A stretch of DNA of 64,000 nt. Origin: Arthrobacter pascens. GTDB taxonomy: Bacteria > Actinomycetota > Actinomycetes > Actinomycetales > Micrococcaceae. Below the pieces are notes generated by a model. It had not been told where the DNA came from. It searched no databases and saw only the letters and a program-made list of their open reading frames with translations. The stretch covers positions 4,665,876-4,729,875 of the forward strand of contig NZ_JAUSWY010000001.1 of NCBI RefSeq assembly GCF_030815585.1. Reading direction: 5' to 3'. Shown piece by piece: positions 1 through 64,000 of this stretch. Every line of letters begins with the position of its first letter. Within the stretch, counting starts at the first letter, position 1. Both the position numbers and the translations under genes were made by a program.

Positions 1-1124
1 TGGGACGCGCTGCGGGCCGCGTACTCGATGTCAGCAGGGGAGAATCCCTCGGTCCGGTCTACCAGGAGTTCCACATCCACGTCGTCCACAACGGCGGCGG
101 GGATAAAGCGCTGCCACATTGCTTCGCGGGCCTGGCGGTCGGGCAGGCCGATGGGGATGACGTAGTCGAACCGGCCATGGCGAAGGAAGGCGGTATCCAG
201 GGATTTGATGAAGTTGGTGGCGCAGACCAGCAGGCGGCCAGGCTGTTCGCGGAAGGCCGGGATGATCTTCAGGAGCTCGTTGGTGACGCCCTGCAGCGGC
301 GACGGTGGCTCACCGGAGCGCTGCGAGGCGATTTCTTCCACCTCGTCGATGAACACCACACAGTGCTCGAGCTCAGCGATTTCCAGGAACGTCTCGCGCA
401 GCGCGCCGGCCAGCCCCTTCGGATCGGACGCGAGCCGCGACGGGAACACCTCCACAAAGGGCCACTCCAGCCGGGAGGCGATCGCCTTCGCGAAGGTGGT
501 TTTGCCGGTGCCGGGAGGGCCAAAAAGCACAACGGCGCGCGGCGGAACCACGCCGTACTCATCGGCGAGGTCGGCCTCCGCGAGGGGAAGGACCAGGCGG
601 CGCTCCAGGAGTTCCTTTTCCTTCCGCATGCCGGCCACGTTTTCCCACAGGTCACGGGCCAGGATCCGTCCGCCCAGCTGGCCCAGCGCGCCGAGCTCTT
701 GGCGCTGGACGGGGATGGTCCGCTCGAAATAACGCAGGTTCTTCTTGAGTGCGAACCCGCGGCTGAGGAATGCCTCCACCCGGGTTTCCGCCTCGGGCAT
801 CAGGGCGGAGAGCTTGTTGAGCCCGTGCGGGGCCATGCGGTTTTCGACGGCGGCCAGCAGCGACGTGCCGATGCCGCGGCCCCGGTAGTCCGGGAGGGTG
901 GCCAGGAAGACGATCCAGCCCTGGTCATGCGCGGCACGTCCGACGGCGGCACCCACCACCTGGTCGCCCTGCACCGCCACCACGGCATGGTCCTTTTCGC
1001 ACGACGCCAGCACCTCGGAGAGGGCATAGACGGGTTCGACGTTGGTGGCCTTGAGCGTCTCCCACAGGTGCAGGATCCCGTCCAGGTCCGCTGAGTGGAA
1101 GTCTCTGATCCGCCAGTTGGTCAT
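1..1124 (-). CDS. GNAT acetyltransferase-AAA ATPase fusion (3' end cut by window)
   Basis: The gene starts at an ATG at 1124 and runs off the window edge, so about 374 residues are seen without a stop. Residues 1-100 look like a GNAT N-acetyltransferase, with an acetyl-CoA loop YRGRGIG. After a short linker comes an AAA+ ATPase with Walker A FGPPGTGKTT, Walker B CVVFIDEVEE and a later FLRHGRFDYVIPIGLPD segment typical of classic AAA proteins. AAA proteins remodel or unfold protein partners; the GNAT part would acetylate an amine. The pairing suggests a regulated modification or remodelling role, but no substrate can be named. The next gene is 112 bases away on the same strand. Both domain calls are firm; the function is not. 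Confidence 0.85.
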   Translation of the reverse strand, partial: MTNWRIRDFHSADLDGILHLWETLKATNVEPVYALSEVLASCEKDHAVVAVQGDQVVGAAVGRAAHDQGWIVFLATLPDYRGRGIGTSLLAAVENRMAPHGLNKLSALMPEAETRVEAFLSRGFALKKNLRYFERTIPVQRQELGALGQLGGRILARDLWENVAGMRKEKELLERRLVLPLAEADLADEYGVVPPRAVVLFGPPGTGKTTFAKAIASRLEWPFVEVFPSRLASDPKGLAGALRETFLEIAELEHCVVFIDEVEEIASQRSGEPPSPLQGVTNELLKIIPAFREQPGRLLVCATNFIKSLDTAFLRHGRFDYVIPIGLPDRQAREAMWQRFIPAAVVDDVDVELLVDRTEGFSPADIEYAARSAS

Positions 1125-1153
1125 GCCGTGTCTCCCGGTGAGGTTCGTCGTTG

Positions 1154-1165
1154 AACTGCGCAGTT
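1154..1165. promoter_or_regulatory. 12-base perfect palindrome upstream of GNAT-AAA gene
   Basis: AACTGCGCAGTT is a perfect palindrome 29 bases upstream of the ATG at 1124, in the right place for an operator. No regulator can be assigned. A 12-base palindrome can occur by chance, so this is a weak call. Confidence 0.3.
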
Positions 1166-1236
1166 GAATCGCTCTGCTGAGCATAGGCCAACAGGGGTCG
1201 CGGGGAGGTAGCGGCCAGTTTGGTTACGCTGGGAAG

Positions 1237-1989
1237 CTACCCTGGTGGCCGCAGCCGCAGGCCTTGCATCCCGCCGTCCACCGCCAGGGCGGTGCCGGAC
1301 GTGGACCCTGAGCGAGGGCTCGCCAGGTAGGCCACGGCCTCCGCCACTTCCTCGGCTGCAACGAGCCTGCCGTGAGGCTGGCGGGCGTTGAGCGCGGCAC
1401 GCTCGGCTTCGGGGTCCGCTGATGAGCTAAGCAGCCGGGCCACCCAGGGGGTATCCACAGTTCCTGGATTGACGCAATTTATGCGGATGCCCTCACGGAT
1501 GTGGTCTGCGGCCATGGCCAGCGTCAGGGATAGGATGGCGCCCTTCGACGCCGAGTACAGCGCCCGCTGCTGGAGCCCCGCCGTCGCCGCGATGGAGCAT
1601 GTGTTGACGATGGCCGCGGACGGCGACTGACGCAGATGCGGCAGGGCTGCGCGCGTCACCCTGGCCACCCCGACGACGTTGATGTCCAGCACGCGGGCCC
1701 ATTCGTCGTCGTCATTCGCGGCGACGTCGCCTATCGCTCCGATACCGGCGTTGTTCACCACGATGTCCAGCCGGCTGAAGCGGGCCGTGACGCTTTCGAC
1801 GGCGGACCGCACGGAAGCATCGTCCGCCACATTGCATTCGACACCAAAATGCGAAGTCCCTGACGCGTTCAGGTCCAGGACCGCGACCCGGGCGCCGCCA
1901 GCCCGGAGCCGGTCTGCAACTGCTGCGCCAATGCCTGAGGCCCCGCCGGTGACGATCGCCACCAGGCCGTCAAATTCTGAACTGTTCAC
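1237..1989 (-). CDS. SDR oxidoreductase, probable 2-keto-3-deoxy-L-fuconate dehydrogenase
   Basis: A 250-residue classical short-chain dehydrogenase. It has the NAD-binding TGGASGIGAA motif near residue 15, the NNAGIG motif, and the catalytic YSASK with an upstream serine. The C-terminal ALAVDGGM strand is usual for the family. Its ATG overlaps the stop of the FAH-family gene by four bases, so the two are co-translated. Together with the divergent L-fuconate dehydratase cluster this points to oxidation of 2-keto-3-deoxy-L-fuconate to the 2,4-diketo acid in the non-phosphorylative L-fucose route. The SDR assignment is certain; the substrate comes from context. Confidence 0.8.
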   Translation of the reverse strand: MNSSEFDGLVAIVTGGASGIGAAVADRLRAGGARVAVLDLNASGTSHFGVECNVADDASVRSAVESVTARFSRLDIVVNNAGIGAIGDVAANDDDEWARVLDINVVGVARVTRAALPHLRQSPSAAIVNTCSIAATAGLQQRALYSASKGAILSLTLAMAADHIREGIRINCVNPGTVDTPWVARLLSSSADPEAERAALNARQPHGRLVAAEEVAEAVAYLASPRSGSTSGTALAVDGGMQGLRLRPPG

Positions 1990-2864
1990 TCTGCTGCTCC
2001 TTGCCGGTAAAACTCCTGGCGCTGGCGGCCCAGGCCTTCAATATCGAGCTCCACCACGTCGCCGGGCTGGAGATACGGGAAGCGGCCGGACAGGGCCACA
2101 CCCTCGGGGGTGCCCGTCAGGATCACGTCGCCCGGTTCGAGGAGCATGTATTGGCTGACGTGGTGGACCAGTGTGGCAACGTCAAAGATGAGATCCGCCG
2201 TCGAGGAATCCTGCCGGCCTTCGCCGTTGACCAGGGACCTCAGCCGCAGCCGGCCGGCGTCAACCTCATCGGCGGGAACAAGCCATGGGCCCAGCGGCGT
2301 GGAGGCGGGCAGGGATTTGCCCTTGGTCCATTGGCCGGCGGCGCCCGGCAGTTGGTATTCGCGCTCGGAAAGATCGTTGGCGACCACGTACCCGGCGACG
2401 TAGTCCATGGCTATGGAAGCGTCGGACAGATATGTGGCTTCCTTCCCGATCACCACACCCAGCTCAACTTCCCAGTCGTACTTTTCCGACGACGGCGGGA
2501 TGGGAGCGGCGTCGAACGGGCCACTGACCGTGTTGGAGGGTTTGAGGAAAACCACGGGGATTTCCGGCGGGGCGGAGCCCGATTCGGCGGCGTGCGCGGC
2601 GTAGTTCATGCCGATGCAGACAACGGAGCCGGGGCGCGCAATGGGGGCCCCGACGCGGAGGCCCGCGGCTGAAAGCTCGGGCAGTTCCCCGGCGCGGAGC
2701 GCCTGCCGGGTGCGTCCGATGCCGTCATTGGCGAAGAAGGAGCCGTCGATGTCGCGGGTCAGTGGCGCAAGGCTGAAGTATTTTTCGCCCCCGTTTGCGT
2801 CAACGGTAACCACCGCCGGTTCTTCCTGTCCGCGTTCGCCCAACCGGGCCAGCTTGATACTCAT
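1986..2864 (-). CDS. Fumarylacetoacetate hydrolase family, probable 2,4-diketo-3-deoxy-L-fuconate hydrolase
   Basis: The FAH fold is clear: CIGMNYAAHAAE, the metal-binding DWEVELGVVIG and VANDLSERE segments, and the closing ILTGTPEGV. In L-fucose loci this family splits 2,4-diketo-3-deoxy-L-fuconate into pyruvate and L-lactate. I chose the internal start with protein beginning MSIKLARLGERG, because it matches the family N-terminus and has a purine-rich segment (GGGAGACC) just before it; an in-frame ATG 13 codons upstream overlaps the predicted operator. It is first in a two-gene minus-strand operon with the SDR gene and divergent from the dehydratase. Alternative: another FAH-family acylpyruvase. 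Confidence 0.8.
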   Translation of the reverse strand: MSIKLARLGERGQEEPAVVTVDANGGEKYFSLAPLTRDIDGSFFANDGIGRTRQALRAGELPELSAAGLRVGAPIARPGSVVCIGMNYAAHAAESGSAPPEIPVVFLKPSNTVSGPFDAAPIPPSSEKYDWEVELGVVIGKEATYLSDASIAMDYVAGYVVANDLSEREYQLPGAAGQWTKGKSLPASTPLGPWLVPADEVDAGRLRLRSLVNGEGRQDSSTADLIFDVATLVHHVSQYMLLEPGDVILTGTPEGVALSGRFPYLQPGDVVELDIEGLGRQRQEFYRQGAAE

Positions 2865-2897
2865 GGTCTCCCTTGATCTGTGAGGCAAAAGTGCCGA

Positions 2898-2912
2898 TAA
2901 CATCCGAGCTTT
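2898..2912. promoter_or_regulatory. Degenerate copy of the fucose-locus operator
   Basis: Bases 2898-2912 match 11 of the 14 arm positions of the perfect palindrome at 2962-2976 (left arm AACATC intact, right arm damaged). It lies just upstream of the FAH-family gene, so it could serve the minus-strand promoter. Confidence 0.4.
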
Positions 2913-2951
2913 TGCTGCACGGTTTCCCTAATACTACGCAAAAGTGACCCA

Positions 2952-2981
2952 TTGACAAGCGAAACATCGGATGTTTAGGTT
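2952..2981 (+). promoter_or_regulatory. Promoter and operator for the fucose cluster
   Basis: A -35 TTGACA (2952-2957) and a -10-like TAGGTT (2976-2981) are spaced by 18 bases. The spacer carries a perfect 7+1+7 palindrome, AAACATCGGATGTTT, at 2962-2976. A repressor bound there would block RNA polymerase. A near copy lies before the FadR-type gene at 11108-11122, which suggests that regulator binds both. The promoter reading is by eye. Confidence 0.65.
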
Positions 2982-3066
2982 AATCCAGATCATCCGCCGG
3001 CTGCTTGACAATGCGCCCGGCCGGCCACGAAGCGCCACCCAGGGCGGCTGCACATTCAGGAGCATT

Positions 3067-4431
3067 ATGAGCGTCATCACCGCGGTACAGACCTTTGACA
3101 TCCGCTTCCCTACCTCCCGGGAACTGGACGGCTCGGACGCGATGAACCCGGACCCCGATTACTCGGCCGCCTACCTCATCATCAGCACAGATGCCGGAGA
3201 CGGCTTGGAAGGCCACGGCTTTGTCTTCACCATCGGGCGCGGGAATGAGGTGGAAGCTGCCGCGATCGATGCCCTGCGCCCCCACATCCTGGGCCGGAGT
3301 GTCGAAGAACTGCTGGATGACATGGGCGCAAGCTGGAAACTGCTGGTCCACGACTCCCAGTTGCGGTGGCTTGGTCCGGAAAAGGGCGTGATGCACATGG
3401 CGATCGGCGCTGTGGTGAATGCCCTGTGGGACCTGAAAGCCAAGCGCGCCGGCCTTCCGCTGTGGGAGCTGCTGGCCGGGTTGAGCCCTGCGGAGATCGT
3501 TGCCCTGGTGGACTTCCGCTACCTCAGCGATGCCCTGACTCCTGAGGAGGCGCTGGAAATCCTCCAACGCGCCGAGCCGGGGCGGGCTGAACGACACGCG
3601 CGGCTCCTCGTTGAGGGCTACGCCGGCTACACCACCACGCCCGGCTGGCTCGGGTACAGCGACCAGAAGCTCGCCCGCCTGGCCAAGGAAGCCGTGGCCG
3701 ATGGATTTACCCAGATCAAGCTCAAGGTGGGAGCCTCGCTGCAGGATGACATCCGGCGTGTCCGTGCCGCCCGCCAGGCTGTGGGCCCGGACATCAAGAT
3801 CGCCGTTGACGCCAACCAGCGGTGGGATGTGCAGGAAGCCATTGAATGGATGGCGCATCTGGCACCCTACGACATCGCCTGGATCGAGGAACCCACCAGC
3901 CCGGACGACATTCTGGGCCACGCCGCCATTGCCCGGGGCGTGGCACCCATTCCGGTGGCCAGCGGGGAGCACGTGCAGAACCGGGTCATGTTCAAGCAAC
4001 TGCTGCAGGCACAATCCATCGAAGTGCTCCAGCTGGATGCCGCGCGCGTGGCGGGTGTGAACGAGAACATCGCCATCCTGCTGCTCGCGGCCAAGTTCGG
4101 GGTCCGTGTGTGCCCGCACGCCGGCGGCGTCGGCCTCTGCGAAGCAGTCCAACATCTATCAATGTTCGATTTCATCGCCGTCTCGGGAGAGAAGGACGAC
4201 CGTATGATTGAATTTGTGGATCATCTCCACGAGCATTTCGTCACCCCCGTGGATGTACACGGAGGATGCTACTGGCCGCCGTCAGCCCCTGGCGCCGGCG
4301 CCGAAATGCACCGACGCACATTGGCCAGCTACCGCTTCCCCGACGGCGTCACCTGGAGCGCGGACTCGCCCGGCTCCGCCACGGACTTGGTCCGGGAGCA
4401 GGCTCTCAAAGAGGCCCCGGCCGATGCCTGA
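3067..4431 (+). CDS. fucD: L-fuconate dehydratase (enolase superfamily)
   Basis: A 454-residue mandelate racemase/enolase-superfamily protein that removes water from L-fuconate to give 2-keto-3-deoxy-L-fuconate. Counting from the ATG at 3067, the expected active-site residues fall at Lys218 and Lys220 (IKLKVG), metal ligands Asp248 (VDANQRW), Glu274 (WIEEPTS) and Glu301 (SGEH), and His351 (CPHAGG); as I recall the family, this is the numbering of the characterised Xanthomonas enzyme. The C-terminal block with [20 protein letters not shown] is also typical. An upstream in-frame start at 2971 is rejected because it lies on the operator. It heads a plus-strand operon with seven tightly packed genes. 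Confidence 0.93.
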
Positions 4432-4738
4432 GACCATAGTCCTGCACACCAAGCTGAAGCCCGGGGCCGCACAGGCCTATGCCGACGCCCACGCCGCCAT
4501 CCCGGCGGAGCTGGTGACCGCCTTGAAGGACGCCGGCGTTGCCAGCTGGCGGATCTGGCGCAGCGGCCGCGAGCTGATTCATGTCGTGGAAGTGGACGAC
4601 TATAAGGCAATGCGCCGGGAACTCGCCCAACATCCCGCCAACGTCGCCTGGCAGGCCCGCATGGCTGAGCTGCTGGAGATCGAGGACGATTACAGCGGCA
4701 ATGATTCCGGCGTTCCGCTGGTCTGGGAGCTGCCATGA
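4424..4738 (+). CDS. L-rhamnose/L-fucose mutarotase family protein
   Basis: A 104-residue protein of the L-rhamnose mutarotase family (DUF718), starting [14 protein letters not shown], with the typical YADAHAAIP and [19 protein letters not shown] segments. Such enzymes interconvert sugar anomers and supply the form used by the dehydrogenase. Its start overlaps the end of the dehydratase gene by eight bases and its stop overlaps the next start (ATGA), so it is translationally coupled. L-fucose is the likely substrate from context. Confidence 0.85.
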
Positions 4739-5748
4739 ACGCGGACATTTCTTCAGGCGCACGCGCGCTGCAGCTCGGCAGGCTGGGTTTCGGCGGGGCA
4801 GGGATCGGCAACCTCTACCGGGCCGTGCCGGACAGCCAGGCATCGGCGGTTGTCGAGGCCGCCTGGGACGCCGGCATCAGGTACTTTGACACCGCTCCGC
4901 ACTATGGTCTGGGCCTTTCCGAGCGCCGTCTGGGTTCGGTGTTAAAGGACAAGCCGAGGCAGGAGTTTGCCCTTTCCACAAAGGTCGGACGCCTCCTGGA
5001 ACCCAAGCAGGGCGTGCTGATGGGCGGCACTGACCAGAAGGCTGAGCAAGCTCCGGGAGCACCACGCGACTCCGAAGGCTTCGACGTGCCCGCCGCCAGC
5101 CGCCGCGTCTGGGACTTCTCCGAGCGTGGGATCCGGCAAAGCATCGAAGAATCACTCGAACGCCTCGGCCTGGATTACGTGGACATCGCCTACCTGCACG
5201 ACGCAGACGTCCACGACCTCGCCGGAGGCATCCGTGACGGACTTCCAGCCCTCGAAAAGCTGCGTGCCGAGGGGCTGGTGCGCGCCATCGGCGTCGGGCT
5301 CAACTCAGCGGAAGCGGCCCTTGACTGCGTCGAGGCCGCGGACCTGGACCTGGTGATGCTGGCGGGCCGGTACACGCTGCTGGAGCAGCCCGAGGTCCCG
5401 CTTCTGCAGCGCTGCGTGGAGAAGGGCACGGGAGTGGTCAACGTCGGTGCCTACAATTCCGGGCTGCTGGCCAGGCACAATGTACCCGACGACGCGCACT
5501 ACAACTACGGGCAGGCGCCGCACGCACAGCTGGAACGCGCCCGGCAGCTCGCAGCCATCTGCGGCAGCTTCGCAGTGGAACTTCCGACGGCGGCGCTTCA
5601 GTTCGGCCTGCGTCACGCCGCCGTGGTCAACGTGACAGTTGGGGCAACGGCTCCCGAGCAGATCAGCGACAACGCAGCCCGGATGGCTGAAGAGGTTCCC
5701 GAGGCACTTTGGGCAGAACTTTCACGGCTGGGGTTGATTCCGTCATGA
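4735..5748 (+). CDS. Aldo/keto reductase, probable L-fucose (D-threo-aldose) 1-dehydrogenase
   Basis: A 337-residue aldo/keto reductase starting LGFGGAGIGNLYR. The catalytic tetrad is visible: Asp and Tyr in YFDTAPHYGLG, Lys in STKVGRL, His in YLHDADVHD. The subgroup with RRVWDFSERGIRQSIEESL includes D-threo-aldose 1-dehydrogenases, which oxidise L-fucose to L-fuconolactone with NAD(P). It sits between mutarotase and lactonase genes with four-base overlaps on both sides, matching the pathway order. Confidence 0.88.
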   Translation: MNADISSGARALQLGRLGFGGAGIGNLYRAVPDSQASAVVEAAWDAGIRYFDTAPHYGLGLSERRLGSVLKDKPRQEFALSTKVGRLLEPKQGVLMGGTDQKAEQAPGAPRDSEGFDVPAASRRVWDFSERGIRQSIEESLERLGLDYVDIAYLHDADVHDLAGGIRDGLPALEKLRAEGLVRAIGVGLNSAEAALDCVEAADLDLVMLAGRYTLLEQPEVPLLQRCVEKGTGVVNVGAYNSGLLARHNVPDDAHYNYGQAPHAQLERARQLAAICGSFAVELPTAALQFGLRHAAVVNVTVGATAPEQISDNAARMAEEVPEALWAELSRLGLIPS

Positions 5749-6689
5749 TCGATGCACATCTTCACTTGTGGGAACTGGCGCCTGCCTCCGGGCAGCCTGG
5801 CGGTGCGGGCGCGCCCCGGCGTCCCTACTCCTGGCTTGGTCCCCAGCATGGAGCCCTCTTCCGCAGCTACCGCGAAGCGGAGGCGCACGAAACGCTCGTG
5901 GATGCTGGAGTCACCGGAGCGGTGCTCGTTCAGGCCGACGACACCCTCGCGGATACGGAATCCATGCTCGCCGCCGCTGACCGCAACGACTGGGTGCTTG
6001 CCGTCGTCGGCTGGATACCGTTGGAACAGCCCGAGCTGGCAGAGGCGGAGCTGGAGCGGCTGGGCCAGAACCCGAAGTTCCGCGGCGTCCGGCACCTGGT
6101 CCACGACGATCCACGGGACAACTTCCTCGAGCTTCCGGAGGTTCGCGAATCGCTGAAGCGGCTGGCGTCCAAAGGCCTGCCCCTGGACATTCCGGATGCC
6201 TACCCCCGCCACCTGCAGCGCGCCGTCGCCCTTGCCCGTGACCTTCCCGAACTCACCGTGATCCTCGATCACCTGGGCAAACCGCCGCTCACGGACAGTA
6301 TCCCGGCCGGCGGCAAAGGGGCGGACCCCGAGTTGGAGCGCTGGCGCCGGGAATTCCGCGCGCTGGCGGAGTTGCCCAACACCGTTGCGAAGGTATCGGG
6401 ACTGCATCTGCCCGGACTCGAATACACGGCGGAGGCACTGCGTCCTCTGTGGGAAGAGGCGCTGACGGCTTTTGGGCCTGAACGGCTCATGATCGGCATG
6501 GATTGGCCGGTCAGCACGCTGGGTGCACCCTACCGCCGCACCCTGGAAGTGCTGCTGGAACTGGCCGCAGACCTGGACCCGGCGGACAGACACGCGTTAC
6601 TTGAGGGCACTGCAATCCGCACTTACGGACTGCGGACGCCGCCGGCATCCGGACCAACACTCAACCAGCAAGACGAGGTGAAAGCATGA
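5745..6689 (+). CDS. Amidohydrolase-2 family L-fuconolactonase
   Basis: The protein is 314 residues from the ATG at 5745, which overlaps the previous stop (ATGA). It opens with MIDAHLHLWE (the HxH motif of COG3618 lactonases) and ends with the GMDWPVSTLG segment carrying the conserved Asp. This family hydrolyses sugar lactones; here L-fuconolactone to L-fuconate. An in-frame start 36 bases upstream would add 12 residues before the HxH motif and is less likely. Confidence 0.87.
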   Translation: MIDAHLHLWELAPASGQPGGAGAPRRPYSWLGPQHGALFRSYREAEAHETLVDAGVTGAVLVQADDTLADTESMLAAADRNDWVLAVVGWIPLEQPELAEAELERLGQNPKFRGVRHLVHDDPRDNFLELPEVRESLKRLASKGLPLDIPDAYPRHLQRAVALARDLPELTVILDHLGKPPLTDSIPAGGKGADPELERWRREFRALAELPNTVAKVSGLHLPGLEYTAEALRPLWEEALTAFGPERLMIGMDWPVSTLGAPYRRTLEVLLELAADLDPADRHALLEGTAIRTYGLRTPPASGPTLNQQDEVKA

Positions 6690-8218
6690 CCGCGGATCAA
6701 ACAACGCTGTTGTCCGTGCGCGGCGTGGGGAAGACCTTCCCTGGGGTCAGAGCACTGCATAACATGCAGCTGGACCTTCGGCACGGTGAGGTGCTCGCCC
6801 TGGTGGGCGAAAACGGTGCGGGCAAATCAACGCTGATGAAGCTGCTCTCGGGCATCTACGTCCCCGACGAGGGAACGTTCGAGCTCAACGGGGTGGCCTT
6901 TACGCCGGCCGGACCGAAGCACGCCCAGGAACTGGGCATCAGCATCATCCATCAGGAGTTCAACCTGATGCCGGACCTGACCGTGGCGCAGAATATCTAC
7001 ATCGGCCGCGAACCGCGCCGCTATGGCATGCTGAGCGAGCGAGCCCTCAACCGGAAAACCCAGGACCTGTTTGACCGGATGAGCCTGAAGCTGGACCCGC
7101 GGGAGCGCTGCGGTGAACTGACCGTGGCCAAACAGCAGATGGTGGAGATCGCCAAAGCCCTGAGCCACGATTCCAAAGTGATCATCATGGACGAGCCCAC
7201 CGCCGCCCTGAACGACGCCGAAGTGGCCACCCTCCATGAACTGATCCGCGGGTTTGTGTCGCCGGAGACAGGCGTGATCTATATCTCGCACCGCATGGAC
7301 GAGCTCAAGCAGATATCCCAGCGCATCACAGTCATCCGCGACGGCGAATACGTGGACACCGTGGACACCGGGGAAACCACCATGCGGGAGGTCATCTCGC
7401 TTATGGTGGGCCGTTCGATTTCCGGCGAACAGCGGCCGGCGGCGGACGAAGCGGACAATACAGACGACGTCGTGCTCTCCGTTGCGGGACTCACCACCCC
7501 TTCACTGCTCAAGGGTGTCAGCTTCGCGCTGCGCCGTGGCGAGATCCTGGGCTTTGCTGGGCTCATGGGAGCCGGGCGTACCGAAGTGGCCCGGGCACTC
7601 GTGGGCGCGGACAAGGCCAGTTTTGAACGGCTGCAGGTGAAGGGGGATGACGTGCGGATCCCGAACCCTGCGGCCGCCGCCAAGCTTGGCATCGGCTACC
7701 TCTCGGAGGACCGCAAGCATCTTGGTCTCATGCTGGAACGCGACGTGAAGGAGAACATCATGCTGTCCTCACTCGCCGAAAACTCGGCGGCGGGGTTCAT
7801 CCGTGATGCCTCGCTCCGCCGGACGGCCGACGAATACGCGCGGAAACTCCGGATCAAAACGCCGTCCATCAGGCAGCTGGCCCGGAATCTCTCCGGCGGC
7901 AATCAACAGAAGGTCGTCATTGCGAAATGGCTGGTCAAGGACTGCGACATCCTGATCTTTGATGAGCCCACCAGGGGCATCGACGTCGGAGCCAAGGACG
8001 AGATCTACAAGCTCCTCAACGAACTCGCAGCTGCTGGCAAGGCGATCATCATGATTTCATCCGAACTGCCCGAAGTCCTTCGCCTGTCCCACCGGATCGC
8101 CGTTATGTGCGAAGGGCGAATCACCGGTTTCCTCAGCAACGCCGAAGCCACCCAGGAAAACATCATGGAACTTGCCACCCGGCGCGTCTCCATCACCACA
8201 GGAGCACCAACCTTATGA
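6686..8218 (+). CDS. Sugar ABC transporter ATP-binding protein (RbsA/XylG type)
   Basis: A 510-residue tandem ATPase of the CUT2 sugar transporter class. The first domain has Walker A GENGAGKST, Walker B IIMDEPTAAL and signature VAKQQMVEIAKAL in place of a canonical LSGGQ, as usual for CUT2 proteins. The second domain has the LSGGNQQKV signature and ILIFDEPTRGID, while its own Walker A is degenerate. It overlaps the lactonase stop and the permease start, so transport and catabolism are in one transcript. L-fucose is the inferred cargo. Confidence 0.92.
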   Translation: MTADQTTLLSVRGVGKTFPGVRALHNMQLDLRHGEVLALVGENGAGKSTLMKLLSGIYVPDEGTFELNGVAFTPAGPKHAQELGISIIHQEFNLMPDLTVAQNIYIGREPRRYGMLSERALNRKTQDLFDRMSLKLDPRERCGELTVAKQQMVEIAKALSHDSKVIIMDEPTAALNDAEVATLHELIRGFVSPETGVIYISHRMDELKQISQRITVIRDGEYVDTVDTGETTMREVISLMVGRSISGEQRPAADEADNTDDVVLSVAGLTTPSLLKGVSFALRRGEILGFAGLMGAGRTEVARALVGADKASFERLQVKGDDVRIPNPAAAAKLGIGYLSEDRKHLGLMLERDVKENIMLSSLAENSAAGFIRDASLRRTADEYARKLRIKTPSIRQLARNLSGGNQQKVVIAKWLVKDCDILIFDEPTRGIDVGAKDEIYKLLNELAAAGKAIIMISSELPEVLRLSHRIAVMCEGRITGFLSNAEATQENIMELATRRVSITTGAPTL

Positions 8219-9252
8219 GCATCGTAGAAACCCCCAAGCCGAAAGAGTCCAAGGCGCTGACGGCCCCGTCCTCACCTCCGCGGGTGCAGGGTCTCTCCCT
8301 GCGGCTTCGCTCTTCCCTGCAGCAGCTCCTGGCCTTCGGCTCCCTGATTATCCTGGTGGTCTTCTTCGGCGTCATGAACTCGCGGTTCCTGCTGCCGGGC
8401 AACCTCTCGGACATCCTGCTCTCCACGGTGGTCATCGGCCTCCTGGCGCTCGGAGCGACGTTTGTCATCATCACCGGCGGCATCGACCTGTCAGTGGGCA
8501 CCGGCATGAGTCTGTGTTCGGTGATGGTGGGTGTTGTACTGACCTACCTGGGCCTGCCGATGTGGGCCGGGGTGGTGGGCGGCATCCTGATGGGAGCGCT
8601 GATCGGGGCGGTGAACGGGTTCCTCATTTCCTTCCTGAAAATCCCGCCCTTCATCGCCACGCTGGCCACCATGCTCGTCTGCCAGGGCATGGCGCTGGTG
8701 GTCTCCGGAACCAAGCCCATCTACTTCACCGGCACCGAGGGGTTCTCCAACCTCGCCCTGGGCAAACCCATTGCGGGGCTGGTGGTTCCCAACGCGGTCT
8801 TCATCTTCTTCGCCGTGGCCACCATTGCCGGCGTGGTGATGAGCAAGACGCTTCTGGGCCGCTATACCTTCTCCATCGGCTCCAACGAGGAAGCGACGGC
8901 CCTCTCCGGCATCAATGTCCGCAGCTGGAAGCTCTGGATCTACACCGCGGCCGGGGCGTTCACCGGGCTGGCCGGCGTCATCATCGCCGCCCGGCTCAAC
9001 TCCGCCCAGCCGGGGCAGGGCATGGGATATGAACTCCAGGCGATTGCCGCCGTCGTGATTGGTGGAACGTCCCTGGCCGGAGGCAAGGGTTCCATCGTGG
9101 GAACGGTGATCGGTGCCCTCATCATGTCCGTCCTCACCAACGGCCTGCGCGTCATCTCGGTGCCGCAGGAATGGCAGAACGTGGCCATCGGCGTCGTCAT
9201 CCTGGTAGCTGTCTACCTGGACATGCTTCGCCGGAAGGAGGCCGCCACGTAG
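8215..9252 (+). CDS. Sugar ABC transporter permease (RbsC type)
   Basis: A 345-residue inner-membrane permease starting MSIVETPKPKE, with a short cytoplasmic tail, about nine or ten hydrophobic segments, the family signature FVIITGGIDLSVGTGMSL, and the NEEATALSGINV loop for ATPase contact. Start ATG overlaps the ATPase stop (ATGA). It forms the channel for the sugar with the preceding ATPase. Confidence 0.92.
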   Translation: MSIVETPKPKESKALTAPSSPPRVQGLSLRLRSSLQQLLAFGSLIILVVFFGVMNSRFLLPGNLSDILLSTVVIGLLALGATFVIITGGIDLSVGTGMSLCSVMVGVVLTYLGLPMWAGVVGGILMGALIGAVNGFLISFLKIPPFIATLATMLVCQGMALVVSGTKPIYFTGTEGFSNLALGKPIAGLVVPNAVFIFFAVATIAGVVMSKTLLGRYTFSIGSNEEATALSGINVRSWKLWIYTAAGAFTGLAGVIIAARLNSAQPGQGMGYELQAIAAVVIGGTSLAGGKGSIVGTVIGALIMSVLTNGLRVISVPQEWQNVAIGVVILVAVYLDMLRRKEAAT

Positions 9253-9339
9253 TTCCTCCACCGGGTCCGCGAGACGTCCCAAATGAACCATCCTCTTCCC
9301 CATCCTCTTCCACTGAGAAAAACAACGGAGTTTTCACAC

Positions 9340-10335
9340 ATGAACAAGTCCACTTTCGACCGGCGCAGTTTCCTCACCCTGTCCGGTCTGGCCCTGGGCG
9401 TCGTAGCCATTGCCGGCTGTGAAGCGCCCGCGGGAACCCCCGGAGCATCCGCCCCAGGGGGAGCGAAACAATACATCGCCATCGTCTCCAAAGGCTTCCA
9501 GCACCAGTTCTGGCAGGCCGTGAAGCAGGGCGCCGACAAGGCAGCGAAGGAGTTCGACGTCGAAGTCAGCTTCGAAGGCCCCAACACCGAAAAGGACGTG
9601 GATCAGCAGATCCAGATGCTCACTACCGCGCTGGGCAAGTCGCCGGCCGCGATTGGTTTCGCCGCCCTGGACTCACAGGCGGCCACCCCTTTGCTTGAGC
9701 AGGCCAAGAGCAAGAACATCCCGGTCATCGCCTTCGACTCCGGTGTTGACTCGGATATCCCTGTGACCACTGCCTCCACGGACAACAAGGCTGCCGCGGC
9801 GGAGGCCGCCAAACATCTCGCCGAGCTCATTGGCGGTTCAGGTGACATCGCGATCATCGGCCACGACCAGACCTCCAAATCCGGTACGGACCGCCGCGAC
9901 GGTTTCAAGGAATACATCGAAAAGAACCACCCGAACGTCAAAATCGTGGCCATCCAGTACGCCGGCGGCGATCAGCTCCTCTCAGCTGATGCGGCCAAGG
10001 CCATCGTGACGGCCAACCCCAACCTCAAGGGCATGTACGGCACCAACGAGGGGTCGGCTATCGGCGTCGTCAAGGCTGTTGAAGAACTGGGTCTCAAGGG
10101 AAAGCTGACCATCGTCGGCTTCGACTCCGGCAAGGCACAGATCGATGCCATCAGGTCCGGCCTGATGGCCGGAGCCGTCACCCAAAACCCGGTGGGAATT
10201 GGCTACGAAACAGTCAAGGCTGCCGTGGCCGCCATCAAGGGCGACAAGGTGGAGAAGGTGGTGGACACCGGTTTCTACTGGTACGACGCCAAGAATATCG
10301 ATTCGGACGAGATCAAGCCCAACCTCTACCAGTAG
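9340..10335 (+). CDS. Sugar ABC transporter substrate-binding lipoprotein
   Basis: A 331-residue type 1 periplasmic-binding protein. The start MNKSTFDRRSFLTLSG carries a twin-arginine motif followed by a hydrophobic run and the lipobox IAGC, so it is likely a Tat-exported lipoprotein anchored by cysteine. The mature part shows the sugar-binding pattern seen in ribose/rhamnose-type proteins (AFDSGVDSDIPVTTASTDN; MYGTNEGSAIGVVKA; IVGFDSGKAQ). It follows the permease by 87 bases and is the last gene of the fucose operon. Confidence 0.9.
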   Translation: MNKSTFDRRSFLTLSGLALGVVAIAGCEAPAGTPGASAPGGAKQYIAIVSKGFQHQFWQAVKQGADKAAKEFDVEVSFEGPNTEKDVDQQIQMLTTALGKSPAAIGFAALDSQAATPLLEQAKSKNIPVIAFDSGVDSDIPVTTASTDNKAAAAEAAKHLAELIGGSGDIAIIGHDQTSKSGTDRRDGFKEYIEKNHPNVKIVAIQYAGGDQLLSADAAKAIVTANPNLKGMYGTNEGSAIGVVKAVEELGLKGKLTIVGFDSGKAQIDAIRSGLMAGAVTQNPVGIGYETVKAAVAAIKGDKVEKVVDTGFYWYDAKNIDSDEIKPNLYQ

Positions 10336-10352
10336 CCCTGGCTAAACCTGCT

Positions 10353-10389
10353 GCTGCGGCCGCCCATCTTTCGGAGGGGCGGCCCCAGC
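10353..10389. terminator. Stem-loop between convergent operons
   Basis: GGCCGCCC (10358-10365) pairs with GGGCGGCC (10377-10384); beyond one mismatch the stem continues with GCTG/CAGC. It lies between the stops of the convergent binding-protein and regulator genes and could end transcription from both sides. No T-run follows. Confidence 0.55.
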
Positions 10390-10417
10390 GGTTGGTGGAT
10401 TCGTGCGCGCGGCCCAG

Positions 10418-11089
10418 TTACAGCGCCTGCCTCAGCCACGTTTCCACACCGCTGATGTGGACAGTGACCAGAGCCCTCACCAGCTCGGCGTCACCACGCT
10501 CCAAGGCGTCAGCTATGGCCTTGTGCTCGGCCAAGGTGTGTGCCACGGCCTTCTCCTGGGTAAGTCCGCGCCAGATGCGGGCACGGACCGTACGGCTGGA
10601 CAGCGCTTCGAGAAGGCTGCCCAGGTAGGCGTTACCTGCGGACCGGGTGATGATGCCGTGGAATTCGAGGTCGTGGGCCACGAGTTCCTCAACGTCGGTG
10701 TACTCGTCGATGCCGTCCATCGTGGCCCGCAGGCTGGTGAGCTCGTCCCCAGTAATCTTCCCGGCCGCCATGAACGCGGTGGCGGGCTCCAGGATGCGCC
10801 GGACTTCGAAGAGCTCGAGAATGGACCTGTCCTGATGGAGTTCCACCACAAAGCCCACGGCCTCGTTGAGCAGCTTTGCGTCCAAGCTGGTGACATAGGT
10901 TCCGTCGCCCCGCCGGACGTCCAGCACGCGGATCAGTTCGAGGGCCTTCACTGCCTCCCGCAGGGAGCTGCGGGACAGGCCGAGTCGCTCGCTGAGTTCC
11001 TTCTCCGGCGGAAGGCGGTCGCCGGCCTTGAGTTCGCCACGGATCAGCATGTCCTTGATCTTGCCGATCGCTTCGTCTGTAACAGCCAT
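10418..11089 (-). CDS. FadR/GntR-family regulator of the fucose locus
   Basis: A 223-residue GntR-family repressor of the FadR (FCD) subgroup. Residues 1-75 form the winged helix: LPPEKELSERLGLSRSSLREAVKALE and the wing RRGDGTYV. The rest is the all-helical FCD effector domain with metal-ligand type residues (VAHDLEFHGIITRSAGNAY). Effectors of this class are often sugar acids. The matching palindromes at 2962-2976 and 11108-11122, the second only 18 bases ahead of its own start, argue that it controls the fucose genes and itself. Confidence 0.88.
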   Translation of the reverse strand: MAVTDEAIGKIKDMLIRGELKAGDRLPPEKELSERLGLSRSSLREAVKALELIRVLDVRRGDGTYVTSLDAKLLNEAVGFVVELHQDRSILELFEVRRILEPATAFMAAGKITGDELTSLRATMDGIDEYTDVEELVAHDLEFHGIITRSAGNAYLGSLLEALSSRTVRARIWRGLTQEKAVAHTLAEHKAIADALERGDAELVRALVTVHISGVETWLRQAL

Positions 11090-11107
11090 TCCTCCATCTT
11101 AGCCGGG

Positions 11108-11122
11108 ATACATCCGATGTTT
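11108..11122. promoter_or_regulatory. Predicted operator before the FadR-type regulator
   Basis: ATACATCCGATGTTT differs from the palindrome at 2962-2976 in only two of 15 positions, one of them the central base. It sits immediately upstream of the regulator gene, consistent with autoregulation. Confidence 0.65.
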
Positions 11123-11212
11123 CCGAACGACAACGACGGCGGCACCCAGGTTCCGCGCGAACAGAACCTGAGTGCCGCCGTCGGGCGTTACTTCCGTTGG
11201 AGCGGCCGGGAG

Positions 11213-12769
11213 TTACGGGCGGCCGTCCTTGCCCGCGCCGGGAGCGGGCCGGTTGGCGACGAGCGGGTACGGGCCGGTGAAGCCGTCACGGATCGTGGCG
11301 AGTTCCAGGATCCGGTCCCGGCAGAGGCGCCAGCCGAGCATCAGGGCGGGAATCACCACCACCAGTGAAGCGATGGTCCAGGTACCCACGGGAGAGTCGA
11401 ACGCCATCAGCACCAACACTGCTGCCAGGAACGCAAGGGTGATCCAGCCGGTGACGGGAGAGCCGGGCATCCGGAAGGCGGGGCGCAACAGTTCACCGCG
11501 CTTGGAGAGCTTCACCAGCTGCATCTGGCACAGGACGATCATGGCCCACGTGCTGATGATGCCCAGCGAGGCAATGTTCAGGACAATCTCGAACGCTTCG
11601 GCCGGAACGAGTGCGTTCAGCACCACGCCCAGTCCAGCCACAACTGCCGTCAGCGCGATGCCGCCGTAGGGGACTCCGGCCTTGTTCATGCGGCCGGCGA
11701 ACTTCGGCGCCGAGCCGGTAACCGACATGGAGCGCATGATGCGGCCAGTGGAGTAGAGCCCGGCATTCAGCGAGGACAGGGCCGCCGTGAGGACCACCAG
11801 GTTCATGATGGCATCCACACCTTCAACCCCGATGGAGCCGAAGAACGTGACGAACGGGCTCTCGCCGGCCTTGTATGAGGTGTACGGGAGCAGCAGGGAG
11901 AGCAGGATCAGCGAACCGACGTAGAACACCGCGATGCGGACGATGACCGTGTTGATGGCCTTCGGCATGATCTTCTCGGGGTTTTCCGTTTCGCCGGCCG
12001 CGGTACCAATGAGCTCGATCGAGGCGTAGGCGAACACCACACCCTGCATCACCACGATGGCGGGCAGCAGGCCGTTGGGGAAGAAGCCGCCGTTGTCTGC
12101 AATAAGCGAGAAGCCGACCTCCTGGCCCGCAACCGGGGTGCCGAAGATGACGAAGTAGATGCCAACGACCAGGAAGGTCACCAGCGCCACCACCTTGATC
12201 AGTGCGAACCAGAACTCCAGTTCGCCGAACACCTTGACGGAGACCAGGTTCAGGCCGAGCACCAGGATGAGCGCGGCCAGCGCCCAGATCCACTGGTCAA
12301 CGCCGGCGATGGGCGCCCAGTACTTCTTGAAGAAGTTCATGTAAAGCGCGACGGCGGTGATGTCCACGATCGCCGTCATCGCCCAGTTGAGCCAGTAAAG
12401 CCAGCCGGTGACGAACGCAGCCTTCTCACCGAAGAATTCGCGGGCGTAGGAGACAAACGAGCCGGACGACGGGCGGTGCATGACCAGTTCCCCGAGGGCG
12501 CGGAGGATCATGAAGGCGAAGAAGCCGCAGACTGCATAGCTAAGGATCAGGGCGGGGCCGGCGGTAGCGAGCCGGCCGCCGGCGCCCATGAACAGGCCGG
12601 TGCCGATGGCGCCGCCGATGGCGATCATCTGAACCTGGCGGGGCTTGAGGCCCTTGTGGTAGCCCTCGTCCTCCTGGTGCAGGGTTGCTTCGGAGGCGTG
12701 GGCGTGCGCTGGAATGGTGTGGTCGGAGATGGGCGCCTTTTGCTGGGCGTCCACTGGGGGCTGTGTCAC
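11213..12769 (-). CDS. ansP: Amino acid permease, probable L-asparagine permease
   Basis: A 518-residue amino acid-polyamine transporter with about 12 hydrophobic segments. The core opening [25 protein letters not shown] and [21 protein letters not shown] are typical of the AAT branch that includes AnsP, GabP and CycA. It is the last gene of a minus-strand operon after asparaginase and aspartase, so asparagine is the most likely cargo. The start is a GTG at 12769 with AAAGGA seven bases before it. Confidence 0.85.
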
Positions 12770-12821
12770 GGGGGAGTCCTTTGTCTCTTGGGATGGGGAC
12801 TATCTGGTGGTGCGGTTGGGG

Positions 12822-14249
12822 TTATTTGGTGAGGTTGGCGAGGCGTTCGGGGCTGAGGAGGTCCTGGAGTTGGGCGGCGGTGAGTAGTCCGTGTTCGAGG
12901 ACGAGTTCGGCGACGCCTTTGCCGGTGGCGAGGGCTTCCTGGGCGATGGCGGTGGCGGTGGTGTAGCCGAGGTGGGGATTCAGGGCGGTGACCAGGCCGA
13001 TTGATTGTTCCACGGTGAGCCGGAGGTGCTCGGTGTTGGCGGTGATGCCCCGGATGCAGCGTGCCGTAAGGGTGCGGCAGGCCGCTTCCAGGTGGGAGAT
13101 GCTCTTGTGGAGGCTGTGGACGATGATGGGTTCGAAGGCGTTGAGTTGGAGTTGTCCGGCTTCGGCGGCCATGGTGATGGTGACGTCGTTGCCGATGACT
13201 TCGTAGGCGACTTGGGAGACGACTTCGGGGATGACCGGGTTGATCTTGCCGGGCATGATGGAGGAGCCGGACTGGACGGCGGGCAGGTTGATTTCGCCGA
13301 ATCCGGCGCGGGGGCCGGAGGAGAGGAGGCGGAGGTCGTTGCAGATTTTGGAGAGTTTCACGGCGACGCGTTTGAGTACTCCGGAGAGGTGGACGAAGGC
13401 GCCGACGTCCTGGGTGGCTTCGATGAGGTCGATGGCGGTGATCAGGGGCAGGCCGGTGACCTCGGCCAGGTGCCGGCAGGCTGCCTCGGCGTAACCGGTG
13501 GGGGCGTTCAGTCCGGTGCCGATGGCGGTGGCGCCGAGGTTGATTTCGTGGATGAGCAGTTCCGCCTCGGCCAGGCGCAGCCGGTCCTCGCCGATGGTGA
13601 TGGCGTAGGTGCCGAATTCCTGGCCCAGCGTCATGGGGACGGCGTCTTGGAGCTGGGTGCGGCCCATTTTGACGACGGTGCGGAATTCCAGTGCTTTGGC
13701 GGCGAATGCCTCTTCGAGTTCGGCCAGTGCGTCCAGCAGTTCCCGGCCGGCGAAGATGGTGCCCAGTTTCACTGCGGTGGGGTAGACGTCGTTGGTGGAT
13801 TGGGAGAGGTTGACGTGGTCGTTGGGGTGCAGGCGGGTGTAGTCGCCTTTGGGGTGGCCCAGGATTTGCAGGGCGCGGTTGGCGATGACCTCGTTGGCGT
13901 TCATGTTCGAGGAGGTTCCGGCGCCGCCTTGGATGACGTCGACGATGAACTGGTCGGCCAGTTGGCCGTTCATGACGTCGGTGCAGGCCTGTTCGATGGC
14001 GGTGGCGCGTTCGGCGTCGAGGAGGCCGAGTTCGTGGTTGGTGCGGGCGGCTGCGAGTTTCACCGCGGCCAGGCCGCGGACCAGGTGCATGTTGGAGGAC
14101 AGGGGCTGTCCGGTGATGGGGAAGTTTTCCACGGCGCGCAGGGTGTGCACGCCCCAGTAGGCGTCGGCGGGGATCTCGCGGTCACCCAGCAGATCGTGCT
14201 CGGACCTGGTGTTCGCTGAGGTGTCAGGGGGTGTGTCGGTGGTGGTCAT
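12822..14249 (-). CDS. aspA: Aspartate ammonia-lyase
   Basis: A 475-residue fumarase/aspartase-superfamily enzyme with the family signature GSSIMPGKINPV and the N-terminal DLLGDREIPADAYWGVHT segment of aspartases. It converts L-aspartate to fumarate and ammonia. It stands between asparaginase and the permease on the same strand, giving the chain asparagine to aspartate to fumarate. I start it at the ATG coding MTTTDTPPD; an in-frame start seven codons earlier is possible. Confidence 0.92.
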   Translation of the reverse strand: MTTTDTPPDTSANTRSEHDLLGDREIPADAYWGVHTLRAVENFPITGQPLSSNMHLVRGLAAVKLAAARTNHELGLLDAERATAIEQACTDVMNGQLADQFIVDVIQGGAGTSSNMNANEVIANRALQILGHPKGDYTRLHPNDHVNLSQSTNDVYPTAVKLGTIFAGRELLDALAELEEAFAAKALEFRTVVKMGRTQLQDAVPMTLGQEFGTYAITIGEDRLRLAEAELLIHEINLGATAIGTGLNAPTGYAEAACRHLAEVTGLPLITAIDLIEATQDVGAFVHLSGVLKRVAVKLSKICNDLRLLSSGPRAGFGEINLPAVQSGSSIMPGKINPVIPEVVSQVAYEVIGNDVTITMAAEAGQLQLNAFEPIIVHSLHKSISHLEAACRTLTARCIRGITANTEHLRLTVEQSIGLVTALNPHLGYTTATAIAQEALATGKGVAELVLEHGLLTAAQLQDLLSPERLANLTK

Positions 14250-14256
14250 GGGGTCC

Positions 14257-15375
14257 TCACAAGACTTCATTGACGGGCGTGGACAGAAAATCGGTGGCCT
14301 GCAGCAGGCCTACTTGATGGCCACCGCCCAGGACGGGCACGGTGCCGATGCCGGCGAGCGGCGCAGTGTCCACACCCAGCGCCTCCAGGACCCGGACGGT
14401 GACGGGCATCCGGGCGCGGTCGCCGCCGTCGGAAATCTTCACCGCAACGGCGCGGCCGTCCGGCAGGCCCACCAGCTGCACACCCTCGAAGCCGTCCTTC
14501 GCCACCATTCCGGGGGCCAAGCGCATCAGCTCGGTGACGTCCCGGCGTTCGCCGGCCACCATGTCCGGGTGCTGCTGCATGGCCAGGCCGACGGCGGCTT
14601 CCGCGGACAGCGGCGCGGGTCCGCCGTCGTCGGACGTGTTGGCAGCTGCGTTGCTGGACGCCGTGTTGCCGGATGCCGTGCTGCTGGCGGCGGCGATGCG
14701 TCCAAAGCCGCGGGCCATGCCCCGCAGGGTGTGGGCGAAGAGCGGAGTGCCGCAGCCGTCAGTACTCAAGCCCAGCGGCTCCTCGCCGGTCAGCTCGGTG
14801 ACGGTGTTGGCCACGAGCTGCTGCAACGGGTGGGACGGGTCCAGGTAGCCCTTGACCGGCCAGCCATTGATGACGCAGGTGGCGGCCATCGAGGCGTGCT
14901 TGCCGGAGCAGTTCTGCGTCAGCTGTGTGGCGTGCCCGCCCGAACGCAGCCATGCCTCGCGTTCGCTGACGCCGTAAGGCAGGTCGGTGCTGTTCCCCAG
15001 GTCGCTCGGAGAGAGGCCGTGAAGCTCAAGGATCCGCAGGGCGCCATTGCGGTGCCGGACTCCGCCGGAGTGGCTGGCCGCGGTCAGGGCCAACAATTCC
15101 GCAGGCAGCTCCAGACCGGCGCGGACCATGGCCACCGCCTGCAGCGGCTTGAGCGAGGAACGCGGGTAGAAGGGCGCCAGCGGGTCGCCGGCCGTCGCCA
15201 AGGTGGAGCCGTCCGCTGCCGTGGCGATCACCGAGCCGTAGTGGATGCTCTCCGGCAGGCCGTCGCGGGTGGCCACGGCGAGGGGTTCGTGCTGCGGGAG
15301 AGCGCGGGTGGTAACAGCTTCCGCTGCGGCGTCGCGGGCAGCTGTCCGGGCGGCGGGAAAGGCAGGGGTTCGCAT
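14257..15375 (-). CDS. L-asparaginase (AnsA/Rhizobium etli type II-like family)
   Basis: A 372-residue member of the asparaginase II (COG4448) family, with the characteristic PFYPRSSLKPLQA, TAASHSGGVRH, NCSGKHASM and GLSTDGCGTP blocks. It hydrolyses asparagine to aspartate and ammonia. It lacks a signal peptide, so it acts in the cytoplasm. A low-complexity Ser/Ala/Thr/Asn stretch near residue 230 looks like a lineage-specific insertion. It lies between the GntR gene and aspartase in one operon. Confidence 0.88.
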   Translation of the reverse strand: MRTPAFPAARTAARDAAAEAVTTRALPQHEPLAVATRDGLPESIHYGSVIATAADGSTLATAGDPLAPFYPRSSLKPLQAVAMVRAGLELPAELLALTAASHSGGVRHRNGALRILELHGLSPSDLGNSTDLPYGVSEREAWLRSGGHATQLTQNCSGKHASMAATCVINGWPVKGYLDPSHPLQQLVANTVTELTGEEPLGLSTDGCGTPLFAHTLRGMARGFGRIAAASSTASGNTASSNAAANTSDDGGPAPLSAEAAVGLAMQQHPDMVAGERRDVTELMRLAPGMVAKDGFEGVQLVGLPDGRAVAVKISDGGDRARMPVTVRVLEALGVDTAPLAGIGTVPVLGGGHQVGLLQATDFLSTPVNEVL

Positions 15376-15393
15376 GGCGTCCTTGGGGTGACG

Positions 15394-16152
15394 TTACTTG
15401 TTGAGGATGGAATCGAGCGCAACGCCCACCGCGTGCAGGTGGGCGGCCATGGCCGCGCTGGCCCCTTCAGCGGAGCCGGCTTCGATGGCGTCGAGGATGT
15501 GCTGGTGTTCCACGTCCGAGGCATGTTGCCGGTCCGCCACCATGTTGAGCGTTTCGGACTGGTGGGCCAGGGCGTCCCGTATATCGGCAACCACGCTGGC
15601 GAAGACCTTGTTGCGGCTGGCGCGGGCGATGGCCGCGTGGAAGCTGGAGTCCAGGGCCACCCACGACTCGGGGTCGGTTTCCGTGGACATGGCGGCCGTG
15701 ATGTGCCGAAGCGTCTCCAGTTCTTCTTCAGTGCGGCGCTCCGCGGCCAGTCCTGCCGCGGGTACCTCGATATGCGGCCGCGCTTCGGTGAGATCCCGGG
15801 CGGAGTACTGCCCGAGGGTGAGGTCGTTGGCTACCTTGTTGGCCACAACAAACGTGCCCTTGCCCGTTTTGGTGACAGTGAGGCCCAGGGCTGTGCAGGA
15901 ACGGAGGGCTTCCCGGATGACCGAGCGGCTCACACCGTACTGCTGGGAGAGCGTGGCCTCGGAATTCAGTTTGCCGCCCACCGGAACCTTGCCGGACTCG
16001 ACGTCGGTTCGGATCGCGTTGAACACTGCCTCGGCGGCGCTTAGCCGGGCCAGAGGCAGGGCTGAGGCCTGGGCCGGTGGCGGCGTTACCGGCGGATACG
16101 CGGTTGCGGACTCTGCAGGCTGTCCTGCTGTCCTGCTGTCTGACAGGTTCAC
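15394..16152 (-). CDS. FadR/GntR-family regulator of the asparagine operon
   Basis: A 252-residue GntR-family protein. After a proline/alanine-rich leader of about 40 residues comes the winged helix (LNSEATLSQQYGVSRSVIREALRSCTALGLTVTKTGKGTFVV) and then a FCD domain (SWVALDSSFHAAIARASRN). I place the start at the GTG at 16152; no good ribosome site is visible, so the start is uncertain. First gene of the asparaginase-aspartase-permease operon, whose expression it probably controls. Confidence 0.82.
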   Translation of the reverse strand: MNLSDSRTAGQPAESATAYPPVTPPPAQASALPLARLSAAEAVFNAIRTDVESGKVPVGGKLNSEATLSQQYGVSRSVIREALRSCTALGLTVTKTGKGTFVVANKVANDLTLGQYSARDLTEARPHIEVPAAGLAAERRTEEELETLRHITAAMSTETDPESWVALDSSFHAAIARASRNKVFASVVADIRDALAHQSETLNMVADRQHASDVEHQHILDAIEAGSAEGASAAMAAHLHAVGVALDSILNK

Positions 16153-16171
16153 GCTTAAAATATGGCACGGG

Positions 16172-16186
16172 TCACACAAAGTGTCA
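16172..16186. promoter_or_regulatory. Imperfect palindrome upstream of the asparagine operon
   Basis: TCACACAAAGTGTCA forms six-base arms with one mismatch around AAA, 20 bases upstream of the GntR start. It could be that regulator's operator. Confidence 0.35.
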
Positions 16187-16244
16187 ATGTTTGTACCGAA
16201 CAAGACGGTGACCCGGCGAACCCGCCGACTGCAAGGAAGGCTGG

Positions 16245-16332
16245 CGGTACGTTCGTACCGAAGGTGGATCTTTCGTCCCGCATACCTTGCGCCATATACT
16301 GATTGAAAGGGCCAATCGGTACGTTCGTTCCT
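16245..16332 (+). promoter_or_regulatory. Repeated HipB-type operators upstream of hipBA
   Basis: CGGTACGTTCGTACCG (16245-16260) is a perfect 7+2+7 palindrome. A copy with 14 of 16 matches lies at 16317-16332, directly before the hipB ribosome site, and a weaker copy (11 of 16) at 16265-16280. Several spaced operators are normal for HipB-controlled promoters, so autorepression is likely. Confidence 0.65.
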
Positions 16333-16344
16333 ATAAGGAGACCA

Positions 16345-16611
16345 ATGCTGGACTCTTTCTCCGGCGCGGTGGCGGCAGAGGTCCGCGCCCGACGCGTGCG
16401 CCTGGGCCTGACCCAGCAGGAGCTCGCGGACATGGCCGGTGTCTCCGAACGCTTTGTCCGCTTCGTGGAGCAGGGCAAGCCGAGCGTCCAGCTGGATTCC
16501 CTGACGGCCATCCTGGAAACCCTGGGGCTTGAGCTCCGTCTGGCCACCAGGACCAGCCAGGCCGCCCACGCGCTTACCGGGCAAAGCGGTGACCAGGAAG
16601 CCCCGCGGTGA
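16345..16611 (+). CDS. hipB: HipB-like antitoxin, XRE-family HTH
   Basis: An 88-residue helix-turn-helix protein: RLGLTQQELADMAGVSERFVRFVEQGKPSVQLDSLTAILETLG is a textbook Xre/Cro domain. The ATG at 16345 follows AAGGAG by four bases. The stop overlaps the hipA start (GTGA). It should bind the palindromes just upstream and neutralise the HipA toxin. Confidence 0.9.
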   Translation: MLDSFSGAVAAEVRARRVRLGLTQQELADMAGVSERFVRFVEQGKPSVQLDSLTAILETLGLELRLATRTSQAAHALTGQSGDQEAPR

Positions 16612-17852
16612 AGCACCGTATCGCAGACGTCTACAAGGCCGGCGTGCTGGCCGCAAAATTGGAAAGGCACGGTGGCGGTACACGGTTCAGTTACCTGCCG
16701 GCGTACCTCGCGTCCGGAGGGCCCGCCGTCGCCAGTTCCCTGCCGCTCACCACGGAACCGGTGCTGTCTTCGGCGGGCGCGGCGCCGCCCTACTTCACCG
16801 GCCTGCTGCCGGAGGGACGCCGGCTGAATGCGCTGCGGCGGTCCATCAAGACCAGCGCGGACGATGACCTTTCGCTGCTCATCGCGGCCGGAGGCAACCC
16901 CGTGGGTGATGTCCAGATTGTGGGGCACGGCGAACCGTTGGACCCGGACGAGCACGCGGTCGAGCTGGACCCCAAGTTGCCCGTGGACTTCGACGAGTTG
17001 CTGGGGGATCCCGACCTCATCGACCCCGTGGCCCTGGCGGGGGTGCAGGACAAGCTGTCCGCCGGGATGATCTCGCTGCCCGTGGCCAGCGCCGGCAAGC
17101 GGTTCATCCTCAAGCTCAACGCCCCCGAGTTCCCGCACGTGGTGGAGAACGAACTGGTGATGTTCCGCTACGCCGCCAGGCTGCGGATCCCGTTGAGCCC
17201 GGTTCAGCTGATCCGTGACGTGGCGGGCAGGCCGGGCCTGCTGGTGGAGCGCTTTGACCGGGTTCCTGTTGCGGGCGGAGGCGCCGACGAGGTCCGGCGC
17301 CTGGCGGTGGAGGACGGGGCCCAGGTGCTCCGGCTCTACCCGGCGGACAAGTACAACGTGGGATTCGGGCAGGTCTGCCATGCGCTGGCCGAGTATTGCT
17401 CCGCGCCTTTGCCTGCCCTCCGCAACCTGGCCATCCAGGCGGCGTTCGCGTGGCTGAGCGGCAATGGGGACCTGCATGCCAAGAACGTGTCGATGATCCA
17501 GCAGCCGCACGGCGAGTGGACAATCGCCCCGGTGTACGACATCCCCTCAACAGTGGTCTACGGGGACAAGACGCTGGCACTGACACTGGCCGGCAAACGC
17601 AGCGGGATCTCGCGGCGGCATTTTCTGGGGTGGGCCACGGAACTGGGGCTCACGGACCGTGCCGCGGCGCAGGTTGTGGAGCTCGCACTGAAGGCGTCGG
17701 GTCCGCTGATCGCGGACCTGGAGGCGGGCACCGCTTTCCGCGCCCTCAACGCGGCGGGGATGGACGACGACGGCGGCTCGCCGTTTCCGGACATCGTCAC
17801 CCGGGTGTGGGTCAGGGAGCTGAAGCACCGGCGGAGGCTGCTGGAGGGATGA
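16608..17852 (+). CDS. hipA: HipA-like serine/threonine kinase toxin
   Basis: A 414-residue HipA kinase with GTG start. The N-terminal HipA couple domain (about 1-110) contains YFTGLLPEGRRLNALR. The kinase part shows VQDKLSAGM, the lysine strand RFILKLN, LLVERFDR, the catalytic loop NGDLHAKN and the YDIPST metal-binding segment. HipA phosphorylates glutamyl-tRNA synthetase in E. coli and induces persistence; the target here is unknown. Catalytic residues appear intact, so the toxin should be active. Confidence 0.92.
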   Translation: MKHRIADVYKAGVLAAKLERHGGGTRFSYLPAYLASGGPAVASSLPLTTEPVLSSAGAAPPYFTGLLPEGRRLNALRRSIKTSADDDLSLLIAAGGNPVGDVQIVGHGEPLDPDEHAVELDPKLPVDFDELLGDPDLIDPVALAGVQDKLSAGMISLPVASAGKRFILKLNAPEFPHVVENELVMFRYAARLRIPLSPVQLIRDVAGRPGLLVERFDRVPVAGGGADEVRRLAVEDGAQVLRLYPADKYNVGFGQVCHALAEYCSAPLPALRNLAIQAAFAWLSGNGDLHAKNVSMIQQPHGEWTIAPVYDIPSTVVYGDKTLALTLAGKRSGISRRHFLGWATELGLTDRAAAQVVELALKASGPLIADLEAGTAFRALNAAGMDDDGGSPFPDIVTRVWVRELKHRRRLLEG

Positions 17853-17917
17853 GGCACTCGAGGCGGGGTGCGCGCGGCGGCGCGTGCCGGCGTCGGGCTT
17901 TCCGGTGGAGTTGAGGA

Positions 17918-18535
17918 CTACAGGTGCTGGATGCCTGCACGCTGCATGGCGTCCCTGTAGATCTCCACGCTCTTGGCCAACAGGTCCTCCTGCTTGGCCT
18001 CGGAAACAGCAAAGGCCCGCCCGCCGAGCGCGCTGGCCTTGTAGATCTTGATGCCACTGTTCCTCAACGACGAATGGTAGGTCTTCTCGAAGAGGGTGAG
18101 GAACGTGGAGGCGTCCGTGCCGTGGGCGATTACGGCGGAAACGCGGCGGTTGATTTTCAGGAACTGACGGAAGGGGCGCAGGCCGTCAGTCTTTTCCTGG
18201 ACATTAAGGGCTGAGGGGAGTTCGGGATCGCGGACCCACGGGTAGGCGTTCCAGGGCATCACGTAACGGGGATCAAGCTCGGCGAGTTCGTAGATCTGGG
18301 TGGCGCGGCGGGCGGCTTCGTCATCGTTGTAGTGGGAGATGAATCCGGATTCCGTGCCCTTGCCGGGGCTGACCTGGAGGCTGACGATCCGGCATTCGTC
18401 CTCGTCATGCACGGGATCGATGTAGGGGACGACAGACCCTGGCTTCTTTTCCATCAGTTCGTCGCAAAGCTGCGTTACCGCCGCGATGTTCGGTTCCTGC
18501 AGCAGGGCCTTTTTTTCGTCCCAGTCAATCGTCAC
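17918..18535 (-). CDS. Uracil-DNA glycosylase-like superfamily protein
   Basis: A 205-residue cytoplasmic protein. The order of segments VSLQVSPGKGT, MPWNAYPWV, LRPFRQFL and VSAVIAHGTDASTFL recalls the UDG fold: a glycine-rich first loop, the WN-PW segment, then a late strand ending HG. It has a GTG start with a GGGAGAG ribosome site. It stands alone next to hipBA. The fold assignment is by motif order only; a DNA repair or base-processing role is possible, not shown. Confidence 0.5.
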   Translation of the reverse strand: MTIDWDEKKALLQEPNIAAVTQLCDELMEKKPGSVVPYIDPVHDEDECRIVSLQVSPGKGTESGFISHYNDDEAARRATQIYELAELDPRYVMPWNAYPWVRDPELPSALNVQEKTDGLRPFRQFLKINRRVSAVIAHGTDASTFLTLFEKTYHSSLRNSGIKIYKASALGGRAFAVSEAKQEDLLAKSVEIYRDAMQRAGIQHL

Positions 18536-18913
18536 GATCTCTCCCTCAGCAGCACGGCGTCCAGAATCAGGCGTCTTAGGCCACTCTACGCTTTTGGGCG
18601 TTGGGGCGCGCGGGGGAATAGTTTTCCGGTGTTGTCAAGGGTTGAAGCTGCCCGAAAGCCTGTCTAGGGTATCGCGTGGCGCAAGCACCTTTACGCCTCT
18701 TTCCGAGTCCCCGGAGGCACCCACCCCCAACCAAAACGGCCTCGGCCGTTCGGCTACCTGCCCACCAACGTCAGGGTCGGCGGTGGCGGCCATTACAAGT
18801 GATCCGCAGCTGGCAGTCCGTGACTGATTGATGCTGCTCCCTGCTGAGTAGCATGGAGTGGGGGCGTCAGGCTGGCGTCCCCACTCCATTGCGGGAATCC
18901 CGTCCACATCTGA
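18536..18913. other. Intergenic region with a strong hairpin before the GH32 gene
   Basis: No gene is visible in these 378 bases. Bases 18853-18866 and 18876-18889 form a 14-base stem with one G-T pair and a nine-base loop; the stem ends 24 bases before the GH32 start. It lacks a T-run, so it may be a leader structure or an operator rather than a terminator. Confidence 0.5.
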
Positions 18914-20881
18914 ATGGCCACCATGTCCGAAAAACCAAACTGGCACGCGCTCTTTGAAAAGCGAAGCACGTGGGTTGCCGTTGCAGCGGCCGGCGCCGCC
19001 CTGCTCGTGGCCTTAGTGGCCATCGTTCCCAGCGTCCACAAGCCGGACGGGCCGCAAGTACAGGCAGAGAACGCTCTCGGCGCCGTGGCGACAGCCCAGG
19101 CCGCCTTGAAGACATCCCGGGGCGCGTACGGTTCTTACTGGTTGTCAGGCGGCGACCGTACCTTGGACGCCGGACATCCAATCCAGGCCACCGGAGTAGA
19201 GGATCTGCGAAGCATCGATTGCGCCGACGGCTGGGTGGCTGCAGCCAAAATCGGCAGCGACATCTACCTTCGGTCGAGCCTTGACGATACGACAACAAAG
19301 GCCGGAGCCGGGGAAATCCGCCGCCCGGAGTGCATTACTCCTGAAGCTGTTCATTCCATGCTCAGCGACCTGGGCAGAATCGACCGGTCGCCTGTGCCCG
19401 GAACATCACCTGAACGGCCTGCCGGCTCGTCTCAATACCGCCCGAGCTACCACATCACGCCTGAGCGGGACTGGATGAATGACCCGCAACGGCCCTTTTT
19501 CCTCGATGGGCTCTGGCACTACTACTACCTTTACAACCCGGATTATCCGGAGGGCAACGGGACCGAGTGGTACCACCTCACCAGCAAAGACCTACTGACC
19601 TGGAAGGACGAGGGCGTTGCCATTCACAAGTTCAGGAACGGACTGGGTGACATCGAAACCGGCAGTGCCGTGGTGGACGACGAGAATACGGCTGGCTTCG
19701 GAAAGGGAGCCGTCATCGCGGTCCTGACGCAACAGGACCAGGGCGTTCAACGGCAGTCGCTTTTTTACTCGACAGACGGCGGCTACACCTTTTCCTCGTA
19801 CGGAGGCAACCCTGTCATGGACAATCCCGGAGCGGAGCACTGGCGCGATCCAAAAATCGTCCGCGACGAAGCCAACGGACAGTGGGTCATGGTCCTGGCC
19901 GAGGGCAACAAGCTGGGCATGTACACCTCAACGGACCTCAAACGCTGGAACTACGCCTCAGGCTTCGACCGGACCGGGCTCGGTCTGCTCGAATGTCCTG
20001 ACCTCTTCCAAATGGACCTCGACGGCGACCCCGCAAAGAGAACCTGGGTCCTCGCAGCCAGCGCCAACGGAACCGAAGAGGGACGAACCACCGGCGTCGC
20101 CTATTGGACCGGAACCTGGGACGGAAACCGATTTACCCCCGCCGATGAGAAGCACCAGTGGCTCGACGCCGGATCAGACTTTTACGCCGCCGTGACCTGG
20201 GATGATCCCAGACTCACTGAGGGCCAACGGATGCAGTCCAGGCAGGCGATCGCCTGGATGAACAACTGGGATTACGCCCGCAAACTCCCCACCCAGGACT
20301 GGCACGGCGGGATGGACTCGATCGTGCGGGATCTCCGGCTCAAAACAGTGCAGGGCCGGCCAACCGTCGTTTCAACTCCTTCCAAGGCGCTGGCACGACT
20401 CGAAGGCCAAGCATCAACGCACGGTCCGGAAACAATCACCCCGGACGGAACTCCGCGGTTGCCGCCCGTGCAAGGCGGTGCCTACCGGCTGGACCTGACT
20501 CTTGAACGCGCCGGCACTGACGAGGGATCAGAGGCCCGCCTGCTGCTGGAGAGTGGGGGAGAGGCCTTCGCTACGGTGGGCTACAACTTCCAGGACGGGG
20601 CCGCCTTCGTTGGACGCGAAGAACCAGCGGCAACCGCAGCAGACCTTGGTGCGGTTTTCACGGAACGGCGTGCAGCCTCCGTATCCGCAAGGAACGGTAC
20701 CGTGGATCTGACGGTATTCGTCGACCACTCCTCCGTTGAGGTGTTCGTCGACGGCGGCGAACAGACGCTTACATCGCTCGTCTTCCCCAATTCAGGACAG
20801 CAGAGCATCAAGCTGGTGACCGGCGGGGGCAATCTCACCGTCAAGACCTTGACCTACGCCCCGCTGTCTTCAACGCGCTGA
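18914..20881 (+). CDS. Membrane-anchored GH32 fructan hydrolase with pilin-like N-terminal region
   Basis: A 655-residue protein. Residues 20-40 are one membrane segment. Residues 50-150 look like the globular part of a type IV pilin-like protein (QAENALGAVATAQAALK, then Gly/Tyr-rich strands and two cysteines, 103 and 140). From about 175 comes a GH32 five-bladed propeller with nucleophile Asp190 in WMNDPQ, RDP at 311-313, and acid/base Glu360 in LLECPDL, followed by the beta-sandwich domain with SSVEVFVDGG. GH32 enzymes cleave levan, inulin or sucrose. The active site should face outside the cell. A start three codons later (MSEKPNW) is equally possible. Confidence 0.88.
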   Translation: MATMSEKPNWHALFEKRSTWVAVAAAGAALLVALVAIVPSVHKPDGPQVQAENALGAVATAQAALKTSRGAYGSYWLSGGDRTLDAGHPIQATGVEDLRSIDCADGWVAAAKIGSDIYLRSSLDDTTTKAGAGEIRRPECITPEAVHSMLSDLGRIDRSPVPGTSPERPAGSSQYRPSYHITPERDWMNDPQRPFFLDGLWHYYYLYNPDYPEGNGTEWYHLTSKDLLTWKDEGVAIHKFRNGLGDIETGSAVVDDENTAGFGKGAVIAVLTQQDQGVQRQSLFYSTDGGYTFSSYGGNPVMDNPGAEHWRDPKIVRDEANGQWVMVLAEGNKLGMYTSTDLKRWNYASGFDRTGLGLLECPDLFQMDLDGDPAKRTWVLAASANGTEEGRTTGVAYWTGTWDGNRFTPADEKHQWLDAGSDFYAAVTWDDPRLTEGQRMQSRQAIAWMNNWDYARKLPTQDWHGGMDSIVRDLRLKTVQGRPTVVSTPSKALARLEGQASTHGPETITPDGTPRLPPVQGGAYRLDLTLERAGTDEGSEARLLLESGGEAFATVGYNFQDGAAFVGREEPAATAADLGAVFTERRAASVSARNGTVDLTVFVDHSSVEVFVDGGEQTLTSLVFPNSGQQSIKLVTGGGNLTVKTLTYAPLSSTR

Positions 20882-20941
20882 TGCCTCAAACGCAGTCGCC
20901 GATCCAGTTGGCCGCCAGCAGTCCGATGTCTAGGAACCCCA

Positions 20942-21448
20942 TTGCCGATTAACAAGAAGACGCTCAAGGACGACGGGTTTGCCGGATTCAGGACCTTCGG
21001 GAGCCTTGAGATCATGAGGATTCCGCAAGGGACGGGTGTCTTCGCCGTGCTGCAGCCCGAAGGGTTCAAGCCGCGCTTCCTGAAGAAGAGCACAGCCGGA
21101 ATCTTCAAGAAGAAGGACCCCTCCATTCCCGGGCCAGCCCTGGCTGACGAATGGGTTGAGGACGCTGACATTCTATATTTCGGCAAGGCGGGGCCCGGGA
21201 GCAAGGGCAACCGTGGGCTGCGGCGGCAGATCCAGGAGTTTCTGGACTTCGGCAAGGGAAAGCCGCCGGGCCACTGGGATGGAAGGCTGGTCTGGCAGCT
21301 CGCCGACTCCGGGTCATTGCTCATCGCCTGGAAAGAGCTGCCGGCAGAAGCAGTAAACGACGCCGAGGCCAAGTACCACGCGGAATTCCACGCGGTCCAT
21401 GACCGGCTGCCGTTCGCGAACCTCGTACAGGCCCGCGTCCGGAACTAA
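20942..21448 (+). CDS. Conserved hypothetical, GIY-YIG-like
   Basis: A 168-residue protein with probable TTG start (AGGA six bases upstream). The segments GTGVFAVLQPE, ADILYFGKAGPG, RGLRRQIQEFLDFG and LVWQLADSGSLLIAWKEL follow the order of a GIY-YIG nuclease fold: GVY-like strand, LYFGKAG in the place of YIG, then a helix with arginines. No partner domain is present. The nuclease activity is unproven and the start is uncertain. Confidence 0.5.
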   Translation: MPINKKTLKDDGFAGFRTFGSLEIMRIPQGTGVFAVLQPEGFKPRFLKKSTAGIFKKKDPSIPGPALADEWVEDADILYFGKAGPGSKGNRGLRRQIQEFLDFGKGKPPGHWDGRLVWQLADSGSLLIAWKELPAEAVNDAEAKYHAEFHAVHDRLPFANLVQARVRN

Positions 21449-21464
21449 GCCAATCCGCCGTTGG

Positions 21465-21848
21465 TCATGCCGTGCCCTTGAGCCGCTCCATTTCGCGGCG
21501 GTCCTTCTTGGTGGGCCGTCCGGCGCCACGGTCCCGCTGGGGAAGGCCCAGTGCTGGTGCAACTGGCCGCGGCGGGGTGTGGTCCGTGAAGCAGTGCGCG
21601 GCAGCCTCCGCCCCGACACGTTTGGCGATCAGCCGGCGGACCTCCAGAATGCGTTCATACCCGGACATCCGCACAGTGACGGTGTCTCCCGTCACGAGCG
21701 TGGCAGACGCCTTGGCGGGACTGCCGTTAAGCCGGACGTGTCCAGCGCGGCAGGAGGCCGTGGCCGCGGAGCGGGTCTTGTAGGCTCGGATGGCCCACAG
21801 CCACGCGTCAATGCGGACGCTTGCGGGGGAGGAAGGAAGACTGGTCAT
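21465..21848 (-). CDS. hslR: S4-domain RNA-binding protein, Hsp15-like
   Basis: A 127-residue protein with an S4 domain in residues 10-60: VRIDAWLWAIRAYKTRSAA, GHVRLNGSPAKAS, and GDTVTVR. The basic C-terminal tail (GRPTKKDRREMERLKG) is usual for Hsp15, which binds stalled 50S subunits carrying peptidyl-tRNA. The start codes for MTSLPSSPAS at 21848; an upstream in-frame start at 21911 would add a tail unlike the family. Confidence 0.85.
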   Translation of the reverse strand: MTSLPSSPASVRIDAWLWAIRAYKTRSAATASCRAGHVRLNGSPAKASATLVTGDTVTVRMSGYERILEVRRLIAKRVGAEAAAHCFTDHTPPRPVAPALGLPQRDRGAGRPTKKDRREMERLKGTA

Positions 21849-21969
21849 GGCTGGCACCGAGTATACGGCGTCGGACGTCTTGAATCCTGGCCAGTTGAGG
21901 GCCCTTGCCACCCACGGCGCTCAGGAACATAGTGAAGGGACTCACCACAACCTGAGGGGAGGCCTGGCC

Positions 21970-22803
21970 ATGGCGACCAACGCAGACCGGACCAATCGCG
22001 CCAACCAGCTGAACGGCGGCCCCCAAGAGGGCGACGAGAGCCGGCCGGCCGGGGCGCTGCAGGGCAAAACCGCGCTGATCTATGGCGCCGGCGGACCCAT
22101 CGGCGGCGCTGTCGCCAGGACGTTCGCCGCCGAGGGTGCAACGGTCTATCTGGCCGGGCGCACCCAATCCAGGCTGGACAAAGTTGCGCGGGACATCGGT
22201 GAGGCGGGCGGCACGGCCCACACCGCCGTCGTCGACGCCCTGGACGAAACGCAGGTGGACGCCTTTGTTGACGGGGTGGCCAAGAAGGCGAAACGGATCG
22301 ACATCACGTTCAACCTGATTTCCTACGGCGACGTCCAGCAGCCCTTGATGGAGATTGCGGCGGATGACTTCGCGCAGCCCATCAGCAACGCCGTGCGGAC
22401 CCATTTCCTCACCACGCGCGCCGCGGCACGGCACATGATCAGGCAGCGCTCCGGCGTGGTGCTGATGTTTGGCGGCTCCGGACCCCAGACCCTGCCTGGA
22501 CTCGGCGGATTCAAGGTGGCGCTGGACGCCATGGAGGGACTCCGCCGTCAGTGGGCGACAGAACTTGGCAAGGATGGCGTCCGGGTGGTCACCATGGTCA
22601 CCGGCGGCATCATCGAGACGCTCCCCTGGCAGATGGAAGGCCGCGAGGAGGTCGTCAGGGAAATCGCCGCCGCCGCCCACCTCAACCGCACCGCCACCCT
22701 GGAGGACGTCGGCAACGTGGCAGCCTGGATCGCCTCGGACAGGGCCGGAGCCATCACGGATGCCACGGTGAACCTCTCAAGCGGCGCCATCGTGGACTAC
22801 TAG
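21970..22803 (+). CDS. SDR-family oxidoreductase
   Basis: A 277-residue short-chain dehydrogenase-like protein. It has a glycine motif YGAGGPIGGAVA and the NLISYG strand, but in place of the usual YxxxK it shows GGFKVALDAMEGLRRQWA, so the catalytic tyrosine is missing and the lysine is retained. This makes it a divergent or atypical SDR. The ATG at 21970 follows GGGGAGG. Substrate unknown. Confidence 0.78.
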   Translation: MATNADRTNRANQLNGGPQEGDESRPAGALQGKTALIYGAGGPIGGAVARTFAAEGATVYLAGRTQSRLDKVARDIGEAGGTAHTAVVDALDETQVDAFVDGVAKKAKRIDITFNLISYGDVQQPLMEIAADDFAQPISNAVRTHFLTTRAAARHMIRQRSGVVLMFGGSGPQTLPGLGGFKVALDAMEGLRRQWATELGKDGVRVVTMVTGGIIETLPWQMEGREEVVREIAAAAHLNRTATLEDVGNVAAWIASDRAGAITDATVNLSSGAIVDY

Positions 22804-22816
22804 CATCAGCCGGGCA

Positions 22817-23926
22817 TCACTCCACTGTGACGCTCACCCGATGCACCATGTTGTTGCCTATCCCCTGATAGTTCCAGTTCTGCTCCAGCGGCTGGACTGC
22901 CCCGGTGGCATCCGTGGCACGGCAGGCAAGCTCATGCTCGCCCGGATCGGCTACCCACGGAAGCGTCCACTTGCACCAGGCGAACGGACCCGCGGGCTTT
23001 TCCAGCTGGGCTCGCAGCCATTTGCCGTCGATCCCCACCTCAACACCGGTCACCGCGCCCTCGCCGGACCAGGCCCTGCCCTGCAGCATCACCGGGCCGT
23101 GCGGCAGCACCCGCTTGCGGGTGAAGAAGTCCGGGATGCCCGGCGGAACCATCAGCGAACGGATCCTGATCCGCGAAACCGGCGTTCCGACGTCGTCCGC
23201 GGTGTCCTGGTACCGGTACGCCATGTGCTGCTGGAACCCCATAAAGGGGGAGGTCACAACGTCGATGGACTCCAGCCACTTGACGCTTGTCATGCCGTAC
23301 CAGCCGGGGACCACCAGCCGGAGGGGATAGCCGTGCTGGGGCGGCAGGTCGTTGCCGTTCATCTGGTAGGCAAGAACGACGTCGGGTCGCATCGCTTCCC
23401 GGATCGGCAGGCTCCGCGCATACCGCTGCCGGACGCCGCCCTGGATCCCGGCGTCGGCGCCGGTGAAGACCACCTCCACGGCCTCCGCCAGCACCCCGGC
23501 CTTCCCCAGGAGGTAGGCCAGCGGCACGCCGGTCCACTCCGCGGTGCCCACCGCCTCGAGGACCCACGGCTGGCTGAGCGGCCGGGGCGTGAGCAGCGAA
23601 CGGCCGTTGCCCGCGCACTCCAGGGTGACGGGGACCGTGATGGCCGGATCCTTCTTCAGCGCGGCCAGGCTCAGCTCCTGCGCGCGTTCCACTGCGCCGC
23701 CGATCAGCAGGTGCCAGGATGCGGCGTCAGCGTCGGGAATGTCGAAGTGGGTGAGAACATAGTGCAGCCCCGGCGGCGTGACGTCCTGGCGGAGGGCCTC
23801 CAGCGGCATCGAATGGTTGCGGGCCGCCAACTGGAGTTCCTCCGCCGTCAAGGGCCCGGAGGTGGGCTCGCCTGCAGTCGGCGCAGGGCGGGTGGACTGG
23901 CGGAGCCTGTAGATCTGCTTGGTCAT
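22817..23926 (-). CDS. Sulfite oxidase-family molybdopterin enzyme
   Basis: A 369-residue protein without signal peptide. The oxidoreductase molybdopterin domain includes VTLECAGNGR with Cys104 as the molybdenum ligand, then PLRLVVPGWYGMTSVKWL. A Mo-co dimerisation domain follows (SLMVPPG to the C-terminus with WNYQGIGNNMVHRV). Members oxidise sulfite or reduce other small substrates. No haem or electron-carrier gene is adjacent. Confidence 0.88.
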   Translation of the reverse strand: MTKQIYRLRQSTRPAPTAGEPTSGPLTAEELQLAARNHSMPLEALRQDVTPPGLHYVLTHFDIPDADAASWHLLIGGAVERAQELSLAALKKDPAITVPVTLECAGNGRSLLTPRPLSQPWVLEAVGTAEWTGVPLAYLLGKAGVLAEAVEVVFTGADAGIQGGVRQRYARSLPIREAMRPDVVLAYQMNGNDLPPQHGYPLRLVVPGWYGMTSVKWLESIDVVTSPFMGFQQHMAYRYQDTADDVGTPVSRIRIRSLMVPPGIPDFFTRKRVLPHGPVMLQGRAWSGEGAVTGVEVGIDGKWLRAQLEKPAGPFAWCKWTLPWVADPGEHELACRATDATGAVQPLEQNWNYQGIGNNMVHRVSVTVE

Positions 23927-24028
23927 GGCGGTTCGATTCTGCTCGATGAGGCCGGCTGATTCCCCTCTTCACAGGTTTACGCCCGGGCCGTGCGTCCGTC
24001 AACGCAGGCCATGACCCACAACGGACGG

Positions 24029-25033
24029 CTAGGCTTCGCGGGTGGCGGGGGACTTGGTCTGTGCCGGATCCCGTTCGGCGAGCGGGCCGATGACGTCGTC
24101 GATCTTCTTCATGACCTGCGGTTCAAGCCTCACGCCTGACGCCGCCACACTGTCCGCGATCTGTTCGGGACGGGAAGCGCCGACGATGGCCGAGGCCACG
24201 TTCGGGTTCTGCAGTACCCAGGCCACGGCGAGCTGGGGCATGGACAGTCCGGCCTCGTCGGCGATCGGTTTGAGTTCCCGCACGCCGGTGAGCACGTCAT
24301 CGCGCATCCAGCGCTGGATCATCTTGGCGCCGCCCTTCTCATCCGTGGCGCGGCTGCCTTCGGGCGCCGGCTGGCCGGGCAGGTACTTGCCGCTCAGCAC
24401 GCCCTGCGCCATGGGGGACCAGACAATCTGGGACACGCCCAGCTCCTCCGACGCCGGAACCACCTCCGCCTCGATGACGCGCCACAGCATGGAGTATTGA
24501 GGCTGGTTGGAGATCAGCTGGAAGCCGAGATCCTTAGACAGGGCGTGGCCTTCGCGGAGCTGCGCCGCCGTCCATTCGCTGACGCCGATGTACAGCGCCT
24601 TGCCTTGGCGCACAATGTCCGCGAACGCTTGCATGGTCTCTTCCAGCGGCGTTTCGAAGTCGTAGCGGTGGGCCTGGTAGAGGTCCACGTAGTCCGTCTG
24701 CAGCCTGCTCAGCGAACCGTTGATTGAGTCCATGATGTGCTTGCGGGACAGGCCCAGATCGTTCTTGCCCTTGGGGCCGGTGGGGCCGAAGACCTTGGTG
24801 AAGATCTCGAGGGACTCGCGGCGCTCGCCTTTCAGCGCTTCGCCGAGGACCGTCTCCGCGGCGGTATTGGCGTAGACGTCGGCCGTGTCGAAGGTGCTGA
24901 TGCCGGCGTCGAGAGCCGCCCGCACGCATTGGGTGGCCACGTCGTTTTCCACCTGGGACCCGTGGGTCAGCCAGTTGCCGAACGTGATTTCCGAGACTTT
25001 GAAGCCGCTGTTTCCGAGGTATCTGAATTCCAT
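24029..25033 (-). CDS. Aldo/keto reductase (Kv-beta-like)
   Basis: A 334-residue NADPH-dependent aldo/keto reductase of the YghZ/Kv-beta type: MEFRYLGNSGFKVSEI, the FDTADVYANTAAE Asp/Tyr pair, the FTKVFGPTG lysine and the LYQAHRYD histidine. I use the ATG at 25033; a TTG seven codons upstream is also open. It is probably a carbonyl reductase; physiological substrate unknown. Confidence 0.85.
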   Translation of the reverse strand: MEFRYLGNSGFKVSEITFGNWLTHGSQVENDVATQCVRAALDAGISTFDTADVYANTAAETVLGEALKGERRESLEIFTKVFGPTGPKGKNDLGLSRKHIMDSINGSLSRLQTDYVDLYQAHRYDFETPLEETMQAFADIVRQGKALYIGVSEWTAAQLREGHALSKDLGFQLISNQPQYSMLWRVIEAEVVPASEELGVSQIVWSPMAQGVLSGKYLPGQPAPEGSRATDEKGGAKMIQRWMRDDVLTGVRELKPIADEAGLSMPQLAVAWVLQNPNVASAIVGASRPEQIADSVAASGVRLEPQVMKKIDDVIGPLAERDPAQTKSPATREA

Positions 25034-25114
25034 GGGTTTCACGCTAGCGGACAACGCGGCTAACGGAAAGGGCTTTCCGGAAGTCGGCGCCAGGCGGTGT
25101 CTAAGCCAAGAGGG

Positions 25115-26164
25115 TCATCGCCGGCGGAGCTCCGCGTACTCCAAGGACGGGACAATGGCCCCGGCATCGCGCTCCACGAAGTTGGTCCCTGGCGGCACCA
25201 GCTCGTCGATCGCGTCCAGCACAGACTCGCCCAGCACTGTGTCGGCAGCCTTCAGGTAGGCCAGGAGGTGCTCTTCATTTCGGGGACCGATGATCACGCT
25301 GCTGACAGCGGGGTGGCTCAGGGCAAAGCCCACGGAGAGCTCCACGAGGGACAGCTCCAGCTTGTCCGCCAGCCGGGCCAGGGAGTCCGCGGCCAGCAGC
25401 TTCCGTTCGCTGGCCGGCCCTGAGATGTCGTAGCGGCCCGGGAGGGAATGCACCCGGGTGGGCGGCTTGCCGGCGTCCAGGACAGAATCTCCGGACAGCC
25501 AGCCCCCGGCCAGCGGGCCGTACGCGAGCACTCCAAGCCCATACTGCTGGGCAATGGGAAGGACGTCGCGCTCATTGCCGCGCACCAGCATGGAATAGGG
25601 GACCTGGTTGGCAACCGGCGGGATCAGGTGGTTGGTGGTGGCGAGCCACTGGGCCTCCACCAGCTGCGCCGGGGTGAACACCGACGTGCCGTAGTAGAGA
25701 ATTTTCCCCTGCCGGATCAGGTCATTGAGCGCGGTGATGGTCTCCAGCACATCGGTGTTGTAATCCGGCCGGTGCGCCTGGTACAGGTCGATCCGGTCCG
25801 TCTGCAGCCGGCGGAGGCTGCCCTCCACGGCCTGCATGATCCAGCGGCGGGAGTTCCCGGAATGGGCAGGGTTGGCGCTCATCTGCCCGTGGAACTTGGT
25901 GGCCAGGAAGACGTCGTCCCGGCGTCCGCGGAGCGCGCGCCCCACCACTTGCTCCGACTCCCCTTGGGAGTAGACATCGGCAGTGTCCACCGCGGTGATG
26001 CCGGCGTCCAGCGCTGACTGGATGATGCGGATGCCCTCGTCCGCGCCTGTGGGGGCGCTGCCCGGCGCGCCGCCCAGGCCCTCACCAAAGTTCATGGTGC
26101 CCAAAGTGAGCGGGCTGATGGGCGTGCCTGACCGCCCGAATACTCGCAGTTCGTTGAGGCTCAT
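25115..26164 (-). CDS. Aldo/keto reductase
   Basis: A 349-residue aldo/keto reductase: SLNELRVFGRSGTPISPLTLGTMNFG, VDTADVYSQGESE, LATKFHGQM and LYQAHRPDY carry the tetrad. It stands 81 bases upstream of the other aldo/keto reductase gene on the same strand and shares its fold, probably an old duplication. The start MSLNEL at 26164 is chosen over a longer in-frame start that would add 21 unrelated residues. Confidence 0.85.
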   Translation of the reverse strand: MSLNELRVFGRSGTPISPLTLGTMNFGEGLGGAPGSAPTGADEGIRIIQSALDAGITAVDTADVYSQGESEQVVGRALRGRRDDVFLATKFHGQMSANPAHSGNSRRWIMQAVEGSLRRLQTDRIDLYQAHRPDYNTDVLETITALNDLIRQGKILYYGTSVFTPAQLVEAQWLATTNHLIPPVANQVPYSMLVRGNERDVLPIAQQYGLGVLAYGPLAGGWLSGDSVLDAGKPPTRVHSLPGRYDISGPASERKLLAADSLARLADKLELSLVELSVGFALSHPAVSSVIIGPRNEEHLLAYLKAADTVLGESVLDAIDELVPPGTNFVERDAGAIVPSLEYAELRRR

Positions 26165-26376
26165 CCCCGGATTCCTCACATTCGATGTCCCACGCGGATT
26201 GCAGTGGATCGTCACGAGGCTACACAAATTCGCCGGCGCGCGGCCGGTCCCCGCATTAGTACTTAGCCTTTCGTAGCACCGGGTAATGCAGCCCGCAGCA
26301 ATGACGAATTGTGAAGGCGCCGGACAGACGCCGGGTAGGCGCCCGGGCAGCGGGGCAAAGCGGCTGAAGGGGTCAG

Positions 26377-27165
26377 TCAGTGCCGGTCAGCAGGCAACTT
26401 GCCCTTGAGCACCTTGGCGTGGCCGGACAGGGACACCAGTGAACCCGTGTCCAGCAGGGACAGCGGCGCGGCGGCAGGAGGCTTCTCGAAGGACCTCGGA
26501 ACGTCGCGCACCGGGTGGTCCTGGTGCAGTGCCGACTCCACCAGCGGAGCCACCGCCGCCAGCCTCTCCGCAGGAACGGCGGGACCGGGAAGGTCACGCA
26601 CTGAGATCTTGATTTCCGGAGCGGCTGCCCGTGCCCGTGCCATGGCCCGGGCGTCTGCTTCCGCGACGGCGGCAGCCCAGTCCCGTGCCAGCACCGGCGG
26701 CTCCCGCCGTGCGGCGGTAAGCATGGGGTGATGTCCGACGGCGGCGCGTAGCCGGGAGCCGAGCTCGGCCGGCTTGAGGAGGGTCCCCCAGTCACGTGGT
26801 GTCCGCGGGGAAGCTGCAGCTTTCGCGCGGACCGCCTTGAGCACCCCTGCGGCCGCCGGCGTTCGGGAGGCGGCGGCAGCACCGTCGTCGGGCGTTGGAT
26901 CAGCAGGCGCTGAAACCGCAGGAAGATGCGCCGGAGGTTCCGGCGCGGCCGATGCAGCAGGGGCGGGAAGATGGACCAGCGGGACGGTGTCGTTGTTGGG
27001 CAGCCTGCCGAAAAGGGCCATCACCATGAGCGCAACCAGCCGGCCAACCCCTGCAAGGACCAAGGTGGCAACAACCAGGAGGAAGAGGACGAAAAACATC
27101 AGGAAGGCGAGGCCGAGGGTTCCGAAAAAGGTCAGGTTCAGGGCAATAGTCGTTGAATCTCCCAT
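26377..27165 (-). CDS. Unknown membrane-anchored protein
   Basis: A 262-residue protein. Residues 10-52 hold one long or two close membrane segments (LTFFGTLGLAFLMFFVLFLLVVATLVLAGVG is hydrophobic), followed by an Ala/Pro-rich linker and a basic Ala/Arg-rich cytoplasmic or extracellular region. The ATG at 27165 follows GAGAGG. I recognise no family. Its N-terminus resembles that of the 100-residue membrane protein at 30695-30997, hinting at related membrane parts. Confidence 0.65.
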   Translation of the reverse strand: MGDSTTIALNLTFFGTLGLAFLMFFVLFLLVVATLVLAGVGRLVALMVMALFGRLPNNDTVPLVHLPAPAASAAPEPPAHLPAVSAPADPTPDDGAAAASRTPAAAGVLKAVRAKAAASPRTPRDWGTLLKPAELGSRLRAAVGHHPMLTAARREPPVLARDWAAAVAEADARAMARARAAAPEIKISVRDLPGPAVPAERLAAVAPLVESALHQDHPVRDVPRSFEKPPAAAPLSLLDTGSLVSLSGHAKVLKGKLPADRH

Positions 27166-27396
27166 GTCACCTCTCCTATCTGCCAGCAGCGGAGTCCGTG
27201 CCGGCACCCATCACCACGGGCAACAGCCCCTCCACTACCTTACGGACTATTTTCGGGCCATGCCGCCCCTGGACGGCGCTCGCCCGAGGTTGTTTCGAAC
27301 CTGTTACCGGATATGACAGCAGCCCCGCCGCCTATAGTCGGAAGTGAGCCCGAAGGCCGCCATAAGGTGGGCGGGACCACACCGGACAGGAGCACC

Positions 27397-27798
27397 ATGT
27401 TTGAAAATCCGCTCAATGCCCGCAACTGCGTCTGCGGCTCCGGCGAGGAGTATTTTGAGTGCTGCGGGCGTTTCCACGACGGCGAGTCCGAGGCCGCCAC
27501 GGCGGAACAGCTGATGCGGTCGCGGTACAGCGCATTCGTCCTTTTGGACGCCGATTACCTGATGCGGACCTGGCATCCGGACACCGCTCCGTCCGGGCTG
27601 GAACTTGACCCAGGGACAGAGTGGCGAAGGCTGGACATCCTGTCCACCAGCCGCGGAGGGCCGCTGGACACCGAGGGGACGGTTGAGTTCAAGGCCCATT
27701 TCGTGCACGACGGCGGACGCGGTGTCCATCACGAGACCAGCCGCTTTGTGCGAGAGAACCGCCGCTGGTACTACCTCAGCGCCGCCTGGCTCGCCTAA
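27397..27798 (+). CDS. YchJ-like SEC-C motif protein (UPF0225)
   Basis: A 133-residue protein beginning MFENPLNARNCVCGSGEEYFECC, a SEC-C zinc-binding motif, followed by the UPF0225 fold (AEQLMRSRYSAFVLLDADYL; TWHPDTAP; FVRENRRWYYLSA). The ATG at 27397 has AGGAG in front. Role unknown; members are small NTF2-like proteins. It converges with the next gene and overlaps its stop by four bases. Confidence 0.88.
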   Translation: MFENPLNARNCVCGSGEEYFECCGRFHDGESEAATAEQLMRSRYSAFVLLDADYLMRTWHPDTAPSGLELDPGTEWRRLDILSTSRGGPLDTEGTVEFKAHFVHDGGRGVHHETSRFVRENRRWYYLSAAWLA

Positions 27799-28595
27799 CC
27801 CTCGTCGTACGCTTCGTCCGGGGTGAAACCGGCCTTGTCCACCTTGCGGTGGAAGTGCATTCCTGCCAGCCCGCCCAGCACGGCGCCCGCCAGCGCAACC
27901 AGGGCCACGACGACGGCGGCGATGATGCTCGCCGTGGTCAGTTCCCCTTCATTGATGGGGATGCGCGGAAAGCTGTTCAGGTTGGCCAGGATGTTGAACT
28001 GCTGGCCGGCAATCATCCCCAGCAGGGCCACCACCACGGCGGCGATCAGCGCCCAGACCCAGACCATGAAGCCTTGCTTGGCGCCGTTGAACCTGGCCAT
28101 TCTGCCGGCAACGTAGCCGCCTGAGTAGTAGGAGATGAACAGGATAGCCAGGAGGACGATGATCCCCACGAGCCCCACCGTGCCGTTGGTTGTCATCTGG
28201 TTGACGGCATCACTGACGTCTGCGTTATTTGCCAGGCCTACCGCCGTCCCCGCTGCTGCCACCAGGGCCGTCAGAAGCACGCCCATCCCTGTGGCGGCGA
28301 GCCAGCCGAAAAAGGCCGAACCCACTTTGATGCCACCGAACTGTTCCTTCTCCCTGGCCACGGCCGTCTGCCGGTCTGTGACGTTGGGGTCTGTCACATT
28401 CGGGTAGGCCGCCGGGGTGGCCGTCACGTTCGGCTCCGGCCGGTACTCTTTTTCACCATAGGCTGCCGGGGCCTGTTCGTAGGAACGGGTGGGCTCGCCG
28501 CCAGCGAATGCTTCATCGCGGGCCGTTCCGCTCCGTCGATTTTCATTCGCGGCTCGTCGCGGAAGGCGGTCCTCAGGTTCTATTGGGCTGCTCAT
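27795..28595 (-). CDS. Unknown multi-pass membrane protein
   Basis: A 266-residue protein with a hydrophilic N-terminal 90 residues (repeated NVTDPNVTD) and four membrane segments in 95-255 with small-residue motifs (GYVAGRMARFNGAKQG; AGAVLGGLAGMHFHRKV). The last looks like the YrzE/TIGR04086 style of glycine-rich helix. No enzymatic motif. Function unknown. Confidence 0.7.
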   Translation of the reverse strand: MSSPIEPEDRLPRRAANENRRSGTARDEAFAGGEPTRSYEQAPAAYGEKEYRPEPNVTATPAAYPNVTDPNVTDRQTAVAREKEQFGGIKVGSAFFGWLAATGMGVLLTALVAAAGTAVGLANNADVSDAVNQMTTNGTVGLVGIIVLLAILFISYYSGGYVAGRMARFNGAKQGFMVWVWALIAAVVVALLGMIAGQQFNILANLNSFPRIPINEGELTTASIIAAVVVALVALAGAVLGGLAGMHFHRKVDKAGFTPDEAYDEG

Positions 28596-28646
28596 GGATC
28601 AACTCAACCACTCGCCCGGGCGGATAACAAGAATGCTTACTATTCG

Positions 28647-30632
28647 CTAGCGGTAGTGTCGGTGCAGGTTGTCCTTCGTTGAGGGCCCGGGCGTCGCGTC
28701 CGCGATCCATGGGCCGGTGCCTTCCGACTGGTCCAGGACGCCGGCCTCCAGCCAGGTGTAATCCCCGGCCAGGACCTTGCGCGAAATGTCATGGTCGCCG
28801 TCGTCGGTGTTCCGCCAGAGCTGGTCGAAGTACTCGTCAACGCGGACTCGGGCCTGCTCGCAATACGCTTCTGCCAGCTCGTAGGCGGTTGCGGCCCTTT
28901 CCGGCGCGGTATGGAGCATCATCTCAGCCCGCGAGCAGCACGCGGCCATGGCGAACAGCTCCGCCCCGATGTCCACCACTCGGCCCAGGAAAGCCTGCTT
29001 GTACTCAAGCTTGGCCTGCCAGCGTCCCATGCCGTAGAAGGTCTGCCGGGCCAGCCGTCGCGAGGACCGCTCCACGAACCGCAGGTGCTTGCCCAGCCGG
29101 CCGAACTCGCTGTAGGACCGGGGGTCCATCCCCGCCCCGGCCACAAGCTTGGGCAGCCACTTCGCGTAAAAGCCTGATGCCCCGACGGCGGCCTTGGCTT
29201 TGTCCGACAGGCTTGCGGTCACGGAGGCGAGGTCGCCGGCGGCCGCCAGGTGCGCGTCCACTGCCTCCCGTGCGATGAGGAGCTTCATGATCTCCGAGGA
29301 TCCTTCGAAGATCCTGTTGATCCGGAGGTCACGCAGCTGCTGCTCGGCCGGAACTGCGCGCTCGCCCCGGGCTTCCAATGATTCGGCGGTCTCGAAGCCC
29401 CGGCCGCCGCGGATCTGCACCAGCTCGTCGGCGATCCGGCAGCTGATCTCCGTTGACCACAGTTTGGCGAGGGCGGCCTCGATCCGGACGTCCTTCTGGC
29501 CGGCGTCGGCGAGCTCCGCGGAAAGCTCAAAGACCGCGTCAAGGGCAAAAGCGGAGGCTGCGATGAACGCGATCTTCTTGCCCACTGCCTCGTGTTTGCC
29601 TACCGGCTGGCCCCATTGGGTGCGGGCGTTGGACCATTCGCGGGCAATTTTCAGGCTCCAGCGGCCGGACGCTACGCAGAGGGCCGGGAGGGCGAGCCTG
29701 CCCGTGTTCAGGGTGGTCAGCGCGATCTTCAGGCCCTGGCCTTCACGCCCCAGCCTGTTTGCGGCGGGCACCCGTACCTGGTGGAACCGGGTCACGCCGT
29801 TTTCAATGCCGCGCAGACCCATAAAGGCGTTCCGGTTCTCCACGGTGATGCCGGGGGAGTCCATCTCCACCACGAAGGCGCTGATGCCGCCCTTGTGCTG
29901 GGTGCCATCCGCGTCGGTATGGGCCGGGACCAGGGCCATCACCACCACGAGTTCGGCGATCACGCCGTTGGTGGTCCAAAGTTTCACGCCGTCCAGAAGG
30001 TAGGACTCGCCGTCGTCCGTGGGAACAGCCGTGCTGCCCATCCGGGCGGGATCGCTGCCCACATCCGGTTCGGTCAGCAGGAAGGCAGTAATGGCGCCGG
30101 CGGCACACCGCGGGAGGTATTCGCGTTTCTGCTCCGGGCTGCCGAACACCTTCACCGGTTCCGGCACGCCGATGGACTGGTGGGCGGACAGGAGTGCGCC
30201 CAGGCTCGGGTGCACGCTGCCTAAAAGCCCCAGGGCCCGGCCGTAGTACACCAGGGAAAGCCCAAGACCGCCATACTCCTGCGGGATCTTCATGCCAAAA
30301 ACGCCAAGCTCGGCCAGGCCCCTGAGGTATTCGTCCGGGATCTTGGCGTCACGTTCGATCACGCGGCCGGACAGGGTGCGGGCGTACTCCGTCAGCCGGG
30401 CTATGAAGGCCTCGCCGCGTTCCACGTCATCCGCGTCCGCCGTGGGCCACGGATGGATGAGGCTGAGGTTGAAGCTGCCCAGGTACAGGCCCTTGGCGAA
30501 GCTGGGCCGGTCCCAGCCGGTCTCCCGGGCGGCCTCGGCAACCGCCCGGGCTTCTTCTGCGGTGACCTCAGGGCCGATCTTGCGGGCGGCAACGGGAGTT
30601 TCTGCGGCGGGGCTGTCAGTGGCGGAGCTCAT
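28647..30632 (-). CDS. Acyl-CoA dehydrogenase family protein
   Basis: A 661-residue flavoprotein. Residues 90-470 have the acyl-CoA dehydrogenase fold: KIPQEYGGLGLSLVYYGRAL, FLLTEPDVGSDPARMG, FMGLRGIENGVTRFHQVRVPA, and the FAD-binding RIFEGSSEIMKLLIAREAVD. A C-terminal helical extension of about 180 residues resembles that of VLCAD-type dehydrogenases. It oxidises acyl-CoA to enoyl-CoA; chain length cannot be read. No electron-transfer flavoprotein gene lies nearby. Confidence 0.9.
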   Translation of the reverse strand: MSSATDSPAAETPVAARKIGPEVTAEEARAVAEAARETGWDRPSFAKGLYLGSFNLSLIHPWPTADADDVERGEAFIARLTEYARTLSGRVIERDAKIPDEYLRGLAELGVFGMKIPQEYGGLGLSLVYYGRALGLLGSVHPSLGALLSAHQSIGVPEPVKVFGSPEQKREYLPRCAAGAITAFLLTEPDVGSDPARMGSTAVPTDDGESYLLDGVKLWTTNGVIAELVVVMALVPAHTDADGTQHKGGISAFVVEMDSPGITVENRNAFMGLRGIENGVTRFHQVRVPAANRLGREGQGLKIALTTLNTGRLALPALCVASGRWSLKIAREWSNARTQWGQPVGKHEAVGKKIAFIAASAFALDAVFELSAELADAGQKDVRIEAALAKLWSTEISCRIADELVQIRGGRGFETAESLEARGERAVPAEQQLRDLRINRIFEGSSEIMKLLIAREAVDAHLAAAGDLASVTASLSDKAKAAVGASGFYAKWLPKLVAGAGMDPRSYSEFGRLGKHLRFVERSSRRLARQTFYGMGRWQAKLEYKQAFLGRVVDIGAELFAMAACCSRAEMMLHTAPERAATAYELAEAYCEQARVRVDEYFDQLWRNTDDGDHDISRKVLAGDYTWLEAGVLDQSEGTGPWIADATPGPSTKDNLHRHYR

Positions 30633-30694
30633 GGGGTATCTCCTCTAACCGGGATGGCCGGTTCGAGCCTGGATCCGCCGGGTTGGAGAACCCT

Positions 30695-30997
30695 TCAGCT
30701 GTCCCTCAATATTACCCGCGGGTAGCTTCCGGTGCTAGGGGATGGCTGTCCTTGGAAGTCGCCGGGAAGCTCCACCGTGGAGGCGTGGTGCACCAGCTTG
30801 TCCCAGCCGTGGTTGATGCCATGGACCACTGCAAGCAGCGCGCTGGACGCGAGGAACCAGGCGAGCTTGCCCACTCCCACCAGGACCAGTGCGACAAACC
30901 CGGCCGTCAGGACAAACACCACCAGGACAAGGGCAAACACCAGCGTTCCGATGAACACCATGGTGGCGGTCTCCACTGCACTTAAGTCGAACTGCAT
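30695..30997 (-). CDS. Small unknown membrane protein
   Basis: A 100-residue protein, MQFDLSAVETATMVFIG, with two close membrane segments in residues 10-60 and a hydrophilic C-terminus. It lacks recognised motifs. It resembles the N-terminal membrane part of the protein at 26377-27165. Confidence 0.6.
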   Translation of the reverse strand: MQFDLSAVETATMVFIGTLVFALVLVVFVLTAGFVALVLVGVGKLAWFLASSALLAVVHGINHGWDKLVHHASTVELPGDFQGQPSPSTGSYPRVILRDS

Positions 30998-31248
30998 GCT
31001 TCCCCCTGCTGCGCCGTTGCTTCCTTTGATTCAGTAGGACTGAGCGTAGGGGCTGGCCGGCGTGCCCAACCAGCCGCGGCGCGCCCGTGGGGCGTGTTGA
31101 TATGGGATCGAAATACTACCGGGAGGTAAGTCACGGGGCGGTTGCGGGAACCCGTCCTCTGTGGCCAACGGGCTCTGCGTTAACCTTGTAGTTGGCAGTT
31201 TCAGGATTCCTGCTGCCCAACGTCCCCCAAGCAGCTGAAGGAGAGTGT

Positions 31249-32718
31249 GTGCCCCGCTCCGCCAGATCATCCGCAGATGCGATCAGCGGCCGGCTCCGGG
31301 ACCTCGAACTGCTCACCAAGGGGCCGGCCTGTGCGCTGACGCGTTCCGCGCCGTGGGTCATTGCAGTGCTGCAGGCATCCTTCACCCGCACCCGTCCCCA
31401 GCTTCCGCTCGAGGAGTTCCATGCCGACGTCGACTCTTTCCTTGAGCAGCTCCGCCGCCAGGAACCGGGGCTGGGAGGCGCGGGCAACGGAGCGCCCTCC
31501 GGGAAAAAGTATGCGGATGAGTGGACCCGCAAGCAGTTCCTGACCCGCCGCAACCAGTCGGGCCAGATCGTCTACGAAGTCACCGAACCTGCTGCCCGCG
31601 TACTGGCGTTCCTGGACAGCCTTTCCAGCGAACGCTCCACGCTGAACGGTTCGCGTTTGGGCACACTCCTGGGCGACGTGGAAAAGCTCGCCAATGAGAC
31701 CAACCCGGACCAGAGCGCCCGGCTGGAGTCCCTTGAGGAAGAGATCGAAGAGCGCCAGCAGCTGATCCAGGACATCAGCACCGGCGACTTTGACGGCCTG
31801 CTTGACGACGACGAGGCCGTGGAGGCCGCCGGCAACATCCTGGACCTGGCCGCGAGCCTGCCCGCGGACTACAAAAAGATGCGGGACCGGATCGAGGAAC
31901 TGGTGGGCGAGCTGCGCAACCAGATCATCGAAGAGTCGCTCAGCAAGGGCGCCACCATGGCCCAGGTGCTGGAGGCGGACAAACGGCTGCGGCAGAGCCC
32001 CGAGGGCAGGACCTTCCGCTCCTTCACGGCCTTCCTCGAAGACCCCCAGCAGCAGCTCCGGTTCCGCTCGGCGATCGGCGAGGTCCTGAGCCGGCAGTTC
32101 GCGGACGACCTTTCGCCCGAGGACCGTGAAACCCTGAAGAACCTGGTGGCCGAGCTCCGCCAACAGCACAGCCAGATCCAGCGCATCTACGGCAAACTCA
32201 GCGAAAGCCTGAACACCTACGTCCAGAGCGATGACTTCCGCCAGTCCGTGCGGCTCCGCACGGTGCTGCGCGAAGCCGAGCAGGCCATCCGTTCGCTGCC
32301 CTATGAGCGCGAGCGTCCGGGACTGGTGGGTGGTCCCGTGCTGTTCAACGCCGGATTTGAGTCCCTGGCCATGGTTAAGCTCTACGATCCGGACGAGTTC
32401 GCCGTCCCGCCCAAGCTCGCCGACCCTATCGCCTTCAGCGACTCAGACCGCGTGCGCTCGCCGAGGACGGGCAAGGCCCGCCCGGAGGTTGTGCGGGCCG
32501 CGGTTGCCGGCGCCTCCACCCTGGCCGATGCCTGGGGCCAGCTGCCGCCGGAGGAGCGCCACATCAACACCATCCGTGCGCTCCTCTCGCACGCCCTCCA
32601 GGCAGGGGCGGACTTCGACCGCGAAGCCTGGGACGGACTGGACTTCGAACAGATAGACGGCACCACCCGCACGGCCTACCTGCCGGTGGTCACCCTCGCA
32701 AAGGATTCCCATGACTGA
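31249..32718 (+). CDS. jetA: Wadjet/MksF kleisin-like subunit JetA (DUF3375)
   Basis: A 489-residue DUF3375 protein, mostly helical, with an N-terminal winged-helix-like region ([30 protein letters not shown]) and long coiled coil ([14 protein letters not shown]). In Wadjet it is the kleisin bridging the SMC heads of JetC. The GTG at 31249 follows AAGGAG with five-base spacing, and is preferred over an in-frame start at 31192. Its stop overlaps jetB by eight bases. Confidence 0.92.
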
Positions 32719-33592
32719 AGAAATGACGACGCCGGCGCCTCGGGTTGAAGAGGCAGTGGCCGCCGCGGGGGCAGGATTCGCTGCGGAACGACCCTTTGCA
32801 GTCACCCCCCGCGACACGTTTGTGGACGGCGCCGCGCTGTTCCCGGGCGACACGGGCGTGCTGTCCATGAAGGTGCGCCAGGCCCTGGTGAAGCTGCTTA
32901 AGGGGCCGTACATCGACGGCGGCCGGGACGAAAAACTGTGGACGACGCTGCTGGACAATCAGCTGATCCTGCGCAGCCGACTCTCAGAGCTCTTCCTCAC
33001 CCTGCAACTCGACCATGAGCGTAAGATCGCGGTCCTGCGCCCGGTTGACCCGGAGGCCATCGGCGGCAGCACCCGTTCCAGCATCCTCCGCCAACAGCGT
33101 GCGCTGAGCCGGGTGGAGACCATCGTCCTGCTCCGCTTGCGCCTGCTGCTGGACCGCCACGTCACCGCCCAGACCGATCCCACCATCACCCGCGAGGAAA
33201 TTGCCGACCTCGTGGCGCACTACCAGCCCGCCGGCCAGCAGGACGCGTTAAGGGATTCAGACGTGGTTAACCGCGCCATCACCAAGCTCCTGGCCCGCCG
33301 GCTCCTGCTCACCACCGGCCTGGAGGACGTCTACACCATCTCCAACGCCCTGCCCCTGGCCCTCCCCTTCGAAAACATCGGCGACATCCCGGCCCAAATA
33401 GACGCCCTGGTAGCGGCCACCACAGACCCCACAGGAACGGAAGCGCTGATTGAGCTCGACGGCGACACTCCTACAGAGGAAGAACCGGACGACGCCGAAG
33501 GTGACGCGAACAACGACGACGACGGTGGCGGAGGGGCGGGGGCGGCAGCACCGTCGTCGTACCCAACCACGACCTCGGAGGAAGCCAAGTGA
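32711..33592 (+). CDS. jetB: Wadjet/MksE KITE-like subunit JetB (DUF4194)
   Basis: A 293-residue protein with two winged-helix parts in residues 45-225 ([44 protein letters not shown]) and an acidic, glycine-rich tail (about 250-285) that looks unstructured. DUF4194 proteins are the KITE subunits of the complex. Overlaps both jetA and jetC. Confidence 0.9.
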
Positions 33593-36500
33593 GCATCGCA
33601 ACCATGCTGCCGATGGGCGAGCTCACCAACCCCGGCCAGATGCGCCTTGCCCTGGTGCAGGTGGTCAACTGGGGCACGTTCCATGGCGCCCACACGATGC
33701 ACGTGGACCGCAACGGGACGCTGCTGACGGGCAACTCGGGCGTGGGCAAATCCACGCTGTTTGATGCCATGTTAAGGGTCTTCGACGCCCGGCCGCGCTC
33801 CAACGAGGCCGCAGCCCAGCGTGCCGGTGGTGCTGTGGAGGACAAGAGGACCACCTTCACCTACATGCGCGGCAAGGTGGGTGACAAGGCGGTGGGCGAA
33901 GGCTCAGCCAGTGCGTTCCAGCGCCCGGGTGCCACGTGGTCCGCCATCGCCCTCACGTTCGATAACGCGGCCGGCACCCGGGTCACCGTTTCAGCGCTGT
34001 TCGACCTGCCCAAGAACGGTACAGAGTCCAGCGTTGGACGTTTTTACCTGATCGACGGCAAGCCGCTGGACCTGCCCGCCATCGAGGACATTGCGGAGAA
34101 ACGCTTCACCAAGGCCGCGCTTGAGACGATCTTCCCGGACGCCCAGATCTTCGACGTCCATAAGGCCTTTGCGGAGCGGTTCCGCCGGCTCCTGGGCATC
34201 AGCTCGGACCAGGCCCTGCCGCTCCTGCGTGTTATCCAGGCCGGCAAGGGCCTGGGCGGCAGCGTCAACACCTTCTTCCGTGACCAGGTCCTGGATGCCC
34301 CGGCCACCCTCACCGCTGCGGACGATGTGGTGGAGGAATTCAGCAACCTTATGTCCATCCGGCAGCGCCTGGAGGATGTTCGGCAGCAGCGTGACCAGTT
34401 GGCGCCGGTCCCGGGCCTGAACAAGGAGTACGCGCAGTCGCTGCTGGATGCGAACCGCCTCCGGGACCTTGCCGGCGAGGAGTTCGAGTCCTATAAGCAA
34501 CAACTCGCGGTCACGGTTCATGAGAAGACTTTGGCGCGCTTTAAGGAGCTGGCCCAGGCGAAGGCCAAGGAGCTGGGCGCCGAGCGCGCCGTGCGTGATG
34601 GCCTGGCCAAGGAACTGCGCCAGTTGGAGACCGACTACAACAACCAGGGCGGCAACGCGATCTCCGCGATCGAGCAGTCTTTGGAGAACGCCCGGGTTGG
34701 CCTGAGGTTGCGGCAGCAGGTGGAGGAAGCAGCCCGCAAGGCCCTGGCCGATGCCGGTTTGCAGCTTGAGTGGACCGCTGAGGGCTGGGAGCAGGCGCAC
34801 GATCAGGCAGCAGCCCGGTCCGCCGAGCTGAAGGACGATTCCCAGGCTCTTCAGGAACTCCGCTTTGAAGCCTTTGATGGTCATGCCACCAAAAAACGCG
34901 AGCTGGCGGCCGCCCAGCAGGAGCTTGTGTCCCTGAAGACGCGCAAGTCCCTGCTGCCGCCGTCGAGCATTGAAAACCGTGCGGCGATCGCCGCGGCAAC
35001 CGGCGTCCCCGAGGACCAGATGCCCTTCGGGGGCGAGCTGATCGATCTCGCTGAGGGGGAGGAGCAGTGGCGGCCGGCCGCGGAGCGGGCGCTCCGGAAC
35101 CTCGCCACTACCCTGCTTGTCCCGGGCGAACATTTCGCTACCGTGACCCGCTACCTTAACGACCATAAGGTCCGCGGCGCCCTGCGGGCAGTGGATGTGT
35201 CCAAGCCGCTCGCAGGCGGCGCCCTGGCTGTGGAGGACGTGCGCGACGGCGACCTGCTCACCAAGCTGGACATCCTCACCAGCGGTGGAGCGGCGGAGGC
35301 CGGGGAGTGGATCCGTGAGCGGATTGCCCTCGATTTCGCCTACTCGTGCGTCGAAAACCCTGACCAGCTGGCCACCCTGGACAAGGGCCTGAGCCTGGGC
35401 GGTGTGGTCAAGCGAAACCGCCACACCGTGGAAAAGGACGACCGTTTCACCAGCCGGCAGGATTACGTGCTCGGATTCGACAACGCCTCCAAGCTGGAGC
35501 TCGTTGGCGCCCAGGTGGAGGACCTGCAACAGGAACTGGCCAAGGCAGCGGAGCTGGCGCAGAGCCGCGAGGAGTCGCACCAGGGCATGAGCCGGCAGCT
35601 CGAGGCGCTGCGGCTCATCGCCGAGGACCACCGGCCCTGGGAGCAGGTGTCAGCGGCGGCCGGGACAGACGAACTCGCCAGGATCGAACAGCGGCTCAAG
35701 GACGCCCTGGCGGCGCAGGCTGACCTGGAGCCGCTGCGTGCCAACATCGAGGCGACGCGGCAGAAACACCAGTCCAGCACCGAGGCTGCGGCAGTGTTGC
35801 AGAGCGAATACAAGGCACTGGACCGCCAGCTGAGCACTGCCGATTCGCTGCTGGAAGCCGCGCGGGCGCGCCTGAACGAGGCGCCGCCGTCGGACGCCAC
35901 CGTCACCGCGCTGGAACCGTACTTTACGGAGTTCGGCGACGTCACCGAGATGCATGAGCTGGACAACCTGGCCAACCGCGTGCGGACGGCCCTCCTTGGC
36001 GAGCTTTATGCCGCAGAATCGCGCGGACAGGCCACTTCGGAGCGGCTGACGCGCATTTTCGAAGGCTTTGTGCGCGAGTGGGGTACCGCCATCTCCGCCG
36101 ACCACGGCACCTCCATCGGCGCCGCGGGCGAGTTCGAGTCCCGGTACCACGCCATTGTCAGCGACGGCCTGCCGGCGCAGGAGGCCGAGTTCCGGCAGTT
36201 CTTCAACCAGCGCACGCATGAATCCTTCAGCACGCTGCTGCATCTGCTGGACGAGGAGCGGCGGTCCATCACCAGCCGCATCCTGCCGCTCAACGGCATC
36301 CTGTCGCAGGTCAATTTCCATGAGGGCAGCTTCCTGGAGCTGGACATCAAGCAGACCCTGCCGGCCACGGCCAAGCAGTTCAAGGACGCCATCCAGAATG
36401 CGCTGAAGGCCCGCCACACGCGGCACGGCAAGGCTGAAACCGCCGGTACTGAACGAGGCGACGACGCTGAGCTCACCGCCCGCTACCAGACCCTGGAGAC

Positions 36501-37050
36501 CCTGGTGAAGCGCCTGGGCTCGCAGACTCCGGAGGACCGTCGCTGGCGTGCTGAAGTGCTGGACGTCCGCGGGCACCTGTTCATCCAGTGCAAGGAACAC
36601 CGCGAAGTCCAAGGAGCCGCTTCTGGCAAAAGAGGTGGCAAGAAGACTGACGTCTACATGCACGCGGACACCGGTTCAATGTCCGGCGGCGAGCGGCAGC
36701 GCTTCACGGCGTTCATTATGGCTGCTGCGCTGAGCTACCAGCTGGGGATCGCAGAACAGGGCTTCACCACCTACGGCACCGTGATGATGGACGAGGCGTT
36801 TGTCTTGGCCTCCGAGGAGTTTGCCGGCGCCGGAATCAAGGCGCTGCACGAGTTCGGATTCCAACTGCTCCTGGCCGCACCGGAGAACGTGATCGATCTG
36901 TCCCGGCACCTGGGTTCGGTCACCGAGATCCTGCGGGACAAGCGCACCAACCGCTCGGGCGTGCTGACCGCACCGGTGATCAGGCGTGCGCCGGGAAGCG
37001 AAGGGGCGTGGCGGTCCGAGGCGAACCCCGTGGACATCGTCCTCCGGTAA
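33589..37050 (+). CDS. jetC: Wadjet/MksB SMC-like ATPase JetC
   Basis: A 1153-residue SMC-type ATPase. Walker A GNSGVGKS is at residues 48-55; two long coiled-coil arms flank a hinge; the ABC signature SGGERQR is at 1032-1038 and Walker B MMDEA at 1066-1070. With JetA and JetB it should extrude DNA loops and recognise small circular DNA. GTG start, four-base overlap with jetB. JetD, the DUF3322/DUF2220 Toprim nuclease that cleaves plasmids, should follow here but is missing: a repeat array and transposons come next. Confidence 0.93.
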
Positions 37051-37063
37051 CCCTCCCCTCCGG

Positions 37064-37269
37064 GACGCTCTCTCAGATCCTGTCGCTTTTTCCCCGACGC
37101 TCTCTCAGATCCTGTCGCTTTTTCCCCGACGCTCTCGCAGATCCTGTCGCTTTTTCCCGACGCTCTCTCAGATCCTGTCGCTTTTTCCCCGACGCTCTCT
37201 CACGTCCTGCCGCTTTTTCCCCAACCCTCTCTCACTTCCTGTGGCTTAAACGCGAACGCTCTCGCACTT
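37064..37269. repeat. Tandem array of 32-base repeats downstream of jetC
   Basis: Six full units start at 37064, 37096, 37128, 37159, 37191 and 37223, and a seventh at 37255 is cut by a transposon. Spacing is 32 bases, with one 31. Each unit has a 19-base head close to RACGCTCTCTCAGNTCCTG and a 13-base tail, TCGCTTTTTCCCC in the first four. Removing the transposon joins 15 bases of unit seven to 17 bases at 40098-40114, exactly 32. The array lies 13 bases after the jetC stop. Role unknown. Confidence 0.9.
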
Positions 37270-37314
37270 TGAACTGGTCCCCAAAAGTTGGACCGGCCAA
37301 ATAGGATCCTAAGC

Positions 37315-38695
37315 GGGACTGTCTGAATAACGGTGTGTGGGGTCCGGCCTGATCCGAAAGGAGATGGCCGTGTCAGATTCCACGACCGAGATGACAGGGG
37401 TGATGATCGATCCTGTGACGGGAGAGATCATCGATCAGAAGGAGCTTGCGGAGCGGTTGCTCGCGCAGGCCAAGGAACAGGGTGTGAGCCTGGTAGGCCC
37501 GGGTGGGCTGCTGAACCAGCTCACGAGGAATGTGCTGGAGACCGCGCTGGAAGCGGAGCTGACCGAGCACCTCGGGCACGAGCATGGCCAGAGACCGATC
37601 GCAGCCAACATGCGCAACGGCACCAGGTCAAAGACCGTGCTGACCGAGATCGGCCCGGTCGAGATCGAGGTGCCCCGGGATCGGGACGGCTCGTTCGAGC
37701 CGGTGATCGTGCCCAAACGGAAACGGCGTCTGGACGGAATCGACCAGATCGTGCTCTCGCTGTCCGCCCGGGGGCTGACCACGGGGGAAATCGCCGCGCA
37801 CTTCGAAGAGGTCTACGGGGCCAAGGTCTCCAAAGACACCATCAGCCGCATCACGGAGAAGGTCGCCGGGGAACTGGCCCAATGGTCGGCCCGGCCTTTG
37901 GATCCGATCTACCCGGTGCTCTTCGTTGACGCGGTCGTGGTCAAGGTCCGTGACGGGCAGGTGCGCAACACCCCGTTCTATGTCGTCATGGGGGTCACCA
38001 CAAGTGGTGAGCGGGAGATCCTGGGCATCTGGGCAGGCGACGGCGGCGAGGGTGCACGGTTCTGGCTGCAGGTCTTCTCCGAGCTGAAGAACCGGGGCGT
38101 TGAAGATGTGTTGATCGCCGTCTGTGACGGGCTCAAAGGCCTGCCGGAGGCGATCACGACCACGTGGGAGCGAACGGTGGTGCAGCAGTGCGTCGTGCAC
38201 CTGATACGCAACAGCTTCCGCTACGCCGGACGCCAGCACCGCGACGGCATCGTCAAGGCGCTCAAGCCCGTCTACACGGCCCCGTCAGAGCAGGCGGCGA
38301 AGGACCGGTTCGCCGAGTTCACGGCCGAATGGGGCCAGCGATATCCGGCAATCGTGCGGCTCTGGGAGTCCTCCTGGGCTGAGTTCGTGCCATTCCTGGA
38401 GTACGACGTGGAGATCCGCCGGGTGATCTGCACAACGAACGCGATCGAGTCGATCAACGCCCGCTACAGAAGGGCTGTGAGGGCCCGCGGGCACTTTCCG
38501 AACGAGGCCGCGGCCCTGAAATGCCTGTATCTGGTCACCAGATCTCTTGATCCAACCGGCGGCGGCCGGGCACGCTGGGTAATGAGGTGGAAGCCTGCGC
38601 TGAACGCGTTCGCGATTACCTTCGCCGGTCGGTTCGAAAGAACCACTCACTAATGAAAACCGGCCGGACCCACACACCGTTTATCGGACAGTCCC
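37315..38695 (+). mobile_element. IS256-family element
   Basis: A 1381-base element with inverted repeats opening GGGACTGTC at both ends and continuing through GGTGTGTGG. An eight-base duplication, TCCTAAGC, flanks it (37307-37314 and 38696-38703), which proves transposition into the IS3 element. It encodes one transposase. Confidence 0.95.
37370..38653 (+). CDS. IS256-family transposase
   Basis: A 427-residue Mutator/IS256-type DDE transposase. Visible motifs are the N-terminal LTRNVLETALEAELTEHLGH, FVDAVVVKVRDGQ (first Asp), VLIAVCDGLKGLPEA (second Asp) and the TTNAIESINARYRRAVRARG helix with catalytic Glu. I choose the GTG at 37370, six bases after AAAGGAG, over the ATG at 37364, which would abut the ribosome site. 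Full length, so likely active. Confidence 0.93.
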   Translation: MSDSTTEMTGVMIDPVTGEIIDQKELAERLLAQAKEQGVSLVGPGGLLNQLTRNVLETALEAELTEHLGHEHGQRPIAANMRNGTRSKTVLTEIGPVEIEVPRDRDGSFEPVIVPKRKRRLDGIDQIVLSLSARGLTTGEIAAHFEEVYGAKVSKDTISRITEKVAGELAQWSARPLDPIYPVLFVDAVVVKVRDGQVRNTPFYVVMGVTTSGEREILGIWAGDGGEGARFWLQVFSELKNRGVEDVLIAVCDGLKGLPEAITTTWERTVVQQCVVHLIRNSFRYAGRQHRDGIVKALKPVYTAPSEQAAKDRFAEFTAEWGQRYPAIVRLWESSWAEFVPFLEYDVEIRRVICTTNAIESINARYRRAVRARGHFPNEAAALKCLYLVTRSLDPTGGGRARWVMRWKPALNAFAITFAGRFERTTH

Positions 38696-38697
38696 TC

Positions 38698-39588
38698 CTA
38701 AGCTGCGAGGGCTTGGGCGCGGTATTGCACCGGGCTCAGGCCCTCGAGCTTTGTTGAGATCCTTTTGGTGTTGTACCAGTGGATGTATTCCTCTATTGCA
38801 GGTGCCAGTGCGTCGGTGTTGAGGAATCGGACGTGGTGGAAGAGTTCTTCCTTGAGGTGGCCGAAGAAGTTCTCCATGACGGCGTTGTCGTAGCAGTTGC
38901 CCTTGCGGGACATTGATTGGACCGCGCCGGCGCCCTCGATCAGGGTGCGCCAGGAGGCATGGCGGTACTGGAAACCTTGGTCCGAGTGCACCAGCGGCTG
39001 CTGACCGGGCTTCAGAGAGGTCAGGGCCTCACGCAGGGAATCGTTGGTGAGCGCGAGGTTCGGGGATAAGCCCAGTGAGTAAGAAATGATCTGCCGGTCG
39101 AAGAGGTCCATGACCGGTGAGAGGTAGAGCTTCCGGTCGCCGACGTTGAACTCCGTCACATCGGTTACCCACTTCTGGTTCGGTGCATCAGCCTCGAATT
39201 CTCGGTTCAGCACGTTGGGCGCTACCGCGCCCTGTTCGCCCTGGTAGGAGTTGTAGCGCTTCCTGCGCCGGACCTTGCAGGCCAACCCGAGTGCCTGCAT
39301 CAGCTTCAGCACGGTCTTCTTCACGACCGTCCACCCTTGCTTGAACAGCTCCGTTTGGACCCGCCGGTGCCCGTACCGGCGATGGTTCGTTTCGAAGATC
39401 TCCGTGACCGCCGCTTTGAGCTTCTCTTTCGGGTCGGGCGCCTGGAGCCGGGGCTGGTGATAGAAGAACGTGGATCTGGCCAGCCCGGCGACGTCCAGCA
39501 GGACAGCAAGCGGATAGTCAGCCTTGAGGGAAACGACGGCTTGAACCTTTACCGTCGTCCCTGTTCCCTCAAGGCCCGCAGTTTTCCC
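38698..39588 (-). CDS. IS3-family transposase OrfB
   Basis: The rve/DDE integrase part: WVTDVTEF, the second Asp in VHSDQGFQY, and the Glu in NCYDNAVMENFFGHLKEE. The open frame runs back to the slippery site at 39582-39588 and has no stop up to there, so it is probably made as an OrfAB fusion by -1 frameshifting. Its TAG stop lies within the target duplication of the IS256-family element, which restored it, so OrfB keeps its natural end. Confidence 0.88.
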   Translation of the reverse strand, partial: GKTAGLEGTGTTVKVQAVVSLKADYPLAVLLDVAGLARSTFFYHQPRLQAPDPKEKLKAAVTEIFETNHRRYGHRRVQTELFKQGWTVVKKTVLKLMQALGLACKVRRRKRYNSYQGEQGAVAPNVLNREFEADAPNQKWVTDVTEFNVGDRKLYLSPVMDLFDRQIISYSLGLSPNLALTNDSLREALTSLKPGQQPLVHSDQGFQYRHASWRTLIEGAGAVQSMSRKGNCYDNAVMENFFGHLKEELFHHVRFLNTDALAPAIEEYIHWYNTKRISTKLEGLSPVQYRAQALAA

Positions 39589-40034
39589 AGGTACGCCACC
39601 TGGGCGCGCAGCCGCTCGTTCTCCCGCCGCAACCGCTCAAGCTCCGGCAGTTCCGCAGGCGGCGGGGAATCAGGTTTCCGCGGTCTGCCTTTGGGCTTTG
39701 GCCGCAACCCGTCCTCACCCTCCAGACGATACGCCCGGACCCACTTTTGCAGCAGCTCACGGGACGCCAAACCAGCCTCCACTGCCAGATCCGGGCCGGG
39801 CTCGCCCGCGAGGAACCGCTCCACCAAGGCCAGCTTGAACTCGAAAGAGTATGACTTCGCCGGCCTGCTCACCAGCACTCCCTGCCCATGAATCCTCCAT
39901 CGCCCATACAGTGCCCTGACCGGCACCCAAGGCTCATCCAGCAATCGGGCCGCCGCCCGATACCCGATGCCCCTCTCAAACAACGCTACAGCCGCCTCAC
40001 GCTGCGCCTCAGACAATGAACTACATGCACGCAT
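39549..40034 (-). CDS. IS3-family transposase OrfA
   Basis: A 161-residue helix-turn-helix protein: LSEAQREAAVALFERGIGYRAAARLL and SYSFEFKLALVERFLAG are two HTH parts, followed by a leucine-zipper helix (LPELERLRRENERLRAQVAYLGKL). Near its end the minus strand reads G GGA AAA (plus 39582-39588), an XXXYYYZ slippery heptamer in the correct frame for a -1 shift into orfB. Confidence 0.88.
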   Translation of the reverse strand: MRACSSLSEAQREAAVALFERGIGYRAAARLLDEPWVPVRALYGRWRIHGQGVLVSRPAKSYSFEFKLALVERFLAGEPGPDLAVEAGLASRELLQKWVRAYRLEGEDGLRPKPKGRPRKPDSPPPAELPELERLRRENERLRAQVAYLGKLRALREQGRR

Positions 40035-40113
40035 AAAACTGCTCCCCGGAAATCGAAACTGAATTTCTCAGTCCAACTTCCGGGGAGCAGTTCACTTTTG
40101 GTGCGTTTTCTCC

Positions 40114-40150
40114 CGACGCTCCCTCACCAGTTCAATGTGAGGGAGCGTCG
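40114..40150. repeat. Inverted pair of the 32-base repeat heads (perfect hairpin)
   Basis: CGACGCTCCCTCAC (40114-40127) pairs perfectly with its reverse complement at 40137-40150 around a nine-base loop. It is the last unit of the jetC array facing an inverted unit, 12 bases from the stop of the convergent FBP gene. It could act as a two-way terminator. Confidence 0.7.
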
Positions 40151-40162
40151 TGACGGGAGAGG

Positions 40163-40657
40163 TCAGAAGGCCTGGACCCGGCCCAGGAATTGCGCAGTCC
40201 GGGCCTGCAGCCCGTCAATCTGCCGGAGCACGACGGCGGCCGGGTCCGGGTTGATCTCGTTGGCCGGCGGTTCCTTGCGGACGTTGCCGGAGCACAGGAA
40301 ATCGGCACAAATCAACGTACCCACTGTGTTGCCGTCACGCCCGGACTGGCCGGCACGCTTGGCCACCCACAGGACTACGTCTTCCTTGGAGAAAACGTCC
40401 CGGCACAGCTCGCACAGCACGGAACGGTTTTTCTTGGCGCCGCCCTCAGGGGCGCGGAGCATAATCCCGGTCAAGCCCGTGGGTCCGGGGACCACCAGGT
40501 AGCCGCGGAGGGGCATCTTGTGGTCCCGCCAGCCCAGGAAGTCCAGGCTGTCCCATTCAAGGGCGTCGAATTCCTTGGGCAGGTTGAGTTTGGTGGCTTC
40601 CGAGCGGCTGGCGTTAATGAAAGAGGAGCGGATTTGTTGCGGCGTGATTTGCTGCAT
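40163..40657 (-). CDS. FBP-domain (elongation factor G-binding-like) protein
   Basis: A 164-residue protein starting MQQITPQQIRSSFINASRSE. Residues 85-110 carry a treble-clef zinc-binding segment with a CELC pair, and a later cysteine pair is less clear; this is the FBP C-terminal domain seen in FusB-type proteins that bind EF-G. The start at 40657 is chosen because the 24 upstream in-frame residues are unlike the family. Role in translation rescue is inferred. Confidence 0.8.
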   Translation of the reverse strand: MQQITPQQIRSSFINASRSEATKLNLPKEFDALEWDSLDFLGWRDHKMPLRGYLVVPGPTGLTGIMLRAPEGGAKKNRSVLCELCRDVFSKEDVVLWVAKRAGQSGRDGNTVGTLICADFLCSGNVRKEPPANEINPDPAAVVLRQIDGLQARTAQFLGRVQAF

Positions 40658-41037
40658 GGCTGAACTTTCTCGAAGGAGTCTGGTTCCCCTGTATCGGGGA
40701 CGGCAATGAGTGTCAGCGGTTCCGCGCACAGCAAGGAAACCCTGTGCGCATTGCGTTCGAGGCGGCCCGGGAAAAGCTAGGGACGACCGCCGTCGAGCGT
40801 GGACGCTGATGTATTAGCCGGCGCAAGGCAGGCCAGAACGGCCACCCCGCTCACCATGGCAGCGACGACCTGGGAGGTCCCCTGCATGCTCATTGCCCTC
40901 GTTCCATCGATGTTCAGCCGGCTTGTAACCCGGCCACCTCATCTTGCCAAAAGCAAATTAGCCTGTCCATCAGCCCGCGAGAGTGTGTCCTTTGTCACCT
41001 AGGGCAATTAAGTTACGCAAACCTTGCGTAATGCACA
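40658..41037. promoter_or_regulatory. Intergenic region with an 8+3+8 palindrome
   Basis: No credible gene lies here. TTACGCAA at 41013-41020 and TTGCGTAA at 41024-41031 form a perfect inverted repeat around ACC, just upstream of the iron box and 58 bases before the binding-protein start. It may be a second operator for the siderophore operon. Confidence 0.5.
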
Positions 41038-41056
41038 AAAGGGTAGGCTAGCCTTA
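41038..41056. promoter_or_regulatory. Candidate DtxR/IdeR iron box
   Basis: The 19 bases match the IdeR/DtxR consensus at 14 positions, with the core TAGGCTAGCCT intact. It lies 32 bases upstream of the siderophore-binding protein start and should repress the operon when iron is plentiful. Confidence 0.65.
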
Positions 41057-41088
41057 CTTGGGTTCGCATCATTCACCTAAGGAGTTCC

Positions 41089-42180
41089 GTGACTTCCCCC
41101 CTCTTCTCCGGCCCGAGTGCCACACGCCGCACGCTGTTCAAGTCAGCCGGCAAGGCCACAGCCGTTCTGGCCGCCGCGGCGCTCACGTTGTCCGCCTGCT
41201 CCACCGGACCCGCATCCTCCGCTACGGATGCCAGCGCCCCCAGCTCCAGCAGCTCGCAGTTCCCTGTCACCATCAAGCACGTCTTCGGGGAGACCACCAT
41301 CAAGGAACAGCCCAAGCGCGTGGCCACCGTCTCCTGGGTCAATGACGACGTTGCCATTGCCCTGGGTGTCGTTCCCGTAGGCGTCCCCAAGAACGAGTGG
41401 GGCGGCAACGAGAAGGGCTCCACACCTTGGAAGGATGCTGCCCTGGAGAAGCTGGGTGCAGGCTTCGGCTCGGCTAAGGCTCCCGTCCAGTACTCCGAAG
41501 CAGACGGCATCAACTCCACGGAAATCGCCAAACTGGCCCCCGACGTCATCCTGGCCGCCTACTCCGGCCTGACCGAAGAGGATTACAAGAAGCTCAGCGA
41601 GATCGCGCCCGTGGTGGCCCACCCCGAGGTGGCCTACGGAACGTCCTGGCAGGATTCCACCTCCATCATCGGCAAGGCTCTGGGCAAGGACGCCGAGGCC
41701 ACCAAGCTGATCTCGGACACCGAGGCGACCATCAAGGACAAGGCCTCCAAGTACCCGCAGATCGCCGGCAAGAGCTTCATCTACGGCAACCTGGAGCCCG
41801 CCTCTGCTGACGGTGTCAACGTCTACACGGCGAACGACAACCGCCCCCGTTTCCTCTCCGAAATCGGCATGAAGCTGGCGCCGGTCGTGGAGGAGAACTC
41901 CAAGGGTTCCGAAGCGTTCTACCTTCCGTGGTCCGCGGAGAAGGCCAACGAACTCGAGTCCGACATTTTCGTCACGTGGGTTCCGGACGCTGCCACGAAA
42001 GACTCCATTAAGTCCGACCCCCTGCTTGGCCAGATCCCGGCCATCAAGAACGGCACCCTGGTCGCCGACTCGGACAACACCCTCACCCTGTCCATCTCCG
42101 CTTCCTCGCCGCTGAGCCTGCCGTGGTCCCTGGACACGTTCCTGCCGCAGCTGGCCACTGCAGCGGATGCAGTGAAGTAA
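41089..42180 (+). CDS. Iron-siderophore ABC transporter substrate-binding lipoprotein
   Basis: A 363-residue lipoprotein with Tat-like start SATRRTLFKS, hydrophobic run and lipobox LSAC. The mature part is a FecB/FepB-type binding protein: FGETTIKEQPKRVATVSW, VILAAYSGLTEEDYKKL, and a C-terminal QLATAADAVK. GTG start after AAGGAG. First of a five-gene operon. Confidence 0.92.
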   Translation: MTSPLFSGPSATRRTLFKSAGKATAVLAAAALTLSACSTGPASSATDASAPSSSSSQFPVTIKHVFGETTIKEQPKRVATVSWVNDDVAIALGVVPVGVPKNEWGGNEKGSTPWKDAALEKLGAGFGSAKAPVQYSEADGINSTEIAKLAPDVILAAYSGLTEEDYKKLSEIAPVVAHPEVAYGTSWQDSTSIIGKALGKDAEATKLISDTEATIKDKASKYPQIAGKSFIYGNLEPASADGVNVYTANDNRPRFLSEIGMKLAPVVEENSKGSEAFYLPWSAEKANELESDIFVTWVPDAATKDSIKSDPLLGQIPAIKNGTLVADSDNTLTLSISASSPLSLPWSLDTFLPQLATAADAVK

Positions 42181-42189
42181 GCACCACCA

Positions 42190-43290
42190 ATGCAACGTAC
42201 GACGACGGCGCCCGCCATCGCGCGCGAACTGGCAGATAATGCCCCCAAAACCGCAAAAACAGGGAATTATCTGCCAGTTCGCGGCGGGGGGAAAGCCGGA
42301 ACCAGACAGGCCGCCTGGTTCCTGGCCGCCGTCGTCGTACTTGCTCTACTCGCCGCCGCATCACTGGCCGTCGGTGCACGGGGTCTTTCCCTGGGCACCG
42401 TGTGGCAGGCCCTGATGCAGTTCGAACCCTCCAGCGGCGACCACGCGGTGGTCCACGCACGGATCCCCCGCACGGTCCTGGGACTGCTCGCCGGCGCAGC
42501 CCTTGGCCTCGCCGGCGCGGCCATGCAGGGCGTGGCGCGCAACCCGCTGGCAGACCCGGGCATCATGGGCGTCAACGCCGGAGCGGCCCTGGCCGTGGTC
42601 ACCGGAATCTACGTTTTCGGCGTCACCTCCCTCACCGGCTACATCTGGTTCGCCTTCATTGGCGCCGCAGCGGCCGCCGTCGTGGTTTACCTCGTTGCCT
42701 CCCTGGGCAGGGAACGTGCGACACCGGTTAAGCTCGCCCTCGCGGGCGCCGCGCTGAGTGCCGGCCTCTACTCGCTGATGAATGTCATCCTGGTCTCCAG
42801 CCAGGACACCCTGGACCGCTTCCGGTTCTGGCAGGTGGGCGGGATCGCAGGCCGGGACTGGTCAGTGGTTCTGCCCGGCCTGCCTTTCCTGGCCGTGGGT
42901 GCTGTCATTGTGCTTTTGAGCGGGCGCATCCTCAACGGCCTTGCCCTGGGCGACGACATCGCACGGGGCCTCGGTCAGCGTGTGGGTCTGGCCCGCGGAA
43001 TCACCGCGCTGGGAATTGTGCTGCTGTGCGGCTCCGCTACGGCGCTGGCCGGACCCATCGGCTTTGTCGGCCTGGTCATTCCGCATGCCGTCCGTTCCCT
43101 CACCGGCCCCGACTACCGCTGGATCCTGCCCTTCTCGCTGGTCCTGGCCCCGGCTTTGCTGCTGGGCGCGGACATCATCGGCAGGGTAGTCCTGCTGCCC
43201 GGCGAGGTCCCCGCAGGCATCATGACCGCCCTGGTGGGTGCGCCGGTGTTCGTCTGGCTGATCCGGCGTGGCAAGGGGGCAGGGCTGTGA
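42190..43290 (+). CDS. Iron-siderophore ABC permease (FecCD type)
   Basis: A 366-residue permease with nine or ten membrane segments and the FecCD motifs RIPRTVLGLLAGAALGLAG and ARNPLADPGIMG. Residues 12-33 (RELADNAPKTAKTGNYLPVR) do not fit the family: they are coded by the palindromic element at 42223-42283, inserted in frame before the first membrane helix. The start is ATG, nine bases after the previous stop. Confidence 0.92.
   Translation: MQRTTTAPAIARELADNAPKTAKTGNYLPVRGGGKAGTRQAAWFLAAVVVLALLAAASLAVGARGLSLGTVWQALMQFEPSSGDHAVVHARIPRTVLGLLAGAALGLAGAAMQGVARNPLADPGIMGVNAGAALAVVTGIYVFGVTSLTGYIWFAFIGAAAAAVVVYLVASLGRERATPVKLALAGAALSAGLYSLMNVILVSSQDTLDRFRFWQVGGIAGRDWSVVLPGLPFLAVGAVIVLLSGRILNGLALGDDIARGLGQRVGLARGITALGIVLLCGSATALAGPIGFVGLVIPHAVRSLTGPDYRWILPFSLVLAPALLLGADIIGRVVLLPGEVPAGIMTALVGAPVFVWLIRRGKGAGL
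42223..42283. repeat. In-frame palindromic element, copy A
   Basis: Arms of 22 bases (42223-42244 and 42262-42283) pair at 21 positions around a 17-base loop ending CAAAAACA. The arm opens CGCGAACTGGCAGATAAT. Copy B in the next gene has the same arm with T changed to A, and the matching A changed to T on the other arm, so pairing is preserved. Confidence 0.9.
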
Positions 43291-44453
43291 GTATTAAGAC
43301 CGGGACCAACCATGCCGTTGCCACCAGCCCGCGCGAACAGGCAGATAATGCCCTCAACACTCCAAAAACAGGGCATTACCTGCCTGTTCGCGCCAACCTC
43401 CTGGGCCGGACCATACTGAACCGCACCGCCGTCCTGGCCCTCGGCGTCCTGGCCCTCGGCGTCCTGGCCCTTTTTGCCGCCTACGTCCTGCTCGGCAGCT
43501 ATACGGTGACAGTCCCGGACTTCTTCAAGATCCTCATCGCCCACCTCACCGGGGGCGAGAAAATCCCCGGCGCCAGCTTCATTGTGATGGAGAACAAGCT
43601 GCCCAGGGCTGTCATCGGCACCATGATCGGCGTGGCATTCGGCCTGGCCGGCGGACTGTTCCAGACCATGCTCCGCAACCCGTTGGCCAGCCCCGACGTT
43701 ATCGGCATCAGCTACGGTGCCAGTGCAGCAGCGGTCACAGCCATTGTGATTTTCGGAGCGTCCGGCGCGGCGGTGTCCGGGGCAGCCTTGGGCGGCGCAC
43801 TCGGCGTCGCCGCCCTTATCTACGCCGTCTCCCGCGGCCGGTCCCTGGGATCCGGCGGCGGGAACACGGGCAACGCAGCGGGGAACCGCCTGATCCTGGC
43901 CGGAGTGGGCATCGCCGCCGCACTCCACGCCGTAGTCAGCTTCCTCATGACCCGCGCTGACATCCGCACAGCCGCTGACGCACTGGTCTGGCTCAACGGC
44001 TCACTTAACTCCGCGAGCTGGGATCGTGCCGGAATGCTGGCCCTCGCGCTGCTGATCCTCATCCCGGCCGTCGTGACCCTGGCCGGGCCGCTCCGCATCC
44101 TCGAACTCGGCGACGATGCCGCTGCCGGCTTGGGCATCCGCGTCGGGTTCACCCGCCTCGCGGTGGTGGTCACCGCCGTCGCACTCGCCGCAGTGGCGAC
44201 GGCGGCCGCCGGGCCGGTCTCGTTCGTCGCCTTCCTGGCCGGCCCCATCGCCCGCCGCTTCACCCGGAAGGCCAGCCTTCCGGCGTCGGCCCTTGTTGGT
44301 GCCGTTATTGTCCTGGCGGCGGACTACTTCGCGGCCAACCTCGCCCCCCTGCTGCTGGACGGCACGGCGCTGCCTGTCGGTGTGATCACCGGCGCCCTCG
44401 GTGCCCCGTTCCTGCTGTGGCTCCTGGTCACCGCCAACCGAAAGGATGCCTGA
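43287..44453 (+). CDS. Iron-siderophore ABC permease (FecCD type), second subunit
   Basis: A 388-residue FecCD permease: [36 protein letters not shown] and a C-terminal [19 protein letters not shown] start overlaps the stop of the first permease. Residues 16-36 ([20 protein letters not shown]) are coded by copy B of the palindromic element, at almost the same place as in its neighbour. It pairs with the first permease to form the channel. Confidence 0.92.
43331..43393. repeat. In-frame palindromic element, copy B
   Basis: Arms of 23 bases (43331-43353 and 43371-43393) pair at 22 positions around a 17-base loop, also ending CAAAAACA. It is read in the same frame as copy A and gives a related peptide ending YLPVR. 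Confidence 0.9.
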
Positions 44454-44454
44454 C

Positions 44455-45282
44455 ATGGCAGTTCTCAACGCCCGGGACCTCACGCTGAAATACGATCAGC
44501 GCTGTGTAGTCGATGGCCTCACGGCGGAGATTCCCGAGGGCAAGGTGACCATGATCGTTGGCGCCAACGCGTGCGGAAAGTCCACGCTGCTCCGAGGCCT
44601 GTCCAGGCTTCTCAAACCCGCCGCGGGAGCTGTGACGCTGGACGGCAAAGACATCCATGCCCGCCCTGCCCGCGAACTTGCCCGCACCCTGGGCCTCCTC
44701 CCGCAGCACCCCACGGCCCCGGACGGCATAACCGTCCGGGACCTCGTGGGCCGCGGGCGGTACCCGCACCAAGGCTTCTTCCGCAGCTGGTCCGAGAAGG
44801 ACGACGCCGCGATGCAGCGTGCGCTGGAAGCCACGGAAACCCTGGAACTCGCCGGCCGGAACGTTGACGAGCTGTCCGGCGGACAGCGCCAGCGCGTCTG
44901 GATTGCTATGGCGCTCGCCCAGGAGACCGACATCCTGCTGCTGGATGAACCCACCACCTACCTTGACCTGGCCCACCAGGTTGAGGTCCTGGACCTGGTC
45001 ACAGACCTGAACCGTACGCGCGGCACCACCGTGGCTATCGTCCTGCATGACCTGAACCTGGCTGCACGGTACGCGGACCACGTCATCGCCATGAAGGGCG
45101 GCGCGGTGGTGGCACTGGGCGCGCCGGGGGACGTTGTTACCGAGGAGCTGGTTCGGGAGGTCTTCGGACTGGAGTCCCGGGTGATTCCGGATCCCGTTTC
45201 GGGCACGCCCCTGATCATCCCCATCGGCCGTCACCACGCCGCCGTCAACGCCGCCGTCAACGAACTGGAGCTCATTTCATGA
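44455..45282 (+). CDS. Iron-siderophore ABC transporter ATP-binding protein
   Basis: A 275-residue FecE/FepC-type ATPase: Walker [10 protein letters not shown] (Ala and Cys in the loop, as often in this group), signature [17 protein letters not shown], Walker [13 protein letters not shown] and the switch histidine in VLHDLNLA. The ATG at 44455 follows the second permease closely and its stop overlaps the next start. Confidence 0.93.
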
Positions 45283-46319
45283 AGACCCGCGATATTGCCT
45301 CCACCGAGCCCATGACCCTGGCGTTCGAGGTCACCGTTTCCTCCGTACAGGAGCTGAGCTCCAACTTCCGCCGGATCACGTTCGGCGGCTATTCACTGCG
45401 TGACTTCGGCGTCCACGGGGACACCATGGACCTGCGGATCAAACTCATGATCCCGTCCCTGGCCGAGGACGGCACCCCACTTCCGCTCCCGGTCTTCGAA
45501 ATGTCCCAGTCGGGCTGGTACCGGGAGTGGCTGGCCATGGACCCGGCAGTCCGCGGCTCCATGCGCACCTACACTGTGCGCCGGTCCCGGCTCGATTCGG
45601 TGTACCCGGAGATCGACGTGGACTTCGTGATGCACTTTGACTCGGACGGCAACGGCGGCCCGGCCGCTAACTGGGCCCTCAACGCCAAGCCGGGGGATGC
45701 CATCAACATCATCGGACCCAACAACCGGGCCGCACACTGCGTTACCGCGGAGATCTACTCCGGCATCGAATGGCGGCCGGGAATGGCCCAGCGTGTCCTC
45801 CTTGCCGGCGACGAAACTGCCATCCCCGCGATCTCCGCCATCCTCGAGAGCCTGCCCGCGTACATGACCGGCCACGCATTCCTTGAGGTGCCGGAGGCGG
45901 GTGACTTCCTGGATCTCAAGACGCGCGCCGACGTCGAGATCACCTGGCTTGCCCGCGGCGCGGCCATCGGCCGCTCCCGCCCGCACGGTGAGATGCTCCA
46001 AGAAGCCGTCCGCCTGGCCGTTCCGGTGCCGGGCTGGGTGGCGATCAAAGCCTCCGACGGCGGCGCAGGCCCCGAGCCGGAGGACGTCAACGTGGATGTG
46101 GACATCCTCTGGGAGACCCCTGCGCGAATGGACACCGCGGCGATCGGTGCCACCAAGAACCCGGACATGCCGGCAGGCGCCATGCCTTTCTACGCCTGGA
46201 TCGCCGGTGAAGCAGCCGTCATCAAGGACATGCGGCGGTACCTGGTGCGGGATGTGGGGATCGACCGGAAGCAGGTTGCGTTCATGGGGTACTGGCGTCA
46301 GGGCAAGGCCGAGGTCTAG
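45279..46319 (+). CDS. Siderophore-interacting protein (ferric-siderophore reductase)
   Basis: A 346-residue SIP/ViuB-type flavin reductase: N-terminal FAD barrel ([24 protein letters not shown]) and NAD-binding part ([37 protein letters not shown]). It reduces the imported iron-siderophore in the cytoplasm to release iron. Last gene of the operon, ATGA overlap. Confidence 0.92.
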
Positions 46320-46358
46320 GCGCTTCCTGATGAATCATCACGTTAACGAACCGCGGTC

Positions 46359-46390
46359 GTTGCAACTCCCGAAAGTCAGGGTGTTGCAAC
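46359..46390. terminator. Hairpin after the siderophore operon
   Basis: GTTGCAACTCCC (46359-46370) pairs with GGGTGTTGCAAC (46379-46390), one mismatch, eight-base loop, 40 bases after the stop. The layout (arm ending CCC, loop ending CA, arm starting GGG) recalls the palindromic elements in the permeases, but the arm is different. It may be a terminator or a repeat of another family. Confidence 0.5.
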
Positions 46391-46419
46391 TGTGAGTATT
46401 GGTTGTAGCTGGTCTGGGA

Positions 46420-46640
46420 CTGGCTGGCCGGATAGATATCCGGCCGTTCCATCCCGTGGACGTGACTCATGTTGCGACTGACCCCCAGGTGTCATTCGAT
46501 CGACTTGTCCGTCCATCGGGGTGGTCCGGCCGGTACCTGTCCGGCCCACCTCGGTAGCTTGATCAGAAGATTGTCCACCCCTTGCGGGGCGTGACCCATC
46601 ACAGTGCTGTTCCTTTGGTGACCTCTACCCGGACTGGTGA
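46420..46640 (+). ncRNA. Candidate IS110 bridge RNA
   Basis: The 5' non-coding part of the element begins with a strong hairpin (GGCCGGATA at 46426-46434 against TATCCGGCC at 46437-46445) and holds further GC-rich stems. In IS110 elements this region makes a bridge RNA whose loops pair with target and donor DNA. The RNA is inferred from position and structure only. Confidence 0.5.
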
Positions 46641-47850
46641 CGGCCGGTGACGGCCATGACCATATCCGTGAAGAGGAAGGTAGGAATGACCGCCATGTCT
46701 ATCGTCGCGCATGCCCATCCCTTTGTCGTGGGCGTCGACACGCACGCCCGAAACCATGTCTACGCCATCCTCGACGCCACCAACGGCGCACTATTGGATA
46801 CGCGGTCATTCCCCACCACCGCAGCCGGGATCAACCGGGCCATCAAATGGGTCGCACGCCGCACCAACGCCGACGCAGACACCCTCTGGGTCATCGAAGG
46901 AGCCGCATCCTACGGCGCGATCCTCGCCGGCACCGTGGCCACCCACGGATTCCCAGTCGCCGAGGCGCCGGGCATGGATGCCAAGAAGCGCCTCGGCGTG
47001 GGCAAGTCCGATGCCCTGGACGCCCATCGGATCGCCATGGCCGTTCTGCCCCTGCCGGTGGACAAGCTGCGCCGACCACGCCTTCATGACGGGGTCCGCC
47101 AGGGCGTGCGGATCCTGGTCACGGCGCGGGGATCCATGAGCAAGGACCGGACCCGGTCGGTCAACGCGCTCAACGCACTGGTGCGCGGCAACGACCTGGG
47201 CATCGATGCCCGCCAGAAGCTCACAGGCGCCCAGATCACCGAGGTCTCAAAGTGGCGTTCCCGCGAGGAAGAGCTTTCCTTGTCCATTGCCCGTGCTGAG
47301 GCCGTGCGGCTGGCCAAACACGTCCTGGCGCTGGATGAGCAACTCACGGTCAACGAGAACCAGCTGGACGAGCTGGTGAAGGTCAGCGAGGCCTCACCGT
47401 TACTGGAGGAAACGGGGTTCAGAGCGATCAGCGCCGCGAAGTGTCTCGCCGCGTGGTCGCACGAGGGCAGGGTCCGTAACGAGGCAGCATTTGCCTCCCT
47501 GGCCGGGGTAAATCCGATCCCCGCGTCCTCCGGGAACACTGTCCGGCACCGGTTGAACCGGGGCGGTGACCGGTCCCTGAACAGTGCCTTGCACATGGTC
47601 GCGGTCGTCAGGATGGCCCATGATGGCGATACCCGCGGGTACGTGGAGAAGCGCCGCGCCGAGGGTCGTACGGACAAGGAAATTCGTCGTTGCATCAAAC
47701 GCTACCTGGCCCGCCGCATCTACCGCACGCTCAGCGCGGCGGCAATAGCGATGACGCGGCTTGACAGACATAGAAGAGTCGACCGCTGGAACTCGCCAGG
47801 GTGCGAGTGGGTCTTTCTCATTCAGTTCGTTGCCGCTCAGAGTCTTGCGG
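46420..47850 (+). mobile_element. IS110-family element (ends approximate)
   Basis: A DEDD transposase gene preceded by about 250 non-coding bases with hairpins. IS110 elements lack clear terminal repeats, so the ends cannot be fixed from the sequence; the left lies between 46391 and 46430, the right near 47790-47850. Confidence 0.7.
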
Positions 47851-48050
47851 CACTCCGCGAGTCGGCCCGCGGCTATTCCAACCGTTCCGCGGGCGGGCCC
47901 TCAGCCGGAAAGGGCTGTCTTATCCGTAGACGCGGACCCAATCGACCTGCATCTGCGAGGGCTTGGTGGCGGAGCCGTCCGGGAACCAATCCAGCTGCAA
48001 TGTCTGTTTCATGGCCACCGAGGGCTGGTGCGCCGGGTTCGTGTCGGTGA
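46686..48050 (+). CDS. IS110-family DEDD transposase
   Basis: A 454-residue protein. The N-terminal RuvC-like domain shows FVVGVDTHARNHVYAI, WVIEGAASYG and SDALDAHRIA (DEDD residues). The C-terminal transposase_20 domain includes AAFASLAGVNPIPASSGNTVRHRLNRGGDRSLN with the catalytic serine. Family proteins usually end near LDRHRR; here the frame goes on about 85 residues into DNA antisense to the GH16 gene, so the natural stop seems lost at the right end. ATG at 46686 follows GGTAGGA. Confidence 0.88.
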   Translation: MTAMSIVAHAHPFVVGVDTHARNHVYAILDATNGALLDTRSFPTTAAGINRAIKWVARRTNADADTLWVIEGAASYGAILAGTVATHGFPVAEAPGMDAKKRLGVGKSDALDAHRIAMAVLPLPVDKLRRPRLHDGVRQGVRILVTARGSMSKDRTRSVNALNALVRGNDLGIDARQKLTGAQITEVSKWRSREEELSLSIARAEAVRLAKHVLALDEQLTVNENQLDELVKVSEASPLLEETGFRAISAAKCLAAWSHEGRVRNEAAFASLAGVNPIPASSGNTVRHRLNRGGDRSLNSALHMVAVVRMAHDGDTRGYVEKRRAEGRTDKEIRRCIKRYLARRIYRTLSAAAIAMTRLDRHRRVDRWNSPGCEWVFLIQFVAAQSLAALRESARGYSNRSAGGPSAGKGCLIRRRGPNRPASARAWWRSRPGTNPAAMSVSWPPRAGAPGSCR

Positions 48051-48891
48051 AGGTCTTCACTCCGTCGACGTATCCGGTGATGGCGGCCGGGGTCCACTCC
48101 ACCGCGTAGTTGTGCCACTGTGTGCTATCGAGGCGCGTAGCCGCTGTGGTCTGGAAATCCGCTCCATCACAGGCGTAGTGCAGGAAGAACCTCATGAAGG
48201 CGGCGTCTTTGCTGCCCTCGGCATAGTCGATCTCGGCACAGTTCGGGGCAGCGTTGTTATTGAGGATCAGGACCGGGTGGTATTTCGGGTCCCGTGCATC
48301 GGTTCTCATGCGCGTTTCCCAGCGACCATACTTTTGTTGCGCGAACTTTGCCGACATGCCGCCCGTGGTGCCGGCTGCGTCTCCTCTGACGGTGGCCACG
48401 CCGTTGGCAACCGACCAAGCCTGGGGGCTGCGTACGCCTTTGCCTGCATGCCCTGCACTATTGTAGACACTCCATTTTGTCCGGTCCGGTGCGCCGGTGT
48501 TGGAGAATTCGTCGCCCGTCAGGACCGGGCCCCAACCGAAGGCGGTAGCTGCCTGCGCACCGTCACCCGTCGTGGCGAGAGCCTGGCCCGCTGCGGGCAG
48601 CGCCGGGGCCGGGGCCGCGGCAGGCGCGGGCGCGGGCGCCGGGGGCGGGGTGACGGGTTTCGGCGGGGTTGCCGCCTCCGCGGCGGGGGCCGGGCCGCTG
48701 CCCGAAGCCGTGGGCGCGGGCGATGCGGCGGCTGAAGACACGGTGGCTGCGGTGGTTGGGGCTGGGGTGGCAGGTGCGGACGCGCGGCCAGTCGAGGATG
48801 GGGCAGATGCCCCATTGGTCGCAGGGGCTAGGCTGCATCCTGTCAGGGACAAAGCACCCATGGTCATTACGATGGCTATTTTCTTGAACAA
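47920..48891 (-). CDS. GH16-family glycoside hydrolase lipoprotein
   Basis: A 323-residue secreted protein with TTG start at 48891 after GGAGG. The start FKKIAIVMTMGALSLTGCSLAP gives a lipoprotein signal. A long Ala/Pro/Ser linker (about 25-100) follows, then a GH16-like domain: WETRMRTDARDPKYH, the catalytic core CAEIDYAEGS (ExDxxE), HNYAVEWTPAAITGYVDG and the final QMQVDWVRVYG. GH16 enzymes cleave beta-glucans or related polymers. Its 3' end faces the IS110 element. Confidence 0.85.
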   Translation of the reverse strand: MFKKIAIVMTMGALSLTGCSLAPATNGASAPSSTGRASAPATPAPTTAATVSSAAASPAPTASGSGPAPAAEAATPPKPVTPPPAPAPAPAAAPAPALPAAGQALATTGDGAQAATAFGWGPVLTGDEFSNTGAPDRTKWSVYNSAGHAGKGVRSPQAWSVANGVATVRGDAAGTTGGMSAKFAQQKYGRWETRMRTDARDPKYHPVLILNNNAAPNCAEIDYAEGSKDAAFMRFFLHYACDGADFQTTAATRLDSTQWHNYAVEWTPAAITGYVDGVKTFTDTNPAHQPSVAMKQTLQLDWFPDGSATKPSQMQVDWVRVYG

Positions 48892-49280
48892 GATACCTCC
48901 GGGCGTAGGGCTGGGAAACGACTGGTGCACCTAAGACGATGACGAGTGCGCAAAGCATCCTTCGGCCCCTTGGCAGGGCCGGAGCTAGCAGGCGCCGAAG
49001 GGGCGCGCCGGGGCTCAGTGTTCGGCCTCCGGGGCCCTGCTTTGGGGCCAGCCGCCAACGTTACCTGATCGTGACCTTCGGCCGCAAAAATGTGACAAGG
49101 GCTGAGCAGCTGCTGATGATCAGCCCGATCTGGCCCGATTCGTGGACTTCGCCTGAAGCTGTTGCCTGCGGCCAGCCATGTGCTGCCACTATCTGGAACC
49201 CAGCCAAGCCGGCGCAACTTGGGCGGGGATTCGGCTCAAGCCAGCGGCGGCGGCGTAATGGACACACCGTGCACCCGGCC
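48892..49280. other. Intergenic region of 389 bases
   Basis: An in-frame extension of the next gene is open here, but its peptide is low-complexity and arginine-rich with no family match, so I treat it as non-coding. It should hold divergent promoters for the GH16 and SGNH genes; none is clear by eye. Confidence 0.5.
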
Positions 49281-50237
49281 ATGGTTCGCACACGCTCCCT
49301 CGCACTCTGTTTCTGGATCTCAACCCTTCTGCACATCCTGTTGCTGTCCGTTTACCTTGGCGTTTCTTTGGGCGGTTATGTTCAGTGGATGGGTTCTAAT
49401 CCTTTACTTTCGGACCGTGAGGGCCGGCGGGTATTCGTTGCTTTGGGGGATTCGTTTACCGAGGGTGTGGGGGACCGCGATGAACGGCTGCCCAACGGAG
49501 TCCGGGGCTGGGCAGACCGGGTGGCGGAAAAGCTGGCCAAGGCCGACCCCGGCTGGAGATACGCCAACCTGGCCATCCGGAGCAAGCGGCTGCGGCATGT
49601 CATCAACGAACAGCTGGAACCTGCGCTGGCAATGAAGCCCACGCTCGTCACCCTGTACGCCGGCGGGAACGACATCCTGGACCTCGGCACAGACATGGCC
49701 GCCCTGATGGCCGACTACGAAAACCTGGTGGCCAGGCTCGCCGGATCCGGAGCAACTGTTGTCCTGTTCACGGGCTTCGATGTCAAAGTTTCCGCCGTCC
49801 TGGAGCCGTTGAAGAAGCGCAACACCAGCTACAACCAGCGAGTGCGTGATATTGCGGCGAAGTACGGTGCCGTGCTGGTGGACTACTGGTGCCTGGAAGC
49901 ATTCCATGACCGGCGGATGTGGGATTCTGACCGCCTGCACATGTCCAAAGCTGGCCACAAGTACCTTGCCGGGCAGGTGCTGGATCAACTCGGTGTACCG
50001 CACAAGTTCGTCCCGAAGGAATGGGAGCCGCCGGCGCGGCTGAGCCTGCGGGAATGGGAAAGGCGGCAACGGCGCTGGGTCCACGACTGGGTCCTGCCAC
50101 TGTTCGGCCGCAAGATCAGGGGCACCACCTTGGGAGATGCCCTCAGCCCGCGCTGGCCCCAACCGGTCAAGGTGCCAAAGAAGGGCGGGCTGAAAAAGCT
50201 GGCGGAACAGGCCCGGACCAATCCGGCGGAGTCCTAG
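49281..50237 (+). CDS. SGNH/GDSL hydrolase with N-terminal membrane anchor
   Basis: About 318 residues. Residues 5-35 are a membrane segment (LALCFWISTLLHILLLSVYLG). The SGNH domain has block I FVALGDSFTEGVGD with the serine, block III TLYAGGNDILD and block V DRLHMSKAGHKYL with the histidine. Such enzymes hydrolyse esters. A start at 49389 would remove the anchor; neither start has a good ribosome site. A paralogue without the anchor lies at 51151-51915. Confidence 0.82.
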   Translation: MVRTRSLALCFWISTLLHILLLSVYLGVSLGGYVQWMGSNPLLSDREGRRVFVALGDSFTEGVGDRDERLPNGVRGWADRVAEKLAKADPGWRYANLAIRSKRLRHVINEQLEPALAMKPTLVTLYAGGNDILDLGTDMAALMADYENLVARLAGSGATVVLFTGFDVKVSAVLEPLKKRNTSYNQRVRDIAAKYGAVLVDYWCLEAFHDRRMWDSDRLHMSKAGHKYLAGQVLDQLGVPHKFVPKEWEPPARLSLREWERRQRRWVHDWVLPLFGRKIRGTTLGDALSPRWPQPVKVPKKGGLKKLAEQARTNPAES

Positions 50238-50533
50238 GCGTCCAAGAGGTTTTCGAAGCCCGGTGCAACCCTGTTGGCCGCGAACTCCAGGACTTCGAAC
50301 TCAGCCACGCCGTTCACGTAGAAGGGGTCCTTGGCCAGGCTGGCGTCCAGCGTGGAACGGTCTGCCCTTGACAGCAGCAGTCCGCCGGTCCGGGGCACCT
50401 TGCGTCCGGCGGCAACAAAGACGCCGTCGTCAAAAGCACGCTTCAGCCAGTCGACGTGGGCCTCCAGATGGAAGTCCACTATGTCCTCGGGCACCTTGTA
50501 GCTCAGCGACACAACATACATGGAGTTCAGCAT
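50234..50533 (-). CDS. YCII-like protein
   Basis: A 99-residue protein starting MLNSMYVVSLSYKVPEDIVDFHLEAHVDWLKRAF. The ferredoxin-like YCII fold is indicated by HVDWLKRAFDDGVFVAAGRKVPRTGGLLL with its histidine and the FYVNGVAEFEVLEF strand. Role unknown. It converges with the SGNH gene and overlaps its stop by four bases. Confidence 0.82.
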   Translation of the reverse strand: MLNSMYVVSLSYKVPEDIVDFHLEAHVDWLKRAFDDGVFVAAGRKVPRTGGLLLSRADRSTLDASLAKDPFYVNGVAEFEVLEFAANRVAPGFENLLDA

Positions 50534-50592
50534 ACCGGCAGGCTGCGAGGTCACTTGAAGCGTCAAGCACGCAAGGAACCTAGAATGTACGC

Positions 50593-51078
50593 ATGACCGA
50601 ACCGCGCTGGCTCAATGCCGACGAACGCCGTGCCTGGCTGGCCCTGCTGAGCATCAACACCATGCTTCCTGCCGCCCTGGACACGCAGCTGCACACTGCC
50701 GGCAAGCTGTCCCTGTTCGACTACAACGTGATGGCCATGCTCTCTGAGGCGGAGGGGAGATTCCTTCCCATGAGTGAACTTGCCGCCCGCACAAGCTCTT
50801 CACTGTCCCGGTTATCGCATGTGGTCACCAAGCTGGAGAAGCGCGGCTGGCTGGAGCGGCGGCCGCACCCCGGCGATGCACGCGTCACCACAGCCCACTT
50901 GTCCGACGCCGGCATGGCCACTTTGGTGGCCCTCGTACCGGGGCATGTGGAAGCGGTCCGCACAAAGTTCCTGGACGCCCTGACGGCGCGTGATGTCGCG
51001 GACCTCGCCCGGATCGGCGAGAAGATCGTGGCCCGCCTCGATGATGACCACTGGATCCTGCGCGAAAACCAGCCGTAG
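50593..51078 (+). CDS. MarR-family regulator
   Basis: A 161-residue winged-helix protein: LFDYNVMAMLSEAEGRFLPMSELAARTSSSLSRLSHVVTKLEKRGWLERRPHPGDARVTTAHLSDAG is the MarR domain. It lies divergent from the YCII gene (59 bases between) and upstream of an SGNH hydrolase, so it may control either. Ligand unknown. Confidence 0.9.
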   Translation: MTEPRWLNADERRAWLALLSINTMLPAALDTQLHTAGKLSLFDYNVMAMLSEAEGRFLPMSELAARTSSSLSRLSHVVTKLEKRGWLERRPHPGDARVTTAHLSDAGMATLVALVPGHVEAVRTKFLDALTARDVADLARIGEKIVARLDDDHWILRENQP

Positions 51079-51150
51079 TGCGGCACCCGTCCCGACCGAC
51101 GTCCGCGCCCACACTTGGTTGCTCCCAGCAACAGATGACAAACTGACGCT

Positions 51151-51915
51151 ATGGAATTTTCGACCCGCTATGTAGCCCTTGGAGATTCATTCACGGAAGG
51201 CGTCGGCGATGACGATCCCACCCGCCCCAATGGCGTTCGCGGCTGGGCGGACCGGGTGGCGGAGCAGTTGGGCGCCGCCGACCCGTCCTTCGGCTACGCC
51301 AACCTCGCCATCCGCGGCAGGAAACTCCGCCAGATCATGGCAGAGCAGGTGGATGCCGCCGTCGAACTCAACCCCACACTGGTGACCATTTACGCCGGGG
51401 CCAACGACATCCTCCGCCCGAAGATCGACATCGATGACCTGCTGGTGGAGTACGACGCCGGCATCCGCAAGTTGAGTGCCAACGGTGCCACCGTCGTGAT
51501 GTTCACGGGCTTTGACTCACGGGGTTCCAAGGTCTTCAGCACCACACGGGGCCGCACCGCCATCTACAACGAGCTCGTCCGCGGCATTGCGGGGGATCAC
51601 GGCGCTCTGCTGGTGGACTACTGGCGCTTCAGGGAATACTACGACTGGGGGATGTGGGCCCGGGACCGGATGCACATGTCCCCTGCTGGCCACACGAACA
51701 TGGCCAAGAGGGTACTGGCGGTCCTGGAACACGATCACTCGATCGAGGTCCCTCCCATGACGCCGGTGCCGGCGCCCAGCCCGGCCGAAGCCTTCCGCGC
51801 CAACGCGCGCTGGGTGCGCGAGTTTGCCGCCCCGTGGGTGGTCCGCCGCGTCACCGGCAAGTCCTCCGGCGACGGCCTGAGGCCGAGATACGGCGAGCTC
51901 ACACGCCTACAGTAA
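51151..51915 (+). CDS. SGNH/GDSL hydrolase (cytoplasmic paralogue)
   Basis: A 254-residue protein with block I YVALGDSFTEGVGDDDPTRPNGVRGWADRVAEQLG, block III TIYAGANDIL and block V DRMHMSPAGHTNMAKRVL. It shares long segments with the membrane-anchored protein at 49281-50237, so the two are paralogues split by the MarR and YCII genes. No signal peptide is present. Confidence 0.88.
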   Translation: MEFSTRYVALGDSFTEGVGDDDPTRPNGVRGWADRVAEQLGAADPSFGYANLAIRGRKLRQIMAEQVDAAVELNPTLVTIYAGANDILRPKIDIDDLLVEYDAGIRKLSANGATVVMFTGFDSRGSKVFSTTRGRTAIYNELVRGIAGDHGALLVDYWRFREYYDWGMWARDRMHMSPAGHTNMAKRVLAVLEHDHSIEVPPMTPVPAPSPAEAFRANARWVREFAAPWVVRRVTGKSSGDGLRPRYGELTRLQ

Positions 51916-52165
51916 GGGGCGCCCCTTATACACCGCCGGAGGCCGGATTGGTCTTTAATTGCGTGAACTCGTAGACTTGGTAGGCGCTAAGTGCGCGGAG
52001 CGTGCGCAATTGCTCCGGTGGCCCGGTAAATTCTCCAGGGTAGCCGGTAGTTAGGGGCTCAAGTTGCGTGACTAACCGTTCACCCTGATCACTTTGGGTC
52101 GCACTTGGACGCATGATCCAGCAGCAGATATGCGGATCATTACTTTCAATTCTTGAGGAGAAGTC

Positions 52166-52402
52166 ATGGCAGCACACTGCCAAGTGACCGGAGCCGAGCC
52201 GGGCTTTGGGCACAGCATTTCGCACTCGCACCGTCGCAACAAGCGCCGGTTCGATCCGAACATCCAGAAGAAGCGCTACTGGGTTCCGTCCCTGCGCCGT
52301 AACGTCACGCTGCAGGTTTCTGCACGTGGCATCAAGACCATCGACGTGCGCGGCATCGACGTCGTCGTCGCCTCCATCCTTGCTCGGGGAGTGAAGCTCT
52401 AA
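52166..52402 (+). CDS. rpmB: Ribosomal protein L28 (C-minus form)
   Basis: A 78-residue L28: [20 protein letters not shown] opening, [13 protein letters not shown] core. It has one cysteine and no CxxC zinc pairs, so it is the zinc-independent form. A strong ribosome site (GAGGAGAAG) precedes the ATG. First of a three-gene ribosomal operon. Confidence 0.95.
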
Positions 52403-52569
52403 TGGCTAAGGACAAGGACGTACGTCCGATCATCAAGCTCAAGTCGACCGCGGGTACGGGTTACACCTACGTGACGCGCAAGAACCGTCGTAACGACCCG
52501 GACCGCATGGTTCTGAAGAAGTACGACCCCCGCATCCGCAAGCACGTCGAATTCCGAGAGGAGCGCTAA
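52402..52569 (+). CDS. rpmG: Ribosomal protein L33 (C-minus form)
   Basis: A 55-residue protein starting [20 protein letters not shown], with [20 protein letters not shown]. It has no cysteine, so it binds no zinc. The ATG overlaps the L28 stop by one base. Confidence 0.95.
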
Positions 52570-52572
52570 ACC

Positions 52573-52878
52573 ATGGCTAAGAAGTCCAAGATTGCTCGCA
52601 ACGAGCAGCGCAAGGTCATTGTTGCGCGTTACGCTGAAAAGCGCCTCGAACTGAAGAAGACCCTCGTCGACGCCAACGCCACCGACGAAGCACGCGAAGC
52701 TGCACGCCTCGGCCTGCAGAAGCTGCCCCGCAATGCGTCCCCGATCCGTCTGCGTAACCGCGACATCATCGACGGCCGTCCCCGCGGTACCTTCCAGAAG
52801 TTCGGTATCTCCCGTGTTCGCTTCCGCGACATGGCTCACCGTGGTGAGCTTCCGGGCATCACCAAGTCTTCCTGGTAA
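52573..52878 (+). CDS. rpsN: Ribosomal protein S14 (long, C-minus form)
   Basis: A 101-residue S14 of the long type without the CxxC pairs: [20 protein letters not shown] and [23 protein letters not shown]. It completes the operon; a hairpin terminator follows at 52906. Confidence 0.95.
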
Positions 52879-52905
52879 TCCAGCACAGCTGATTCCAGCT
52901 GCTTG

Positions 52906-52941
52906 AGAAGGGCCGGCAACCGTTTGGTTGCCGGCCCTTCT
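52906..52941. terminator. Terminator after rpsN
   Basis: A perfect 16-base stem (AGAAGGGCCGGCAACC with its complement) around a GTTT loop, 28 bases after the rpsN stop. It has no T-run beyond TCTGTG. Confidence 0.75.
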
Positions 52942-53108
52942 GTGCGTTAACGGAGACCCCCTGGACCGGCTGGTCCGCAGCTTCGGGGCGGGCGCAGCCA
53001 GTGTGCCGCAGCCCACAGATCGCCATCACGACGCCGGCGCCTGGGTTTGTCCCTAAATGACGCCTTTTGGCCCGGAACGGCGGGGTTCCTGGGCCCTCCC
53101 GAGGGGAT

Positions 53109-53137
53109 TTGCGATGGGCGCGGAGTGGGTGTATTGT
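53109..53137 (+). promoter_or_regulatory. rRNA operon promoter
   Basis: TTGCGA (53109-53114) and TATTGT (53132-53137) are 17 bases apart, about 430 bases before 16S. The same pair with the same spacing occurs at 63811-63839, and the sequences after each promoter are also alike. The leader 53138-53560 holds no gene. Confidence 0.65.
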
Positions 53138-53390
53138 TTTTCTAGTCGCCGCGAGGGAGACAGCGAAGAGCTGGTTACCGGGGGCGGCGAAACCCCCAAA
53201 TTCAAGACCAGATTCTGGTAGCTCTTTAGAGTGCTGCAGATCAGGTTGAGAACGTGTTTTTGGCCGGTGCGGATCCTGAAAGATGGATTTGCAACAGGGC
53301 CGGAAACCGGGTAAGTTTGAAAAGTTGCTCCGGAGCGATCTTGGACCGTTTGGTTTGGGTGGTGTCGGGTGTGTCTGTTGTTTGAGAACT

Positions 53391-53404
53391 CAATAGTGTG
53401 CCAA
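53391..53404 (+). promoter_or_regulatory. Pre-16S processing stem, 5' strand
   Basis: These 14 bases pair with 55308-55321 in the spacer after 16S (13 Watson-Crick and one G-T pair). The stem would bring the two ends of pre-16S rRNA together for RNase III. Confidence 0.6.
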
Positions 53405-53560
53405 GTTTGTTGATACTGGTTTATTTTATATGAATTGGTTGAATTTGCCGGGTCATGCCGCCCCTGTGGTGTGGTCTGGTTTTTACAGCTGGTTTCAAAT
53501 TTTGCTGCCTGGTTTCCGCGTTTTCCCGTGGTTTCTGGGTGGTGTTCGTTTTTGTTTTAC

Positions 53561-58768
<5,208 letters not shown>

Positions 58769-58991
58769 CACACCACCCCTGTAAACCCATTCAAAAGGGG
58801 TTTACACCCAGGGGCGGTAAAAAGATAACAAGACTGCTTGCGTCCACTATGTGGTTCCCAACCAACAAACCCGTTGCTTGAGAACACAACTGAATAAACA
58901 ACACCACACCCGCACCACACAAGCTGCGGGGACAGGTTGTAACCAGACTTCCCACACCACCCCCACACCGGGGCGCGTGCCGGGTACAAGG

Positions 58992-59109
58992 GTTACGGCG
59001 GTCATAGCGTGGGGGAAACGCCCGGTCCCATTCCGAACCCGGAAGCTAAGACCCACAGCGCCGATGGTACTGCACCCGGGAGGGTGTGGGAGAGTAGGTC
59101 ACCGCCGGA
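58992..59109 (+). rRNA. rrf: 5S ribosomal RNA
   Basis: The 5' GTTACGGCGG pairs with the 3' CCGCCGGA; the central CCCGGTCCCATTCCGAACCC is the usual 5S core. It follows 23S by about 220 bases. Ends may differ by one or two bases. Confidence 0.95.
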
Positions 59110-59121
59110 CACACATTAGGC

Positions 59122-59150
59122 TCAGGCCCCAACCACAGGTTGGGGCCTGA
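59122..59150. terminator. rRNA operon terminator
   Basis: A 13-base stem (TCAGGCCCCAACC and its complement) around ACA, 12 bases after 5S. It is followed by a TTTAAAAAA stretch. Confidence 0.8.
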
Positions 59151-59198
59151 CCCATTTAAAAAACCCCAACCCCCCTCACATCCAGCAAAAGACCACGC

Positions 59199-59390
59199 AA
59201 CGCTCTCACACCTCCTGCAGAAGATCAGGCAACCCTCTCTCAGTTCCTGCAGAAGATCAGGCAACGCTCTCTCAGTTCCTGCAGAAGATCAGGCAACGCT
59301 CTCTCAGTTCCTGCAGAAGATCAGGCAACGCTCTCTCAGTTCCTGCAGAAGAACAGGCAACCCTCCCCCAAACCCTGCAGCAAACCGGCC
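59199..59390. repeat. Second 32-base repeat array (direct units)
   Basis: Six units start at 59199, 59231, 59263, 59295, 59327 and 59359, exactly 32 apart; the last is degenerate. Head AACGCTCTCTCAGTTCCTG matches the jetC array at all but two or three positions; the 13-base tail is CAGAAGATCAGGC, different from that array. Confidence 0.9.
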
Positions 59391-59414
59391 CCGGCCCCGC
59401 CCCCACACCCTGAC

Positions 59415-59510
59415 ACCGCCGTCGCACCCAGAACTGCGAGAGCGTCACCCAAGACCCCGCAGCAACTGAGAGAGCGTCACCCAGAATCCCGCAGCAAGTG
59501 AGAGAGCGTC
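59415..59510. repeat. Inverted units of the 32-base repeat before lacI
   Basis: Read on the minus strand, two full units (59479-59510, 59447-59478) and a partial one have heads GACGCTCTCTCANTTGCTG and a third tail type, CGGGGTCTTGGGT. They face the direct array and end 22 bases before the repressor start. Confidence 0.85.
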
Positions 59511-59532
59511 CGGCGGCCTAGACTTACGGTCT

Positions 59533-60543
59533 ATGACCTCCACTCCGCGCAACCGGCCTGCGAAGCGGGCCACCATCCTCGATGTGGCAGCCGCCGCAGG
59601 TGTTTCGCGGCAGACCGTCACCCGGGCGATGAACGAGATGCCGGGCATCAGGCAGGCAACGCGTGAGCGAGTCCAGGAGTTGGCGCGGGAGCTGGGCTAC
59701 ACGCCCAGCAGGTTCGCCAAAGGCCTGGTCCAGGGTGCCCATACTTCCGTCGGGCTGGCCATCCCGGGCCTCACCAATCCGTACTTTCCGGCCTTTGCCT
59801 CAAGTGTTGTGGAGATGGCCACCCAGCGTGCGTGGAATGTGGTGATGGACGACTTCGGCCATGGCTCCGGCAGTGCGCTGGATGCCGTGGCGCGCCTGGC
59901 CCCTCAGGTGGATGCCGTCATCGGATACCTGGGCCCGGACGCGGAGGAAGCGCAGGCAATGCTCGGCAGGCGCCCCGTGGTGGTGCTGGACGAGCCTGCG
60001 GGCCTGACGGCCGGCGGGATCTCCTTTGACTACCCGTATGCGGCCAGGCTCGCTCTGGACCGACTGCTGGCGGTGGGGAGTGGCCGCATCGCTTACATGG
60101 ATTCCGTCACGGAGGAGGGTTCGCTGACCGCGCGCGGCGCAGCCGTTGCAGGTGTGGCTTCAGATCTCGGAATCGATCTCACGGTTTTCCGTTCCGAGGA
60201 CTCGGCCCATGCCTCGCGTGAGGCCGTTGAAAGCCTGCTCTCACGGCATGCCGGGTTGGACGGACTGCTGGTCTTTAACGACCTAATGGCCGCCGGCGCC
60301 CTGAAGGCCTTGGCCGGAAGCGGCCGTGGCGTCCCGGATGACTGTGCGGTGATCGGAATGGACGGCATCCCGCTCGGTGAACTGGTGACTCCTGAGCTCA
60401 CCACCTTGTCGCTGAACCTGCGCGATGTGGGCAGGACCGCCGTCGACCTTCTCGACGGGCTGCTTTCCGGAGCAGTGGTGGCAGGCAGTGCGGAAGCGGA
60501 TCTCAGGCTGCGGCATGAACTGGTCATCCGTCAGTCCGCCTAA
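59533..60543 (+). CDS. LacI-family repressor
   Basis: A 336-residue protein with the LacI HTH (TILDVAAAAGVSRQTVTRAMNEMPGIRQATRERVQELARELGY) and a type 1 binding-protein core (GLAIPGLTNPYFPAFASSVVEMA; AVIGMDGIPLGELVTPELTT). It lies 120 bases before the beta-galactosidase gene, whose promoter has a LacI-type palindrome, so it probably represses that gene. Confidence 0.92.
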   Translation: MTSTPRNRPAKRATILDVAAAAGVSRQTVTRAMNEMPGIRQATRERVQELARELGYTPSRFAKGLVQGAHTSVGLAIPGLTNPYFPAFASSVVEMATQRAWNVVMDDFGHGSGSALDAVARLAPQVDAVIGYLGPDAEEAQAMLGRRPVVVLDEPAGLTAGGISFDYPYAARLALDRLLAVGSGRIAYMDSVTEEGSLTARGAAVAGVASDLGIDLTVFRSEDSAHASREAVESLLSRHAGLDGLLVFNDLMAAGALKALAGSGRGVPDDCAVIGMDGIPLGELVTPELTTLSLNLRDVGRTAVDLLDGLLSGAVVAGSAEADLRLRHELVIRQSA

Positions 60544-60575
60544 GAATCGGCCTACCCAAACGCCGCACCACGGGA

Positions 60576-60604
60576 TAGAATTTTGTGAATCGTGAACGTT
60601 CACG
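60576..60604 (+). promoter_or_regulatory. lacZ promoter -10 and LacI-type operator
   Basis: CGTGAACGTTCACG (60591-60604) is a perfect palindrome with the central CG of LacI-family operators. A -10-like TAGAAT lies at 60576-60581, ten bases before it. Repressor there would cover the transcript start. The GTG inside it is in frame with lacZ but is not a likely start. Confidence 0.75.
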
Positions 60605-60663
60605 AGGCGTCCAAGTCCGCGTCTGAGGCGGCACTCCCCAACACTCTGGAGCAAGGAATATCC

Positions 60664-63600
60664 ATGTCAGTACAGTCACCCTCCGCGCCGGTGGAGAGCA
60701 GCCCGGACACCGCGGTTCAGCGCCGCGCCCTGGAGCTTGCTGCAGGAGCAGTTCAGGAGCTGGCCTCTGTGGCGCCTGCCCGCGGCACCCTGCCGGCACG
60801 CGCATATCTGCACAGCGACGCCCCCCGGAAATCCCTTAACGGTGAGTGGCAATTCCGCCTCAGCTCCGGCATCCGGCAGGCACCGGAGGACGGCTGGCAG
60901 CGCGGCGGTGACACGGCAGGCTTCGAAGGGCTTCCCGTTCCCTCAAGCTGGCCCATGCACGGGCACGGCTCGCCGTGGTACACCAACGTCCAGTACCCGT
61001 TCGCTGTGGAGCCGCCCCATGTGCCGGAGGCCAATCCGGTCGGTGACCACCTGGTGGAGTTCCAGGCGGGACCTGAGTTCTTCCCGCGGGCCGCCCTCCG
61101 GTTCGACGGCATCGAGTCCGCCGGTACAGTGTGGCTCAACGGAACGGAGCTCGGAACCACGCGGGGCAGCCGGCTGGCGCATGAGTTCGACGTGACCGGC
61201 ATCCTGGTCCAGGGCAGGAACATCCTGGCCGTGCGCGTTGCCCAGTTCTCCGCGGCCAGCTACCTGGAGGACCAGGACATGTGGTGGCTGCCGGGCATCT
61301 TCCGGGATGTCACACTGCAGTCCCGGCCCGACTCCGGCATTGACGACGTGTTCGTCCACGCTGACTACGACAACCACACCGGTGACGGCATTCTGCGCGT
61401 TGAGGCGAGCCGAGGCGGCGAGGCGATTGACGCCGTCGTACGAATCCCCGAACTGGGGCTGGAACTGGCGGCAGGCAGCGAACACCGCGTTCCGCAGATT
61501 TCGCCCTGGTCCGCTGAGCTGCCGCGGCTCTACGAGGCGACCGTCAGCGCGCCCGGCGAGACAGTGGCCCTGCAGCTCGGCTTCCGCAGCATCACCATCG
61601 AGGACGCCCAGTTCAAAGTCAACGGCCAGCGGATCCTGCTTCGCGGCGTCAACCGGCATGAGCACCATCCGCGCCTTGGCAGGGCCGTGCCCCGGGACGT
61701 GATGGAGGATGAGCTGCGCCTCATGAAGCAGCACAACATCAATGCCATACGCTCCTCCCACTATCCCCCGCACCCTGACTTCCTCGCGCTTGCGGACCAG
61801 CTGGGCTTCTACGTCGTGCTTGAATGCGACCTCGAAACCCATGGGTTTGAAAGCGGCGGCTGGAAGCAAAACCCGAGCGACGACCCGCAGTGGGAATCCG
61901 CCTTGGTGGACAGGATGCGCCGCACTGTGGAGCGCGACAAGAACCATGCGGCCGTGATCATGTGGTCCCTGGGTAACGAGGCAGGCACCGGCCGGAACCT
62001 TGCTGAGATGTCGCGCTGGACGAAGCACCGCGACCCATCACGGCCCATTCACTATGAGGGCGACTCGACCTCGGCCTATGTGGATGTCTACTCCCGGATG
62101 TATGCCAGCCATGCTGAAACCGCGCTCATCGGCCAGGGCATTGAGGAGCCGCTGGAGGATCCGGCGCTGGATGCCCGGCGCCGCGCCATGCCTTTCGTCC
62201 TCTGCGAGTACGTCCACGCGATGGGTAACGGCCCCGGTGGCATGTCTGAGTATCAGGACTTGTTTGACCGCTACCCACGGCTGATGGGTGGGTTCGTGTG
62301 GGAGTGGCTGGAGCACGGCATCACCGTCACGGCCGCGGATGGCCAGGAGCACTTCGCATACGGCGGTGACTTCGGTGAGGAAATTCACGACGGCAACTTC
62401 GTTACTGACGGGCTGGTGGACGCGAACCGCAAGCCCCGGCCCGGCCTGCTGGACTTCAAGAAGGTCATCGCGCCGCTGAAAATTGCCGTGGCGGAGGACT
62501 GGTCCGGCTTCACCCTGCGCAACGGCTTTGACTTCGCGGACACGTCGACGCTCAGCTTCCGCTACGTGGTGGAGGCCGACGGCGTTACGCTCGACGGCGG
62601 CACGGTGGACGTTGCGCCGTTGGCGCCTGGTGCGGAGGCGCAGATGGAACTCCCAGCCGGCCTTGCCGGACTCGGCGCCGGACGCCCGGCGGTACTCACC
62701 GTCAGCGCAGTTCTTGCTACAGACACGGAATGGGCAGCAGCGGGTCATGAGCTTGCCTGGGGCCAGGGAGCCCGTGACCTGGCGGTGGCCGAGCAGCCTG
62801 TTGCTATCGAACAGGTGGACGTCCAGGCAGCCGAACTGCGGCTGGGGCCGGTGGTTTTCGACCGTGTCTCAGGCCTGCCGGCCTCCATCGGCGAAGTGCC
62901 TGTGGAGGATCTGCGGCTGGTGCTCTGGTGGGCGCCCACTGACAACGACTTTGGCCGCGAATGGACCGATCCTGACCAGAGGCCCCTGGCTACGCAGTGG
63001 GTGGAGGCTGGGCTCGACCGGCTCCATTCCCGTCTGCTGGGCATCTCGGCCGCTCCATCACCGGACGGTGGTGATGTGCTGACGGTGCGGACCCGAATGG
63101 GCGCTGCCGGCAAGCAGTTCGGTGTGCTGGTGGACTATTCGTGGTCCAGCGACGGTCAGTCCGTGGCCCTGCGGACCGAGGTACGTCCGGACGGCGAATG
63201 GATCAATGGCGGCTACGCCGTGGAATGGGCGCGGATCGGGCTCGAAATCGTGCTGGGCGCGCAGACCAAGACTGTGGCATGGTTCGGCCAGGGCCCGCAC
63301 CAGAGCTACGCGGATACCGGCCAGGGCACCAGAATGGGTTGGTTCGAGCTGCCACTGGAGGAATTGGACGTGGACTATGTGCGCCCGCAGGAGTCAGGCG
63401 CCCGGTCAGCAGTGCGCACCGCAGCTCTGGAGCTCGACGCCGGCACGCTTGACGTTTCCGGCGCACGTTTCGCATTGACGGTACGCCCCTACAGTCAGGA
63501 TGTCCTGGCTGCCGCCCGGCACCGGACCGACCTGGTTCCCGATGGGCGCAGCTACGTCTACGTGGACCACGCCCTCCGTGGCGTAGGTACCGCAGCTTGC

Positions 63601-63678
63601 GGACCAGGAGTGCTGGAGCCGTACCGGCTGCAGCCCCGCGAAGCGGACTTCACCGTGGTGCTACGCGTGCGGCGTTGA
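60664..63678 (+). CDS. lacZ: Beta-galactosidase, GH2 family
   Basis: A 1004-residue enzyme, about the length of E. coli LacZ. It has the sugar-binding jelly roll (KSLNGEWQFRL), GVNRHEHHPRLGRAVP, acid/base Glu439 in WSLGNEAGTGRN, nucleophile Glu515 in LCEYVHAMGNG, and the C-terminal small-chain domain (WWAPTDNDFGREW). It hydrolyses lactose or other beta-galactosides in the cytoplasm. I start it at the ATG after GCAAGGAATATCC, not at the GTG inside the operator. Confidence 0.94.
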   Translation: MSVQSPSAPVESSPDTAVQRRALELAAGAVQELASVAPARGTLPARAYLHSDAPRKSLNGEWQFRLSSGIRQAPEDGWQRGGDTAGFEGLPVPSSWPMHGHGSPWYTNVQYPFAVEPPHVPEANPVGDHLVEFQAGPEFFPRAALRFDGIESAGTVWLNGTELGTTRGSRLAHEFDVTGILVQGRNILAVRVAQFSAASYLEDQDMWWLPGIFRDVTLQSRPDSGIDDVFVHADYDNHTGDGILRVEASRGGEAIDAVVRIPELGLELAAGSEHRVPQISPWSAELPRLYEATVSAPGETVALQLGFRSITIEDAQFKVNGQRILLRGVNRHEHHPRLGRAVPRDVMEDELRLMKQHNINAIRSSHYPPHPDFLALADQLGFYVVLECDLETHGFESGGWKQNPSDDPQWESALVDRMRRTVERDKNHAAVIMWSLGNEAGTGRNLAEMSRWTKHRDPSRPIHYEGDSTSAYVDVYSRMYASHAETALIGQGIEEPLEDPALDARRRAMPFVLCEYVHAMGNGPGGMSEYQDLFDRYPRLMGGFVWEWLEHGITVTAADGQEHFAYGGDFGEEIHDGNFVTDGLVDANRKPRPGLLDFKKVIAPLKIAVAEDWSGFTLRNGFDFADTSTLSFRYVVEADGVTLDGGTVDVAPLAPGAEAQMELPAGLAGLGAGRPAVLTVSAVLATDTEWAAAGHELAWGQGARDLAVAEQPVAIEQVDVQAAELRLGPVVFDRVSGLPASIGEVPVEDLRLVLWWAPTDNDFGREWTDPDQRPLATQWVEAGLDRLHSRLLGISAAPSPDGGDVLTVRTRMGAAGKQFGVLVDYSWSSDGQSVALRTEVRPDGEWINGGYAVEWARIGLEIVLGAQTKTVAWFGQGPHQSYADTGQGTRMGWFELPLEELDVDYVRPQESGARSAVRTAALELDAGTLDVSGARFALTVRPYSQDVLAAARHRTDLVPDGRSYVYVDHALRGVGTAACGPGVLEPYRLQPREADFTVVLRVRR

Positions 63679-63746
63679 GTACCGCCTGATGTGACCCAGT
63701 CCGCAGGGAAGAGCTTTCGCCGATCGCTTCCTCCCGGCGGCTCTCG

Positions 63747-63788
63747 AGGCCTCCAGAATCCCCGCCAATTCAGGGATTCTGGAGGCCT
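63747..63788. terminator. Rho-independent terminator after lacZ
   Basis: A perfect 16-base stem, AGGCCTCCAGAATCCC with its complement, ten-base loop, followed by TTT. It lies 69 bases after the stop. Confidence 0.88.
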
Positions 63789-63810
63789 TTTGCATGCCCC
63801 GGGCCCGGAT

Positions 63811-64000
63811 TTGCGGTGGGGGTTCCGGCCGTGTATTGTTTTCTGAGTCGCCGCCGCTGAAGCGGAAAAATAGCGACCAACCCCCTCTTCAACAGCCTGA
63901 AAATGGCACGCAAATTAGCGTGCCGGATGCAGGTGGGGCCGTTTTGCCGAAGCGCAGAATTGCGGAAACGCTGATTTGCAAAGCTCCTGGAAACCGGGTA
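63811..64000 (+). promoter_or_regulatory. Promoter and leader of a probable second rRNA operon
   Basis: TTGCGG (63811-63816) and TATTGT (63834-63839), 17 apart, repeat the layout at 53109-53137. After it come AGTCGCCGC, ATTTGCAA and GGAAACCGGGTA, as in the first leader. In the first operon 16S starts about 250 bases after GGAAACCGGGTA, so the second 16S would lie just outside the window. Confidence 0.7.

Follow-up and report, generated by a model that had tools for sequence, protein, structure and literature searches.

In-frame palindromes in two adjacent permease genes of Arthrobacter pascens belong to a dispersed, probably REPIN-like family

Introduction

Within a siderophore operon of Arthrobacter pascens, two adjacent permease genes each contain, in the same reading frame, a short sequence able to form a long hairpin. 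Why coding sequence should hold such a palindrome twice, and whether it is kept for its DNA, its RNA or its peptide, are the questions that this locus raises. A first-pass annotation of the surrounding 64,000 nucleotides (the window, to which the positions in Table 1 refer) favoured selection on the hairpin, as DNA or RNA, over selection on the peptide, and offered as readings a small mobile repeat or an RNA structure limiting permease translation. As a whole, that interpretation is partly supported by what follows.

The matter reaches beyond one operon. The palindromes form a large, patchily distributed set without a detectable RAYT transposase, and how bacterial palindromes persist and stay symmetrical is an open question. 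Here a single site can be followed through dozens of species, in coding as well as non-coding settings and with differing stem types, which provides natural replicates; and sequence alone can address whether DNA processes or an RNA function keep palindromes. Our own reading, held with moderate confidence, is that both copies are probably REPIN-like 63-bp palindromes of Arthrobacter and its relatives, which persist through events at the level of DNA and not because the messenger needs them.

Results

Two palindromes in a siderophore operon

The operon encodes a binding protein, permeases A and B, an ATPase and a siderophore-interacting protein, in that order, as identified by Pfam (Table 1). 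Since both frames that host a palindrome are FecCD permeases (Pfam FecCD, E 8e-90 for A and 1e-64 for B), the placement of the hairpins in frame in two adjacent permease genes is borne out. The arms of 22-23 bases around a 17-base loop that had been described for both copies hold for copy A, which has 22-nt arms (95% complementary) and a 17-nt spacer, and not for copy B, which has 24-nt arms (96% complementary) and a 15-nt spacer; where the arms differ between copies (CTGG or CAGG), the change is indeed matched on the opposite arm. Together the two copies make up the longest direct repeat between positions 41000 and 45000 (72 nt, 85%). With 63-nt boundaries set from the family alignment described below, copy A begins 42 nt past the final base of the stop codon of the binding-protein gene, and copy B 41 nt past that of permease A. 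Within permease A, copy A is translated as RELADNAPKTAKTGNYLPVR.

Table 1. Features of the siderophore operon, with positions in the window
Feature	Position	Strand	Remarks
Substrate-binding protein gene	41089..42180	+	Pfam Peripla_BP_2
FecCD permease gene A	42190..43290	+	ATG start 9 nt past the binding-protein stop; copy A in the variable N-terminal linker
Copy A, 63-nt palindrome	42222..42284	+	arms 42223-42244 / 42262-42283; in-frame reading RELADNAPKTAKTGNYLPVRG
FecCD permease gene B	43287..44453	+	GTG start (read from the sequence), 4-nt overlap with the stop of A; contains copy B
Copy B, 63-nt palindrome	43331..43393	+	arms 43331-43354 / 43370-43393; in-frame reading of about 20-21 residues
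ABC transporter ATPase gene, same operon	44455..45282	+	start read from the sequence
Siderophore-interacting protein gene, 3' of the ATPase gene	45279..46319	+	Pfam SIP

As RNA, both copies fold strongly (copy A, -36.3 kcal/mol, z -8.3; copy B, -41.7 kcal/mol, z -10.2), and for neither was any of 200 dinucleotide shuffles as stable; Rfam gave no family match between 41000 and 45000, up to an E value of 1. Such folds, situated behind the binding-protein stop codon and again behind permease A, speak for an RNA hairpin that balances the operon by protecting the binding-protein message or marking a site of cutting, leaving more binding protein than permease, a reading that we nevertheless judge unlikely in the light of the comparisons below.

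Upstream of the operon, two transposase-like frames lie on the minus strand of the window (38698-39324 and 39549-40034), with Pfam matches to integrase core and HTH_Tnp_1; as a pair, they are reminiscent of IS3-like elements. Also upstream of the binding-protein gene, at about 41040-41070, the sequence TAGGCTAGCCTTACTT resembles what we take to be an iron-regulator (DtxR/IdeR) box, as a candidate only.

A palindrome family dispersed through the host genome

A BLAST search of the 4.73-Mb host genome with copy A returned 39 matches, which merged across strands into 23 places. When aligned, all 23 copies were 63 nt long with no indels, 22 columns were invariant, and the ends, GCGCGAACTGGCAG and its complement in inverted order, were conserved. 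A covariance model, with which 150 of 2375 first-look candidates were scored, identified 24 strong places (at least 53 bits), 22 of them in addition to A and B, together with 3 weaker and 3 marginal ones, and pairing between the arms covaries to a degree reached in none of 500 shuffles. The 23 aligned copies differ from one another (median identity 78%, best pair 92%), unlike the products of fresh transposition. Within this genome, the best match of copy A is copy B and vice versa (86% identity), which fits either an exchange between the two or a common coding constraint. The 24 host copies also lie closer to the start or end of the contig than expected by chance (mean 0.75 versus 1.18 Mb, P 0.0008) and, provided that the contig starts at the origin, avoid the terminus half. 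For another genome (G244), the places listed show no contig-end bias by eye.

Distribution of the family and of related palindromes

The exact end pattern was found in 41 of 101 sampled genomes of the genus, 28 of which have three or more matches (maximum 38), while 60 of the 101 have none. A reversed-pattern control gave 0-2 matches in genus genomes; as chance matches of the exact pattern occur within the genus as well (for example in G363, G353 and G349), counts of one or two carry little meaning. At 100 named loci, all 106 pattern matches span 59 nt, though 59-63 was permitted; among the exact-pattern matches listed, the 80 record titles are every one Arthrobacter or Pseudarthrobacter. Extending the search to the taxonomic family with the covariance model, as the first-pass annotation had suggested, gave hits in 43 of 295 sampled genomes, spread over 12 of 32 genera, with stricter filters here and no more than 18 candidates per genome scored. 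In a sample of the phylum, 73 of 396 genomes had a match, at 0-3 per genome except in the host genome and G009. The matches outside those two genomes we attribute to chance, since inspection by eye of the phylum matches listed shows unpaired interiors in all but one, in G457. That one (G457:C1:3039634-3039696), in a class mate from outside the taxonomic family, is a lone 63-nt palindrome with GCGCGAAC ends and another stem. With its 24 strong host sites and its exact matches across the genus, the dispersed repeat that had been suspected is thus real.

Two kinds of stem occur inside GCGCGAAC...GTTCGCGC, namely TGGCAGCTAATGCCC, of 63 nt, and GKACACTTGAGGCCC, of about 51-68 nt among the matches listed, the variable-length subtype being GKACA. 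Two further palindromes are dispersed in the genus: CTATCACTT...AAGTGATAG, in 45 of 101 genomes and with a core of mostly 49 nt, and CGAGRTRRCA...TGYYAYCTCG, in 51 of 101 genomes (35 for a narrower form) and mostly of 57 nt. The latter, aligned by eye, may form one superfamily with the first kinds, and all three types coexist in one genome, G381. Unpaired single arms account for 33 of 323 in 126 loci, a few of which resemble chance matches. In a different genome, identical palindromes close to both contig ends (G208:C1:8085 and G208:C1:3875887) suggest that the assembly repeats its own ends.

Could the family be a true mobile REPIN or MITE, actively transposed? Its patchy presence, the existence of two further dispersed types and the occurrence of different types at one site (see below) would all suit that idea. 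However, the transposase expected of REPINs was nearly absent: the RAYT family (PF01797) was detected in 1 of 101 genus genomes and not in the host genome, while a control search was positive in 5 of 14 named genomes. We therefore rejected a RAYT-driven REPIN and, since Pfam finds no such transposase in 100 of 101 genomes, file the family as REPIN-like and not as REPIN. Movement by some other transposase is improbable as well, given that no near-identical copies exist in the host genome, that no target duplication is apparent by eye in the flanks, and that a search of plasmids and phages with a single copy as query found no match. In the open-licence literature searched, we found no publication naming this palindrome family, which agrees with the earlier remark that no such named element was known from Arthrobacter.

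Copies lie directly past stop codons

Genes around the copies, in the host genome and at the named loci, were called with a simple codon-usage caller. Among 20 host copies, 13 lie between convergent genes, 6 between tandem and 1 between divergent genes; the 108 copies at 100 named loci comprise 41 convergent, 51 tandem and 4 divergent cases, 3 within a gene and 9 at a locus edge, and some of those called tandem proved to be permease copies. Once permease copies are set aside, the 109 classed copies divide into 54 convergent, 50 tandem and 5 divergent, and 453 copy-free gaps into 46, 305 and 102, respectively. Moreover, 37 of the 50 tandem copies (permease copies excluded) start 4-30 nt past a stop codon. 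The family's usual location is therefore directly past stop codons.

Twelve frames with an upstream start codon run open through a copy: nine are the permeases described here, two (L176 and L181) likely start downstream of it, and one, L214, is a possible coding case. A count of coding against intergenic copies, which the first-pass annotation had proposed, accordingly leaves these two permease genes as the only ones with confirmed coding copies in the loci examined, L214 aside. A transhydrogenase-like frame of the host (L010), likewise open through a copy, was rejected as a coding case, its likely start lying 3' of the copy. In Arthrobacter sp. Hiyo4 (AP014718.1, L159:1772-1834), the permease A gene behind the copy gives matches spread over more than one frame, which suggests frame shifts or assembly errors.

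The idea that two copies and the gene between them move as one unit was also considered and discarded. Of the close pairs inspected, L017 and L167 represent one location in two species, L164 is the present operon, and the pairs at L150, L212 and L137 enclose, by eye, ordinary metabolic or regulatory genes. That some copy positions, such as L017 and L167, are common to different species counts against a REPIN-like reading.

The 3' side of ndk and transcription termination

As a non-coding comparison we read the 3' side of ndk, covering 90 of the 99 genomes in which ndk was matched; one was masked, leaving 89 readable. An inverted repeat lies behind ndk in all 89, with scores of 11-31, all but one at least 14, the yardstick being shuffles of permease windows and not of ndk (maximum 12.5). 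By rule, this hairpin is of the GCGCGAAC type in 18 of the 19 genomes with at least eight exact copies, the nineteenth (G227) having a changed end, and in 1 of the 70 genomes with fewer than eight (G374). The type at ndk thus goes with the type elsewhere in the genome, with slight circularity in that the ndk copy may itself be counted among a genome's copies. This constancy makes the ndk repeat look like a functional 3'-end site, which again argues against a REPIN-like reading. In 8 of 24 printed sequences of the ndk 3' side (genomes G331, G379, G123, G244, G314, G365, G309 and G333; loci L244, L245, L261, L264, L287, L319, L320 and L322), a single palindrome arm precedes the full palindrome by about 30 nt, in direct orientation, which hints that half units may carry a meaning of their own.

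Are the copies, then, two-way transcription terminators of common sequence, and those in the permeases terminator-like hairpins? Placement at gene 3' ends and the universal repeat behind ndk point that way, and seven consecutive T close the copy behind ndk in the host. At least five T among nine bases follow the hairpin in 30 of 165 gene-facing flanks versus 4 of 67 flanks not directed at a gene end, a T-richness that raises this reading slightly. An unbroken run of at least four T, however, occurs behind the hairpin in only 10 of the 165 gene-facing flanks, so that most copies have no classical T run; neither a common sequence nor a fixed length is required of a terminator, and one inside the operon would cut the permeases off. 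While some extragenic copies, such as that behind ndk, may well terminate transcription, we regard the general explanation as doubtful, and retain a REPIN-like palindrome persisting at the DNA level as the preferred one.

The permease copies are compatible with translation

A match to permease A (E 1e-40) was present in 85 of the 101 genus genomes searched, and 70 operons, all from one genus, were examined (30 loci given and 40 fetched). In these, little changes for the most part at the MTxSTTTA start or in the first helix, whereas the linker between them is highly variable. A 63-nt copy occupies site A in 18 of 70 operons and site B in 10, and either site carries a copy in 23 if two 75-nt copies at A are included. 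The remaining 47 have none, so orthologues with and without the insert both exist. Two copy-rich genomes, G123 (15 copies) and G314 (19 copies), have none in the permease operon, and G338 has a decayed copy in the operon and no exact match genome-wide.

All 28 of the 63-nt permease copies are read in an identical frame, and it is free of stop codons in every one, as against 82 of 115 distinct other copies with a stop in the frame used. Codon 13, which lies in the inner part of the second arm, accounts for 50 of these 82 stops (TGA), and codon 16 for 19 (TAG). The inner columns 25-28 are paired at 0.04-0.25 in coding copies versus 0.56-0.69 in the others; coding hairpins are thus shorter at the point where stop codons would otherwise be commonest. 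Two constraints therefore act on coding copies: avoiding the stop has meant giving up the inner stem, while the outer stem is retained.

The peptide itself differs between species (RELADNAPKTAKT..YLPVR in one, RERTVGAPVGSQRGPQVSVR in another). A protein domain or signal peptide was rejected on these grounds, the peptide being almost wholly different between species at a constant frame. At site A, 87.7% of arm cells are paired, with 36 double-changed cells, and at site B 94.3%, with 9, a degree of covariation reached in 0 of 500 shuffles at either site; two other covariation measures at site A were weak (both-side-changed pairs, 31/500; further pair types, 316/500). It is thus the hairpin and not the peptide that is retained, as had been proposed from this one genome. 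The counter-example that the first-pass annotation had named, an identical peptide over a broken hairpin, turned up in none of the 70 operons, all of this genus, and its reverse, a changed peptide with pairing retained, did turn up.

Even the palindrome type can change in place. Within a clade with support of 100/99, G381 has a TGGCAG stem at site A and its sisters G331 and G379 a GGACA stem, with similar flanks (subtypes were read from the sequences and the tree was used for clades). At site B, three palindrome types of equal length and frame were found in 12 of 13 aligned sequences, G364 being without the block; some type 2 and 3 blocks are weak palindromes, several of them no better than shuffles. 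In four relatives with no exact family match (L071, L072, L073 and L074), site A bears another palindrome, around GGCGCTTTGG...CCAAAGCGCC.

Pairing looks to be maintained at the DNA level

Selection on RNA pairing should leave more G·U than A·C mispairs on the sense strand. The observed ratios of G·U to A·C, obtained without a positive control, were 13:15 in coding copies, 22:17 on the sense strand of tandem copies (a few permease copies included) and 24:18 at ndk. A 3:1 excess of G·U is improbable on these counts (P 0.001 for coding copies, 2e-6 pooled), and a 2:1 excess less strongly so (P 0.02 coding, 0.004 pooled, 0.12-0.13 for the tandem or ndk set alone).

Folding was also compared between operons. 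In repeat-rich ones, z fell below -2 at site A in 13 of 22 versus 2 of 22 control windows and at site B in 8 of 22 versus 0 of 22, which, like the pairing retained at both sites, is what an RNA hairpin balancing the operon would call for. In 48 repeat-poor genomes, by contrast, structure is weak (mean z at site A -0.73 versus -0.32 in control windows; at site B -0.24 versus 0.38), and a general need for structure at the two sites was rejected on account of this small excess. With wobble pairs not preferred and two thirds or so of the operons, 47 of 70, lacking a copy, the suggestion of the first-pass annotation that an RNA structure holds down permease translation is not supported; a hairpin inside a gene would moreover be opened by translating ribosomes. 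Taken together, G·U pairs that do not exceed A·C and the little extra structure in repeat-poor genomes suggest that DNA processes maintain the palindrome. Pairing thus looks to be kept up at the DNA level, and an RNA role in the permease operon is possible and not needed.

A simpler version of DNA-level upkeep would be quasipalindrome correction alone, in which an old insert, neither beneficial nor mobile, is kept palindromic by template switching during replication. Site A has 36 double-changed, 8 one-sided and 51 unpaired cells, and the scarcity of one-sided cells beside double-changed ones means that wobble steps are not enriched, as such correction would have it. Published precedents exist as well: inverted repeats are described as sites of template switching (PMC7202029), and homogenised arms have been described in yeast (PMC8604942). 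Correction alone nonetheless leaves unexplained why two dozen copies far apart share their sequence, why the length is fixed at 63 nt and why copies of one genome have stem types in common, and we give it a minor share of the probability.

Discussion

The two permease copies are most likely an orphan REPIN-like repeat that is tolerated in a variable linker. On this account, the family usually lies in the first tens of bases past a stop codon; because the genes of the operon are very close together, that location already belongs to the beginning of the following gene, and the copy is translated as part of the variable linker ahead of the permease's first membrane helix. The palindrome could then persist by arm-to-arm copying, through template switching in the hairpin, with exchange or re-insertion of whole copies probably helping to maintain it, and its persistence would require no hairpin in the messenger. 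Neither a clean empty site nor an excision was seen among the copies compared.

More tentatively, and with rather low confidence, we suggest that a RAYT-free system of Arthrobacter maintains palindromes of about 61-63 bp at gene ends, with its own leading type in each genome, and that it rewrites both arms together at fixed sites, even coding ones, whereby different palindromes of one length could take each other's place in sister species.

Several known systems invite comparison. In Escherichia coli, REP sequences between malE and malF serve to yield more binding protein than permease. There, as here, a palindrome stands between a binding-protein and a permease gene; the malE-malF REPs are extragenic, whereas the Arthrobacter copies are intragenic and missing from 47 of 70 orthologous operons.

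Among published surveys, a table in PMC12306157 has a row for Arthrobacter livingstonensis with the figures 5,512 and 705, and the parts of that paper used here do not describe the family; PMC5217627 treats, in the part used, other dispersed palindromes, some of them between convergent genes. The GTAG and CGTC REP superfamilies resemble ours in being dispersed palindromes that form dimers, and CGTC has no dedicated transposase (PMC3733652). Yet CGTC stems measure 8-9 bp and carry a four-letter end tag, whereas the Arthrobacter stems measure about 23-28 bp and no such tag was seen (PMC3733652, in part). The same paper, whose main text does not contain the words Arthrobacter or Actinobacteria, documents in the sections used both REPs that have no transposase and Rickettsia palindromic elements that are read in frame, and so offers a precedent. 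With these, to which the first-pass annotation had likened the inserts, the family shares short palindromes of which some lie in frame in probably working proteins (PMC3733652, in part). The likeness does not extend to their spread through many unrelated genes: Arthrobacter coding copies are confirmed in one operon, the others are extragenic, and no CGTC end occurs in the loci examined.

The closest parallel is with REPINs, which in Pseudomonas fluorescens SBW25 are REP doublets that form hairpins and whose proposed mover is a RAYT (PMC3116915, in the parts used). As in REPINs, conserved inverted ends stand at a fixed distance around a compensatory middle, most copies are extragenic, and single halves occur too (PMC3116915, in part); the fixed length is broken by the GKACA subtype, at about 51-68 nt among the matches listed, and by the two 75-nt copies at site A. 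Unlike REPINs as described there, the Arthrobacter palindrome is 63 bp long, nearly all paired and strongly placed past stop codons, with in-frame copies suited to translation.
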